From: Rubrivivax sp.
GTDB taxonomy: Bacteria > Pseudomonadota > Gammaproteobacteria > Burkholderiales > Burkholderiaceae_C
Assembly: GCA_016789955.1 (NCBI GenBank)
Contig: JAEUPB010000067.1
Span: forward strand, 1-50,286
Direction: 5' to 3'
DNA length: 50,286 nt
In this document: positions 1 through 50,286 of the stretch, one piece after another
Layout of the letters: the number at the start of each line of letters is the position of its first letter
How positions within the stretch are numbered: the stretch's first letter is position 1
Made by a program: the position numbers and the translations under genes
The notes under the pieces: generated by a model
What the model was told of the DNA's origin: nothing
Database searches by the model: none
What the model saw: the letters and a program-made list of their open reading frames with translations, nothing else

Positions 1-309
1 CGCATGAGCGGCACCGCCTACGGCACCGTGGTGCTGCACACCGCGCCCGAGGCCGCCGCCGGCGGCCCGCTGGCGCTGGTGCAGAACGGCGACCTGATCA
101 CGCTCGACGTGAAGGCCCGAACCCTGCACCTGCACGTGGACGACGCCGAACTCGAGCGGCGCCGCGCAGCCTGGTCGCCGCCGACGCCGCGCCTGACCAG
201 CGGCTACTGGAAGCTCTACATCGACCACGTGCTGCAGGCCGACGAAGGCGCCGACCTGGACTTCCTCCGCGGCAAGCGGGGCGCGTTCGTCCCCAAGGAC
301 AACCACTGA
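1..309 (+). CDS. IlvD/Edd family dehydratase, C-terminal fragment
   Basis: This is the last 102 codons of a gene that begins before the window; the frame is open from base 1 (Arg, then Met-Ser-Gly-Thr). The sequence looks like the C-terminal swivel domain of the dihydroxy-acid / sugar-acid dehydratase family (IlvD, L-arabinonate dehydratase and relatives): a SGTAYGTVVLH segment, an ALVQNGDLITLDV stretch and a final GADLDFLRG motif close to the C terminus. These enzymes remove water from 2,3-dihydroxy acids with an Fe-S cluster, whose ligands would be in the missing N-terminal part. The extended C terminus suggests the sugar-acid branch rather than true IlvD, but substrate cannot be decided from this piece. 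Confidence 0.75.
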   Translation, partial: RMSGTAYGTVVLHTAPEAAAGGPLALVQNGDLITLDVKARTLHLHVDDAELERRRAAWSPPTPRLTSGYWKLYIDHVLQADEGADLDFLRGKRGAFVPKDNH

Positions 310-322
310 AGGCGACGGCTCG

Positions 323-760
323 TCAATCGGCAGCGAGCATCGCCAGCGTGGCCGCGTCGCGCACGCCGCCGGCGTAGCGATCGAGCAGACGGGAGAACAG
401 CGGCTCCTGCGGCACCGCGCGCTCGAACAGCGTCAGGCACGAGCGCAGCTTCATCGCGTCCACCGGCCCGAAGATGTCGAGCGCCGAGCGGCCTTGCACC
501 GCATCCAGCAGGCGAGCGCACTCCAGGAGTCGCGCCCCGAGCACCGGATGGGCCGCATAGGCCCGCGCCTCGAAGAGCGACGCCAAGCCGTAGCGCTGCG
601 CGGTCGGACTGTGCCCCAGGCCGCGCAGCTGCGGGAACACGAACCACATCCAGTGGCTGCGCTTGTCGCCGGCGGCGAGTTCGGCCAGCACGTCGGCCCA
701 GACGGCCTCCTGTGCCGTGACGAATCGCTCCAGGTCATCAGCCTCCGGTCTCATTTCCAT
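323..760 (-). CDS. DUF1810 family protein
   Basis: A 145-residue protein matching DUF1810 (sometimes annotated calpastatin-like): the core contains WFVFPQLRGLG, YGLASLFEARAYAAHPVLG and a DAMKLRSCLTLFE segment, all typical of the family. The function is unknown. It starts at the ATG whose A is also the last base of the TGA stop of the upstream dioxygenase gene (TGATG), so translation is probably coupled. A second in-frame ATG lies two codons downstream. Length agrees with the family's usual 140-150 residues. It sits between the dioxygenase and the convergent end of the dehydratase gene. Confidence 0.8.
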   Translation of the reverse strand: MEMRPEADDLERFVTAQEAVWADVLAELAAGDKRSHWMWFVFPQLRGLGHSPTAQRYGLASLFEARAYAAHPVLGARLLECARLLDAVQGRSALDIFGPVDAMKLRSCLTLFERAVPQEPLFSRLLDRYAGGVRDAATLAMLAAD

Positions 761-1572
761 CAGCCTCGAGGCCAGACGATCGGGAACAGCGGGTCGTCCA
801 TCGGTGCCCCGGCCGGCAGCCGCTCGGCCAGGCCCGGAAATTCCGGCGAGGTCTTCCAGCGGCGCGGGGCGTGGGTAACGTCGTCGCCGAGGTAGCGCGC
901 CGAGAACACGCGGCGGCGCACGTCGCCGTCGACACCGCCCGACGCATGCAGCGCGAGCATGTGGAAGGCGACTGCGTCGCCGGGCTCGAGCGCCCAGCCG
1001 AGGATCGGGAACTCGGCCCGGTGCCCGTCGATGTCGGGCAGTTCGGCCAATGTGCCCTCGGGGAACCAGCGCGCCTCGTTCGAAAGGAAGGTGCGCGGCA
1101 TCAGCCACGGCCCGCGGTGCGAACCGGCGACGAATTCGAGCGTCGAGTGCCGCCGCACCGGGTCGACCGGGATCCAGAAGCTCACGTTCTGCCGCCCGTC
1201 GATGTTGTAGTAGGGCTGGTCCTGGTGCCATGGCGTAGGCTGCCGCGTGCCGGGCTCCTTGGTGAGCATGTGGTCGTGGTACAGGCGCACGGTGCGCGAA
1301 CCGGTGAGCGCCGCTGCCACCTGCGGCAGCGCCGAGTCGCACAGGATGCGGCGATAGGCCGCATTGCCGGCCCAGCAGCAGAAGTCCTCGACGAAGCGGC
1401 CCGGGTCGTCAGGCCGGCTCGCGACGATCGCACGCGGGCTCGGGTGCGCGAGGTTGTCGTCGATGCCCTGCGCCAGCAGCGCCACCTCGTCGGGGCTCAG
1501 CACACCGCGCAGGCACACGGCGCCATCCGTCTGGAAGCGCTCGATCAACGCATCGGAAAGCTCGTAGGCCAT
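760..1572 (-). CDS. Phytanoyl-CoA dioxygenase (PhyH) family protein
   Basis: A 270-residue Fe(II)/2-oxoglutarate-dependent oxygenase of the PhyH family. The iron-binding HxD pair is visible as His116 and Asp118 in WHQDQPYYN; the distal His is probably His209 in the [10 protein letters not shown] segment, and Arg220/Arg221 may bind 2-oxoglutarate. Such enzymes hydroxylate small molecules or acyl-CoAs; the substrate is not predictable here. I chose the ATG giving MAYELSD, since an upstream in-frame start adds 19 residues unlike the family. The gene overlaps the DUF1810 gene by one base and is divergent from an SDR gene 62 bases away. Confidence 0.85.
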
Positions 1573-1634
1573 CGCGCGATTGTCAAGCGTTCGCGCAGAA
1601 TCGCGGCCTCCTCCACACCACCGCTGCACCCGCC

Positions 1635-2393
1635 ATGAGCACCTCCTCCCGCATCGCGATCGTCACCGGCGCCGGCTCCGGCATCGGGCAGACCTGTGCG
1701 CTGGCCCTGCTGGCCGAAGGCTGGACCGTGGCGCTGCTGGGCCGCCGCGCCGAGGCGCTGCAGGCCACCGTGGCCAGGGCGGGCGCCGCGGCGTCGCGCG
1801 CCCTGCCCCACCCCTGCGACGTGACCGACGAAGCCCAGGTGCGCGCCACGTTCGACGTCGTGCACCAACGCCACGGCCGGCTGGACCTGCTGTTCAACAA
1901 CGCCGGCGGCGGCCTCGCGGCGAAGACGCCGGATCTCGTCACCGCCGAGGAGTGGCGGCAGGTGGTGAACGTGAACCTGAACGGCGCCTTCTACTGCCTG
2001 TCGCACGCGTTCCGGCTGATGAAGGCGCAGTCGCCGCAGGGCGGCCGCATCGTCAACAACGGCTCGATCTCGGCCTACGCGCCGCGGCCGGGATCGATCG
2101 CCTACACCGCCACCAAGCACGCGGTGGGCGGGCTCACCAAGACGGCAGCGCTCGACGGCCGGCCCTACGACATCGCCGTCGGCCAGATCGACATCGGCAA
2201 CGCCGCCAGCGACATGACCGCGCGCATGGTGAACGGCGTGCTGCAGGCCGACGGCAGCACCCGCCCCGAGCCGCGCATGGATCTCTCCGCCGTGGCCAGC
2301 ACCTTCATGACGATGGTGAACCTGCCGCCCGAGGCCAACGTGCTCTTCATGACCGTGATGGCCACGAAGATGCCGTATGTCGGCCGCGGCTGA
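1635..2393 (+). CDS. SDR family NAD(P)-dependent oxidoreductase
   Basis: A 252-residue classical short-chain dehydrogenase. The cofactor motif TGAGSGIG is at residues 11-18, NNAG at 88-91, and the catalytic Ser144, Tyr157 and Lys161 have the usual spacing ([18 protein letters not shown]). It should interconvert an alcohol and a ketone with NAD(P)H. The substrate is unknown. After the active-site Lys the usual ALDxxPYxI region reads [21 protein letters not shown], within family variation. The gene is divergent from the PhyH dioxygenase, and its last 17 bases overlap the start of the next gene, so the two are probably one transcript. Confidence 0.9.
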
Positions 2394-2703
2394 TGGATCT
2401 GGCAATCCCTGCCTGACCTGCGGCGCCTGCTGCGCGAGCTTTCGCGTCGACTTCGCGGTCGACGAGTGGGCCGGAGCCGGCGGCATGGTGCCCGAAGGCC
2501 TGGCCGAGCCGATCGGCTCGCACACCTGCCGGCTGCGCGGCACCGACCACAGCCCGCCGCGCTGCGCCGCGCTCACCGGCATGGTGGGCGTGCGCACACG
2601 CTGCGCGATCCACGAATGGCGGCCGTCGCCGTGCCGCGAGTTCGAGGCGAGCAGCGAGGCCTGCACCGGCGCGCGGCGGCGGCACGGGCTGCCACCGCTG
2701 TAG
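2377..2703 (+). CDS. YkgJ family cysteine-cluster protein
   Basis: A 108-residue protein with the Cys pattern of the YkgJ / UPF0153 zinc- or iron-chelating family: CxxCGxCCxxF near the N terminus ([12 protein letters not shown]), then single cysteines in [26 protein letters not shown] and EACTG. The [12 protein letters not shown] stretch is a hallmark of the family. Biochemical function is unknown. The ATG at this position overlaps the end of the SDR gene by 17 bases in another frame, which suggests translational coupling. Convergent with the RidA gene downstream. Confidence 0.8.
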
Positions 2704-2741
2704 CCCCGCAGGCGTCACGACGGCCGCGGGCGCCCGGTCGA

Positions 2742-3131
2742 TCAGGGCACGACGGCCGTGACCTCGATCTCCACCTGCGCGCGGTCCTCGATCAGCGCCA
2801 CCACCTGCACCGCGGTCATCGCCACGGTGTAGACGCCGATCACCTCGCGGTACGCAGCGCCGATCTCCTTGGCGCGCTTCAGGTACTCGCGCTTGTCGGT
2901 GAGGTACCAGGTCATGCGCGTGATGTGCTCGGGCTGGGCGCCGGCCTCGGCCAGCACCGCGCGCACGTTCACGAGCGCCTGGCGGACCTGCGCGACCAGG
3001 TCGTCGCTTTCGAACACGCACTGCGCGTTCCAACCGATCTGCCCGGCCACGAAGACCTGCGTGCCGCTGGCGGCCACGCCGTTGACGTAGCCGCGCGGCG
3101 CCTTCCAGCCCGCGGGTTGCAGCACCTTCAT
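2742..3131 (-). CDS. RidA/YjgF family protein
   Basis: A 129-residue RidA-superfamily protein. Family features include the GYVNGVAASGTQVFVAGQIG N-terminal hairpin, the QALVNVRAVLAEAGA helix and the C-terminal ALIEDRAQVEIEVTAVVP strand, where the Arg binds the carboxylate of imine substrates. True RidA hydrolyses enamine/imine intermediates; many subfamilies have pathway-specific roles. The start ATG overlaps the TGA of the upstream CoA ligase gene (ATGA, 4 bases), so the two are co-translated. Association with a 2-aminobenzoate-type CoA ligase suggests deamination of an imine formed during 2-aminobenzoyl-CoA breakdown. That role is inference. Confidence 0.85.
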   Translation of the reverse strand: MKVLQPAGWKAPRGYVNGVAASGTQVFVAGQIGWNAQCVFESDDLVAQVRQALVNVRAVLAEAGAQPEHITRMTWYLTDKREYLKRAKEIGAAYREVIGVYTVAMTAVQVVALIEDRAQVEIEVTAVVP

Positions 3132-4762
3132 CGCAGTTCCTCCCGCAGCCTGAAGCGCTGCAACTTGCCGGTCTCGGTGCGCGGCAGCGTCCGGCGGTAG
3201 ACGATCTCGCGCGGGTACTTGTAGGGGGCGATGGTCTGCTTCACGAACTCCTGGAGGGCTTTCGTCATCGCAGCGTCGCCGTCGTGGCCGGCTTTCAGCA
3301 CCACCGCGGCCAGCACGATCATGCCGCGCGCCTCGTCGGCCTTGCCCACCACCGCGCACTCGGCCACCGCGGGGTGCAGCAGCAGCGCAGCCTCCACCTC
3401 CGGGCCGGCGATGTTGTAGCCGCCGGAGATGATCATGTCGTCGGTGCGCGCCTGATACACGAACTGGCCGTCGTCGTCGATGCGGTAGGCATCGCCGGTG
3501 ACGTTCCAGCCACCCTGCACGTAGACCTTCTGGCGCTCGTCGGCCAGGTACTTGCAGCCGGTGGGGCCCTTCACCGCCAGGCGGCCCACCTCGCCCCGCG
3601 CCAGCTCGCCGCCGTCGTCGCCGAGGATGGTCGCGCGGTAGCCCGGCACGGGCAGGCCGGTGGCGCCGCCCTTGGCGTGCGCCTCGTCGGCGCTGATGAA
3701 GATGTGCAACATCTCGGTGGAGCCGATGCCGTCGATCAGCTCGATGCCGGTGGCCTGTTTCCACAGCGTGCGCGTGGCGGCGGGCAGCGCCTCGCCGGCG
3801 GAGACGCACTTGCGCAGGCTGGAGAGGTCGTGCTGCGCAGCCTGGGCCGCCATCGCCCGGTACGACGTCGGCGCGGTGAAACACACGCTGGCGCGCCACT
3901 GCTCGATGGACGGCAGCAGCGCGTCGGGCGTGGCCTTCTCGATCAGCACGGTGCTCGCGCCGATCGACATCGGGAACAGCACCAGACCGCCCAGGCCGAA
4001 GGTGAATGCCAACGGCGGGCTGCCGATGAACACGTCGTCGGGCGTGGCGCGCAGCACATGCGGCGGCCAGCACCGGCACGCGGCGATCACGTCGCGGTGG
4101 AAGTGCATCGTGCCCTTGGGCACGCCGGTGGTGCCCGAGGTGAACGCGATCACGCAGGTGTCGTCGGGTGCCGTGGGCACGTTGTCGAAGGTGTCGGCGT
4201 GCCGCGCCATCGCGGCCTCGAGCGAGTCGGCGGCGTTCTCGCCGGCACCCCAGCAGCGCACGTTCGCGAGCCGCGGTGCCAGGGCGTGGGCCTGTTGCAG
4301 TTCGTCGGCCAGCCGCGCGTCGCACAGCGCGTGCGTGACCTCGGCCTTGTCGATCATCACGGCCAGCTCGCGCGCCCGCAGCAGCGGCATCGTGCCCACC
4401 GCAATGCCGCCGGCCTTCACCACGCCGAACCAGGCCGCCGCCAGCATCGGCGAGTTGGCTCCGCGCAGCAGCACGCGGTTGCCGGGCACCAGGCCCAGGT
4501 CCGCCACCAGCACGTGAGCGATGCGGTTGGCGTGGCGCTGCAGGTCGCGGTAGCTCCAGCGCACGCCGCCGTGCCCCTGGATGCACAGCCGCTCGCCCTG
4601 CCCGGTCGCGACCCAGCGGTCGAGCAGCTCGGTGGCGCAGTTCAGCGGCGCGTCGGCGAGCAGCGCCTGCAGCTCGGGCAGGTCGAACAGCAGCTCGGGC
4701 AGTTGTTCGGGCGGCGGGAGGCGGTCCCGCGCGAACGTGTCGACATGGGCACTGGCAACCAT
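3128..4762 (-). CDS. Benzoate-CoA ligase family AMP-forming enzyme, probably 2-aminobenzoate-CoA ligase
   Basis: A 544-residue acyl-adenylate-forming ligase. The ATP-binding P-loop reads TSGTTGVPKG (about 208-217), the adenine-binding stretch is GIGSTEMLH, the hinge region is YQARTDDMIISGGYNI, and the catalytic Lys is in TETGKLQRF near the C terminus. Overall similarity is to the benzoate-CoA ligase family. The N-terminal AHVDTFARDRLPP motif and the neighbours (RidA downstream, kynureninase divergent) point to anthranilate (2-aminobenzoate) as substrate; benzoate or another aromatic acid remains possible. No Shine-Dalgarno sequence precedes the ATG, and a promoter-like sequence ends almost at the start codon. 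Confidence 0.82.
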   Translation of the reverse strand: MVASAHVDTFARDRLPPPEQLPELLFDLPELQALLADAPLNCATELLDRWVATGQGERLCIQGHGGVRWSYRDLQRHANRIAHVLVADLGLVPGNRVLLRGANSPMLAAAWFGVVKAGGIAVGTMPLLRARELAVMIDKAEVTHALCDARLADELQQAHALAPRLANVRCWGAGENAADSLEAAMARHADTFDNVPTAPDDTCVIAFTSGTTGVPKGTMHFHRDVIAACRCWPPHVLRATPDDVFIGSPPLAFTFGLGGLVLFPMSIGASTVLIEKATPDALLPSIEQWRASVCFTAPTSYRAMAAQAAQHDLSSLRKCVSAGEALPAATRTLWKQATGIELIDGIGSTEMLHIFISADEAHAKGGATGLPVPGYRATILGDDGGELARGEVGRLAVKGPTGCKYLADERQKVYVQGGWNVTGDAYRIDDDGQFVYQARTDDMIISGGYNIAGPEVEAALLLHPAVAECAVVGKADEARGMIVLAAVVLKAGHDGDAAMTKALQEFVKQTIAPYKYPREIVYRRTLPRTETGKLQRFRLREELR

Positions 4763-4770
4763 GGAGGGCG

Positions 4771-4799
4771 ATGATTCGCCGATTTGCTTTGGATGTCAA
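4771..4799 (-). promoter_or_regulatory. Candidate sigma70 promoter for the CoA ligase-RidA operon
   Basis: On the minus strand a perfect -35 TTGACA (4794-4799) is followed after 17 bases by AATCAT (4771-4776), a 4-of-6 match to the -10 consensus. Transcription would begin near 4764, only about two bases before the ligase ATG, implying a leaderless or nearly leaderless mRNA. Confidence 0.5.
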
Positions 4800-4812
4800 C
4801 TATTTGGAAGTC
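4788..4812. repeat. Direct repeat TTTGGAWGTC overlapping two divergent -35 elements
   Basis: TTTGGATGTC (4788-4797) and TTTGGAAGTC (4803-4812) form a direct repeat with one mismatch and a 15-base period. Each copy overlaps the -35 hexamer of one of the two divergent promoters, so a protein bound here could control both the ligase-RidA and kynU-kynA transcripts. The binding protein is unknown. Confidence 0.45.
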
Positions 4813-4832
4813 CAGCAATTCCGACCTATGAT
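4804..4832 (+). promoter_or_regulatory. Candidate sigma70 promoter for kynU-kynA
   Basis: TTGGAA (4804-4809) and TATGAT (4827-4832) are separated by exactly 17 bases, with matches of 4/6 and 5/6 to consensus. Transcription would start near 4839, leaving a leader of about 36 bases before the kynU ATG. The region is clearly richer in A/T than its surroundings. Confidence 0.6.
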
Positions 4833-4874
4833 GCCCCGCCTCCCCTGCCGCCACCCACGCCGGAGACCGCCCCG

Positions 4875-6131
4875 ATGAAGACGAGAGAGGACGCGCTGGC
4901 GCTCGACGCCGCCGACCCGCTGGCCCCGCTGCGCGCCCAGTTCGTGCTGCCCGATGGCGTGATCTACCTCGACGGCAACTCGCTGGGCGTACTGCCCCGC
5001 ACCACCGCGGCGCGCGTGCAGCAGGTCGTGCAGCAGGAGTGGGGCACCGGCCTCATCCGCAGCTGGAACAGCGCCGGCTGGATGGATCTGCCAGGCCGTA
5101 TCGGCGACAAGATCGCACGGCTCGTCGGTGCCGGCGCCGGCGAACTCGTGGTGGCCGACTCCACGTCGGTGAACCTCTACAAGGTGCTGTCGGCCGCGCA
5201 GGCCATCGCCCGCGCCGACGCGCCCGCGAAGAAGGTCATCCTCTCCGAGCGCAGCAATTTCCCCACCGACCTGTACATCGCCGAGGCGGTGGCGCGCGAG
5301 CACGGCTGCGAACTGGTGCTGGCCGACTGGCACGAGCTGCCCGACCGGCTGGACGTCCGCGTGGCCGTGCTGATGCTCACGCACGTGAACTACCGCACCG
5401 GCCGCATGCACGACATGGAGCTGCTGACGCAGCTCGCCCACCGTGCCGGCGCGCTGGCGCTGTGGGACCTGGCCCATTCGGCCGGCGCCGTGCCGGTGGA
5501 CCTGACCGGCGCGCAGGCCGACTTTGCGGTGGGCTGCGGCTACAAGTACCTCAACGGCGGCCCCGGCGCGCCGGCCTTCGTGTGGGTGCACCCGCGCCAC
5601 GCCGAGCGATTCTGGCAACCGCTGGCGGGCTGGATGGGGCATGCAGCGCCGTTCGAGTTCAAGCCGGGCTACCGGCCGGCCGCCGGCATCTCGCGCTACC
5701 TGTGCGGCACGCCGCCGGTGGTCTCGATGGCGGCGCTGGAGTGCGGCGTCGACACGCTGCTGGCCGCCGAACCGCTGGGCGGCATGGCGGCGCTGCGGCG
5801 CAAGTCGATCGCGCTGACGCGCCTCTTCGCCGAGCTCGTGCAGGCGCGCTGCGGCTTCGGCGGCTTCACGATCGCTTCACCGCTGCTGGACGACGAGCGC
5901 GGCTCGCAGATCTGCCTCTCGCGCACCGGGGGTGCCTACGCCATCGTGCAGGCGCTGATCGCCCGCGGCGTGATCGGAGACTTCCGCGCGCCCGACATCC
6001 TGCGCTTCGGCTTCACGCCGCTGTACACGCGGTTCGTGGACGTGTGGGATGCCGTGGGGCACCTCGTGCAGGTGATGCAGCACGGCGAGTGGCAGCGGCC
6101 CGAGTTCAACGTTCAGCACGCGGTGACCTGA
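4875..6131 (+). CDS. kynU: Kynureninase
   Basis: A 418-residue fold-type I PLP enzyme that cleaves L-kynurenine to anthranilate and alanine. Family signatures include [11 protein letters not shown] (31-41), the phosphate-binding [10 protein letters not shown] stretch (94-103), [11 protein letters not shown] (197-207), and the PLP-binding Lys224 in [16 protein letters not shown]. Length is typical of bacterial kynureninase. An in-frame extension upstream is possible, but MKTREDAL is the usual type of start, follows the candidate promoter, and is the first ATG downstream of it. The stop overlaps the kynA start (TGATG), so the pair is translationally coupled. The pathway step between dioxygenase and kynureninase (formamidase, kynB) is not encoded here. 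Confidence 0.95.
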
Positions 6132-7003
6132 TGGCCTGCCCGCACGACCCGGCTGCGTCGCCCGCGCGCACCCTGGAGCAGGTGGTGCACGACGAGCGCG
6201 CGACGCTCGATTTCAGCCACGAGATGAGCTACGGCGACTACCTGCATCTCGACGCCGTGCTGAACGCGCAGGCGCCGCTGTCGCCCGACCACAACGAGAT
6301 GCTCTTCATCGTGCAGCACCAGACCAGCGAGCTGTGGATGAAGCTGATGCTGCACGAGTTGCGTGCGGCCATCGGCGCGCTGGCCCAGGACCGGCTGCCA
6401 CCCGCGTTCAAGATGCTGGCGCGCGTCTCGCGCATCCTCGAGCAGCTGGTGCACGCGTGGGACGTGCTGGCCACGATGACGCCGCCCGAGTACAGCGCCA
6501 TCCGCCCGTACCTGGCCAAGTCCAGCGGCTTCCAGAGCTGGCAGTACCGCTGCATCGAGTTCCGCCTGGGCAACAAGAACGCGGCGATGCTCAAGCCACA
6601 CGAGCACCGCCCCGACCTGCTCGCGCATGTGCAGGAGGCCTACGCGGCGCCGTCGCTGTACGACGAAGCGCTGCGCCTGCTGGCTCGGCGAGGGCTGCCG
6701 GTGCCGCAGAGCCACCTCGAGCGCGACTGGACGCAGCCCTACGCGGCCAGCACCGAGGTCGAGCAGGCGTGGCTGGCGGTGTACCGCAATCCCGAGGCGA
6801 ACTGGGACCTGTACCAGCTCGGCGAGGAACTCACCGACCTCGAGGACGCCTTCCGGCTGTGGCGCTTCCGGCACGTCACCACCGTCGAGCGCGTCATCGG
6901 GTTCAAGCGCGGCACCGGCGGCACCGGCGGCGTGAGCTACCTGCGCCGGATGCTCGACGTGGTCTTGTTCCCGGAGATCTGGCGGCTGCGCACCGATCTC
7001 TAG
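6131..7003 (+). CDS. kynA: Tryptophan 2,3-dioxygenase
   Basis: A 290-residue haem dioxygenase that opens the indole ring of L-tryptophan to give N-formylkynurenine, the first step of the kynurenine pathway. Recognisable segments are [17 protein letters not shown]-like (here [15 protein letters not shown], with His63 at the distal haem side), [18 protein letters not shown] with Arg140 for substrate carboxylate, the probable proximal haem ligand His248 in [12 protein letters not shown], and the [11 protein letters not shown] loop. The start ATG shares a base with the kynU stop. Its position as last gene of the operon matches kynBUA operons of Burkholderiales, but without kynB. Confidence 0.96.
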
Positions 7004-7043
7004 GACAATCCGGCGCCGTTCCCGCACGCCCCGGAGCCCCTGG

Positions 7044-8852
7044 ATGGACACCCGCACCTCGCCCTTCCGCCTGCGCATCGACAAGGTCCGCGAGGCGCTC
7101 GAACGTGCCGGCGTGCACGCGCTGCTGGTGCCTTCCAGCGACCCGCACCGCTCCGAGTACCTGCCGCCGCGCTGGCAGGGCCGCGAGTGGCTGTCGGGCT
7201 TCACCGGTTCGATGGGCACGCTGCTGGTGACGCGCGAGGTGGCCTGCCTGTTCGCCGACAGCCGCTACTGGGTGCAGGCCGAGGCCGAACTGGCCGGCAG
7301 CTCGATCACGCTCGAACGCATCCCCACCGGCAACTCCACCGCGCACCTCGAATGGCTCGCGCGGAACGTGCCCTCCGGGGGCGTGGTGGCCGTCGATGGC
7401 CAGGTGCTGGGCCTCGAGCAGGCGCAGATGCTTCAGCGTGCGCTCGACGCCGCCGGCGTGACGCTGCGCACCGACCTCGACCTGCTCGACGCCGTCTGGC
7501 CCGACCGTGACGGGCTGCCCGCGCAGACGGTGTACGAGCACCCCGCGCCGTACGCGACACGCTCGCGCACCGACAAGCTCGGCCGCATCCGCGAGGCGAT
7601 GGCCGCGATGGGCGCCACGCACCACTTCGTCTCCACCGTCGACGACATCGCGTGGATCACCAACCTGCGGGGCAGCGATGTCTCGTACAACCCGGTGTTC
7701 CTCGCGCACCTGTTGATCAGCGCGCACGACGCCACGCTGTACATCGGCGCCGGCAAGATTGACGCGGCGCTCGCGGCGCGGTTGTCCGCCGACGGCATCA
7801 CCGTGGCGCCCTACGCCGACGCACCGGCCGCACTCGGCGGGCTGGCGCGACACGACATCCTCCTCGTGGATCCGCGCCGCCTCACCTACGGCCTGCGCAG
7901 CGCGGTGGCCGACGGCGTGCGCGTGATCGAGTCGATCAACCCCAGCACGCTGCTGAAGAGCCGCAAGAGCCCGGAGGAAGCCGCCTTCGTGCGCGAGGCG
8001 ATGGCCGAGGACGGCGCGGCGATGTGCGAGTTCTACGCTTGGTTCGAGCAGGCCCTCGGCCGCGAGCGCATCACCGAACTCACGATCGACGAACGCCTCA
8101 CCGCGGCGCGCGCGCGGCGCCCGGGCTTCAAGGGCCTGAGCTTCTCGACGATCGCCGGCTTCAACGCCAACGGCGCGATGCCGCACTACCGTGCCACGCC
8201 GTCGAGCCACGCCGTGATCGAGGGCGACGGGCTGCTGCTGATCGACTCCGGCGCGCAGTACTGGGGCGGAACCACCGACATCACGCGCGTGTGGCCGATC
8301 GGCACCGTCAGCGCGGCCATGAAGCGCGACTACACGCTGGTGCTCAAGGGCACGATGGCGCTGTCGCGCACGCGCTTCCCGCGTGGCACGACCAGCCCGA
8401 TGGTCGACGCGATCGCCCGGGCGCCGCTGTGGGAGCAGGGCATCGACTTCGGCCACGGCACCGGCCATGGCGTGGGCTACTTCCTCGCCGTGCACGAGGG
8501 CCCTCAGAGCATCAGCCGCGCGGTGCCTGATTCGACGATGGCCTTCGAGCCAGGGATGATCACGTCCATCGAACCCGGCGTGTACCGCGCCGGGCAATGG
8601 GGCGTGCGCATCGAGAACCTCGTACTCACCGTGCCGGCCGCCACGCCCGAGGGCACGACCTTCGCGCAGTTCCTCGAGTTCGAGACGCTGACGCTGTGCC
8701 CGATCGACACGCGCTGCATCGACCGCACATTGCTTCGCGCCGACGAGGTGGCGTGGCTGAACGCCTACCACACCACGGTGCGTGAACGGCTCGCGCCGAA
8801 GGTGTCGGGCGGCGCGCTGGCGTGGTTGCAGGCGCGGACCGCGGCGATCTGA
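7044..8852 (+). CDS. M24B family aminopeptidase P (Xaa-Pro aminopeptidase)
   Basis: A 602-residue enzyme of the three-domain aminopeptidase P type, which releases an N-terminal residue followed by proline. The first two creatinase-like domains occupy about 1-320 (starting FRLRIDKVREAL). The catalytic pita-bread domain carries the five metal ligands Asp401, Asp412 (DSGAQYWGGTTD), His475 (HGTGHGVG), Glu510 (SIEPGVY) and Glu524 (RIENL), with the spacing known from cytosolic APP1. No signal peptide is visible, so it is probably cytoplasmic. It follows kynA by 40 bases but has no evident pathway link to it, and is convergent with the response-regulator gene. Confidence 0.93.
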   Translation: MDTRTSPFRLRIDKVREALERAGVHALLVPSSDPHRSEYLPPRWQGREWLSGFTGSMGTLLVTREVACLFADSRYWVQAEAELAGSSITLERIPTGNSTAHLEWLARNVPSGGVVAVDGQVLGLEQAQMLQRALDAAGVTLRTDLDLLDAVWPDRDGLPAQTVYEHPAPYATRSRTDKLGRIREAMAAMGATHHFVSTVDDIAWITNLRGSDVSYNPVFLAHLLISAHDATLYIGAGKIDAALAARLSADGITVAPYADAPAALGGLARHDILLVDPRRLTYGLRSAVADGVRVIESINPSTLLKSRKSPEEAAFVREAMAEDGAAMCEFYAWFEQALGRERITELTIDERLTAARARRPGFKGLSFSTIAGFNANGAMPHYRATPSSHAVIEGDGLLLIDSGAQYWGGTTDITRVWPIGTVSAAMKRDYTLVLKGTMALSRTRFPRGTTSPMVDAIARAPLWEQGIDFGHGTGHGVGYFLAVHEGPQSISRAVPDSTMAFEPGMITSIEPGVYRAGQWGVRIENLVLTVPAATPEGTTFAQFLEFETLTLCPIDTRCIDRTLLRADEVAWLNAYHTTVRERLAPKVSGGALAWLQARTAAI

Positions 8853-8873
8853 GCGGGCGGGCCTGCCCCGCCG

Positions 8874-9665
8874 TCACATCTGCCGGAACACGTGCAGGAA
8901 ACTGCGCGACACCGGCAGCACCTCGCTGCGGCCGCGCAGGTGCACGTCGGCGGTCTCGTTGGCGCCGCGCACGATCTGCGCGACCTCGTGCAGGTTGACG
9001 ATCACCGAGCGGTGGATCTGCGCGAAGCGCGCTGGGTCGAGTTCGTCGACGAGTTCGCGGATCGTCCTGCGGATCACTGCCTCGCCGCCGCTCCACACTA
9101 CCAGCGTGTACTTCTCGTCCGACCGCAGGTACACCACCTCGTCGACCGGGATCAGCTTCACCGTGTTGGCGGTGGAGGCCTTGATCCACTGCAGCCAGGT
9201 GCGTGCCGGACCGCGCTTGCGCAGTTCCTCGGCGAGTTGATCCAGCAAGGCCTGCGTGGCTTCATCGCCGGGCAACGCGGCGGGTGCCGCCGGCTCGCGA
9301 TCGCGCAAGCGCTGCACGGTCTCGGCCAGTCGGGTCTCGTCGAACGGCTTCACGAGGTAGTCGATCGCGCCCTGCTCGAAGGCCGCCACGGCGTACTGCT
9401 CGTAGGCGGTGACGAACACGATCCGCACGTCGCGGCCGCCCGAGGCCTTGATGGCGCTCGCCGCCTCCACGCCGTTCATGCCGGGCATGTGCACGTCGAG
9501 GAACACGATCTGCGGGCCGTGCAGTTCGTACAGCTCCACCGCCTCGCGGCCGTGGCGGGCCATGGCCACCACCGACAGTTCGGGCCACAGTCGCTGCAGG
9601 TGGGCGGCCAGGCGTTCGCGCAGCAACGGCTCGTCGTCGGCGATCAGGGCAGAGGGCATGGGCAT
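8874..9665 (-). CDS. LytTR family response regulator
   Basis: A 263-residue regulator with an N-terminal receiver domain (about 4-120; acidic pocket Asp10/Asp11, phosphoacceptor Asp57 in FLDVHMPGMNG, conserved Lys in YLVKPFDE) and a C-terminal LytTR DNA-binding domain (about 160-263; LIPVDEVVYLRSDEKYTLV and FAQIHRSVIVNL are typical). It resembles AlgR and other LytR/AgrA-type regulators of surface properties. The start lies six bases after the stop of the histidine-kinase gene, so the two form one operon. Target genes are not evident from this window. Confidence 0.92.
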   Translation of the reverse strand: MPMPSALIADDEPLLRERLAAHLQRLWPELSVVAMARHGREAVELYELHGPQIVFLDVHMPGMNGVEAASAIKASGGRDVRIVFVTAYEQYAVAAFEQGAIDYLVKPFDETRLAETVQRLRDREPAAPAALPGDEATQALLDQLAEELRKRGPARTWLQWIKASTANTVKLIPVDEVVYLRSDEKYTLVVWSGGEAVIRRTIRELVDELDPARFAQIHRSVIVNLHEVAQIVRGANETADVHLRGRSEVLPVSRSFLHVFRQM

Positions 9666-9671
9666 TCGGCC

Positions 9672-10802
9672 TCAGGAAACGGGCAGCACGATCTCGCAGC
9701 GCACGCCGTGCGGCGAGACCTCCGAGAGCGTGACCGATGCGGCCGGCCCGTGCAAGGCCGCCAGCCGCGCGCGCAGGTTGCGCAGGCCGGTGCCCGGCTG
9801 CGACATCGGGTTCAGGCCCACGCCGCTGTCCTGCACCCACAGCCGCAGCGTGCCGGGTTCCAGCCGGCCGCCGACCTCGATCTGCCCGCCCTGCACGCTG
9901 GGGTCGATGCCGTGGTGCACGGCGTTCTCCACCAGGGTCAGCAGCGCCAGCGCCGGGAACGGCCGGGCCAGCGCTTCGGGCTCGATGCCGACGTGCCAGT
10001 CCAGCCGGTCGGGCATGCGCATCTGCATCAGCTGCAGGTAGGCTCGCACGAGCTGGGCCTCGTCGCCCAGCGTCACGGGGCCGCCCTGCAGCCGGGGCAT
10101 CGAGGCCCGCAGGTAGTCGATCAGGCTCTTCAGCACCGCGCTGGCGCGCGGCGAGCCGCTCTCCACCAGCGCCTGCACGTTGGCCAGCGTGTTGAACAGG
10201 AAGTGCGGCTGGATCTGCGCCTGCAGCAGCGAGAGCTGCGCGTCCACCGCCTGCCGCTCGAGCCGGCTGCGCTCGAGCTCGAAGCGCAGCGCCTGCGCGC
10301 GCGACTCGGCCTCGCGCTGGCGCAACTGCGCACCCAGCGCGATCAGCATGCCCAGGCACAGCGCGATGACCGAGATGATCAGCAGTCCGCGCAGCCGCGC
10401 CTCGTTGCCGAACAGTTCGGCCACGTCGCCGCGCACGCTGACGACGTAGACGATCATCGTCGCCAACGGCGCGGCCACCGCGATCGCCACCAGGCTGACG
10501 GCCCACCGCGGCATCCATCGTGGCAGCCGCCGATCGGGCAGCTGCTGCACCGCCACGAAGGCCAGCAGCAGCACGAAGGCGATGAACAGCGTGCGCGCCA
10601 GCAGTTCGCCGAACGACGTGACGAACATCGGCGAGACGGCCAGCGCCACGGCGAAGCCGAAGCCCAGCGCCACACCCAGGCTGCCGCGCGTGATCGAGCG
10701 CAGCCACGGCCGCCACCACGGCCCCCCGCTCCCGATGTCGGGCTCGGGCCTCCGCTCGGGAAGAGGCGCGGGTTCGGGCATCACGGGCGGCGCAGAAGGC
10801 AT
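9672..10802 (-). CDS. LytS-type sensor histidine kinase
   Basis: A 376-residue membrane kinase of the HPK7/LytS type. A short Pro-rich cytoplasmic N terminus (1-25) precedes four predicted membrane segments (about 42-60, 70-86, 100-122, 138-158), then a short coiled-coil linker and the His-kinase domain with phosphoacceptor His200 in QIQPHFLFNTLANVQ, an N-box VENAVHHGID around 291-300 and DSGVGL at 325-330. It presumably phosphorylates the LytTR regulator encoded six bases downstream. I prefer the ATG giving MPSAPPV over an upstream TTG. There is no periplasmic sensor domain, so the signal may be sensed in or at the membrane. Confidence 0.9.
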   Translation of the reverse strand: MPSAPPVMPEPAPLPERRPEPDIGSGGPWWRPWLRSITRGSLGVALGFGFAVALAVSPMFVTSFGELLARTLFIAFVLLLAFVAVQQLPDRRLPRWMPRWAVSLVAIAVAAPLATMIVYVVSVRGDVAELFGNEARLRGLLIISVIALCLGMLIALGAQLRQREAESRAQALRFELERSRLERQAVDAQLSLLQAQIQPHFLFNTLANVQALVESGSPRASAVLKSLIDYLRASMPRLQGGPVTLGDEAQLVRAYLQLMQMRMPDRLDWHVGIEPEALARPFPALALLTLVENAVHHGIDPSVQGGQIEVGGRLEPGTLRLWVQDSGVGLNPMSQPGTGLRNLRARLAALHGPAASVTLSEVSPHGVRCEIVLPVS

Positions 10803-10934
10803 GGCGTGAACGATAGCCACGCACGCCGCCGCGACCAAGCGTGGCGCTGCGTGGTGCGACGGATGACGGCCTCCGCGGCGCGAACGACGGACCTGTGCCG
10901 CGGGCCGCCGCCCGGGCAGGGCCGGGCCCTTCGG

Positions 10935-13784
10935 CTAGACCGTGGGACGCACCACCCGCGCGGCCAGCGCCTGGCGCAGGGTCTCGGCGCTCTCCCCCAG
11001 ATGGGCCCGCGTCTCCGCGTCCAGGCCCTGCGGACGCTTCAGGCGCGACTCGATCCGCGCCAGCAGCTGGCGCGCATCCTCGCGCATCAGGCTGCGGGCA
11101 TCGGCGCGCTGGAGGATAGCCGGCCGCAGCAGCACCATCGCCAGCCGCGTGACGTGGTCGCGCTGGAGCTCACGGCGAGCCGCTGTGGTGGGCTTCGGGC
11201 TGCCGAGTTCGTGCCACACCTCGCCGCTCAAGCGCCCGTACAGCTCCGAGAGCCGGAACGGCTCGCCGCCGCGGTCGACCTTGTTGACGTTGTCTAGCAC
11301 GCGCGACGCGACCGTGTCGCTGAGCAGGTAGGCCAGCACGGCACGCTGCAGGTCCAGCAGCCGCTGCGGCACCGCGTAGTCGGTGACGACGCCGATCTCC
11401 AGGCGGTCGAGATAGTCGGGCGCCAGCTTGCGCTGCAGCGCCGGCGAGACGGAGAGGCCGTCGGCGGCCAGCACGTGGGTGAGGATCAGGTCCAGCGCGG
11501 CGCGCTGCACGGTGGTGGCCACCGGCTGCAGCGGATCGCGCCCGGAACCCGGGTGGTCGCGCAGCGTGCGCACGCCGCCGATCTGGCGCACGAGCACGCC
11601 CACGGCTCGGAAGGCGTCGCCGATCGCGAAGCCGAGGGAACGTCGCAGCACCGCATAGTCGCGGTCACCGGGCAGGATGCGCGTCTCCTGCCGCTTGAAG
11701 AGGTCACGTGCGATCTCCAGCCGCTTGGCTGCATAGGCCACCGGGTCGGAGCCCAGGTCCCACTGCAGCGTCTCGGGGTCGAGGCCGACCCAGCTGTCCT
11801 CGTCGGTGCCGTAGGCCAGATCGGGCTCGGCACTCCGCGACGCCACGCGCTGCAGTTCCACCTCCTCCTGCTCAGGCGTGGTGCCCGCGGGCATCGGCTT
11901 GTAGGCGTACTCGATGGCCCAGTAGTCGTAGGGGCCCAGCGTGGTCTGGAACGGGGCACCACCCTGCTGCCCCGGCCGGGCCAGGTTCACCGGGGTGTAG
12001 TCCATCACCGAGCCCGCGGTGCCGTGTTCGGCGGTGAACGCCGGGTCGGCGAGCTGCGCCTCGGTGTACACGCGGGACGCCCGGAAGTTGTGACGCAGCC
12101 CGAGCGCATGCCCGATCTCGTGCATCACCGTGTCCTTGATGTGCGCGAGCACGTAGCGCTGCGTGTTCGGGTCGCCGGGGCTGGTCTCGCCGCGCGCGTC
12201 GATCACGTCGAGCATGTAGGTGAGCTGCTCGGCGCCCACCAGGCCATGCGTGCAGAACAGGTGCAGCGGCACCTTGTCGCCGTACATCTCGCGCCATGGC
12301 GCCGCGGCGAACTCCGGCAGCATCGACGTGCCCGGCAGAGCCGGCGCTCCGCCGTCGAGGGCGCGGGAGCCCAGCACCTGCACGCGTTCGGCGCGCGATG
12401 CACGCGAGGTGGTGCTCTCGATGGCCACGTCGGCGTCGAGGATCTCCCCGGTGCGCGGGTCGATGTGCGAAGGCCCGATCGCCAGGAACGAGGCATCGGC
12501 GTTGGTCATCCAGCGCACCGAGGCGTAGCCGGTGTCCAGCGTGTCGAAGGTCGCGTCGTCGGGCTGCTGCTGCACCACGATCGCGTTGCGGAAGCCGATG
12601 CGGTCGAAGGCCTTGTTCCACTCGAGGATCGCCTCCTTCACCGTGTCGCGGTACTGCAGCGGCACGTTGCGGTCGATCCAGAACGTGATCGGCTTGACCG
12701 GCTCGGAGGCCTCGGCCGCCGGGTCCTGCTTGTCCAGGCGCCAGCGTCGGATCACCCGCTGGCGCGGGGTGTGCGAGAGGTCGTCGCTGAAGTCCAGCGT
12801 GGTCGACGTGAAGTGGCCGATTCGCGCATCGGCGCGCCGGGCTGCCATCGGCTTGGCGGGCAGCGGCGATATCGAGTAGTGGTGCCCGATCAGCAGGCTG
12901 CGCGTGTCGGGCACGTAGCGCGGCACCTGCGGCGGCGGCACGATGCTGCCGGGCGGCGCGAACGAGAAGGTGGCGATGTTTCCGGTGAAGTAGTGGTTCA
13001 GCGTCTCGATCACCGTGGCATCGGCGGAGCCTCGCGCGGCGGTGATGGTGGTGTTGCTGCGCTCCAGCCCGTAGCCCTGGCGGAACATGCGCTGCAGCTG
13101 CATCCCCACCCCGAGCAGGTCGTTCAGGAAGATCGCGCCGGCATCGATCAGCACGCTCTTGCGTTCGGGATGCGGCTGACTGGCCACCGCGGTGGAACCG
13201 AGCAGGCTGGCCGAGTAGGACGAGGCCACCGATCGGGCCTCGGGCGTGCCTGGGCGGGCGTAGACGTCGGTGTTGCGCGCCTGCAGGCGCACCTGGTTGT
13301 GCACGCGCACGAACTCGATGACCTGGGTGCCCCCGGCGCCGCTGATGCCGTCGGCCATCAGCCCGCCCAGGAGCATGCCCTCGCCGATGCCGGTGCGCAG
13401 CTTTGGACTGAACAGGAACGGCTTCTCGAACTGCCCGGGTGCGAGTTCGATCCACAGGCGCTCGTCCTTCTGCCACAGCACGAGGGGGCCTTCGATGCGC
13501 CGCGCGTCCTTGATGACGGTGGCGAACGGCGGCGGCGACCCGGGCGGCGGCGCGGGCGGCGGGCTGGCCACCGTGACGGCCGGGCGGACGGCAGGCGGCG
13601 TGACGGTCGAAGCGGGCGCGGGGGCTGGCGCAGCGGCGGCGGGCGCAGTCGCAGCAGGGGCGGATACCTTGGTCGGTGCGGGCGCCGGGCCGGCAGGCGG
13701 CGCGGCCTCCGGCATGGCCGCGCAGGCGCTCAAGCTGGCGAGGGCCAGCAGCCGCCAGCTCGACGAAAGTACTTCAAGGGTCAT
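10935..13784 (-). CDS. Zinc-dependent metalloprotease, DUF5117/DUF4953 type, lipoprotein
   Basis: A 949-residue exported protein. The N terminus (MTLEVLSSSWRLL...LSAC) looks like a lipoprotein signal with a lipobox cysteine, followed by an Ala/Pro-rich linker (about 25-80). The central region carries an extended zinc site, His555-Glu556-x-x-His559 with His565 as third ligand (HEIGHALGLRH), as in metzincins. Flanking regions resemble the DUF5118/DUF5117 and DUF4953 domains found around this protease family. Substrate is unknown. It is the last gene of a minus-strand group after DUF1800 and DUF1501 genes, 128 bases downstream of the latter. An ATG 17 codons upstream is less likely because it would bury the signal sequence. 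Confidence 0.88.
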   Translation of the reverse strand: MTLEVLSSSWRLLALASLSACAAMPEAAPPAGPAPAPTKVSAPAATAPAAAAPAPAPASTVTPPAVRPAVTVASPPPAPPPGSPPPFATVIKDARRIEGPLVLWQKDERLWIELAPGQFEKPFLFSPKLRTGIGEGMLLGGLMADGISGAGGTQVIEFVRVHNQVRLQARNTDVYARPGTPEARSVASSYSASLLGSTAVASQPHPERKSVLIDAGAIFLNDLLGVGMQLQRMFRQGYGLERSNTTITAARGSADATVIETLNHYFTGNIATFSFAPPGSIVPPPQVPRYVPDTRSLLIGHHYSISPLPAKPMAARRADARIGHFTSTTLDFSDDLSHTPRQRVIRRWRLDKQDPAAEASEPVKPITFWIDRNVPLQYRDTVKEAILEWNKAFDRIGFRNAIVVQQQPDDATFDTLDTGYASVRWMTNADASFLAIGPSHIDPRTGEILDADVAIESTTSRASRAERVQVLGSRALDGGAPALPGTSMLPEFAAAPWREMYGDKVPLHLFCTHGLVGAEQLTYMLDVIDARGETSPGDPNTQRYVLAHIKDTVMHEIGHALGLRHNFRASRVYTEAQLADPAFTAEHGTAGSVMDYTPVNLARPGQQGGAPFQTTLGPYDYWAIEYAYKPMPAGTTPEQEEVELQRVASRSAEPDLAYGTDEDSWVGLDPETLQWDLGSDPVAYAAKRLEIARDLFKRQETRILPGDRDYAVLRRSLGFAIGDAFRAVGVLVRQIGGVRTLRDHPGSGRDPLQPVATTVQRAALDLILTHVLAADGLSVSPALQRKLAPDYLDRLEIGVVTDYAVPQRLLDLQRAVLAYLLSDTVASRVLDNVNKVDRGGEPFRLSELYGRLSGEVWHELGSPKPTTAARRELQRDHVTRLAMVLLRPAILQRADARSLMREDARQLLARIESRLKRPQGLDAETRAHLGESAETLRQALAARVVRPTV

Positions 13785-13912
13785 GGGAGCCGGCACCTCG
13801 CGCCCCGTGCGACGGGAAGCGCGATTTTCCAGCAATCGCGCCCTCGCAGCGCGGTGGTCGGACTTCCGGAGTGCCCGGGCGCGTGCAGGGTTGGCGCGCC
13901 AGCCTCGGCTGG

Positions 13913-15292
13913 TCAGACGAAGCCGAGGTTTCGCTGCGAGTAGTTGCCGATGTTCGGCACGACCAGGGCCAGGTCACTGGCACCGACGCCCAGCCAGGTC
14001 GCCAGCGTGCCGGCGAACTGATCCACCGAGGTGGTTGGCAGCAAGCGCCCCTGGCCGACATCGTCGGGGCCGTTCACCGCCACGGCCGGTGCGGTGCCGT
14101 AGTAGCGCCCCCCCTGCACGGCCCCGCCCAGCACCAGGTGGTGGCTGCCCCAGCCGTGGTCCGAGCCGTCGCCGTTGGACGACAGCGTGCGGCCGAAGTC
14201 CGATGCGGTGAAGGTCGTCACGCGATCGGCCACGCCCAGCTCGCCCATGGCACCGTGGAACGACACCAGCGACTGCGCCACGTTGGCCAGCAGCCCGGGA
14301 TGGTTGTCGGCGAGGTTGTCGTGCAGGTCGAAGCCGCCCAGCGACACCATGAAAACCTGGCGGCCGGCACCGAGGTCGGCCCGCGCCGCGATCAGCCGAG
14401 CCACCATGCGCAGCTGCTGCGCCAGCGAGCTGTTGGTGTCGAACGTCGTGGCCAGCGTCGGCAGCTTGGCCAGTGCCGCAGTCACCTGGGCCTCGGCCGT
14501 GATCGAACGCTGGGTGACACGGCTGTACTCGCTCTCGAACAGGTGCGCGCTGCCCGAGGTGATCAGTGTCCGCAACGCAGACTGCGCGGTGGCGGATCCG
14601 TAGAGCGCACGCGAAATGCCGTTGATGGCCACCGCGCCGTTCGTGCCCACCTGGTACTGCACGGCACTCTGCCCGGACAGGAACACCGCATTGCCGGTGA
14701 CCGAGATGCACGTGAACACCGGGCTGCCGTTGCCGGAGAGCAGCAGGTCGCCGATGCGTCCGCCCCAGCCCGTGCTGGCCCCCTCGGGCAGGTCGGACTG
14801 CCAGATCGACTGCTGGTCGTTGTGCGAGAACAGCTTGGGCGGCAGCGGCACCGAGCGCGCGTTGTACTGCGCCACGGTGGTGGGCTGCACCAGCGGGCCG
14901 ACATTTAGCTGCACGGCGAGCCGCCCCTGGTCCCACAGCGGTTTCAGCGGTGCCATCTCCGGAGCCAGGGCGTACTGCCGGCCGCCGGGCAGCGCAACGG
15001 TCGGCGTGAGCGTCGTCGCCGCCAGGCTGGCCAGCGGCGTGGCCAGCGACTGCCGGATCGTCGAGTAGCTCGCGTACGACGCCGCATCCACCGGCACCAG
15101 CGTGTTGCCGTAGTCGTTGCCGCCGTAGAGGAACACGCACACCAGTGCCTTGTAGTCACCCGGCGCGGCGGCGGCCGCCTCGGCGATCAGCGACAGGTTC
15201 AGCGCCCAGGGCGCGGCGGCACCCGCCGCGCCCGTCAGCGCGGCACGGCGCAGGAAGGCCCGGCGGGCCAGGTTCGTCGCGGACTGTTTCAT
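13913..15292 (-). CDS. DUF1501 domain-containing protein, Tat-exported
   Basis: A 459-residue protein of the DUF1501 family. The N terminus has a twin-arginine signal (ARRAFLRRAALTGAAGAAAPW), predicting folded export to the periplasm. The body shows family features: VCVFLYGGNDYGNTLVPVD near the start, SVSLGGFDLHDN-like (here MVSLGGFDLHDN) in the middle, and TASDFGRTL...GSDHGWGSHHLVLGG towards the C terminus, which recalls the alkaline-phosphatase/sulfatase fold. Biochemical activity is not established for the family. It lies 11 bases downstream of the DUF1800 gene; these two families are often adjacent, which supports a joint function. Confidence 0.92.
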   Translation of the reverse strand: MKQSATNLARRAFLRRAALTGAAGAAAPWALNLSLIAEAAAAAPGDYKALVCVFLYGGNDYGNTLVPVDAASYASYSTIRQSLATPLASLAATTLTPTVALPGGRQYALAPEMAPLKPLWDQGRLAVQLNVGPLVQPTTVAQYNARSVPLPPKLFSHNDQQSIWQSDLPEGASTGWGGRIGDLLLSGNGSPVFTCISVTGNAVFLSGQSAVQYQVGTNGAVAINGISRALYGSATAQSALRTLITSGSAHLFESEYSRVTQRSITAEAQVTAALAKLPTLATTFDTNSSLAQQLRMVARLIAARADLGAGRQVFMVSLGGFDLHDNLADNHPGLLANVAQSLVSFHGAMGELGVADRVTTFTASDFGRTLSSNGDGSDHGWGSHHLVLGGAVQGGRYYGTAPAVAVNGPDDVGQGRLLPTTSVDQFAGTLATWLGVGASDLALVVPNIGNYSQRNLGFV

Positions 15293-15303
15293 CGCGTCGC
15301 TCC

Positions 15304-17280
15304 TCACTTCTGCACCAGGTACTCGAGGCTGGCCATCACCAGCAGCACCGCCGCGTAGACCCGGTTGGCCTTCCCGGCATCGGTGGTGGCCGCGATGCCG
15401 CTCACCGCGTCGACGATGGTCGTGCGCGAGGCCGGGCCGAGTTGCCCCGCACTGAGCAGCAGCGACACATGGTCGACCAGCGCCGCGGCATCGGCAGCCA
15501 GCGCCAGCTGCGCCGTGTAGTCGGGGCGGATGTCGCGGTTGCCGGCGCCGACGTAGGTCTGCATCGTGTTGAGATAGCCCGCCACGCTGGTCTCGTTGGT
15601 GAGCTGGAACTCGGGGGCCACCAGCGCGGCCGTGCCGATCGGCGACCCGGCCGGAACGTAACCGGGGCGGAAGTAGTTGAAGACCGACGGCGACCGCAGC
15701 GGGCTCTGGCCGAGCGAGCGCGACGCATCGGAGGTGTTGCCGATCGACCAGTCGCCCGACAGCGAGGTCGCCTTGAACGTGCGGGCCCACTGGATGAAAC
15801 GCAGCATCGGCTCGCGCTGCTTGCCCCAGGTGGGGTCGGTCAGGCGCAGCTCGGTGCGGGCCTCGTCGTCGAGCAGCACCGCACGCACCACCGCCGCGAG
15901 GTCGCCGCGTACGCCGCGCCCGTTGTTCGCGAAAGCGGCCGACACGCGCGACACGTAGCCCGGGCTCGGGTTGCTCGTCACCAGCCGCTGGATCAGCTGC
16001 CGGCCGATGAATGGGCCGACGTTCGGGTGCGCGGCCAGCGTGTCCAGCGCCGTCTTCAGGGCCGCGGCGCCCGGCGTGTTGGCCGGCACCGTCACGCCCA
16101 GGAAGGTGGCCGACAGCGTGGAGTGCAGCGCGGCATTCAGCACCATCGGGCGGCGCGCGAAGGCCGGGCCCAGCTCGCCGCGCGGATAGTCGAAGTTCCA
16201 GCCCGTCAGCACGCGCGAGAGCTGCGACACGGTGTCCTGCGTGTAGGTTTCGATCGGCTGGCCGGAGGCGTCGAGCCGCGGCGTGCCGTCGGGATTCAGC
16301 TCGAGCAGCCCGATGGTGAAGAGCTGCATCACCTCGCGCGCATAGTTCTCGTCGGGCAGCCGGCCGGTGGCGGGGTTCTCCTTCTGGTTGCCGGCCATGT
16401 TGAGGTAGTTGCCCATCGCCACGCTCAGCGTCACCTGCTCCAGCAGCGTGCGGAAACTGCCGAAGGCCCCGGCCACGAGCAGGTCCCACCAGGCCGCGAG
16501 ACGGAAGTTCTTGAACGGATTGTTGATGCCGTCGAAGCCGACGACGAGGATCTCCGACAGCGCCAGGGCCACGCGCTGGCGCAACCCGTCGGGGGCCGTG
16601 ATCAGGCGCTGCCAGATCACGGCATCGACGCCGCCTGCCGCGTTGCGGAACTCCTCCGAGTCGAAGCCCTTGGAGACGAGCCAGTCCCAGTTGCTCTGCG
16701 AGATCGGCCGCGAGAACTCCTGGTCGAGCCAGGCGCCGTAACCCAGCGAGCGCACCGCGGCGATGTCGGCAAGGCCGTAGCCGAGCGTGGCCTGGCCGAG
16801 GAAGCGCGCCGCCTGTGCGTCTGTGAAGGCGGTGGTCGACGCGTAGACCAGCGTGCCGTAGTCGGCCAGCGCACCCACGTCGCCCAGCGGCCCACCGGAG
16901 ACCGGACCGTAGATGTACACGCGGCCATCGGCCACACCGACGTAGTTGCCGGTCTGCGCGTAGTAGCGGTAGGTGTAGGGTGCCGAGACCAGGTTGGCCT
17001 GGTGGCCCGGGAAGTAGACCGTGTAGACGCGCTCGGCCCAGTCGAGCAACTCGGTGACGGTCGGCACCGGAACAGTTGCGACGGCAGCGACCGCCTGAGG
17101 AACCTCGCGCGCGCTGCCCGCCGCGAGCACATGGCGCATGGGCAGCGCCGCGGCGGTGTCCTTCATCGCCTCGGGGAGATCGCCCTCACCGCCCCCGCAG
17201 CCTGCCAGGGCCGCCGCCGCCAACCCCCACGCGGCCAAAGCCTGCGGGGCCGGCGCCTCCAGCGTCGTGCTCTCGTCCAT
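15304..17280 (-). CDS. DUF1800 domain-containing lipoprotein with extra N-terminal domain
   Basis: A 658-residue exported protein. Residues 1-28 look like a lipoprotein signal (LAAAALAGC, Cys28), though the n-region is acidic rather than basic, so an upstream start cannot be excluded. Residues about 75-147 form a compact Gly/Tyr-rich module (YFPGHQ, YRYYAQTGNYVGVADG, GPVSGG). From about 150 to the end it is a DUF1800 protein: FLGQATLGYG, YGAWLDQEF, ENPATGRLPDENYAREVMQLFTIG and LTGWNFDYP are typical. The function is unknown. It precedes the DUF1501 gene by 11 bases and follows gshA by about 100 bases on the same strand. Confidence 0.9.
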   Translation of the reverse strand: MDESTTLEAPAPQALAAWGLAAAALAGCGGGEGDLPEAMKDTAAALPMRHVLAAGSAREVPQAVAAVATVPVPTVTELLDWAERVYTVYFPGHQANLVSAPYTYRYYAQTGNYVGVADGRVYIYGPVSGGPLGDVGALADYGTLVYASTTAFTDAQAARFLGQATLGYGLADIAAVRSLGYGAWLDQEFSRPISQSNWDWLVSKGFDSEEFRNAAGGVDAVIWQRLITAPDGLRQRVALALSEILVVGFDGINNPFKNFRLAAWWDLLVAGAFGSFRTLLEQVTLSVAMGNYLNMAGNQKENPATGRLPDENYAREVMQLFTIGLLELNPDGTPRLDASGQPIETYTQDTVSQLSRVLTGWNFDYPRGELGPAFARRPMVLNAALHSTLSATFLGVTVPANTPGAAALKTALDTLAAHPNVGPFIGRQLIQRLVTSNPSPGYVSRVSAAFANNGRGVRGDLAAVVRAVLLDDEARTELRLTDPTWGKQREPMLRFIQWARTFKATSLSGDWSIGNTSDASRSLGQSPLRSPSVFNYFRPGYVPAGSPIGTAALVAPEFQLTNETSVAGYLNTMQTYVGAGNRDIRPDYTAQLALAADAAALVDHVSLLLSAGQLGPASRTTIVDAVSGIAATTDAGKANRVYAAVLLVMASLEYLVQK

Positions 17281-17386
17281 GGTGCCTCCGTGTGTGCCGC
17301 GAGTATGTCGGCGGCGCCTCGTCGGCTGGCCCGGTTTTGCCGGTTCTTTACCGAGCGTCACCCCGGCTTCACATCGGAAACCGGCG

Positions 17387-18907
17387 CTACACGAGGAGCG
17401 TCTCGGCGGCCACGTAGCGCTGGCGGAAGGTCTCGAACGGGAGTTCATCCGCGGCCTCGATGCGCGCCTGCTCGGCGAGCGACGCGGCGGCCGCGCTGGA
17501 CGCCCGCTGCGCCAGCTCCTCCGGGTACGGCAGTTCGAGGATGCGCGTGCGGCTGGCTTCGCCCTGCTGGCGCACGAAGCGCGTGTAGGAACGGTTGGGT
17601 GTCTGCTCGATCGCCCTCAGCACACGCGCCGACGGCAGCGCCTGGGCATCGGTGAGGCGCTGGCGGACCTGCGAAAGCGCATCACGGTTCAGCGAGCCCC
17701 CCTGCACGGTGTCGAGAGCGGCCGCGATGGCACCGCACTGCTCGAGGATCTCGGCGGCCCAGTCGACGAGCCTCACCTCCCGCCCGGCCCGTTCCAGCGT
17801 CAGCCCGTCTTCGCGCCCGCGCGACGCAGCCAGGTGCTGATTGCGCGACAGCGCCGCGATCTCCTCGGGGCTGTCGGGAGGGCTGTCGGACAGCAGGCAG
17901 TGCAGCAGGAACACGTCGAGCACGCGCATCGTCGATGCCGCGATGCCCACCGGCTCGAACGGATCGAGATCCATGCAGCGCACCTCGACGTACTCGACGC
18001 CGCGCTCGCGCAGCGCGCGCAGCGGCCGCTCGCCGCTGCGGATCACCCGCTTGGGCCGGATCGTTCCGTAGAACTCGTTCTCGATCTGCAGCAGGCTCGT
18101 GGCGAGCTGGTTGTACTCGCCGCCGAGGTTGCGGATGCCGATCCGCTCGTAGGCGGGATGCGGCTGGGTCAACGCCTCGTGCAGCGACGACGCGTAGCTC
18201 TGCAGGCTGTTGTAGCTGACCGCAATCTTCGACTGCGCATCGCTCTGGTACCCGAGCCGCCCCATGCGCAGCGACGTGGCGTGAGGCAGGTGCAGCGTGT
18301 TCTCCGACAGCCGCTGCAGCCCATGGTCGCGCCCCTCGACGAAGCTCGGACACACCGCCGGCGAGGCTCCGAAGAGCAGCAGCAGCAGGAACGACTGGCG
18401 GCGGAAGTTGCGGATCAGCGCGAAGTACTCTTCGCTGGAGAGCCCGGGCAGCGACCAGTTGTAGTGGATGCCCGAAATCGTCTGCATGCGGCGCCCGTAG
18501 CGGTGCGACAGGCCGACCCGGTAGACCGTCTTGGCGCGCCCGATGTTCGAGGTGCCGTAGCGCCCGAGGGGGATGCCTTCGTCGGCCGGCAGCCCGCAGG
18601 GCATGCTGCCCACCCACAGCCGCTCGTCGCCGATGGCGCGGTAAACGACCTGGTGCAGTTCGACCAGCTCCAGCTCGCAGGCGGCGGCACTCGGGTGCAC
18701 GCCGGTGATCAGCTCGAGCTGGGACTCGCTGTAGTCGGTGGTGATGTGCGGATGCGTCAGCGCCGAGCCGAGCGCCAGCGGGTGCGGCGTGAGCGCCAGG
18801 CCGGCATCGGGCAGCACGCGCAGGCTCTCCTTCTCGACGCCGCGCCGCATGCCTTGCAGCCGTTCGGCGCCGAGCGCATGCAGCCGTCGTTCGAGAGTGA
18901 GGGTCAT
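17387..18907 (-). CDS. gshA: Glutamate-cysteine ligase
   Basis: A 506-residue glutamate-cysteine ligase of the proteobacterial GshA type, which makes gamma-glutamylcysteine, the first step of glutathione synthesis. Conserved segments include RGVEKESLRV near the N terminus, TTDYSESQLELIT, GIHYNWSLP, AVSYNSLQSYASSL, and EVRCMDLDPFEPVGI. Length is close to the 518 residues of the E. coli enzyme. The start gives MTLTLERRLHALG, as in relatives, rather than an in-frame ATG 42 codons upstream. The gene is divergent from a lytic transglycosylase gene with about 100 bases between the starts. Confidence 0.95.
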   Translation of the reverse strand: MTLTLERRLHALGAERLQGMRRGVEKESLRVLPDAGLALTPHPLALGSALTHPHITTDYSESQLELITGVHPSAAACELELVELHQVVYRAIGDERLWVGSMPCGLPADEGIPLGRYGTSNIGRAKTVYRVGLSHRYGRRMQTISGIHYNWSLPGLSSEEYFALIRNFRRQSFLLLLLFGASPAVCPSFVEGRDHGLQRLSENTLHLPHATSLRMGRLGYQSDAQSKIAVSYNSLQSYASSLHEALTQPHPAYERIGIRNLGGEYNQLATSLLQIENEFYGTIRPKRVIRSGERPLRALRERGVEYVEVRCMDLDPFEPVGIAASTMRVLDVFLLHCLLSDSPPDSPEEIAALSRNQHLAASRGREDGLTLERAGREVRLVDWAAEILEQCGAIAAALDTVQGGSLNRDALSQVRQRLTDAQALPSARVLRAIEQTPNRSYTRFVRQQGEASRTRILELPYPEELAQRASSAAAASLAEQARIEAADELPFETFRQRYVAAETLLV

Positions 18908-19008
18908 GGGATCCAGGTGTCTTCGAGCAGTCCGGCACCGTAACAGGTTTGGCGGGCCGATGCTTGCCCGACCGCAGGGCCCGGTTTCGCTAGACTCGCC
19001 GCCCCACC

Positions 19009-20130
19009 ATGCCTGCACACACGCGCTCGACACTTCGTGGGCCGCTGCGGCCTGCCTCGGTGGCGCTGTGCCTCGGGATGGGGTTCGCGCTGTGCATTCC
19101 GCAGCCGGCCCGGCCGCAGGCGAACCCGGGCGCCTCCCCGTGGCCGCAGCAGCCGCCCGCCACCGCGAACGGTCTGCCCGGCGCGCCGCAGCTCACGCTG
19201 GAGAGCCTGCCCCGCCCCGCGGCGCCGCCGATCGAGCGCCTGCCGGTCGTTCCGGCTCAGGTCGAACGGTGGCGCAACGAGGCACGGGCCTTCGAGCTCG
19301 GGGACGGCTATCCGCGCGACCCGCTGCGGGCCGCCGAGCTGTACTGCCGCGCGGCCCGCCACGGCGACGCCGAATCGCAGTACAGCCTGGGCTGGATGTA
19401 CGCGAACGGCCGCGGCATCGAGCGCGACGATGCGGCCGCCGCCCATCTCTTCGCCGCCGCTGCCGAGCAGGGGCTGCAGCAGGCGCAGAACCTGGCCGCG
19501 CGCATGGGCACGCCGATGGGCGATCCGCCACCGTGCCTGCGCCCCCCGGCCGACGATCTCCTGCTGGCGCGCGCGGCCCCCCCCGCGGCCGCACCGCCCG
19601 CGGGCCGCCCGCAGCGCCCGGGTGCACCGGCGGGCCGGCTGCCGCCCCCGCCGCTGCCGCCGAATGCCACGCCGCAGGTCGTGAGCTTCGTGAACCTCGT
19701 GGCGCCGGAGTACAAGCTCGAGCCTTACCTCGTGCTGGCGATCATCGCCACGGAGTCGAACTTCGATCCGCTGGCGCTCAGCCCCAAGCGTGCGCAGGGC
19801 CTGATGCAGCTGATCCCGGAGACCGCGGCCCGATTCGGCGTGCGCAACGCGATGGATCCGGCGCAGAACATCCGCGGCGGCATGGCCTACCTGCGCTGGC
19901 TGCTCGCGTACTTCGAAGGCGACGTGATGCTCGCCGCGGCCGCCTACAACGCCGGCGAAGGCGCCGTCGAGCGCTACCGCGGCGTGCCGCCCTATGCCGA
20001 GACGCGCAACTACGTGCGCAAGGTGCTGCAGCTGGTGCAGTTCCGGATGAGCCACGCGTACGATGGCAGCGTCACGCCGCCATCGCAGCTCTCGGCGCTG
20101 ATCCGCGAACGCATGAAGGCGCCGAGCTGA
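19009..20130 (+). CDS. Sel1-repeat lytic transglycosylase (SLT domain)
   Basis: A 373-residue exported murein hydrolase. A signal peptide (about 1-38, hydrophobic VALCLGMGFALCI) is followed by two Sel1/TPR-like repeats (about 95-165: AAELYCRAARHGDAESQYSLGW and AAHLFAAAAEQG), a Pro/Ala-rich linker (about 180-218) and a C-terminal SLT domain. The likely catalytic Glu249 is in IIATESNFDP, followed by the SPKRAQGLMQLIPETA, AAYNAGEGAVERY and RNYVRKVL motifs. It should cleave peptidoglycan glycan strands to 1,6-anhydro ends. A run of eight C at 19577-19584 lies inside the linker. No clear ribosome binding site was seen before the ATG. Confidence 0.92.
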   Translation: MPAHTRSTLRGPLRPASVALCLGMGFALCIPQPARPQANPGASPWPQQPPATANGLPGAPQLTLESLPRPAAPPIERLPVVPAQVERWRNEARAFELGDGYPRDPLRAAELYCRAARHGDAESQYSLGWMYANGRGIERDDAAAAHLFAAAAEQGLQQAQNLAARMGTPMGDPPPCLRPPADDLLLARAAPPAAAPPAGRPQRPGAPAGRLPPPPLPPNATPQVVSFVNLVAPEYKLEPYLVLAIIATESNFDPLALSPKRAQGLMQLIPETAARFGVRNAMDPAQNIRGGMAYLRWLLAYFEGDVMLAAAAYNAGEGAVERYRGVPPYAETRNYVRKVLQLVQFRMSHAYDGSVTPPSQLSALIRERMKAPS

Positions 20131-20161
20131 AGCACCTGCACCGCCCACCTGGAGAGGCCCG

Positions 20162-20971
20162 ATGAACCCGTTCCGCCAGTTGCTCAAGCGCTCGGGACAC
20201 CAGGTGCCGGTGGGCACCTGGCTGACCTCGGCGAGCCCGCTCGTGGCCGAGGCCGTCGGCCACGCCGGCCTCGACTGGGGCGTGATCGACATGGAGCACT
20301 CGCCGCTGGACCTGCCGCTGCTCGTGCAGATGCTGCAGGCGATCGCCGGGACGCGCCTGGTGCCGGTGCTGCGCGTGCCCTGGAACGACCCGGTGATGAT
20401 CAAGCGCGTGCTCGAGGCTGGCGCGCAGACGCTGGTGGTGCCCTTCGTGCAGACCGCCGACGAAGCGCGCGCGGCGGTGGCCGCCACGCGCTATCCGCCG
20501 CAAGGCACACGCGGCATGTCGGGCATGGGCCGCTCGTCGCGCTTCGGCACCGCGCACGACTACTTCCGCACCGCCAACGGCGACATCGCGGTGATCGCGC
20601 AGCTCGAGACGCCGCTGGCGATCGAGCGGCTCGAGGAGATCGCCGCGGTCGACGGCGTGGACGCGCTGTTCATCGGACCGGCCGATCTCTCTGCGGCGAT
20701 GGGCTACCCCGGCCGCTTCACGCACCCCTCGGTGACGACGGCGATGTCGGCAGCCGTGCGGCGCTGCAAGGCCGCCGGCAAGCCGGTCGGGACCGTCGGA
20801 GCGACTCCCGAGACGGTGACGCAGTACCGCGCCGCCGGGTTCGATTTCATCGCCATCGGCTCGGACATCGCGCTGATGGTGCAGGCCGCCCAGGCCTCGA
20901 TGGTCGCCTTGCGCGGGCAGCACGGCGACCACGTGCACACGCTGAGCGGCGGCACGGACGCCTCGGCCTGA
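20162..20971 (+). CDS. HpcH/HpaI family aldolase
   Basis: A 269-residue class II pyruvate-type aldolase of the HpcH/HpaI family, which cleaves 2-keto-3-deoxy or 4-hydroxy-2-oxo acids to pyruvate and an aldehyde. Recognisable parts are WGVIDMEHSPLD (catalytic His), VPVLRVPWND (substrate-binding Arg), the PPQGTRGMSG loop, and the metal ligands in AQLETPLA (Glu) and FIGPADLSAAMG (Asp). Likely subfamilies include 2-dehydro-3-deoxyglucarate and 4-hydroxy-2-oxoheptanedioate aldolases; which one cannot be decided. It follows the transglycosylase gene by 31 bases and precedes the next gene by five bases. Confidence 0.88.
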   Translation: MNPFRQLLKRSGHQVPVGTWLTSASPLVAEAVGHAGLDWGVIDMEHSPLDLPLLVQMLQAIAGTRLVPVLRVPWNDPVMIKRVLEAGAQTLVVPFVQTADEARAAVAATRYPPQGTRGMSGMGRSSRFGTAHDYFRTANGDIAVIAQLETPLAIERLEEIAAVDGVDALFIGPADLSAAMGYPGRFTHPSVTTAMSAAVRRCKAAGKPVGTVGATPETVTQYRAAGFDFIAIGSDIALMVQAAQASMVALRGQHGDHVHTLSGGTDASA

Positions 20972-20976
20972 GCCCG

Positions 20977-21846
20977 GTGATCGACTCAGACGCCGTCCGC
21001 GCAAGAGCCGCGCGCCACCGGTCGCTGGCGCTACGCGTCGCCGAGGCCCATGTCGCGATCGGCGACACGCGGCTGTGCGCGTTCGTGTCGGGCTCGACGG
21101 TCGAGGAACTGGTCGACGAGCGATCCGATGTCGACATGAGCGTCGTGCTCGCGGGCCTGCCCGCGCTGGAGCGGCTGCAGCAGGCCTGCCGCGACGCCGG
21201 CAGCGCAGGCTGGGAGTGGACGGCGGGGGATGCCGCCGAAGGCAGCTTCGTCGTCAGCTTCAAGCTTGACGGCGTGGAGGTGCAGATCGGCTACTCCACC
21301 CACGACGCGCTGCAGGAGCACCTCGACGAACTGCTCGTGCGGCACAACCCGGACACGCCGCTGCACAAGCTCGCCGAAGGCATCCTGAAGGCCGAGCCGT
21401 TGATCGATGGGACGACGCTCGAGCGCTGCCAGCAGCAGTTGCAGGCGTTCCCGGAGCCGCTGCGGCGCGCCATGGTCGAGCACGCGCTGAAGACGCCGCT
21501 GCCTTGGCGCGCGATCTCGCAGATCATCCACCGCGACACGGTGCTGTGGTGCCGCGACCTGCAGGTCGATGCCTGCTACCGGCTGCTGCTGGCGCTGTGC
21601 GGCTTGAACCGCCGCTACCACACGCGCTTCCAGGTGAAGCGCGTGCACAAGCTGGCCGCGGGGCTCACGATGGCGCCGCCGCGGCTGGCCGATCGGCTCG
21701 ATGCCTTGCTGCAGGCGCCGCCACGCGAAGCCTTCGATGCGCTGCACGCACTCGAAGGCGAGGTGCTCGCGCTGGTCGCTGCCGGACTGCCCGACATCGA
21801 CCTCGCACTGCAGCATCAGCGTCGCGCGCTCTACGTACCAAGCTGA
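20977..21846 (+). CDS. Nucleotidyltransferase-fold protein of unknown function
   Basis: A 289-residue protein starting at GTG, five bases after the aldolase gene. Residues about 35-60 hold a pol-beta-type nucleotidyltransferase motif: Gly-Ser, then a ten-residue spacer ending in Asp-Val-Asp (VSGSTVEELVDERSDVDMSV). A later acidic residue in VEVQIGYS could complete the metal triad. The rest is helical, including a KTPLPWRAISQIIHRDTVLWCRDL stretch reminiscent of aminoglycoside-type or DUF4037-like nucleotidyltransferases. Its substrate is unknown. The close spacing suggests cotranscription with the aldolase. There is no adjacent HEPN gene, so a MNT/HEPN toxin-antitoxin pair is not supported. Confidence 0.65.
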   Translation: MIDSDAVRARAARHRSLALRVAEAHVAIGDTRLCAFVSGSTVEELVDERSDVDMSVVLAGLPALERLQQACRDAGSAGWEWTAGDAAEGSFVVSFKLDGVEVQIGYSTHDALQEHLDELLVRHNPDTPLHKLAEGILKAEPLIDGTTLERCQQQLQAFPEPLRRAMVEHALKTPLPWRAISQIIHRDTVLWCRDLQVDACYRLLLALCGLNRRYHTRFQVKRVHKLAAGLTMAPPRLADRLDALLQAPPREAFDALHALEGEVLALVAAGLPDIDLALQHQRRALYVPS

Positions 21847-21906
21847 CCTGCACCCCACCGCGCTGGCCGCCACGCCGCTCGGCGCGGCCCGCTACGATCC
21901 GTCGCC

Positions 21907-23745
21907 ATGGGACATGCCGACTGGTTGCACTCGAGCCTGATCTACCTCGCCGCCGCTGTGCTCGCGGTGCCCGTGGCGCGGCTGCTGGGGCTCGGATCGA
22001 TCATCGGCTACCTCGCGGCGGGCATCGCGATCGGCCCCTGGGGACTCGGGCTCGTCACCGACGCCGCCGCGATCCTGCACTTCGCCGAGTTCGGCGTCGT
22101 GATCATGCTGTTCCTCGTCGGGCTGGAACTCGAGCCGAAGAGGCTGTGGCAGATGCGGCGGCCGATCTTCGGCTGGGGCAGCGTGCAGCTGTTCGGCTCG
22201 GCCGCCCTCATCGCGCTGGCCGCCGTGCTCGCAGGCTTCGACTGGCGCGCGGGCGTCGTCGGGGCGCTGGGGCTGGCGATGTCCAGCACAGCGATCGGCC
22301 TGTCGGTGCTGGCCGAGCGCAAGGCGATGGGCACGACGGCCGGGCAGAACGTGCTCTCGGTGGCGCTGCTGCAGGATATCGCGGCGATCCCGATCCTCGC
22401 GCTGCTGCCCTTCCTGGCGGCCAGCGGCGCGGCGCAGACGGCCGGCGACGGCAAGGGTTGGATCGACGCCGCCGTGGCCGTGGGCGCCATCGTCGGCATC
22501 GTCTTCGGTGGCCGGCTGCTGCTGCGGCCGGCGCTGCGCTGGATCGCGCGCAGCGAGACGCCCGAGATCTTCACCGCGGCGTCGCTGCTGCTGGTGGTGG
22601 CCACCGCGGCGCTGATGCAGTCGATCGGGCTGTCGATGGCGCTGGGCGCCTTCCTCGCGGGCGTGCTGCTGGCCGAGAGCGAGTACCGGCACGAACTGGA
22701 GACCGACCTGGAGCCGTTCAAGGGGCTGCTGCTGGGCCTGTTCTTCATCGCCGTGGGCATGAGCATCGACTTCGCCGTGGTGCTCGCGCAGCCGCTGCTG
22801 GTGGCGGGCGTGGTGGTCGTGTTCCTGGCGATCAAGGCGGGGGTGCTGTGGGTGATGGCTCGGCGGATGGCGATCCCGGTCGTCGAGCGCCTGCCGTTCC
22901 TGATCCTGCTGGCCCAGGGCGGCGAGTTCGGCTTCGTGGTGTTCCAGGGAGCGCAAGGTGCCGGCGCGATCGATGCGACCCAGTCGTCGCTGCTGGTGGC
23001 CGCCGTGGCGATCTCGATGCTGCTGACGCCGTTGCTGCTGGTGCTGGCGGACCGCTGGTGGGCCGCTCATCTCATCGCGCAGCCCGGCGAGCCGCCGATG
23101 TCGGAGATCAGCGAGACGCAGGACGCGCCGGTGGTCATCGCGGGTTTCGGCCGTTACGGGCAGATCGTCGGCCGCATGCTGAGCGGCATGGGGCTGCGCG
23201 CGACGGTGCTCGACCGCAGCGCCGATGCGGTGGCCAGCCTGCGCCGCTTCGGCTGGAAGGCCTACTACGGCGACGCGTCGCGGCTCGACCTGTTGCGCGT
23301 GGCCGGCGCCGGCGAAGCCAAGGTGTTCGTGCTGGCCATTGACGACGTGCAGCAGAGCATCGAGGTCGCTCGCCTCGTGCGCGAGCACTTCCCGCATCTC
23401 GTCGTCGTGGCCCGCGTGCGCAACGTGTCGCACTACTACGCGCTGCACCGCCTGGGCGTGCAACACATCGAGCGCGAGACCTTCGACTCGGCGCTGATGA
23501 GCGCGCGCACCGTGCTGGAGCTGATGGGCGTGACGCCGCACGCGGTGCGCACGCGCGCGCAGCAGTTCCGGCGCCACAGCATCGAGCTGCTGCACCGCAT
23601 GGCGCCGCACTACGGTGACGAGGAGCAGCTGATCGCGCTGGTCAAGCAGGGGCGCGCACAGCTCGAGGAGACCTGGGCCCGCGAGCAGGCCGAACGGCGC
23701 GAGCAACGCGCCCGCGGCAGCTGGTCGGCGCAGGACGCAGACTGA
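21907..23745 (+). CDS. KefB/KefC-like monovalent cation:proton antiporter (CPA2)
   Basis: A 612-residue membrane protein with about 12-13 transmembrane segments (1-380) and a C-terminal TrkA-N (RCK) nucleotide-binding domain from about 408 (VVIAGFGRYGQIVGRML, Rossmann motif). The cytoplasmic loop HELETDLEPFKGLLLGLFF closely resembles the regulatory loop of glutathione-gated KefB/KefC potassium efflux systems, followed by IAVGMSIDF as in that group. It probably exports K+ in exchange for protons, for instance in electrophile stress. No KefF/KefG ancillary oxidoreductase gene is adjacent. A TACGAT hexamer 10 bases before the start could be a -10 element. Convergent with the TauE-type gene. Confidence 0.9.
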   Translation: MGHADWLHSSLIYLAAAVLAVPVARLLGLGSIIGYLAAGIAIGPWGLGLVTDAAAILHFAEFGVVIMLFLVGLELEPKRLWQMRRPIFGWGSVQLFGSAALIALAAVLAGFDWRAGVVGALGLAMSSTAIGLSVLAERKAMGTTAGQNVLSVALLQDIAAIPILALLPFLAASGAAQTAGDGKGWIDAAVAVGAIVGIVFGGRLLLRPALRWIARSETPEIFTAASLLLVVATAALMQSIGLSMALGAFLAGVLLAESEYRHELETDLEPFKGLLLGLFFIAVGMSIDFAVVLAQPLLVAGVVVVFLAIKAGVLWVMARRMAIPVVERLPFLILLAQGGEFGFVVFQGAQGAGAIDATQSSLLVAAVAISMLLTPLLLVLADRWWAAHLIAQPGEPPMSEISETQDAPVVIAGFGRYGQIVGRMLSGMGLRATVLDRSADAVASLRRFGWKAYYGDASRLDLLRVAGAGEAKVFVLAIDDVQQSIEVARLVREHFPHLVVVARVRNVSHYYALHRLGVQHIERETFDSALMSARTVLELMGVTPHAVRTRAQQFRRHSIELLHRMAPHYGDEEQLIALVKQGRAQLEETWAREQAERREQRARGSWSAQDAD

Positions 23746-23768
23746 GGCGCCGCGGCCCGGCCAGCCGC

Positions 23769-24530
23769 TCAGCGCAAGCCGTCCCAGAGCAGCTTGGTGC
23801 CGGTGAGAGCCATGCCGATCAGGAACAGCCGGTAGAAGAGCTGCTGCGGCAGCACGCGCGCCAGCCGCACACCGATCCAGACCCCCAGCGGCGCCACCGG
23901 CAGCAAGGTCAGTGACGTGAGCATGTTGCGGCCGTCGATCAGGCCGAGCCACGCGTACGGCAGCCACTTGGCCGCATTCACCGCGGCGAAGAACACGGCC
24001 ATCGTCGCGGTGAAGACGATCGGCTTCAGCTTCTGCGGCAGCACGTAGAAGCCGATCGGCGGCCCGCCCGCATGGGCCACGAAACTGGTGAAGCCCGACA
24101 CAACAGACAGCCCCCACCCCAGCCAGGCCGGCGGGGGCGGCGCATCGGTCTTCGGCGGGAAGAACAGGCGTATCGCCAGGAAGGCGAGCGTCACGCCGCC
24201 CACCACGCCGGCCACGGTCTTGGCCGACATCACGCCGAACAGCAACGCGCCCACGCCGACGCCGAGCAGCCCGGCCGGCAGCATCAGCTTCAAGAGGCGG
24301 CGGTCACGCTCGCGCCACAAGGCCGCCAGGCCCATCGCGTCGATCACCGCCAGCAGCGGCAGCATGATGGCCGCCGCCTGCGGCACCGGCACGGCAAGCG
24401 CCATGAGCGGGGTGGCCAGCGCACCGAAACCGGCACCGAAGCCGCTCTTGCTGATGCCCATCAACAGCACCGCGGGCAAGGCGACCGCATAGAACCAGGG
24501 GTCGGTGATCAAGCCGACAATTCTCCCCAT
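23769..24530 (-). CDS. Sulfite exporter TauE/SafE family membrane protein
   Basis: A 253-residue integral membrane protein of the TauE/SafE (DUF81) family: two repeated halves with hydrophobic segments, the N-terminal PAVLLMGISKSGFGAGFGALATPLMAL motif and, in the second half, SVVSGFTSFVAHAGGPPIGFYVLP, both diagnostic. Members move sulfite, sulfoacetate or other organic anions, so the substrate here is open. The annotated ATG lies in a CATG palindrome shared with the start of the divergent DUF1841 gene; an internal TTG giving LITDPWFYA is an alternative start. Convergent with the antiporter gene, 23 bases away. Confidence 0.85.
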   Translation of the reverse strand: MGRIVGLITDPWFYAVALPAVLLMGISKSGFGAGFGALATPLMALAVPVPQAAAIMLPLLAVIDAMGLAALWRERDRRLLKLMLPAGLLGVGVGALLFGVMSAKTVAGVVGGVTLAFLAIRLFFPPKTDAPPPPAWLGWGLSVVSGFTSFVAHAGGPPIGFYVLPQKLKPIVFTATMAVFFAAVNAAKWLPYAWLGLIDGRNMLTSLTLLPVAPLGVWIGVRLARVLPQQLFYRLFLIGMALTGTKLLWDGLR

Positions 24531-24960
24531 GTTCCAGCCCAGCCAGCACGACGTGCGCCGATTCTTCTGCCTGACCTGGCAGCGCCACCGCGAAGGCCTG
24601 CCGCTCGAGCCGATGCAGGCACAGGCTGCACCGTGGCTGCTGGAACACCCCGAATACCACGCCGACCTCGCCGACGTCGATGCGGCGTTGGCGGCGCACT
24701 ATCCACCGGAGGCCGGGCGCGAGAACCCGTTCCTGCACCTGTCGATGCACCTGTCGATCGGCGAGCAGGTGGCGATCGACCAGCCGCGCGGCATACGACA
24801 GGCCGTCGAGCTGCTGGCCGCCAGCCGCGGTTCGCTGCACGAGGCCCATCACGAGGTGATGGAATGCCTGGGCGAGATGATCTGGCGATCGCAGCGCAGC
24901 GGGATGCCGCCCGACGGGCTGGTCTACCTGGACTGCGTCCGCGCCCGGGCGGCGCGTTGA
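24529..24960 (+). CDS. DUF1841 family protein
   Basis: A 143-residue protein matching DUF1841, a family of unknown function mainly in beta- and gammaproteobacteria. Typical parts are the start MFQPSQHDVRRFFCLTW, PWLLEHPEYHADL, ENPFLHLSMHLSIGEQVAIDQP and EAHHEVMECLGEMIW. I chose this ATG, which gives the family's usual MF-P N terminus, rather than one eight codons upstream. The start codon overlaps, on opposite strands, the start codon of the TauE-type gene, so each gene's 5' control region lies within the other. Confidence 0.85.
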   Translation: MFQPSQHDVRRFFCLTWQRHREGLPLEPMQAQAAPWLLEHPEYHADLADVDAALAAHYPPEAGRENPFLHLSMHLSIGEQVAIDQPRGIRQAVELLAASRGSLHEAHHEVMECLGEMIWRSQRSGMPPDGLVYLDCVRARAAR

Positions 24961-24963
24961 CGC

Positions 24964-24981
24964 GCGCGCCGAACGGCGCGC
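24964..24981. terminator. GC-rich hairpin between convergent genes
   Basis: GCGCGCC-GAAC-GGCGCGC forms a perfect seven-pair hairpin between the stop of the DUF1841 gene and the stop of the binding-protein gene. It has no U-tract on either strand, so it may slow polymerase or protect 3' ends rather than act as a full intrinsic terminator. Confidence 0.4.
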
Positions 24982-24982
24982 C

Positions 24983-26560
24983 TCAGCGATCGATCGTGAT
25001 CCAGGGCACCTCGAGCCAGTTGTCGGCGCGATGCACGACCTGCACGTTGTTGCGGGCGGCCCACGGGATGACCTGGCGGTGCAGCGGGATCGTGTGGACC
25101 TGCTCCTTCCACTCGGCCAGCGCTGCCTTGATCAGCGCCTCGCGCTTCTTCGGGTCGGCTTCGACGGTGGACTGAGCAGCCAGCGCATCGAACTTGTCGT
25201 TGCGCGAGCGGCCATAGTTGTAGAGGCCTTCGCCCTTGGGTCCGGGGTTGCGCATCACCGGCGTCAGGGTGGTCTCCGCGTCGATCACCGAGCCGCCCCA
25301 GCCGAGCAGGTACAGGCTGGTGTCCCACTTCTCGAGCTTGGGGAACCAGATGGCACGCGGCATCGCGTTGACCTTCACCTTGATCTTGATCTGCGCCCAC
25401 ATCGCGGCCAGCGCGATGCAGATCTCCTCGTCGTTGACGTAGCGGTTGTTGGGGCAGTCGATCGTCACCTCGAAGCCGTCGGGGTACCCGGCCTCCGCCA
25501 GGAGGCGGCGCGACTGCGCCAGGTCGAAGGGCAGCCGCTTCTCCAGCTCCGGATCGTTGTAGGCACCGACCGGGGACGGCGTGTGGCCCCCAGTGGGCAC
25601 CGCCATGCCGTTCATCAGCTTGGTTCGCATCGTCTCGATGTCGATCGCCTGGTACATCGCGCGGCGGACACGGACATCCTTGAAGGGGTTGCGGTTCTTC
25701 ACGCTGCCGTGCAGCAGGTCGTCGCGCTGCTGGTCCATGCCGATGAACAGCAACCGGTTCTCGGGCCCCTCGATCACCTTCACGCCGGCCGTGTTGCGCA
25801 GCCGCGGGATGTCGCGCGGCGCCGGGTCGAGCACGAAGTCGATCTCGCCGGAGACGAGGGCCGCCAGCCGCGTGGCGTCGTTGCCGATCGGCGTGTAGAC
25901 GATCTCCTGCACGTTGCCGTCGAAGCGGCCCCACCACGCCGGGTTGCGCTTGTAGGTGGTGCGGATGCCAGGCTGTCTTTGCACCAGCGTGTAGGGCCCC
26001 GTGCCGTTGGCGTTGAAGGAGGCATGGCTCTCCTCCTTGTTCTTGAAGTCCAGCGGCCTCAGCACCCGATGCTTCTCGGCCCACGGGCGGCTCATGATGA
26101 AGATCGAGTTGATGTGCTGCAGGAAGATCGGGTTCACCTGCGGCAACTGGAACTCCACCGTGAGCGGATCGATGGCCACCGGACGGCCCAGGGCATTGGC
26201 ATAGACGCTGAACGTCGACACCGGGTCCTTCGAGCGGTTCACCGAGAACACCACGTCGTCGGCGGTGAGTGGCGAGCCGTCGTGGAACTTCACGCCGGGC
26301 CGCAGCTTGAAGCGCCAGGTCGTCGGGCCGGTCTGCGACCACTCGGTGGCCAGCGACGGCACCAGCCCGAGCTTGCGGTCGTTGCTGGTGAGGCGCTCGT
26401 AGACCTGCCCGTTCATCGCATTCGTCAGACCCTCGTTCTGCGACTGGGGGTCCATCGTCAGCGGATCGCCCTGGGACGCCCATCGCAGCGTCTGGGCGGA
26501 GCATGCAGCAGCGCCCATCGAGAGGGCAGCGCAGACGATCAGGCGTCGGATCATGGCCAT
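24983..26560 (-). CDS. ABC transporter substrate-binding protein, peptide/nickel family 5
   Basis: A 525-residue periplasmic solute-binding protein of family 5 (DppA/OppA type). A signal peptide (MAMIRRLIVCAALSMGAAACSA) precedes LRWASQGDPLTMDPQSQNEG and LVPSLATEWSQ, then FKLRPGVKFHDGSPLTADDVVFSVNR, which is the family signature. Such proteins deliver di- or oligopeptides, opines or similar solutes to an ABC importer. No permease or ATPase genes are adjacent, so it is an orphan whose partners must be elsewhere. A cysteine near the cleavage region makes a lipoprotein possible, though the lipobox is poor. Two start codons two residues apart are equally plausible. Confidence 0.9.
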   Translation of the reverse strand: MAMIRRLIVCAALSMGAAACSAQTLRWASQGDPLTMDPQSQNEGLTNAMNGQVYERLTSNDRKLGLVPSLATEWSQTGPTTWRFKLRPGVKFHDGSPLTADDVVFSVNRSKDPVSTFSVYANALGRPVAIDPLTVEFQLPQVNPIFLQHINSIFIMSRPWAEKHRVLRPLDFKNKEESHASFNANGTGPYTLVQRQPGIRTTYKRNPAWWGRFDGNVQEIVYTPIGNDATRLAALVSGEIDFVLDPAPRDIPRLRNTAGVKVIEGPENRLLFIGMDQQRDDLLHGSVKNRNPFKDVRVRRAMYQAIDIETMRTKLMNGMAVPTGGHTPSPVGAYNDPELEKRLPFDLAQSRRLLAEAGYPDGFEVTIDCPNNRYVNDEEICIALAAMWAQIKIKVKVNAMPRAIWFPKLEKWDTSLYLLGWGGSVIDAETTLTPVMRNPGPKGEGLYNYGRSRNDKFDALAAQSTVEADPKKREALIKAALAEWKEQVHTIPLHRQVIPWAARNNVQVVHRADNWLEVPWITIDR

Positions 26561-26622
26561 CGGGTCGGAGTGGACGGGATGGCCGCGGAGTGTAGGCAGT
26601 GCGGCGGCCTGCCGGCGGATGG

Positions 26623-27873
26623 TCAGGTCGTGCGCACGTCCGGCGGCACCCACAGGCCCTGCAGCACGGTGCGGTCCCACTGCGCCGTGGGCTCGCGCGC
26701 GACGATGCGCTCGCTGGTGCCCTTGCGCGACAGGTCGATCAGCACCGGCGGGATCGGCATGCCGGACTTCGTCGAGTAGAAGGCCCTCACGATCGGTGCC
26801 CCGATGGCCTCGGGGTTCTGTTCCACCACCACTGCGAGCTTGCCCGACTCGAGGCGCACCAGCGAACCTGTCGGGTAGATGCCCAGGCTCTTGACGAAAG
26901 CACCGAAGATGGCGGTGTCGAAGTGCCCTGCCCAGCTGGCCATGCGCGCGATCGACTCGGCCGGGTCCCAGCCGGCCTTGTAGGGTCGGTTGGACGTGAC
27001 GGCGTCGTACACGTCACAGATCGCACCCATGCGGGCCAGCCGCGTGATCTGCTCGCCGCTCAAGCCGTCGGGGTAGCCCTTGCCGTCGATGCGCTCGTGG
27101 TGGTGCAGGCACACATCCATCGCCTCGTCGGGGGCGCCCCCGGCCTGCATCAGCATCTCATGGCCGCGCTGCTGATGCGCCTTCATCGTGCGGTACTCGT
27201 CATCGGTCAGCTTGCCGGGCTTGTTCAGCACCTCGAGCGGCATCACCGCCTTGCCGATGTCGTGGAGCATGCCGGCCATGCCGGCGACCCTGCAGGCGGC
27301 CTCGTCCATGCCGAGCTGGCGCCCGAGCGCCACCATCAGCGCGCAGACTGCCACCGAGTGCATGTACGAGTAGTCGTCACGAGTCTTCAGCCTGGCCAAG
27401 CTCACCAGCGCCCCCGGATTTCGGAACACCGAGTCGGTGATGTCCTCGACCAGGGGAGCGCAGGCCTCGGTGCGGATCGCCTGGCCGAGCCGGGCCTCGC
27501 GGAACATCGAGGTCACGGCTGCGCGGCCACGCTTGCAGATGGCCGCCGCCTGCGCCAGTTCCTCGCGCATCGACGATGACGCCTCGCGAGGGGACGGCGG
27601 TGCCGAGGCATCCGCCTCGGGCCGGGGCGCCGGCGCTGCCGCATCCGCGCGCAGCGGGGCGGGCAAGGGAGCCGTGGCGGGTGGCGACACGTCGCTGCCG
27701 AGCGCCACGTTGATCCAGCACTCCTTGATGCTCGATCGACGCACGGCATCGATGTCCGCGCTGTCTCGCAGCACGAAACGCGTCTTCCAGAACGGATGGT
27801 CGATCCAGCGCCCCTCCAGCGCATGCAGGTGCATGCCCAGGCGCAGATCGGAGACTGGGATCTTCTTGAGCAT
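26623..27873 (-). CDS. HD-GYP domain cyclic-di-GMP phosphodiesterase with DUF3391
   Basis: A 416-residue cytoplasmic protein. The N-terminal DUF3391 region (about 1-60, KKIPVSDLRLGMHLHALEG) is followed by a Pro/Ala-rich linker (about 63-97) and an HD-GYP domain (about 150-330) with HD at His204-Asp205 (MLHDIGK) and the GYP motif at 266-268 in HHERIDGKGYPDGLSG. Enzymes of this type hydrolyse cyclic-di-GMP, affecting motility and biofilm. Catalytic residues appear intact. It lies downstream of the tRNA-Gly/tRNA-Cys pair on the same strand and 62 bases upstream of the orphan binding-protein gene. Confidence 0.93.
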   Translation of the reverse strand: MLKKIPVSDLRLGMHLHALEGRWIDHPFWKTRFVLRDSADIDAVRRSSIKECWINVALGSDVSPPATAPLPAPLRADAAAPAPRPEADASAPPSPREASSSMREELAQAAAICKRGRAAVTSMFREARLGQAIRTEACAPLVEDITDSVFRNPGALVSLARLKTRDDYSYMHSVAVCALMVALGRQLGMDEAACRVAGMAGMLHDIGKAVMPLEVLNKPGKLTDDEYRTMKAHQQRGHEMLMQAGGAPDEAMDVCLHHHERIDGKGYPDGLSGEQITRLARMGAICDVYDAVTSNRPYKAGWDPAESIARMASWAGHFDTAIFGAFVKSLGIYPTGSLVRLESGKLAVVVEQNPEAIGAPIVRAFYSTKSGMPIPPVLIDLSRKGTSERIVAREPTAQWDRTVLQGLWVPPDVRTT

Positions 27874-27938
27874 CGTGCCGACCCGATTTACCGGGTTATC
27901 GGCGCGTGCGTCGAAGAACTGAGATCGGGGGGAGGACT

Positions 27939-28012
27939 TGGAGGCGCGAAGCGGAGTCGAACCGCTCTAGACGGATTTGCAATCCGTTGCATAACCGCTT
28001 TGCTATCGCGCC
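27939..28012 (-). tRNA. tRNA-Cys(GCA)
   Basis: Read on the minus strand, a 74-base cloverleaf begins GGCGCGATAGC and ends with TCGCGCC, discriminator T and an encoded CCA. The acceptor stem pairs fully over seven bases. The anticodon arm is GGATT-GCA-AATCC, giving anticodon GCA for cysteine, and U73 is the expected identity base. The TTCGACTC T-loop is normal. It lies 46 bases after tRNA-Gly on the same strand. Confidence 0.97.
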
Positions 28013-28021
28013 GCAGATGGA

Positions 28022-28050
28022 AAGAAGGGAAGCACCGGGCTTCCCTTCTT
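28022..28050 (-). other. Perfect 11-bp hairpin between tRNA-Gly and tRNA-Cys
   Basis: AAGAAGGGAAG (28022-28032) and CTTCCCTTCTT (28040-28050) are exact inverted repeats around a seven-base loop. On the tRNA strand the hairpin is followed by only one T, so it does not look like an intrinsic terminator. It could be a processing site for the dicistronic tRNA precursor. Confidence 0.6.
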
Positions 28051-28058
28051 GGTCTGAC

Positions 28059-28134
28059 TGGAGCGGGAAACGAGGCTCGAACTCGCGACCTCAACCTTGG
28101 CAAGGTTGCGCTCTACCAACTGAGCTATTCCCGC
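28059..28134 (-). tRNA. tRNA-Gly(GCC)
   Basis: A 76-base minus-strand cloverleaf beginning GCGGGAATAGCTCAGTTGG and ending TTCCCGC, discriminator T and encoded CCA. The anticodon arm AACCTTGCCAAGGTT gives anticodon GCC for glycine. The D-loop (AGTTGGTAGAGC) and T-loop (GTTCGAGCC) are standard. The mature 5' end is only 25 bases from the lon stop codon. Confidence 0.97.
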
Positions 28135-28145
28135 GTGAGCCTCGC

Positions 28146-28151
28146 ACTATA
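28146..28151 (-). promoter_or_regulatory. Candidate -10 element of the tRNA-Gly/tRNA-Cys transcript
   Basis: TATAGT on the minus strand lies 11 bases before the mature tRNA-Gly 5' end and just after the lon stop. A TTGCCA 14 bases further upstream (inside the lon end) is too close to be an ideal -35. The tRNAs may therefore have their own weak promoter in addition to read-through from lon. Confidence 0.35.
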
Positions 28152-28159
28152 GCAGCTTT

Positions 28160-30586
<2,427 letters not shown>

Positions 30587-30592
30587 TGGATA

Positions 30593-30599
30593 CCTCTCT
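30593..30599 (-). promoter_or_regulatory. Ribosome binding site fixing the lon GTG start
   Basis: AGAGAGG on the minus strand sits six bases before GTG at 30586-30584. No comparable site precedes the longer in-frame start at 30637, so the GTG start is preferred. Confidence 0.7.
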
Positions 30600-30673
30600 T
30601 TCTCCGGCCCACATGGAGCCCGAGACGGTGAATGCAAGGCCGACTGGGTCCGTCGGCTATTCCCTGCGCGCCG

Positions 30674-31954
30674 TCAGGCGCTGGCCTTGGCCTGCTCGCG
30701 GTACACGAGCAGCGGCTTGGCGCCATCCTCGATGATGTGCTCGTCCACCACGACCTTGGCGACGCCGGCCAGAGTGGGCAGGTCGAACATCGTGTCGATC
30801 AGCGCGTGCTCCAGGATCGAACGCAGGCCGCGGGCGCCGGTCTTGCGGGCCAGTGCCTTTCGGGCGATGGCCGCCAGAGCGGACGGCCGCAGCTCGAGCT
30901 CCACGCCGTCCATCGAGAACAGGCGCTGGTACTGCTTGACCAGCGCGTTGCGGGGCTCCGTGAGGATCTGGACCATCGCGTCTTCGGTCAGTTCACCCAG
31001 CGTGGCGACCACCGGCAGGCGCCCGACCAGCTCGGGAATCAGGCCGAACTTGATCAGGTCCTCGGGCTCGACCTCGCGGAACAGGTCGGAGACCTTCTTC
31101 TCGGTCTTGCTGTGCACCGTGGCGGCGAAGCCGATGCCGCTGCGCTCGGTGCGGTTCTGGATGACCTTCTCGAGGCCGTCGAACGCTCCGCCGCAGATGA
31201 ACAGGATGTTCGTGGTGTCGATCTGCAGGAAGTCCTGGTTCGGGTGCTTGCGGCCGCCCTGCGGGGGCACGCTGGCCATCGTGCCTTCGACGAGCTTCAG
31301 CAGCGCCTGCTGCACGCCCTCGCCGGAGACGTCGCGCGTGATGCTCGGGTTGTCGGCCTTGCGGCTGATCTTGTCGATCTCGTCGATGTAGACGATGCCG
31401 CGTTGCGCCCGCTCGACGTCGTAGTTGCAGTTCTGCAGCAGCTTCTGGATGATGTTCTCGACGTCCTCGCCGACATAGCCGGCTTCCGTGAGCGTGGTCG
31501 CGTCGGCGATCACGAACGGGACGTTCAGCATGCGCGCGAGCGTCTGCGCCAGCAGCGTCTTGCCCGAACCCGTGGGCCCGATGAGGAGGATGTTGCTCTT
31601 GCTCAGCTCGACATCGTCCTTGGCGTCACGGCCGCCCGCGCCGATGTGCTTGAGCCGCTTGTAGTGGTTGTAGACGGCCACCGACAGCGTGCGCTTGGCC
31701 GCATCCTGGCCGATCACGTACTGGTCGAGGATCGACTTGATCTCGGTGGGCACCGGCAGGTCGGAGCGCTGCGTCTTGGCAGCGGGCGACTCGGCCGGGA
31801 CCTCGTCGCGAATGATGTCGTTGCAGAGTTCGATGCACTCGTCGCAGATGAACACCGACGGGCCGGCGATGAGCTTCTTCACCTCGTGCTGGCTCTTCCC
31901 GCAGAACGAGCAGTAAAGAACCTTCTCGCTGGAGGCGCCCTTCTTGTCGGCCAT
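30674..31954 (-). CDS. clpX: ATP-dependent Clp protease ATP-binding subunit ClpX
   Basis: A 426-residue AAA+ unfoldase that recognises tagged substrates and feeds them to ClpP. The N-terminal zinc-binding domain has Cys15, Cys18, Cys37 and Cys40 (YCSFCGK and FICDEC). The AAA+ domain has Walker [13 protein letters not shown], Walker [11 protein letters not shown], the GYVGED pore loop, and the ClpP-binding IGF loop (RSGIGFAA). Length is normal for ClpX. It is 149 bases downstream of clpP, the standard order. Confidence 0.97.
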
Positions 31955-32103
31955 GGAGTGCAGTACGCGCGGCGAAGCCCTAGGGATGCGCGGCATCATA
32001 GCCCATGGCCTCGGGCCGCCGCGGGCAGGAAGTGGGGGGCGCGGCACCCGCCGTGAGCGCTTTCGCGCGCGCCAGCGCCGCCGGCCGGCCCGGGCGCCGC
32101 AGA

Positions 32104-32712
32104 TCAGGCGCGCTTGTCCAGCACCATGTCGATGAGGCCGTACTCCTTGGCCTCGGCCGGCGACATCCAGTAGTCGCGCTCCATGTCGGCGGCGATGCGC
32201 TCCACCGGCTGGCCGGTGCGCTCGGCGTAGATGCGGTTGAGCTGCTCGCGCGTCTTGATGATCTCGCGCGCCTGGATCTCGATGTCGCTGGCCTGCCCCT
32301 GCGCGCCGCCGCTGGGCTGGTGGATCATGATGCGGGCGTTGGGCAGCGCGATGCGCTTGCCCTTGGCCCCGGCCATCAGCAGGAAGCTGCCCATGCTGGC
32401 CGCCATGCCCATGCACAGCGTGGAGACATCGGGCTTGATCCAGTTCATCGTGTCGTAGATCGACAGCCCCGCGCTGACGCTGCCGCCGGGGCTGTTGATG
32501 TAGAGGAAGATCTCCTTGTCGGGGTTCTCGCTTTCCAGGAACAGCAACTGCGCACACACCACGTTGGCCGTGGCATCGCTCACCGGGCCCACCAGGAACA
32601 CGATGCGCTCCTTGAGCAGCCGGCTGTAGATGTCGTAGGCGCGCTCGCCGCGCCCCGACTGCTCGATCACCATGGGAACGTAGTTCAGGCCCACGGTCTC
32701 GGGCTGGTTCAT
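32104..32712 (-). CDS. clpP: ATP-dependent Clp protease proteolytic subunit ClpP
   Basis: A 202-residue serine protease that forms the tetradecameric chamber of ClpXP. The catalytic Ser106 is in [11 protein letters not shown] and His131 in IMIHQPSGG; the catalytic Asp is in the C-terminal part ([11 protein letters not shown] region). [19 protein letters not shown] is characteristic. I chose the ATG giving [15 protein letters not shown] because AGGAG is nine bases before it; the upstream ATG (three codons longer) would touch the Shine-Dalgarno sequence directly. It follows tig by 53 bases. Confidence 0.97.
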
Positions 32713-32721
32713 GCTGCGCAT

Positions 32722-32726
32722 CTCCT
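32722..32726 (-). promoter_or_regulatory. Ribosome binding site deciding the clpP start
   Basis: AGGAG on the minus strand is directly adjacent to an ATG at 32721 but nine bases from the ATG at 32712. Normal spacing therefore favours the second, three-codon shorter start. Confidence 0.65.
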
Positions 32727-32765
32727 GGCAGGTTCGGCTGTGGGGGGGGCGAGCGGTCCGCGGCC

Positions 32766-34076
32766 TCAGGCCGCGGTCATCAGTTCATCGAACGGTAGCA
32801 CCTTGTCGGTGACCTTCGCCCGGCCCAGCACGAACTCGGTCACGTTGTTCTCGACCACCACCGCCTCCACCTCCGCCATGCGCTGCCGGTCGCTCATGTA
32901 GTAGCCGATGACCTCGGCGGGCTTCTCGTAGCTTTGCGCCATCTCCTCGATGTGCGCGCGAAGCTGCTCGGGCTTGGCCTGCAGGTTGTTGCTGCGCACC
33001 AGTTCGCCCACCACCAGGCCCAGGCGCACGCGGCGCTCGGCCTGCGGCTTGAAGATGTCGGCGGGTATCTCGGCCTTGTCGGCGTCCTTGATGCCGCGCT
33101 GCTTGAGGTCGGCGCGCGCCGCGGCCATCAGGCGCTCGGTCTCGCCGTCGACCAGCGCCTTGGGCAGCTCCAGCTCCGAGGCCTTGGTCAACGCGTCCAT
33201 CACCGCGCCCTTGTTGCGCGCGACGAGGCGGAACTTCACCTCGCGCTCGAGGTTCTTCTTCACGTCGGCGCGCAGGCCAGCCACCGTGGCTTCCTTGATG
33301 CCCAGCGCCTTGGCGAAGGCGTCGTCCACCGCCGGCATATGCGCGGCCTCGACCTTCTTCACGGTGACCAGGAAGTCGGCCTCCTTGCCGGCCACGTCCT
33401 TGCCCGCGTAGTCGGCCGGAAACTGCAGCGGGAACGTCTTGCTCTCGCCCACCTTCATGCCGCGCACCGCCTGGTCGAACTGCTCGAGCATCTGGCCTTC
33501 GCCGATGATGAACTGGAAGGCCTCGGCCTTGCCGCCTTGGAACGGCTCGCCGTCGATCTTGCCCTCGAAGTCGATGGTGACGCGGTCGGTCTCGGCGGCA
33601 CCTTCGGCCGCCGGGCGCAACTGGAACGTGCGGCGCTGCTTGCGCAGGATCTCGATCGTGCGGTCGATGGCCGCGTCGGTGAGCTCGGTGGACACGCGCT
33701 CGACCTCGGCCGAGGCGAGGTCGCCGATTCTCACGTCCGGATAGACCTCGAAGGTGGCGTCGAAGGCCAGCTGCCCCTCGGGCGCCTGGTCCTTCTGCGT
33801 GATGCGCGGCTGGCCGGCCACCCGCAGCTTCGCTTCCTGCGCGGCGTCGGCGAAGGCCTGGCCGACCTTGTCGTTCACCACCTCGTACTGCACGCTCCAG
33901 CCGTAGCGCTGCGCCACCACGCTCATCGGCACCTTGCCGGGGCGGAAGCCGTCGGCACGTACCGTGCGCGAGAGCTTCTTCAGGCGCGACTCCACCTCGC
34001 CGTGGATGGCTTCGGCCGGGAGGGTCAGCGTCATGCGGCGCTCGAGTTTTTCCAGGGTTTCGACTTGGACGGCCAT
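32766..34076 (-). CDS. tig: Trigger factor
   Basis: A 436-residue ribosome-associated chaperone and peptidyl-prolyl isomerase. The N-terminal ribosome-binding domain includes the signature GFRPGKVP (within [15 protein letters not shown]), the FKBP-like domain follows from about 150 ([31 protein letters not shown]), and the C-terminal helical arms complete it. Length is typical. Order tRNA-Leu, tig, clpP, clpX, lon is conserved in related betaproteobacteria and links nascent-chain folding with protein degradation. Confidence 0.97.
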
Positions 34077-34114
34077 GGTTCTTCAGCGATCGAATCGTTG
34101 AGATGTGGAAGCGG

Positions 34115-34202
34115 TGGTGCGCGGGGCCGGACTCGAACCGGCACGCCTTTGAAGGGCGTCAGGACCTAAACCTGGTGCGTCTACCAATTTCGCCACCCGC
34201 GC
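34115..34202 (-). tRNA. tRNA-Leu(UAG)
   Basis: An 88-base minus-strand class II tRNA beginning GCGCGGGTGGCGAAATTGG and ending CCCGCGC, A73 and encoded CCA. The anticodon loop TTTAGGT gives anticodon TAG, reading CTA/CTG-type leucine codons; a long variable arm (GACGCCCTTCAAAGGCGT) confirms the leucine class. A73 is the expected discriminator. A TAGAAT hexamer at 34255-34260 (minus strand) about 50 bases upstream could be its -10 element, with no good -35. The gene is 38 bases before tig. Confidence 0.96.
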
Positions 34203-34329
34203 AGGTGGTGCGCCGGGCCGCGCCGCGGCGCTGGCGTGATTGGGCGAGGGGCGGATTCTATCCGCGCCGCCCTGGGCACCCCACTCGCGCAACCGCCCCC
34301 TGCGCGCCCGCGGCCGGACAGCCGGGCGC

Positions 34330-34358
34330 GCCGGCACGGCCACCCTCGCGGTGCCGGC
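34330..34358 (-). terminator. Candidate hairpin after the RND permease gene
   Basis: GCCGGCAC (34330-34337) and GTGCCGGC (34351-34358) pair exactly around a 13-base loop, seven bases past the permease stop codon on the minus strand. There is no U-tract, so termination is uncertain. The remaining spacer to tRNA-Leu shows no gene. Confidence 0.4.
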
Positions 34359-34365
34359 CTCGCAC

Positions 34366-37300
34366 TCAGCCGGGCGCGACCGCGACGCCCTCGCGCTTCA
34401 CCCTGAACCACGCCGCATACATCGCCGGCAGCGACAGCAACGTCAGCGCGGTGGCGACGATGAGCCCGCCCATGATGGCCACCGCCATCGGCCCCCAGAA
34501 CACGCTGCGCGTCAGCGGCACCATGGCCAGCACGGCCGCCGCCGCCGTCAGCACGATGGGGCGGAAGCGTCGCACCGCCGACTCGACGATGGCGTCCCAG
34601 GCCGGCAGCCCACGCCGGCGGTCCTGCTCGATCTGGTCGATGAGGATGACGGAGTTGCGCATGATCATGCCGGCCAGTGCGATGAAGCCGAGCATGGCCA
34701 CGAACCCGAAGGGCCGGTTGAAGATCAGCAGGCCGGCGGCCACGCCCGCAATGCCCATCGGTGCCGTCAGCAGCACCAGCACGGCGCGGCTCGTGCTCTG
34801 CAGCTGCAGCACCAGCAGCGTCAGCATGATGAAGGCCATCACCGGCAGGCCCGCGAGGATGGAGCCCTGCCCCTTGCTGCTTTCTTCCACCGCGCCAGCG
34901 ATCTGGATCCGGTGACCGGGCGGCATCTTCCCGGCCAGCGCCTGCATCGCCGGCCACAGCTGCGCGGTGACGGTGGCGCCCTGCACGCCTTCCACCACGT
35001 CGCCCTGCACGGTGACTGCGAAGTCGCGTCCTTCCCGCCATATCACCCCCGGCTCCCAGCTGAAGCCGATCTTCGCCACCTGCGTGAGCGGCACCGACCG
35101 GCCACTGGAAGTGGGCAGGTAGGCGTTGCCGAGGTCGGTGATGGCATTGCGCTCGTCGGCCGGCTGACGCAGCACGATGTCCACCAGCTTGTCGCCCTCG
35201 CGGTACTGGCCGATCGTGCTGCCCGAGAGGATGGTGCGCGAAGCCTGCGCAATGCTTTGGCTCGTGACACCCAGCGCGCGCGCCTTGTCCTGGTCGATGG
35301 TGAGGCGCAGGACCTTGATGGCCTCGTTCCAGTTGTCGTTCACGCCGCGCATGTTCGGGTTGGCGCGCAGCAGTTCCTTGGCCTGGTCGGCCCACGCGCG
35401 CACCTCCGAGGCCTCGGGCCCGACGACGCGGAACTGCACCGGATAGGGCACCGGCGGTCCGTTGGGCAGCAGCTTCACGCGGCCGCGCACCTCGGGGAAC
35501 TCGGTGGCCAGGATCTCCGGCAGCCTCACGCGCAGCGCCTCGCGCGCGGCCAGGTCCTTGGGCAGCACGATGGTCTGGCTGACGTTGGGCTGGGGGAAGA
35601 TCTGGTCCAGCGGCAGGTAGAAGCGCGGCACGCCGGCGCCGATCCACAGGCTCACCGTGGCCACCGAGGGCTCGCGCCGCATGCGCGCCTCGAAGCGCAG
35701 CGCGATCGCCTCGCTCTGCTGGATGGTGGAACCCTCGGGCAGCCACAGGTCCACCAGGATCTCCGGGCGGCTCGAGTCCGGGAAGAACTGCTGCTGCACC
35801 CGGCTCATGCCGACGATGCCCAGCGCGAAGGTCAGCACCGTCAGGCCGATGGTCACCCAGCGGTGCTCCACGCACCAGCGCACCAGCGCGCGGAAGCGGG
35901 CGTAGAACGGCGTGTCGAACAGCTCACCGGCGCTCTCGCCATGCACATGGTCGATCTTCGGCCGCGTGTGCAGCAGCTTCGCTCCGAGGTAGGGCACGAA
36001 GTACACCGAGACCACCCACGAGATGACGAGTGCCGCCGAGGTGACCGCGAAGATCGCGAAGGTGTACTCGCCGGTCACGCTCTTGGCCAGGCCGATGGGC
36101 AGGAAGCCCGCCGCGGTGATGAGCGTGCCGGTGAGCATCGGCATCGAGGTCACCTCGTAGGCGAAGGTGGCGGCGCGCAGCTTGTCGTAGCCCTCCTCGA
36201 GCTTGCGCACCATCATCTCCACGGCGATGATGGCGTCGTCCACCAGCAGGCCCAGCGCGATGATCAGGCTGCCCAGCGAGATCTTGTGCAGCCCCACGCC
36301 CCAGTAGTACATGGTGACGAAGGTGATGGCCAGCACGAGCGGGATGGTGACGCCCACCACCAGCCCGGGCCACACGTCGATGCGAAACCACGGGAAGCCC
36401 GTGCGTCGATGCAGCCCCAGGCTCAGGAAGCTCACCGCCAGCACGACGATCACCGCCTCGACCAGCACGCGCACGAACTCGCCCACCGAGCGGCTCACGG
36501 CCTGGGGCTGGTCCTGCACCTGCGTGAGCTCCAGCCCCACGGGCAGGTCGGCCTGGATCGACTTGGCCGCCGTCTGCAGCGCCTGGCCGAGCGCGATGAT
36601 GTCGCCGCCCTTGCTCATCGAGATGCCCAGCGCGATCACGTCCTGTCCCTGGTGCCGCACCTTCACCGCCGGCGGGTCGACGTAGTCGCGGCGCACGTCG
36701 GCGATGTCGGACAGGCGCAGCGTGCTGGCCGCGCCGGTGGCGGGGTTGACCGCGCGGATCGGCAAGCGGCGCAGTTCCTCCACCGAGTTGAACTGGCCGC
36801 CGATGCGTACCTGCAGGTTCTCGCTGCCGGCGTTGAGCACGCCGGCGCCTTCCACCGCGTTCTGCGCGCCGATCTGCGCGATGACCTGGTTCATGTCCAG
36901 GCCCAGCTGCGCCAGGCGCTTGTGCGAGATCTCGACGAAGATCTTCTCGGCCTGCGCACCGAAGATCTCCACCTTGGCCACATCGGGCACCTTCAGCAGC
37001 GACTGGCGCACGCGCTCGGCGGTGGCGCGCAGCTCCTCGCGGCTGAAGCCGTCGGCGGACAGCGCGAAGATCGAGCCGTAGACGTCGCCGAAGTCGTCGT
37101 TGAACACCGGCCCGATCACGCCCTGCGGCAAGGTATGCCGCATGTCGCCCACGCGCTTGCGTGCCTGGTACCAGCTGTTGGCCACTTCCTTGGGCGGCGA
37201 GCTGTCCTTCAGCTGCAGGAACGTGAGGCTCTCGCCGGGCTTGGTGTAGCTGCGGATGATGTCGGCGTGCGGCACCTCTTGCAGCGTCTTCTCGATCTTG

Positions 37301-37560
37301 TCCGTCACCTGCTCGGCCATCTGCTGCGCACTGGCCCCAGGCCAGAAGGCCTGCACGACCATCGCGCGGAAGGTGAACGGCGGGTCTTCGTCCTGGCCGA
37401 GCTGGAAGTAGGCCGCAAAGCCCAGCACCAGCAGCACGACCATCAGGTAGCGGGTGAGCGCAGGGTGCTCCAGCGCCCAGCGCGAGATGTTGAAGCGTCC
37501 CGGCTGGTCCGACGCGTGGGCTGGCAGCGCGGCGGCTGCGGTGCTCGCAAGAGTGCTCAT
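34366..37560 (-). CDS. RND family efflux permease (AcrB-like)
   Basis: A 1064-residue inner-membrane proton-driven efflux pump of the HAE1/AcrB group. It has the usual N-terminal FNISRWALEHPALTRYLMVVLL helix, two large periplasmic domains and 12 transmembrane helices; the proton-relay acidic residues are visible in TM4 (LIIALGLLVDDAIIAVEMM). It expels drugs or other small molecules together with the adaptor encoded upstream, with 26 bases between the genes. No outer-membrane factor gene follows, so it must borrow one. Start ATG gives MSTLASTAAA. Substrates cannot be inferred. Confidence 0.93.
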   Translation of the reverse strand: MSTLASTAAAALPAHASDQPGRFNISRWALEHPALTRYLMVVLLVLGFAAYFQLGQDEDPPFTFRAMVVQAFWPGASAQQMAEQVTDKIEKTLQEVPHADIIRSYTKPGESLTFLQLKDSSPPKEVANSWYQARKRVGDMRHTLPQGVIGPVFNDDFGDVYGSIFALSADGFSREELRATAERVRQSLLKVPDVAKVEIFGAQAEKIFVEISHKRLAQLGLDMNQVIAQIGAQNAVEGAGVLNAGSENLQVRIGGQFNSVEELRRLPIRAVNPATGAASTLRLSDIADVRRDYVDPPAVKVRHQGQDVIALGISMSKGGDIIALGQALQTAAKSIQADLPVGLELTQVQDQPQAVSRSVGEFVRVLVEAVIVVLAVSFLSLGLHRRTGFPWFRIDVWPGLVVGVTIPLVLAITFVTMYYWGVGLHKISLGSLIIALGLLVDDAIIAVEMMVRKLEEGYDKLRAATFAYEVTSMPMLTGTLITAAGFLPIGLAKSVTGEYTFAIFAVTSAALVISWVVSVYFVPYLGAKLLHTRPKIDHVHGESAGELFDTPFYARFRALVRWCVEHRWVTIGLTVLTFALGIVGMSRVQQQFFPDSSRPEILVDLWLPEGSTIQQSEAIALRFEARMRREPSVATVSLWIGAGVPRFYLPLDQIFPQPNVSQTIVLPKDLAAREALRVRLPEILATEFPEVRGRVKLLPNGPPVPYPVQFRVVGPEASEVRAWADQAKELLRANPNMRGVNDNWNEAIKVLRLTIDQDKARALGVTSQSIAQASRTILSGSTIGQYREGDKLVDIVLRQPADERNAITDLGNAYLPTSSGRSVPLTQVAKIGFSWEPGVIWREGRDFAVTVQGDVVEGVQGATVTAQLWPAMQALAGKMPPGHRIQIAGAVEESSKGQGSILAGLPVMAFIMLTLLVLQLQSTSRAVLVLLTAPMGIAGVAAGLLIFNRPFGFVAMLGFIALAGMIMRNSVILIDQIEQDRRRGLPAWDAIVESAVRRFRPIVLTAAAAVLAMVPLTRSVFWGPMAVAIMGGLIVATALTLLSLPAMYAAWFRVKREGVAVAPG

Positions 37561-37586
37561 GGCTCCCGATCCCTGTGCCCGGCCCC

Positions 37587-38864
37587 TCAGCGCAGCGCCG
37601 GTGCCGGTGCAGCCATCGACGTGGGCCCGGCAGCGGCGCCGTTCACCGCCGGCACACCCGGCCCGGCCGCCTCGCGGGGCTGGAACAGCTTGACCTTCTG
37701 GCCGGGGGTCAGCACGTGCACACCGGCGGTCACCACCACCTGCCCGGTGCCCAGCCCCGATGAGACGAGCACGTCGTTGCCGTCGGCTCCAGCCACGTCG
37801 ATGGGCTGCGGCTTGACGGTCATCGTAGCGGTGTCGACCAGCCACACCGCCGTGCGGCCTTGCTGCTGCATCACTGCCGTCAAAGGCAGGCGCGTGACGC
37901 CTTGGCGCACCGGCAGTGCCACCGAGACGGTAAGCGTCTGGCCCAGTTGCATCTGCGCCGACCCGAGGTCGGCCTTGACCTGGAACGTGCGCGTCACGGG
38001 GTCGGCGGCCGCCGCCACCTCTCGCACCGTGGCCGGCAGCGCCGCCGCGGCACCCCAGGGGCGCACCTGCAGCGCCCCGGCACGGCCGACGAGCGCGCGC
38101 ATGGCGCCGACGCCGTCCTCCGGCACGGCAAACACTGCATCGCGCGGCCCATCGTGGGCCAGCCGCACCACCGGCGCACCGGCGGCCAGCACGGTGCCTG
38201 GCTCGCCGTCCACGGCCGTGACGATGCCCGCAGCAGGGGCGGACAAGGCGGCATGCCCGGCCTGGTTGCGCTGCAGGTCGGCCTGCGCCTTGGCCTGCTC
38301 GGCCTGAGCCCGGGCGGCCTTGAGCGAGGTCTCGCGCCGCTCCAGCTCCCAGGCACTGATGAAGCCCTGGGCGTGCAGATCCTGGAAGCGCCTGAACTCC
38401 GCCGCAGCCAGCTCGTACTGGGTCGCCGCGGCTTGCGCTGCTGCAGCCGCGGCCTCCTGGCCCAGGCGCAGGTCGGCAGCGTCCAGCAAGGCCAGCACCT
38501 GGCCGGCACGCACTCGTTGGCCGACTTCCGCCTGGCGGCTCACGACCTTGCCCCCGACACGGAAGCCCAGGCGCGACTCGGTGCGCGCGCGAACCTCGGC
38601 AGCGAAGTCGTGCGTGCCGCCGGCCGATGAGGACGCGACGGCCATCGTGCGCACGGCCCGGATGGGCTCAGGGGCGGGGGCCGGCTTGGTGCAGGCCGCC
38701 ATCAGCAAGCCGGCCGCTGCCACCGCGAGCGCTGCCGTTGTGCCGCGGCGTGCGACCCGGCCGGGCCGACAGGCTCGGTCCTTTCGCTGCAGCCACGCGG
38801 GAAGCGACACCCTTCCCGTCGCCCAGGTACCGTTGGCTGGATTGGCCGAGCCGCTGCGATGCAT
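37587..38864 (-). CDS. RND efflux periplasmic adaptor (membrane fusion protein)
   Basis: A 425-residue HlyD-like adaptor. A lipobox (LLMAAC, Cys58) marks it as a lipoprotein, though about 40 residues precede the hydrophobic signal, so a later start such as an internal GTG is possible. It has the barrel-sandwich segment (ESRLGFRVGGKVVSRQAEVG), an alpha-hairpin rich in Ala/Gln (about 140-200), the second lipoyl half (LSAPAAGIVTAVDGEPG) and beta-barrel/membrane-proximal domains. I prefer this ATG because AGGGG lies about nine bases before it. It links the permease to an outer-membrane channel. First gene of the operon behind a TetR-type operator. Confidence 0.9.
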   Translation of the reverse strand: MHRSGSANPANGTWATGRVSLPAWLQRKDRACRPGRVARRGTTAALAVAAAGLLMAACTKPAPAPEPIRAVRTMAVASSSAGGTHDFAAEVRARTESRLGFRVGGKVVSRQAEVGQRVRAGQVLALLDAADLRLGQEAAAAAAQAAATQYELAAAEFRRFQDLHAQGFISAWELERRETSLKAARAQAEQAKAQADLQRNQAGHAALSAPAAGIVTAVDGEPGTVLAAGAPVVRLAHDGPRDAVFAVPEDGVGAMRALVGRAGALQVRPWGAAAALPATVREVAAAADPVTRTFQVKADLGSAQMQLGQTLTVSVALPVRQGVTRLPLTAVMQQQGRTAVWLVDTATMTVKPQPIDVAGADGNDVLVSSGLGTGQVVVTAGVHVLTPGQKVKLFQPREAAGPGVPAVNGAAAGPTSMAAPAPALR

Positions 38865-38919
38865 TTCACGCTTCCCCTGCGCTGCCGCGAACGCGGCACC
38901 GCGATACATGTGTCTACTG

Positions 38920-38933
38920 ACTGACCGGTCAGT
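38920..38933. promoter_or_regulatory. Perfect 14-bp TetR-type operator palindrome
   Basis: ACTGACCGGTCAGT is identical to its reverse complement. Palindromes built on GACCGGTC are commonly bound by TetR/AcrR-family repressors before RND operons. It covers the predicted transcription start of the adaptor-permease operon. No tetR gene is present within the window. Confidence 0.7.
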
Positions 38934-38963
38934 AATGTATTGAAGCGCCAATACCCCTGTCAA
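38934..38963 (-). promoter_or_regulatory. Sigma70 promoter of the adaptor-permease operon
   Basis: On the minus strand TTGACA (38958-38963) is followed after 18 bases by TACATT (38934-38939), or after 17 bases by ATACAT. The start of transcription would fall inside the adjacent palindrome, the usual arrangement for repression, leaving a leader of about 60 bases before the adaptor ATG. Confidence 0.7.
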
Positions 38964-39048
38964 CCCGCGTGCCCGTGCCCGCCCAGCAGTGGTCGGGCGC
39001 AGCCCCCCCGGTCCTTGAAGGATCCGGCCGCTTGCCACAATCAACCCC

Positions 39049-39924
39049 GTGAGCGGAACTGAACACTACGAGAACTTCCCGGTTGCCTCCCTGCTATGCC
39101 CTGCGCGGTTGCGCCCGCCGATCCTGGCGATCTACCGCTTTGCGCGAACGGCCGACGACCTGGCTGACGAAGGCACCGCCGGCCCCCAGCAGCGGCTGCA
39201 ATCCCTCGCCCGCTACCGCACGGCGCTGGTCCGGGCCTGCGCCGTGCCGCGCATGCAGCCACCGGCCACCGCCGACGCATGGCCCGAGGTGTTCCTGCCG
39301 CTGGCCGAGGAAATCGCCGAATTCAAGTTGCCACCTCCGCTGCTGCACGCGCTGCTCGATGCCTTCGAGCAAGACGTGCACAACCCGGTCTATGCCGATC
39401 GCGCAGCGCTGCAGGCGTACTGCCGCCGCTCGGCCAACCCCATCGGCCGCTTGCTGCTGCAGCTGTACGGCGTGACCGACGAGCTGTCGGCCGCGCGCTC
39501 CGATGACCTCTGCACCGCGCTGCAGCTCATCAACTTCTGGCAGGACCTCAGCATCGACATCCCGCGCGGCCGCCACTACGTGCCCGACGAGGATTGCGCC
39601 CGCCATGGCGTGACGCGCGAGGAGCTTGCTGCCGGCCGGGACGGCGCCCGTGTGCGCGCGCTCGTGCGCGACCTGTGCACTTGGGCCGAGGAGCTGCTGC
39701 ACCGCGGCGCGCCGCTGGCCATGCAGCTGGGCGGACGCGCCGGCCTCGAACTGCGCCTGGTCGTCCAGGGCGGGCTGCGCATCTTGCAGCAGATCGACGC
39801 ACTCGAGTTTGGCACCCTGGCGGCGCGGCCGCGGCTGGCGGCCATCGACTGGCCGCGGCTGGCCTGGCGTGCCCTCTGGATGAGGGCAGGACCTGTCGGC
39901 GACGCGACCGGCGTGTTGCGATGA
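39049..39924 (+). CDS. hpnC: Squalene synthase-like protein HpnC
   Basis: A 291-residue trans-isoprenyl diphosphate synthase-fold protein of the HpnC group. It starts at GTG and shows ENFPVASLLCPARLRPPILAIYRFARTADDLADE with the first Asp-rich motif, and LINFWQDLSIDIPRGRHYVP with the second. In the HpnCDE route two farnesyl diphosphates are joined to presqualene diphosphate (HpnD), converted to hydroxysqualene (HpnC) and reduced to squalene (HpnE) for hopanoids. Its stop overlaps the hpnD start (ATGA), indicating coupled translation. It is divergent from the efflux operon. Confidence 0.92.
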   Translation: MSGTEHYENFPVASLLCPARLRPPILAIYRFARTADDLADEGTAGPQQRLQSLARYRTALVRACAVPRMQPPATADAWPEVFLPLAEEIAEFKLPPPLLHALLDAFEQDVHNPVYADRAALQAYCRRSANPIGRLLLQLYGVTDELSAARSDDLCTALQLINFWQDLSIDIPRGRHYVPDEDCARHGVTREELAAGRDGARVRALVRDLCTWAEELLHRGAPLAMQLGGRAGLELRLVVQGGLRILQQIDALEFGTLAARPRLAAIDWPRLAWRALWMRAGPVGDATGVLR

Positions 39925-40769
39925 CCCCGGAGCAGTACGTCCAGGACAAAGCCGCACGCAGCGGCTCTTCGTTCTACTACGCGTTCCTGTTCCTGCCGCC
40001 GCCGCGGCGGGCCGCCATCACTGCCTTCTACGCCTTCTGCCGCGAGGTGGATGACGTGGTCGACGAGGTCGGCGAGCCGGGTGTGGCGGCCGCCAAGCTG
40101 CAGTGGTGGCGCGACGAGGTGGCCGCGGCGTTTCGCGGCGCGCCCACGCATCCGGTGATGCGGGCGCTGCAGCCGCACCAGGCTCCCTTCGGCATCGACG
40201 CCGGGCACCTGCTGGCGGTCATCGATGGCTGCCAGGTGGACCTCGAGCAGTCGCGCTTCCTCGACTTCGCCGGACTGCAGCGCTACTGCCACCTGGTGGC
40301 CGGCGTGGTGGGCGAGGTCGCCGCGAACATCTTCGGGCGCACCCACCCGGGCACGCTGACTTACGCGCACCGCCTGGGCGAGGCAATGCAGCTGACCAAC
40401 ATCATCCGCGACGTCGGCGAAGACGCGCGCCGCGGCCGCATCTACCTGCCGCTGGACGAATTGAAGCGCTTCGAGGTGAAGCCCACGGAGATCCTGCAGC
40501 GCCAGGCCCCCTGGGGCTACAGCGAGCGCTTCACGGCGCTGATGCGATTCCAGGCCGAACGGGCTCATGCCGCCTACGCCAGCGCAATGGCGGCGCTGCC
40601 GGAGGTGGACCGCGAGCGCCAGAAGCCCGGCCTGATGATGGCCAACATCTATCGCACGCTGCTGCGCGACATCGAGCGCGACGGCTTTCGCGTGCTGCAC
40701 CAGCGCACCACGATCACGCCGCTGCGCAAGCTGTGGATCGCGGCGCGCACGCACCTGGAGGGTCGCTAG
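39921..40769 (+). CDS. hpnD: Presqualene diphosphate synthase HpnD
   Basis: A 282-residue squalene/phytoene synthase family enzyme of the HpnD group. The first substrate-binding motif is in FYAFCREVDDVVDEV (about 34-48), the second in LTNIIRDVGEDARRGRIYLP, and the N terminus YVQDKAARSGSSFYYAFLFLP is typical. It should condense two farnesyl diphosphates to presqualene diphosphate. Its ATG overlaps the hpnC stop by four bases, and hpnE begins 44 bases downstream. Confidence 0.94.
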   Translation: MTPEQYVQDKAARSGSSFYYAFLFLPPPRRAAITAFYAFCREVDDVVDEVGEPGVAAAKLQWWRDEVAAAFRGAPTHPVMRALQPHQAPFGIDAGHLLAVIDGCQVDLEQSRFLDFAGLQRYCHLVAGVVGEVAANIFGRTHPGTLTYAHRLGEAMQLTNIIRDVGEDARRGRIYLPLDELKRFEVKPTEILQRQAPWGYSERFTALMRFQAERAHAAYASAMAALPEVDRERQKPGLMMANIYRTLLRDIERDGFRVLHQRTTITPLRKLWIAARTHLEGR

Positions 40770-40813
40770 GTGTCGACTGCCGGCTGCGCCGCCTTTCGCA
40801 GGCTCGCGCCGCA

Positions 40814-42127
40814 ATGACCCGGCGCATTGCCATCGTCGGCGGGGGCTGGGCGGGCTTGGCCGCGGCCGTGCGGGCCGTGCAGGCAGGTCAGCGCGTCACG
40901 CTCTTCGAGATGGCCCAACAGCTGGGCGGGCGGGCGCGCAGTGTGCCGCCGGCCAGTCAGGACATGGCCGGCCCTGAGGCCGCCGTGGCATTGGACAACG
41001 GGCAGCACATCCTCATCGGCGCCTACCGGCGCACGCTCGACCTGATGCGCACCGTGGGCGCGCGCGAAGAAGAACTGCTGCAGCGCCGGCCGCTCGAGCT
41101 GCGCTTTGCCGATGGACGCGGGCTGGCGCTGCCCCGCGGCCCGGTGTGGGTGGCCTTCGTGCGCGCGGTGGCGGGCTGCGCGGGCTGGAACTGGAACGAT
41201 CGCTCGGCCCTCATCCGCGCCGCGGCCGGCTGGGCGCTGGACCGCTTTCGCTGCGACCCGGCGCTCACCGTCGACGCACTGTGCGCCGGCCTGCCCCCGG
41301 CTGTGAGGCAGCTGTTGATCGACCCACTGTGCGTGGCGGCGCTGAACACCCCGGCACGCGAAGCCAGCGCTGCCGTGATGCTGCGTGTGCTGCGCGATGC
41401 GCTCTTCGGCGGCCGTGGGGCCGCGGACCTGCTGCTGCCGCGTCGGCCGCTGGGCGAGCTGCTGCCAGGGCCCGCGGGGCAATGGTTGGCCAGCCGAGGG
41501 GCCGCCGTGCAGTTGGGGCGGCGAGTGACGGCGGTGCAGCGGATCGGCCCGGCCCGCGGCGGCGGCTGGTCGGTGGCGGGCGAACCGTTCGATGGCGTGG
41601 TGCTGGCCGTCCCGCCCGCCGAGGCCGCGCGGCTGACGATGCCGCTGGCCTCGGGCTGGGCGACGATCGCCCAGGGCCTGCGCTACGAGCCGATCGCCAC
41701 CGTTTACCTCGAATGCCCCGGTGCCCGGCTGCCGGCACCGATGACGGCGCTCGTCGAGGGCTTGGCGGCACCGGCCCAGTTCGCCTTCGACCACGGGGCC
41801 CTGGGTGGCGCGGCGGGGCGCTTCGCCTTCGTCGTCAGCGGGGCTGCGCCCTGGGTGGAGCGTGGGAGTGGCGCGCTTGCCGCGGCGGTCATCGACCAGG
41901 CCCGCACCGCCATGCCGGCAGGCACCTGGCCCGCCTCGCCGAAGCTGGCCAAGGTGCTTGTGGAGCGGCGGGCGACCTTCCGCTGCACGCCCGGCTTGAG
42001 GCGCCCCCCGGCGCCCATCCTCGGCGGGCTGGTCGCGGCGGGAGACTACGTCGCCGGCCCTTACCCGGCCACGCTCGAGGGGGCGGTGCTGTCAGGCGAG
42101 GCGGCCGTCCAGGCCCTGGAACGATGA
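40814..42127 (+). CDS. hpnE: Hydroxysqualene dehydroxylase HpnE
   Basis: A 437-residue FAD-dependent amine-oxidase-fold enzyme. The N-terminal dinucleotide-binding motif is IAIVGGGWAGLAAAVRA (5-21), followed by LFEMAQQLGGRARSV, and the C-terminal FAD contact is GGLVAAGDYVAGPYPATLEGAVLSG. HpnE reduces hydroxysqualene to squalene. The start ATG gives MTRRIAIVGGG. The squalene-hopene cyclase gene (shc/hpnF) is not in the window. The IclR-type regulator gene begins 92 bases downstream on the same strand. Confidence 0.92.
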   Translation: MTRRIAIVGGGWAGLAAAVRAVQAGQRVTLFEMAQQLGGRARSVPPASQDMAGPEAAVALDNGQHILIGAYRRTLDLMRTVGAREEELLQRRPLELRFADGRGLALPRGPVWVAFVRAVAGCAGWNWNDRSALIRAAAGWALDRFRCDPALTVDALCAGLPPAVRQLLIDPLCVAALNTPAREASAAVMLRVLRDALFGGRGAADLLLPRRPLGELLPGPAGQWLASRGAAVQLGRRVTAVQRIGPARGGGWSVAGEPFDGVVLAVPPAEAARLTMPLASGWATIAQGLRYEPIATVYLECPGARLPAPMTALVEGLAAPAQFAFDHGALGGAAGRFAFVVSGAAPWVERGSGALAAAVIDQARTAMPAGTWPASPKLAKVLVERRATFRCTPGLRRPPAPILGGLVAAGDYVAGPYPATLEGAVLSGEAAVQALER

Positions 42128-42165
42128 ACTCGGCACCGGTTGACTTTTCGGGATACAGCTCACGC

Positions 42166-42180
42166 TTCCGCGATGCAGAA
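42166..42180. promoter_or_regulatory. Candidate IclR-type operator
   Basis: TTCCGCGATGCAGAA has the symmetric form TTCnGCnnnGCnGAA and lies 39 bases before the iclR start codon. Imperfect palindromes of the type TTCCGC-n-GCGGAA are frequent near IclR-family genes, so this may be an autoregulatory site. The symmetry is seen directly; the assignment is inference. Confidence 0.4.
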
Positions 42181-42219
42181 TAGGGTTCAGGCGCATTCGC
42201 GCAGACCTGCACCGCCATC

Positions 42220-42999
42220 ATGAATCGCAAGGATCCGCACACCCCGACGATCCAGGTTCTCGGGCGCGCCTTCGCGCTGCTCGACATGCTGGCCGAGCAG
42301 GCCGACCCGGTGACGCTGAAGGAGATCAGCGAGCGCACCGGGCTGCACCCTTCCACGGCGCACCGGATCCTCAACGACCTGACCATCGGCCGCTACGTCG
42401 ACCGGCCCCAGGCCGGCAGCTACCGCCTGGGCATGCGTCTTCTCGAGCTGGGCAACCTCGTCAAGGCGCGACTGGACGTGCGCGACGCGGCGATCGGCCC
42501 GATGCGCGAACTGCACAAGCTGACGCACCAGCCGGTGAACCTCTCGGTGCGACAGGGCGACGAGATCGTCTACATCGAGCGCGCCTACAGCGAGCGCTCG
42601 GGCATGCAGGTGGTGCGCACCGTGGGCGGCCGCGCCCCGCTGCATCTGACTTCCGTGGGCAAGCTGTTCCTGGCCGCCGACGACCCGGCACGCGTGCGCG
42701 CCTATGCCGTGCGCACCGGGCTCACCGGCCACACGCGCAACAGCATCACCGAGATCTCCCGCCTGGAGCGCGAACTGGCCGGCGTGCGTACCAGCGGCAC
42801 CGCGCGCGACGACGAAGAGCTCGAGCTCGGCGTGCGCTGCATGGCTTCGGGCGTGCACGACGACCAGGGCCGGCTGGTGGCCGGCCTGTCCATCTCGGCA
42901 CCGGCCGACCGCCTGGAAGAAGCGTGGCTCGCGCGGGTCAAGGCCACCGCGCAGCAGATCTCCGAGTCGCTCGGCTACCGCAGCGCTGGCACCGCCTGA
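42220..42999 (+). CDS. IclR family transcriptional regulator
   Basis: A 259-residue regulator with an N-terminal winged helix-turn-helix (about 8-70; VTLKEISERTGLHPSTAHRILNDLTIGRYV) and a C-terminal effector-binding domain (about 85-250; IVYIERAYSERSGMQVVRTVGGRAPLHLTSVGKLFLA and HDDQGRLVAGLSISAP are typical). IclR proteins sense small catabolic or central-metabolic acids. The regulated genes are not clear; the upstream hpn genes are on the same strand but are not usual IclR targets. Its last 25 bases overlap the 3' end of the convergent endopeptidase gene. Confidence 0.93.
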   Translation: MNRKDPHTPTIQVLGRAFALLDMLAEQADPVTLKEISERTGLHPSTAHRILNDLTIGRYVDRPQAGSYRLGMRLLELGNLVKARLDVRDAAIGPMRELHKLTHQPVNLSVRQGDEIVYIERAYSERSGMQVVRTVGGRAPLHLTSVGKLFLAADDPARVRAYAVRTGLTGHTRNSITEISRLERELAGVRTSGTARDDEELELGVRCMASGVHDDQGRLVAGLSISAPADRLEEAWLARVKATAQQISESLGYRSAGTA

Positions 43000-44252
43000 T
43001 CTGGCACACCTGAAGGCCGCCCAGGCGCCGGCATTTCCGCGGTGCCACCGGCAGGCGCCGTGCCCGACACCACGGCAACCGCTGCGGCAGTTGTTGCAGC
43101 GGGGCCGGCAGCGTTCGCCGTGGCGTCCGCAGCCGGCGAGGAGCCTTTCGCATCCGGAGCACCCCCGATCGACTCGGGCCCGCCTTCCATCTTGCGCGGG
43201 CCTGCGGGCAGGCTGGCCTGCAGCCAGCGGCGCAGGCGCTCGGCATCGGCGATGCGGGAATAGCGCCCCGCGCTGTCCAGCAGCACCATGGTCAGGTGGC
43301 GCCCTGCCATCGTCGCGCGCATCACCACACACCGGCCGGCGGCGGCGATGTAGCCGGTCTTCTGCACCGCGATCTCCCACTCGGGGTGGCGCACGAGGCC
43401 GTTGGTGTTGCGGAACACCATGCGCTGCCGGCCGCTGCCAACCCGCATCTCGTCTGACGTGGAGTAGTCGCGGATCAGCGGGTGGCTTGCGGCGGCGCTG
43501 ACCAGCCTGGCCAGATCCTGCGCGCTCGACCGGTTCTCGCTCGACAACCCGGTCGGCTCCACGTATCTCGTGTCGCGCATGCCGAGCACCTGAGCCTTGG
43601 CGTTCATCGCCTGCACGAAGGCCGCTTTGCCGCCCGGATGGTGGCGCCCCAGCGCGTGGGCGGCGCGGTTCTCCGAAGCCATGAGAGCCAGCCGGAGCAT
43701 CTCGTCGCGGCTGAGCTGCGCGCCCGGCGCGAGACGGCGGCGCTGGTTGGAACCCGCGGTGGCGCGCACGTCCTCGACGCTGACGGTCAACTCCTCGGAG
43801 AGCGAGCTACCCGACTCCACGACGACCAGCGCCGTCATCAGCTTGGTGATCGACGCGATCGGCAGTACCGCCTGGGAGTTCTTGCTGAACAGCACCTCGT
43901 TGGAGTCGCTGTCCACCACCAACGCCACCGCTGAGCGCAGGTCGAGTCCGTCGTCGACCGCGTGCAGGCCGGCCTGCGTGCCGACCGAGGGCGCCGCCGG
44001 CACGGCGGCGCGCCGTGCCGGCGCGCGAGCCGTACTGGCGCGCGGCCCGGGTCTTGCCGTGGGGTGCGCAGCCCGCGCCAAAGGTTCCTGCGGCGCGGCC
44101 GCAGCCCGCTGCATGGCCACCGCCTGCGAACCTGCTGCCGCAGCCGGCCCACCCGACACCAGGGACCACGCCAACGAGACCAGCGCCAGGCGGACCATCG
44201 CTCTGCCCGGGCGGAGCGGGCGGGGTATCAGCGGCCGATTCACTTCGGGCAT
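42975..44252 (-). CDS. PbpG-type D-alanyl-D-alanine endopeptidase (PBP7-like)
   Basis: A 425-residue serine hydrolase of the S11 family. A signal peptide (hydrophobic VRLALVSLAWSLVSGGPAAAA) is followed by an Ala/Pro/Arg-rich linker (about 41-92) and the catalytic domain with Ser134-x-x-Lys137 (SITK), Ser193-Glu-Asn (SEN) and Lys298-Thr-Gly (KTG). MASENRAAHALGRHHPGG is typical of PBP7/PbpG, which cleaves peptide cross-links in the periplasm. A tail of about 70 residues, rich in Ala, Pro and Gly, extends the C terminus and overlaps the iclR gene. An internal ATG 18 codons later is an alternative start. Confidence 0.9.
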   Translation of the reverse strand: MPEVNRPLIPRPLRPGRAMVRLALVSLAWSLVSGGPAAAAGSQAVAMQRAAAAPQEPLARAAHPTARPGPRASTARAPARRAAVPAAPSVGTQAGLHAVDDGLDLRSAVALVVDSDSNEVLFSKNSQAVLPIASITKLMTALVVVESGSSLSEELTVSVEDVRATAGSNQRRRLAPGAQLSRDEMLRLALMASENRAAHALGRHHPGGKAAFVQAMNAKAQVLGMRDTRYVEPTGLSSENRSSAQDLARLVSAAASHPLIRDYSTSDEMRVGSGRQRMVFRNTNGLVRHPEWEIAVQKTGYIAAAGRCVVMRATMAGRHLTMVLLDSAGRYSRIADAERLRRWLQASLPAGPRKMEGGPESIGGAPDAKGSSPAADATANAAGPAATTAAAVAVVSGTAPAGGTAEMPAPGRPSGVPDQAVPALR

Positions 44253-44282
44253 ATGGGGGCAGGCGCCGACGGGACGGCCGCG

Positions 44283-44312
44283 AGTGTAGCCACGAAACCG
44301 GAAGTTCTTCAA
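44283..44312 (-). promoter_or_regulatory. Candidate promoter of the endopeptidase gene
   Basis: On the minus strand TTGAAG (44307-44312) and TACACT (44283-44288) are 18 bases apart, within an A/T-rich stretch between leuA and the endopeptidase gene. Transcription would begin near 44277, about 25 bases before the ATG. Confidence 0.5.
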
Positions 44313-44392
44313 CAAAATTAACAACTTGCAGCCACTACTTGATGAAATCGTTTCACTCCCTCCGGGGCAGATTGCGCACCGCCCGCGATCCC

Positions 44393-45934
44393 TCAACCCT
44401 GCGCCGCCACCCGATCGACCTTGCTGTGGAGCTTGTTCAGCGCCGACAGGTACGCCTTGGCCGAGGCCACCACGATGTCCGGATCCGCGCCGACGCCATT
44501 GACCACCCGGCCACCGTGCTGCAGGCGCACGGTGACCTCGCCTTGCGATTCGGTACTGCCGCTGGTGATGGCGTTCACCGAGTACAGCACGAGTTCCGCA
44601 CCGCTCTTGACCTGCGACTCGATGGCCTTGAGGCTGGCATCGACCGGTCCGTTGCCGTACGCCTCGGCGCGAAACTCGTCGGCTCCCATCGCGAAGGCCA
44701 CCTTGGCGAACGGCCGCTCGCCCATCTCGCTGCGCTGCGACAGCGCTAGAAGACGGTAGTGCTCGGCGTCGGGCGTGACGCTTTCGTCGCCGACCAATGC
44801 GATGATGTCCTCGTCGAAGATCTCGCTCTTGCGATCAGCCAGGTCCTTGAATCGGGCGAACGCGTTGTTGATGTCGGCCTCGCTCTCCAGCTCGATGCCC
44901 AGGTCCTGCAGCCGCTGCTTGAACGCATTGCGGCCAGAGAGCTTGCCCAGGACGATCTTGTTGGCGCTCCAGCCCACATCCTCGGCGCGCATGATCTCGT
45001 AGGTATCGCGCGCCTTGAGCACGCCGTCCTGGTGGATGCCGCTGGCGTGCGCGAAGGCGTTGGCGCCCACCACCGCCTTGTTTGGCTGCACGACGAAGCC
45101 GGTGGTCTGGCTGACCATGCGCGAGGCGGGCACGATCTGCGTGGTGTCGATGCCCACCTGCAGGCCGAAGTAGTCGCGCCGCGTCCTGACGGCCATCACC
45201 ACCTCCTCGAGCGAGCAGTTGCCTGCGCGCTCGCCCAGGCCGTTGATCGTGCACTCGATCTGGCGCGCGCCGCCGAGCTTCACGCCGGCCAGCGAGTTGG
45301 CCACCGCCATGCCCAGGTCGTTGTGGCAATGCACGCTCCACACCGCCTTGTCACTGTTGGGGATGCGCTCGCGCAGCTGGCGGATGAACTGGCCGTACAG
45401 CTCCGGGACTGCGTAGCCCACGGTATCGGGAATGTTGATCGTCGTGGCGCCCTCGGTGATGGCGGTCTCGAGCACGCGGCACAGGAAGTCGGGCTCGCTG
45501 CGGTAGCCGTCTTCGGGCGAGAACTCCACGTCCGCGCACAGGTTGCGCGCGAAGCGCACTGCCAGCCGTGCCTGCTCGTGCACCTGGTCCGGCGTCATGC
45601 GCAGCTTCTTCTCCATGTGCAGCGGCGACGTGGCGATGAAGGTGTGGATGCGCGCACGCGCCGCCGGCTTCAGGGCCTCCGCGGCACGCGAGATGTCGCG
45701 GTCGTTGGCGCGCGCCAGCGAGCAGACGACCGACTCCCTGATGTGGCTGGCGATCGAGCGCACACACTCGAAGTCGCCGTTGGAACTGGCCGCGAAGCCG
45801 GCTTCGATGATGTCCACCCGCAGCCGCTCCAGCTGCCGCGCGATGCGCAGCTTCTCGTCGCGGGTCATGGAGGCGCCGGGCGACTGCTCGCCGTCGCGCA
45901 AGGTGGTGTCGAAGATGATGAGCTTGTCGGTCAT
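44393..45934 (-). CDS. leuA: 2-isopropylmalate synthase
   Basis: A 513-residue enzyme that condenses acetyl-CoA with 2-oxoisovalerate, the first committed step of leucine synthesis. The catalytic TIM barrel starts with [19 protein letters not shown] and contains the metal-binding HCHNDLGMA and [13 protein letters not shown] motifs. The C-terminal LeuA regulatory domain (about 390-513) should bind leucine for feedback inhibition. I chose the second ATG (MTDKLIIFD) because AGGG lies seven bases before it; an ATG two codons upstream is also possible. It is preceded by a leader peptide and attenuator. Confidence 0.96.
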
Positions 45935-45990
45935 GGTCATGCCCTGGTGTCGATGGTGGCTTGCAGGCAGCGTTCGGAACCCTGAAAGGA

Positions 45991-46024
45991 CAACGGCCCG
46001 CTGCTTTGCGCTGGCGGGCCGTTG
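45991..46024 (-). terminator. Attenuator terminator hairpin of leuA
   Basis: On the transcribed (minus) strand CAACGGCCCGC (46024-46014) pairs perfectly over 11 bases with GCGGGCCGTTG (46001-45991) around a 12-base loop, followed by TCCTTTC. The U-tract is short, but stem strength is high. It lies 56 bases before the leuA start and about 40 bases after the leader stop. Its 5' arm can instead pair with the antiterminator segment. Confidence 0.75.
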
Positions 46025-46077
46025 ATCGGGGAAAGAAATGCTTGCCGGGAGAAGACGCGCGCGATCAGCGAACCCGC
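46014..46077 (-). promoter_or_regulatory. Antiterminator pairing of the leuA leader
   Basis: GCGGGTTCGCTGATCG (46077-46062) is complementary to CGATCAACGGCCCGC (46028-46014) in three blocks: six pairs (TGATCG/CGATCA), two pairs (CG/CG) and five pairs (GCGGG/CCCGC), separated by small mismatches. The second strand is the 5' arm of the terminator, so the two structures exclude each other. The first strand overlaps the leader stop codon and the 3' half of a pause hairpin. Confidence 0.7.
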
Positions 46078-46115
46078 GAGGGTCCTAGCAGTAGCAGGGC
46101 GATCGGCGAGGTCAT
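46065..46115 (-). CDS. leuA leader peptide (leucine attenuation)
   Basis: A 16-codon reading frame, [16 protein letters not shown], whose codons 7-10 are CTG CTA CTG CTA, four leucines in a row with two codons (CTA) that should be very rare in this GC-rich genome. Immediately downstream GGACCC (46085-46080) can pair with GGGTTC (46075-46070; one G-U pair) as a pause hairpin. A ribosome stalled at the Leu codons for lack of charged tRNA-Leu would cover GGACCC, free the next segment for antitermination and allow leuA expression. An in-frame ATG ten codons upstream would give 26 residues but coincides with the predicted transcription start. No strong ribosome binding site was seen. Confidence 0.8.
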
Positions 46116-46151
46116 CGCGAGATCGGGCGTGCGGCCGGAAGACATGGCGCG

Positions 46152-46179
46152 AATGTACCACGCGCCCCAGGCGTGGCAA
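46152..46179 (-). promoter_or_regulatory. Candidate promoter of the leuA leader transcript
   Basis: On the minus strand TTGCCA (46174-46179) and TACATT (46152-46157) are 16 bases apart, just after the pssA stop. Transcription would begin near 46145, about 30 bases before the leader ATG, so leuA can be expressed independently of the upstream ilv-pssA genes. Confidence 0.5.
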
Positions 46180-46207
46180 GGCTCGTCGTGGCGGGCCCGC
46201 TCTCGCC

Positions 46208-47089
46208 TCACGGGTGCAGGCCCTTTTCTTCCGGCTCGTCGGTCGAGGTGGCGATGACGCTGGTGCGCTGCCCCTTCGCCCTGCGCCAGGCATAGATGAA
46301 GTAGCCAGACAGCCCATACAGGCAGAACATGCCGAACAGCACGATCGGCGGGTGCACGTTGACCAGCGCGATCAGCAGCGCGATGGCCACGATCACCGCG
46401 AACGGCACGGTGCGCTTGCCGCCCCAGACCTTGAAGCTGTAGAACGGCGCATTGGTCACCATCGTCAGCCCAGAATAGAGGGTCACCCCGAAGGCCACCC
46501 AGGCGAGCCAAGGCAGCTTGTCTACCTCCTTGAAGCCGGCATCGTCCATGACCCAGATGAAGCCGACCACCAGGGCCGCGGCCGCGGGACTCGGCAGCCC
46601 TTGGAAGTAGCGCTTGTCGACCACCGCGATGTTGGTGTTGAAGCGGGCCAGCCGCAGCGCCGCACCGGCGCAGTAGACGAACGCGGCGATCAGTCCGGAC
46701 TTGCCCAGCCCCTTGAGCGCCCACTCATAGACGATGAGGGCCGGCGCGGCACCGAAGCCCACCATGTCGCACAGGCTGTCCATCTGCTCGCCGAACGCGC
46801 TCTGCGTGTGCGTCATGCGCGCGATGCGGCCGTCCAGGCTGTCCAGCACCGCAGCGCAGAAGATGGCGATGCAGGCCACCTCAAAGCGCCCGTTCATCGC
46901 CATCACCACGGCATAGAACCCGGCGAACAGCGCGGCCAGCGTGACCGCGTTGGGCAGCACATAGATGCCGCGCCGCTTGGGGCGCTGCATCTCGATGACT
47001 TCACCGGACTCCGCGCCATGGCCCGTCAAGGGGCCGGGCGCGGTCTCGCCCGGAAAGCCAGAGTGCGAAGCGCGCGCGGATTCGTTCAT
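46208..47089 (-). CDS. pssA: CDP-diacylglycerol-serine O-phosphatidyltransferase
   Basis: A 293-residue integral membrane enzyme that makes phosphatidylserine, the precursor of phosphatidylethanolamine. The CDP-alcohol phosphotransferase motif D-x2-D-G-x2-A-R-x8-G-x3-D-x3-D is present as DSLDGRIARMTHTQSAFGEQ followed by MDSLCD. Several hydrophobic segments follow. I chose ATG giving MNESARASH; an upstream in-frame start adds eight residues. It lies 40 bases after ilvC and before the leuA leader; pssA next to ilvC is common in related bacteria, although the pathways are unrelated. Confidence 0.94.
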   Translation of the reverse strand: MNESARASHSGFPGETAPGPLTGHGAESGEVIEMQRPKRRGIYVLPNAVTLAALFAGFYAVVMAMNGRFEVACIAIFCAAVLDSLDGRIARMTHTQSAFGEQMDSLCDMVGFGAAPALIVYEWALKGLGKSGLIAAFVYCAGAALRLARFNTNIAVVDKRYFQGLPSPAAAALVVGFIWVMDDAGFKEVDKLPWLAWVAFGVTLYSGLTMVTNAPFYSFKVWGGKRTVPFAVIVAIALLIALVNVHPPIVLFGMFCLYGLSGYFIYAWRRAKGQRTSVIATSTDEPEEKGLHP

Positions 47090-47129
47090 GGCGCAAGGAT
47101 ACGCCGCGCGCACCGGGGCCCGAGGGCCA

Positions 47130-48188
<1,059 letters not shown>

Positions 48189-48680
48189 TCAGACCCGCAG
48201 GATGCGCTCACCGCGCCCGACGCCACTGGCGCCGGTGCGCACGGTCTCGAGGATCGCCGCGCGGTCGATGGCGACGAGGAAGGCGTCGAGCTTGGACGAG
48301 TCACCCGTCAGCTCGATCGTGTAGCTCTTCTCGGTGACGTCGATGATGCGGCCGCGGAAGATGTCGGCCATGCGCTTCATCTCCTCGCGCTCCTTGCCGA
48401 CGGCGCGTACCTTGATCAGCATGAGCTCGCGCTCGATGAAGGCGCCCTCGGTCAGGTCGACCACCTTCACCACCTCGATGAGGCGGTTCAGGTGCTTGGT
48501 GATCTGCTCGATGATCTCGTCGCTGCCGGTGGTGACGATGGTCATGCGCGACAGCGAGGCATCTTCGGTCGGTGCGACCGTCAGGCTCTCGATGTTGTAG
48601 CCGCGCGCGGAGAACAGCGCCACCACGCGTGAAAGGGCGCCCGGCTCGTTCTCGAGCAGCACCGCGATGATGTGTTTCAT
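48189..48680 (-). CDS. ilvH: Acetolactate synthase small subunit
   Basis: A 163-residue regulatory subunit with an N-terminal ACT domain (KHIIAVLLENEPGALSRVVALFSARGYNIESLTV, about 2-75) that binds valine, and a C-terminal ALS_ss domain. It activates the catalytic subunit and confers feedback inhibition. The ATG giving MKHIIAVLL is preferred to a GTG six codons upstream because AAGGA lies ten bases before it and because this is the family's usual start. The 187-base spacer between it and ilvB contains no recognisable gene. Confidence 0.97.
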   Translation of the reverse strand: MKHIIAVLLENEPGALSRVVALFSARGYNIESLTVAPTEDASLSRMTIVTTGSDEIIEQITKHLNRLIEVVKVVDLTEGAFIERELMLIKVRAVGKEREEMKRMADIFRGRIIDVTEKSYTIELTGDSSKLDAFLVAIDRAAILETVRTGASGVGRGERILRV

Positions 48681-48867
48681 GATTTCGTCGTCCTTCACGG
48701 CTCCTCAGCGCTGCCGGGGCGGTAACCCCGGGGCCTTGGCCGCGGATTTCGAGTGGAAGAACAAAGAGATGCCGGATCTGCGAAGCTCGCGCGCCTGCGC
48801 CGCCGGGCTGCCGGAGACGGCGCGGTAGCGCCGGCCCCCTGCCCTGCGATTCAGCCGCCGAGTCCCA

Positions 48868-50286
48868 TCACAGGTCTTCGCTGCCCAGCAGCATCTCGGT
48901 GATGCCCTTGCCGGCCTGCACCATCGGCCAGACGTTTTCGGTGGGGTCGGTGCGCACGTCCAGGAACACCGTGCGGTTCTTCAGCTTGATGGCTTCGCGC
49001 AGCGCCGGCTCCACGTCGGCGGGCTTCTCGATCAGCATGCCGACGTGCCCATAGGCCTCGGCCAGCTTCACGAAGTCGGGCAGCGCGTCCATGTAGCTGT
49101 GCGAGTAGCGGCCGCCGTAGTCCAGCTCCTGCCACTGCCGCACCATACCGAGGTAGCGGTTGTTCAGCGAGATGATCTTCACCGGGGTCTCGTACTGCTT
49201 GCAGGTCGAAAGCTCCTGCAGGCACATCTGGATGCTGCCTTCGCCGGTGATGCAGAACACCTCGGCCTCGGGCCTGGCCAGCTTGATGCCCATGGCGTAC
49301 GGCAGGCCCACGCCCATAGTGCCCAGGCCGCCGGAGTTGATCCAGCGCCGCGGCTCCTCGAAGCGGTAGAACTGCGCGGCCCACATCTGGTGCTGGCCGA
49401 CGTCGCTGGTGATGTAGCAGTCGGTGCCGCGGGTGAGCTCCCACAACTTCTCCACCACCTGCTGTGGCTTGATGACGTCGCTGCTCTTGCGGTAGGCCAG
49501 GCACTCGCGCTTGCGCCACTCGTTGACCTGGCTCCACCACGCCGCGAGCGCCTGCGCGTCGGGCCGCACCTTGGCCTCCTCGAGCTGGGCGATGAGTTCC
49601 AGCAGCACCTCCTTCACGTCGCCGACGATCGGGATGTCGACCCTCACGCGCTTGCTGATGCTGGAGGGATCGATGTCGACGTGGATGATCTTGCGCTCGA
49701 CCTGCGCAAAGTGCTTCGGATTGCCGATGACGCGGTCGTCGAAGCGCGCGCCCACGGCCAGCAGCACGTCGCAGTGCTGCATCGTCATGTTGGCTTCGTA
49801 GGTGCCGTGCATGCCCAGCATGCCCAGGAACTTGGGGTCGCTCGAGGCGATCGCGCCCAGGCCCATCAGCGTGTTCGTGCACGGAAAGCCAAGCAGGTCG
49901 GCCAGCCGCCGCAGCTCCGCCGAGGCGTTGCCGAGGATCACGCCGCCGCCGGTGTAGATGTAGGGGCGCTTGGCGCCCAGCAGCAGCTGCACCGCCTTGC
50001 GGATCTGCCCGCCGTGGCCCTTGCGCACGGGGTTGTAGCTGCGCATCTCCACCCGCTCGGGATAGTGGAAAGGCGCGGTCTTCAGCGACACGTCCTTCGG
50101 GATGTCCACCACCACCGGGCCGGGGCGGCCGGTGCGAGCGATGTGGAAGGCCTTCTTGATCGTCAGCGCCAGCTCGCGCACGTCCTTGACCAGGAAGTTG
50201 TGCTTGACGATCGGGCGCGTGATGCCCACCGTGTCGCACTCCTGGAAGGCATCCAGGCCGATGGCCGGCGTGGGAACCTGCCCGGT
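48868..50286 (-). CDS. ilvB: Acetolactate synthase large subunit, 5' end outside the window
   Basis: The last 472 codons of the thiamine-diphosphate-dependent catalytic subunit; the frame is open to the window edge, where it reads TGQVPTPAIGLDAFQECDTV, part of the N-terminal domain. Typical segments follow: RPGPVVVDIPKDV, the FAD-contact region GMHGTYEANMTMQHCDVLLAVGARFDDR, and the ThDP/Mg2+ motif GEGSIQMCLQELST...NN. It makes acetolactate or acetohydroxybutyrate from pyruvate. It is the first visible gene of ilvB-ilvH-ilvC. Confidence 0.97.
   Translation of the reverse strand, partial: TGQVPTPAIGLDAFQECDTVGITRPIVKHNFLVKDVRELALTIKKAFHIARTGRPGPVVVDIPKDVSLKTAPFHYPERVEMRSYNPVRKGHGGQIRKAVQLLLGAKRPYIYTGGGVILGNASAELRRLADLLGFPCTNTLMGLGAIASSDPKFLGMLGMHGTYEANMTMQHCDVLLAVGARFDDRVIGNPKHFAQVERKIIHVDIDPSSISKRVRVDIPIVGDVKEVLLELIAQLEEAKVRPDAQALAAWWSQVNEWRKRECLAYRKSSDVIKPQQVVEKLWELTRGTDCYITSDVGQHQMWAAQFYRFEEPRRWINSGGLGTMGVGLPYAMGIKLARPEAEVFCITGEGSIQMCLQELSTCKQYETPVKIISLNNRYLGMVRQWQELDYGGRYSHSYMDALPDFVKLAEAYGHVGMLIEKPADVEPALREAIKLKNRTVFLDVRTDPTENVWPMVQAGKGITEMLLGSEDL

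Follow-up and report, generated by a model that had tools for sequence, protein, structure and literature searches.

The spacer between pssA and leuA in the window, the 50,286-nucleotide stretch of Rubrivivax sp. DNA analyzed here, very probably holds a ribosome-mediated transcription attenuator for leucine with a leaderless mRNA as the template for its leader peptide, as judged from the sequence and its comparison with relatives. On the minus strand, the spacer (about 46179-45982) carries a promoter, a short frame with a run of Leu codons, a terminator hairpin, and two pairings that exclude one another; all features of the leader given below lie on this strand. The upstream gene, pssA (46208..47113, minus strand), was assigned by NCBIfam PssA with 108 bits at a cut-off of 107, and the downstream gene, leuA (44393..45940, minus strand), was assigned by NCBIfam LeuA as the gene for 2-isopropylmalate synthase. 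Other NCBIfam assignments nearby were IlvC, IlvH, and the large acetolactate synthase subunit, the last of which is truncated at the contig end. A preliminary description of this DNA had proposed classical attenuation with all parts in the right order. The Leu run, the pairings, the terminator, and their order stand and are conserved; the start and length proposed for the leader, and the pause hairpin, do not.

The promoter scan found a -35-like hexamer, TTGCCA (46174..46179), separated by 16 nt from the hexamer TACATT (46157-46152), which together with a TG at 46160-46159 forms an extended -10 box, TGGTACATT (46152..46160). This was the only such site in the 1.7 kb scanned, with 0.1 in shuffles, in agreement with the promoter-like sequence noted earlier ahead of leuA; among relatives from the window's own group, the -35 matches are weak. 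Across the 5.26-Mb assembly, the pattern TGnTACATT-N6-ATG has a single match, which is the leuA leader, and the reversed control pattern has one match as well. An ATG at 46145, in frame with the Leu run, follows the -10 box at a distance of only 6 nt, so the transcript is predicted to start at the start codon, the basis for this leaderless 5′ end being the usual distance between a -10 box and the transcription start. This spacing is most simply explained by a leader transcript whose 5′ end would be its own AUG, and the leader most likely starts at ATG 46145 and comprises 26 codons (46065..46145) rather than 16 codons from an ATG at 46115.

We then compared the spacing across leuA upstream regions collected from relatives, of which there were 174, and 172 after removal of near-duplicates. 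Leu-cluster frames were chosen without promoter information by taking the ATG nearest the Leu run, and a GTG only if there was no ATG; such a frame was present in 123 regions, and 122 were scored. The gap from the -10 box to the leader start was 6 nt in 43 and 7 nt in 44 of these leuA leaders (87/122 together), and among 627 other ATGs in the same regions, which served as the control, 1.3% and 0.8% stood at those spacings. No -10 box at 5-9 nt was found at 21 of the 122 scored loci, and the window is included among them because the internal ATG was picked there. A joint rule, by which promoter and Leu frame lie 5-10 nt apart, selected 119/174 real regions versus 15/1740 dinucleotide-shuffled regions. 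This promoter-anchored set of 119 consists of 25 window-like leaders, 43 Comamonadaceae-like leaders, 35 leaders of the LLLR type described below, and 16 others. The promoter-to-ATG spacing is the distinctive feature of the arrangement, and it predicts a leaderless leader transcript.

The Leu codons with the presumed regulatory role, CTG CTA CTG CTA, occupy 46086..46097, with the final CTA 7 codons ahead of the stop, and the leuA leader is, as expected of an attenuator, a short frame rich in codons for the product. Of the Leu codons in the leaders, CTA accounts for 43.6% at the 25 loci of the window's group and for 49.8% at the 43 Comamonadaceae-like loci; the corresponding leuA genes use it for 0.7% and 0.3% of their Leu codons, respectively. 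Inside the 68 leaders, 151 of 154 CTA triplets are in frame. The distance from the final CTA to the stop is 7 codons in 21/25 loci of the window's group and 8 codons in 26/43 Comamonadaceae-like loci. Use of CTA is not general, since 28 of the 35 LLLR-type leaders lack it after the start (13/19 of their CTA triplets are in frame). Nor do these codons set the case apart, as had been suggested for a short leader with two of them: leuL of E. coli K-12 has four consecutive CTA codons, so CTA is not unusual for a leu leader.

Downstream of the Leu run, region 2, the 5′ arm of the antiterminator (GCGGGTTCGCTGATCG, 46062..46077), overlaps the leader stop codon (TGA, 46067-46065), and region 3, its 3′ arm (CGATCAACGGCCCGC, 46014..46028), overlaps the 5′ arm of the terminator. 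The two regions are complementary in two blocks of 5. The terminator hairpin (45991..46024) has a perfect 11-bp stem and a 12-nt loop and uses the same arm as antiterminator region 3. In the window, the hairpin is followed by a poor U-tract (GTTGTCCTTTC; tail TCCTTTCAG, 45982..45990). A simple terminator scan restricted to loops of 3-8 listed no site at the window leader, whose hairpin loop is 12 nt. The leader RNA as a whole folds to -66.7 kcal/mol versus a shuffle mean of -54.07 (z = -3.07), and 1 of 200 shuffles folded as well.

In 26 close relatives, the terminator is near-invariant, with 89.5% of cells paired and a single compensatory cell, a number that 40 of 500 shuffles also reached. 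The 44 distinct Comamonadaceae-like leaders have 94.5% of cells paired and 24 compensatory cells, a count seen in none of 500 shuffles. Antiterminator cells are paired at 81.9% in the window's group and 94.3% in the Comamonadaceae-like group, and slid versions reach at most 50.8%. In the alignments, L041 was left out, its leader being identical to that of L019; L013 belongs to the set of 26 and L053 and L059 to a set of 45, and these three loci were excluded from the folding and codon counts (25 and 43 loci). Both the antiterminator and the terminator sharing its arm, as originally described, are therefore kept in relatives, and the loss of the Leu codons or stems that the preliminary description had named as grounds for refutation did not occur. 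The covariation it had called for was found in the terminator of the Comamonadaceae-like group only, not in the terminator of the window's group, and not in the antiterminator of either group. The pause hairpin, drawn at 46085-46070, keeps 53.8% of its cells in the 26 relatives, compared with 66.3% after a one-base shift of the register; since the shifted register scores above the drawn one, this hairpin is unsupported as drawn, and we discarded it.

We also modeled the pairing of regions 2 and 3 with the ribosome in different positions. With the ribosome stalled on the middle Leu codon, a state in which the 3′ arm of the terminator was treated as not yet made, the pairing reached 0.87 in the window and exceeded 0.2 in 68/68 loci. 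The mean in this state was 0.64, compared with 0.25 for shuffled spacers; 67/68 loci lay above their own shuffle mean, and 32/68 matched or beat all 20 of their shuffled spacers. For a ribosome that has reached the stop, the model masks the RNA, so the pairing value of zero in that state is built in. With no ribosome, antiterminator pairing was 0.02 in the window and averaged 0.52 in the window's group and 0.21 in the Comamonadaceae-like group; region 2 is hidden by other upstream pairing in the window, but not generally in its group. The mean of 0.52 indicates that the classical rule by which no translation equals termination is not general. In equilibrium folding, the terminator wins in every modeled state, so the predicted switch must be kinetic. 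The spacer has the intrinsic terminator hairpin before a structural gene that is typical of attenuators, with its 11-bp stem kept in relatives and its U-tract poor in the window, and it has a mutually exclusive antiterminator at the level of complementarity only, the masking at the stop following from geometry.

The same attenuator might instead have a leader that starts at the internal in-frame ATG (46113..46115), or an ordinary 5′ UTR with a promoter further upstream, as the preliminary description held. We consider this unlikely. The ATG is indeed in frame, and the 16 codons that follow from it come near the typical leader length in the window's group (median 19 codons, range 15-26), but it lacks a -10 box at 5-9 nt, the 16 nt before it contain no Shine-Dalgarno sequence, and most relatives place the start 6-7 nt past the -10 box. 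A Shine-Dalgarno match is missing at 104/112 leader starts versus 5/112 leuA starts, although the -10 box partly forces the figure for the leaders. Given the spacing in relatives and the missing Shine-Dalgarno sequence, we dropped the 16-codon frame as the main reading; its Leu codons (46097-46086) stand, and its start and length give way to ATG 46145 and 26 codons. Because the window has this extra internal ATG, it could still provide a second start.

Two further readings leave out leucine-dependent decoding. A strong hairpin between two genes on the same strand would fit a mere terminator for readthrough from ilv-pssA, with a separate leuA promoter elsewhere and an incidental Leu frame. We give almost no credence to this reading and rejected it, since the promoter sits upstream of the hairpin, CTA is enriched in frame with a fixed distance from the final CTA to the stop, and complementarity between the terminator arm and the end of the leader is conserved. 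It is also highly improbable that regulation works through the peptide itself, either as an arrest peptide via its conserved end or in trans, and not through Leu codons that are decoded slowly. The ends of the peptides are conserved within groups (RVR and RAR, and LLLR plus a few residues in other families), as such a role would suggest; however, the CTA enrichment points to decoding, and in the window's group the final leader codons lie within region 2, so that the pairing explains their conservation.

The preferred reading, a leucine attenuator with a leaderless leader, starts from parts, spacing, conservation, and a folding geometry that are established by sequence and comparison; from these we infer the transcription start, translation, termination, and leucine response of the leuA leader. 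RNA polymerase would start at or beside the A of ATG 46145, and a ribosome would initiate at the 5′-terminal AUG. When leucyl-tRNA is plentiful, the ribosome would reach the TGA and cover region 2, leaving region 3 free, so that the terminator forms and transcription ends before leuA. When leucyl-tRNA is scarce, the ribosome would stall on CTG CTA CTG CTA with region 2 open; region 2 would then pair with region 3, the terminator would be pre-empted, and leuA would be transcribed.

We examined the distribution of the leader in 104 near-relative loci, which belong to the window's family or lie near it, some contigs having been included by LeuA identity alone; records of Piscinibacter, Ideonella, Methylibium, Rubrivivax, and Rivibacter are among the closest LeuA matches that carry a name. 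Of the recognized junctions, 62/65 of the pssA-leuA type have the leader and 0/16 of the cimA-leuA type do. The remaining 23 loci, whose context was left unnamed by the motif test, comprise 9 with the leader and 14 without. Counted among these 23 is L002 (contig C96, 4767-6308), a second leuA in the assembly that is 88% identical, directly follows a cimA-like gene, and lacks the leader; it may be a paralogue or stem from a contaminating contig, and the assembly is 80% complete. In other families of the order, 69 loci from 39 families were covered; with the joint rule given above, the leader was found in 47 loci from 24 families and in none from 15 families. Outside the order, one of 25 loci (L220-L244) has a candidate at 5-9 nt (L221), and for the candidates in two more the distance is 15 and 35 nt. 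In the upstream regions of ilvI, no similar leader was found in 26 scanned loci, which yielded one unrelated frame (L210); the ilvI set held 29 loci (L184-L212), of which L211 and L212 were unanchored, L201 was without upstream DNA, and two had less than 420 nt, and the anchoring was confirmed by eye in 5 loci only. By these counts of predicted leaders, the attenuator is distributed more widely than the preliminary description supposed.

Individual loci depart from the common arrangement. The leader before leuA in L013 contains about three tandem CTAGCGCTG units, and it is missing the usual stop inside region 2, unlike its relatives, so that the frame continues toward the terminator. The leaders of L133, L136, and L137, from another family, start with ATG TTG ATG after TATATT or TATAGT and are followed by a terminator hairpin of different sequence with a long T-tract. 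At the leuA locus of a Hydrogenophaga relative, the Rfam ilvH RNA (RF02993) matches with 85.7 bits (L064:101-168); the same model has no match in the window at the gathering threshold.

Many sister families keep a leaderless-looking Leu leader and lack a convincing terminator. We counted 35 leaders of this kind, almost all in other families, and their peptides finish with LLLR, or a close variant of it, and a few more residues (for example, L026, L142, L150, L161, and L171). A permissive scan found a hairpin with some T after it in 6/35, and none was of the shared GCCCG...CGGGC type. The 30 nt past the leader stop contain 42% C and 13% G in the LLLR type; the window's group, at 37% C and 16% G, is similarly C-rich, so C-richness is not peculiar to the LLLR type. 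The post-stop stretch of the LLLR type is unpaired at 0.61 versus 0.45 in shuffles and is less structured in 32/35 loci, and its pairing with the leuA Shine-Dalgarno sequence in these 35 leaders is at shuffle level (0.116 versus 0.105). By analogy with the tna operon, a Rho site past the leader stop is plausible in these terminatorless relatives; a passage of PMC1262725 draws the comparison with a tna operon-like Rho site for mycobacterial cys leaders. The unstructured, C-rich, and G-poor stretch would lie open under ample leucine, and a ribosome stalled on the conserved LLL just ahead of the stop would mask it. Extending this idea, we tentatively entertain, as a rather doubtful possibility, that betaproteobacteria share an ancestral leaderless leuL that works with an intrinsic terminator in the window's family and one small group and with Rho in many others, and that the leaderless start blocks antitermination of readthrough. 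RNA read through from ilv-pssA would be kept from being antiterminated because, as we propose, ribosomes make poor use of an internal AUG that lacks a Shine-Dalgarno sequence.

Among the closest known counterparts is the enterobacterial leuL (Rfam RF00512 Leu_leader), likewise a Leu-codon leader with CTA and a terminator hairpin before leuA. In E. coli, GGAG precedes the leuL start, whereas the window leader lacks a Shine-Dalgarno match and leaves no space for a 5′ UTR. The RF00512 model found E. coli leuL with 145.8 bits as a positive control and matched neither the window nor the 16 relatives scanned. Passages of the literature describe S. meliloti trpL as a leaderless attenuator peptide (PMC7298713) and cite the ilvBNC leader of C. 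glutamicum as lacking a ribosome-binding site (PMC4046766). As described there, both resemble the window leader in being read from a transcript that starts at the start codon or has no ribosome-binding site, and they differ in their codons (Trp, and a Val-containing leader) and in lineage. The latter source also mentions a putative C. glutamicum leuA leader peptide with four consecutive Leu codons, which shares the Leu run before leuA with the window and belongs to a different phylum. With these trpL, ilvBNC, and leuA leaders as precedents, the mechanism is already known. The LEU element of actinobacterial leuA is presented in part of PMC1262725 as a Leu-codon leader in many species in which no classical attenuator was recognized; it is described there by a pseudoknot in which the Leu codons pair with the leuA Shine-Dalgarno sequence, whereas the window has a terminator and an antiterminator. 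Putative branched-chain leader peptides across various Gram-negative species are mentioned in PMC6123439. In full-text searches of one open-access library, we found no report of a betaproteobacterial leuA leader or of its leaderless layout, and Vitreschak et al. 2004 may list betaproteobacterial cases.

Taken together, these data extend predicted leucine attenuation to a set of mostly environmental betaproteobacteria, whose version escapes the Rfam leucine-leader model. They suggest that an amino-acid switch has kept leaderless translation as a design choice in many families, and they make it possible to test concretely why a Shine-Dalgarno sequence would be avoided in an attenuator. The terminatorless relatives could show one regulatory peptide wired to two termination mechanisms.
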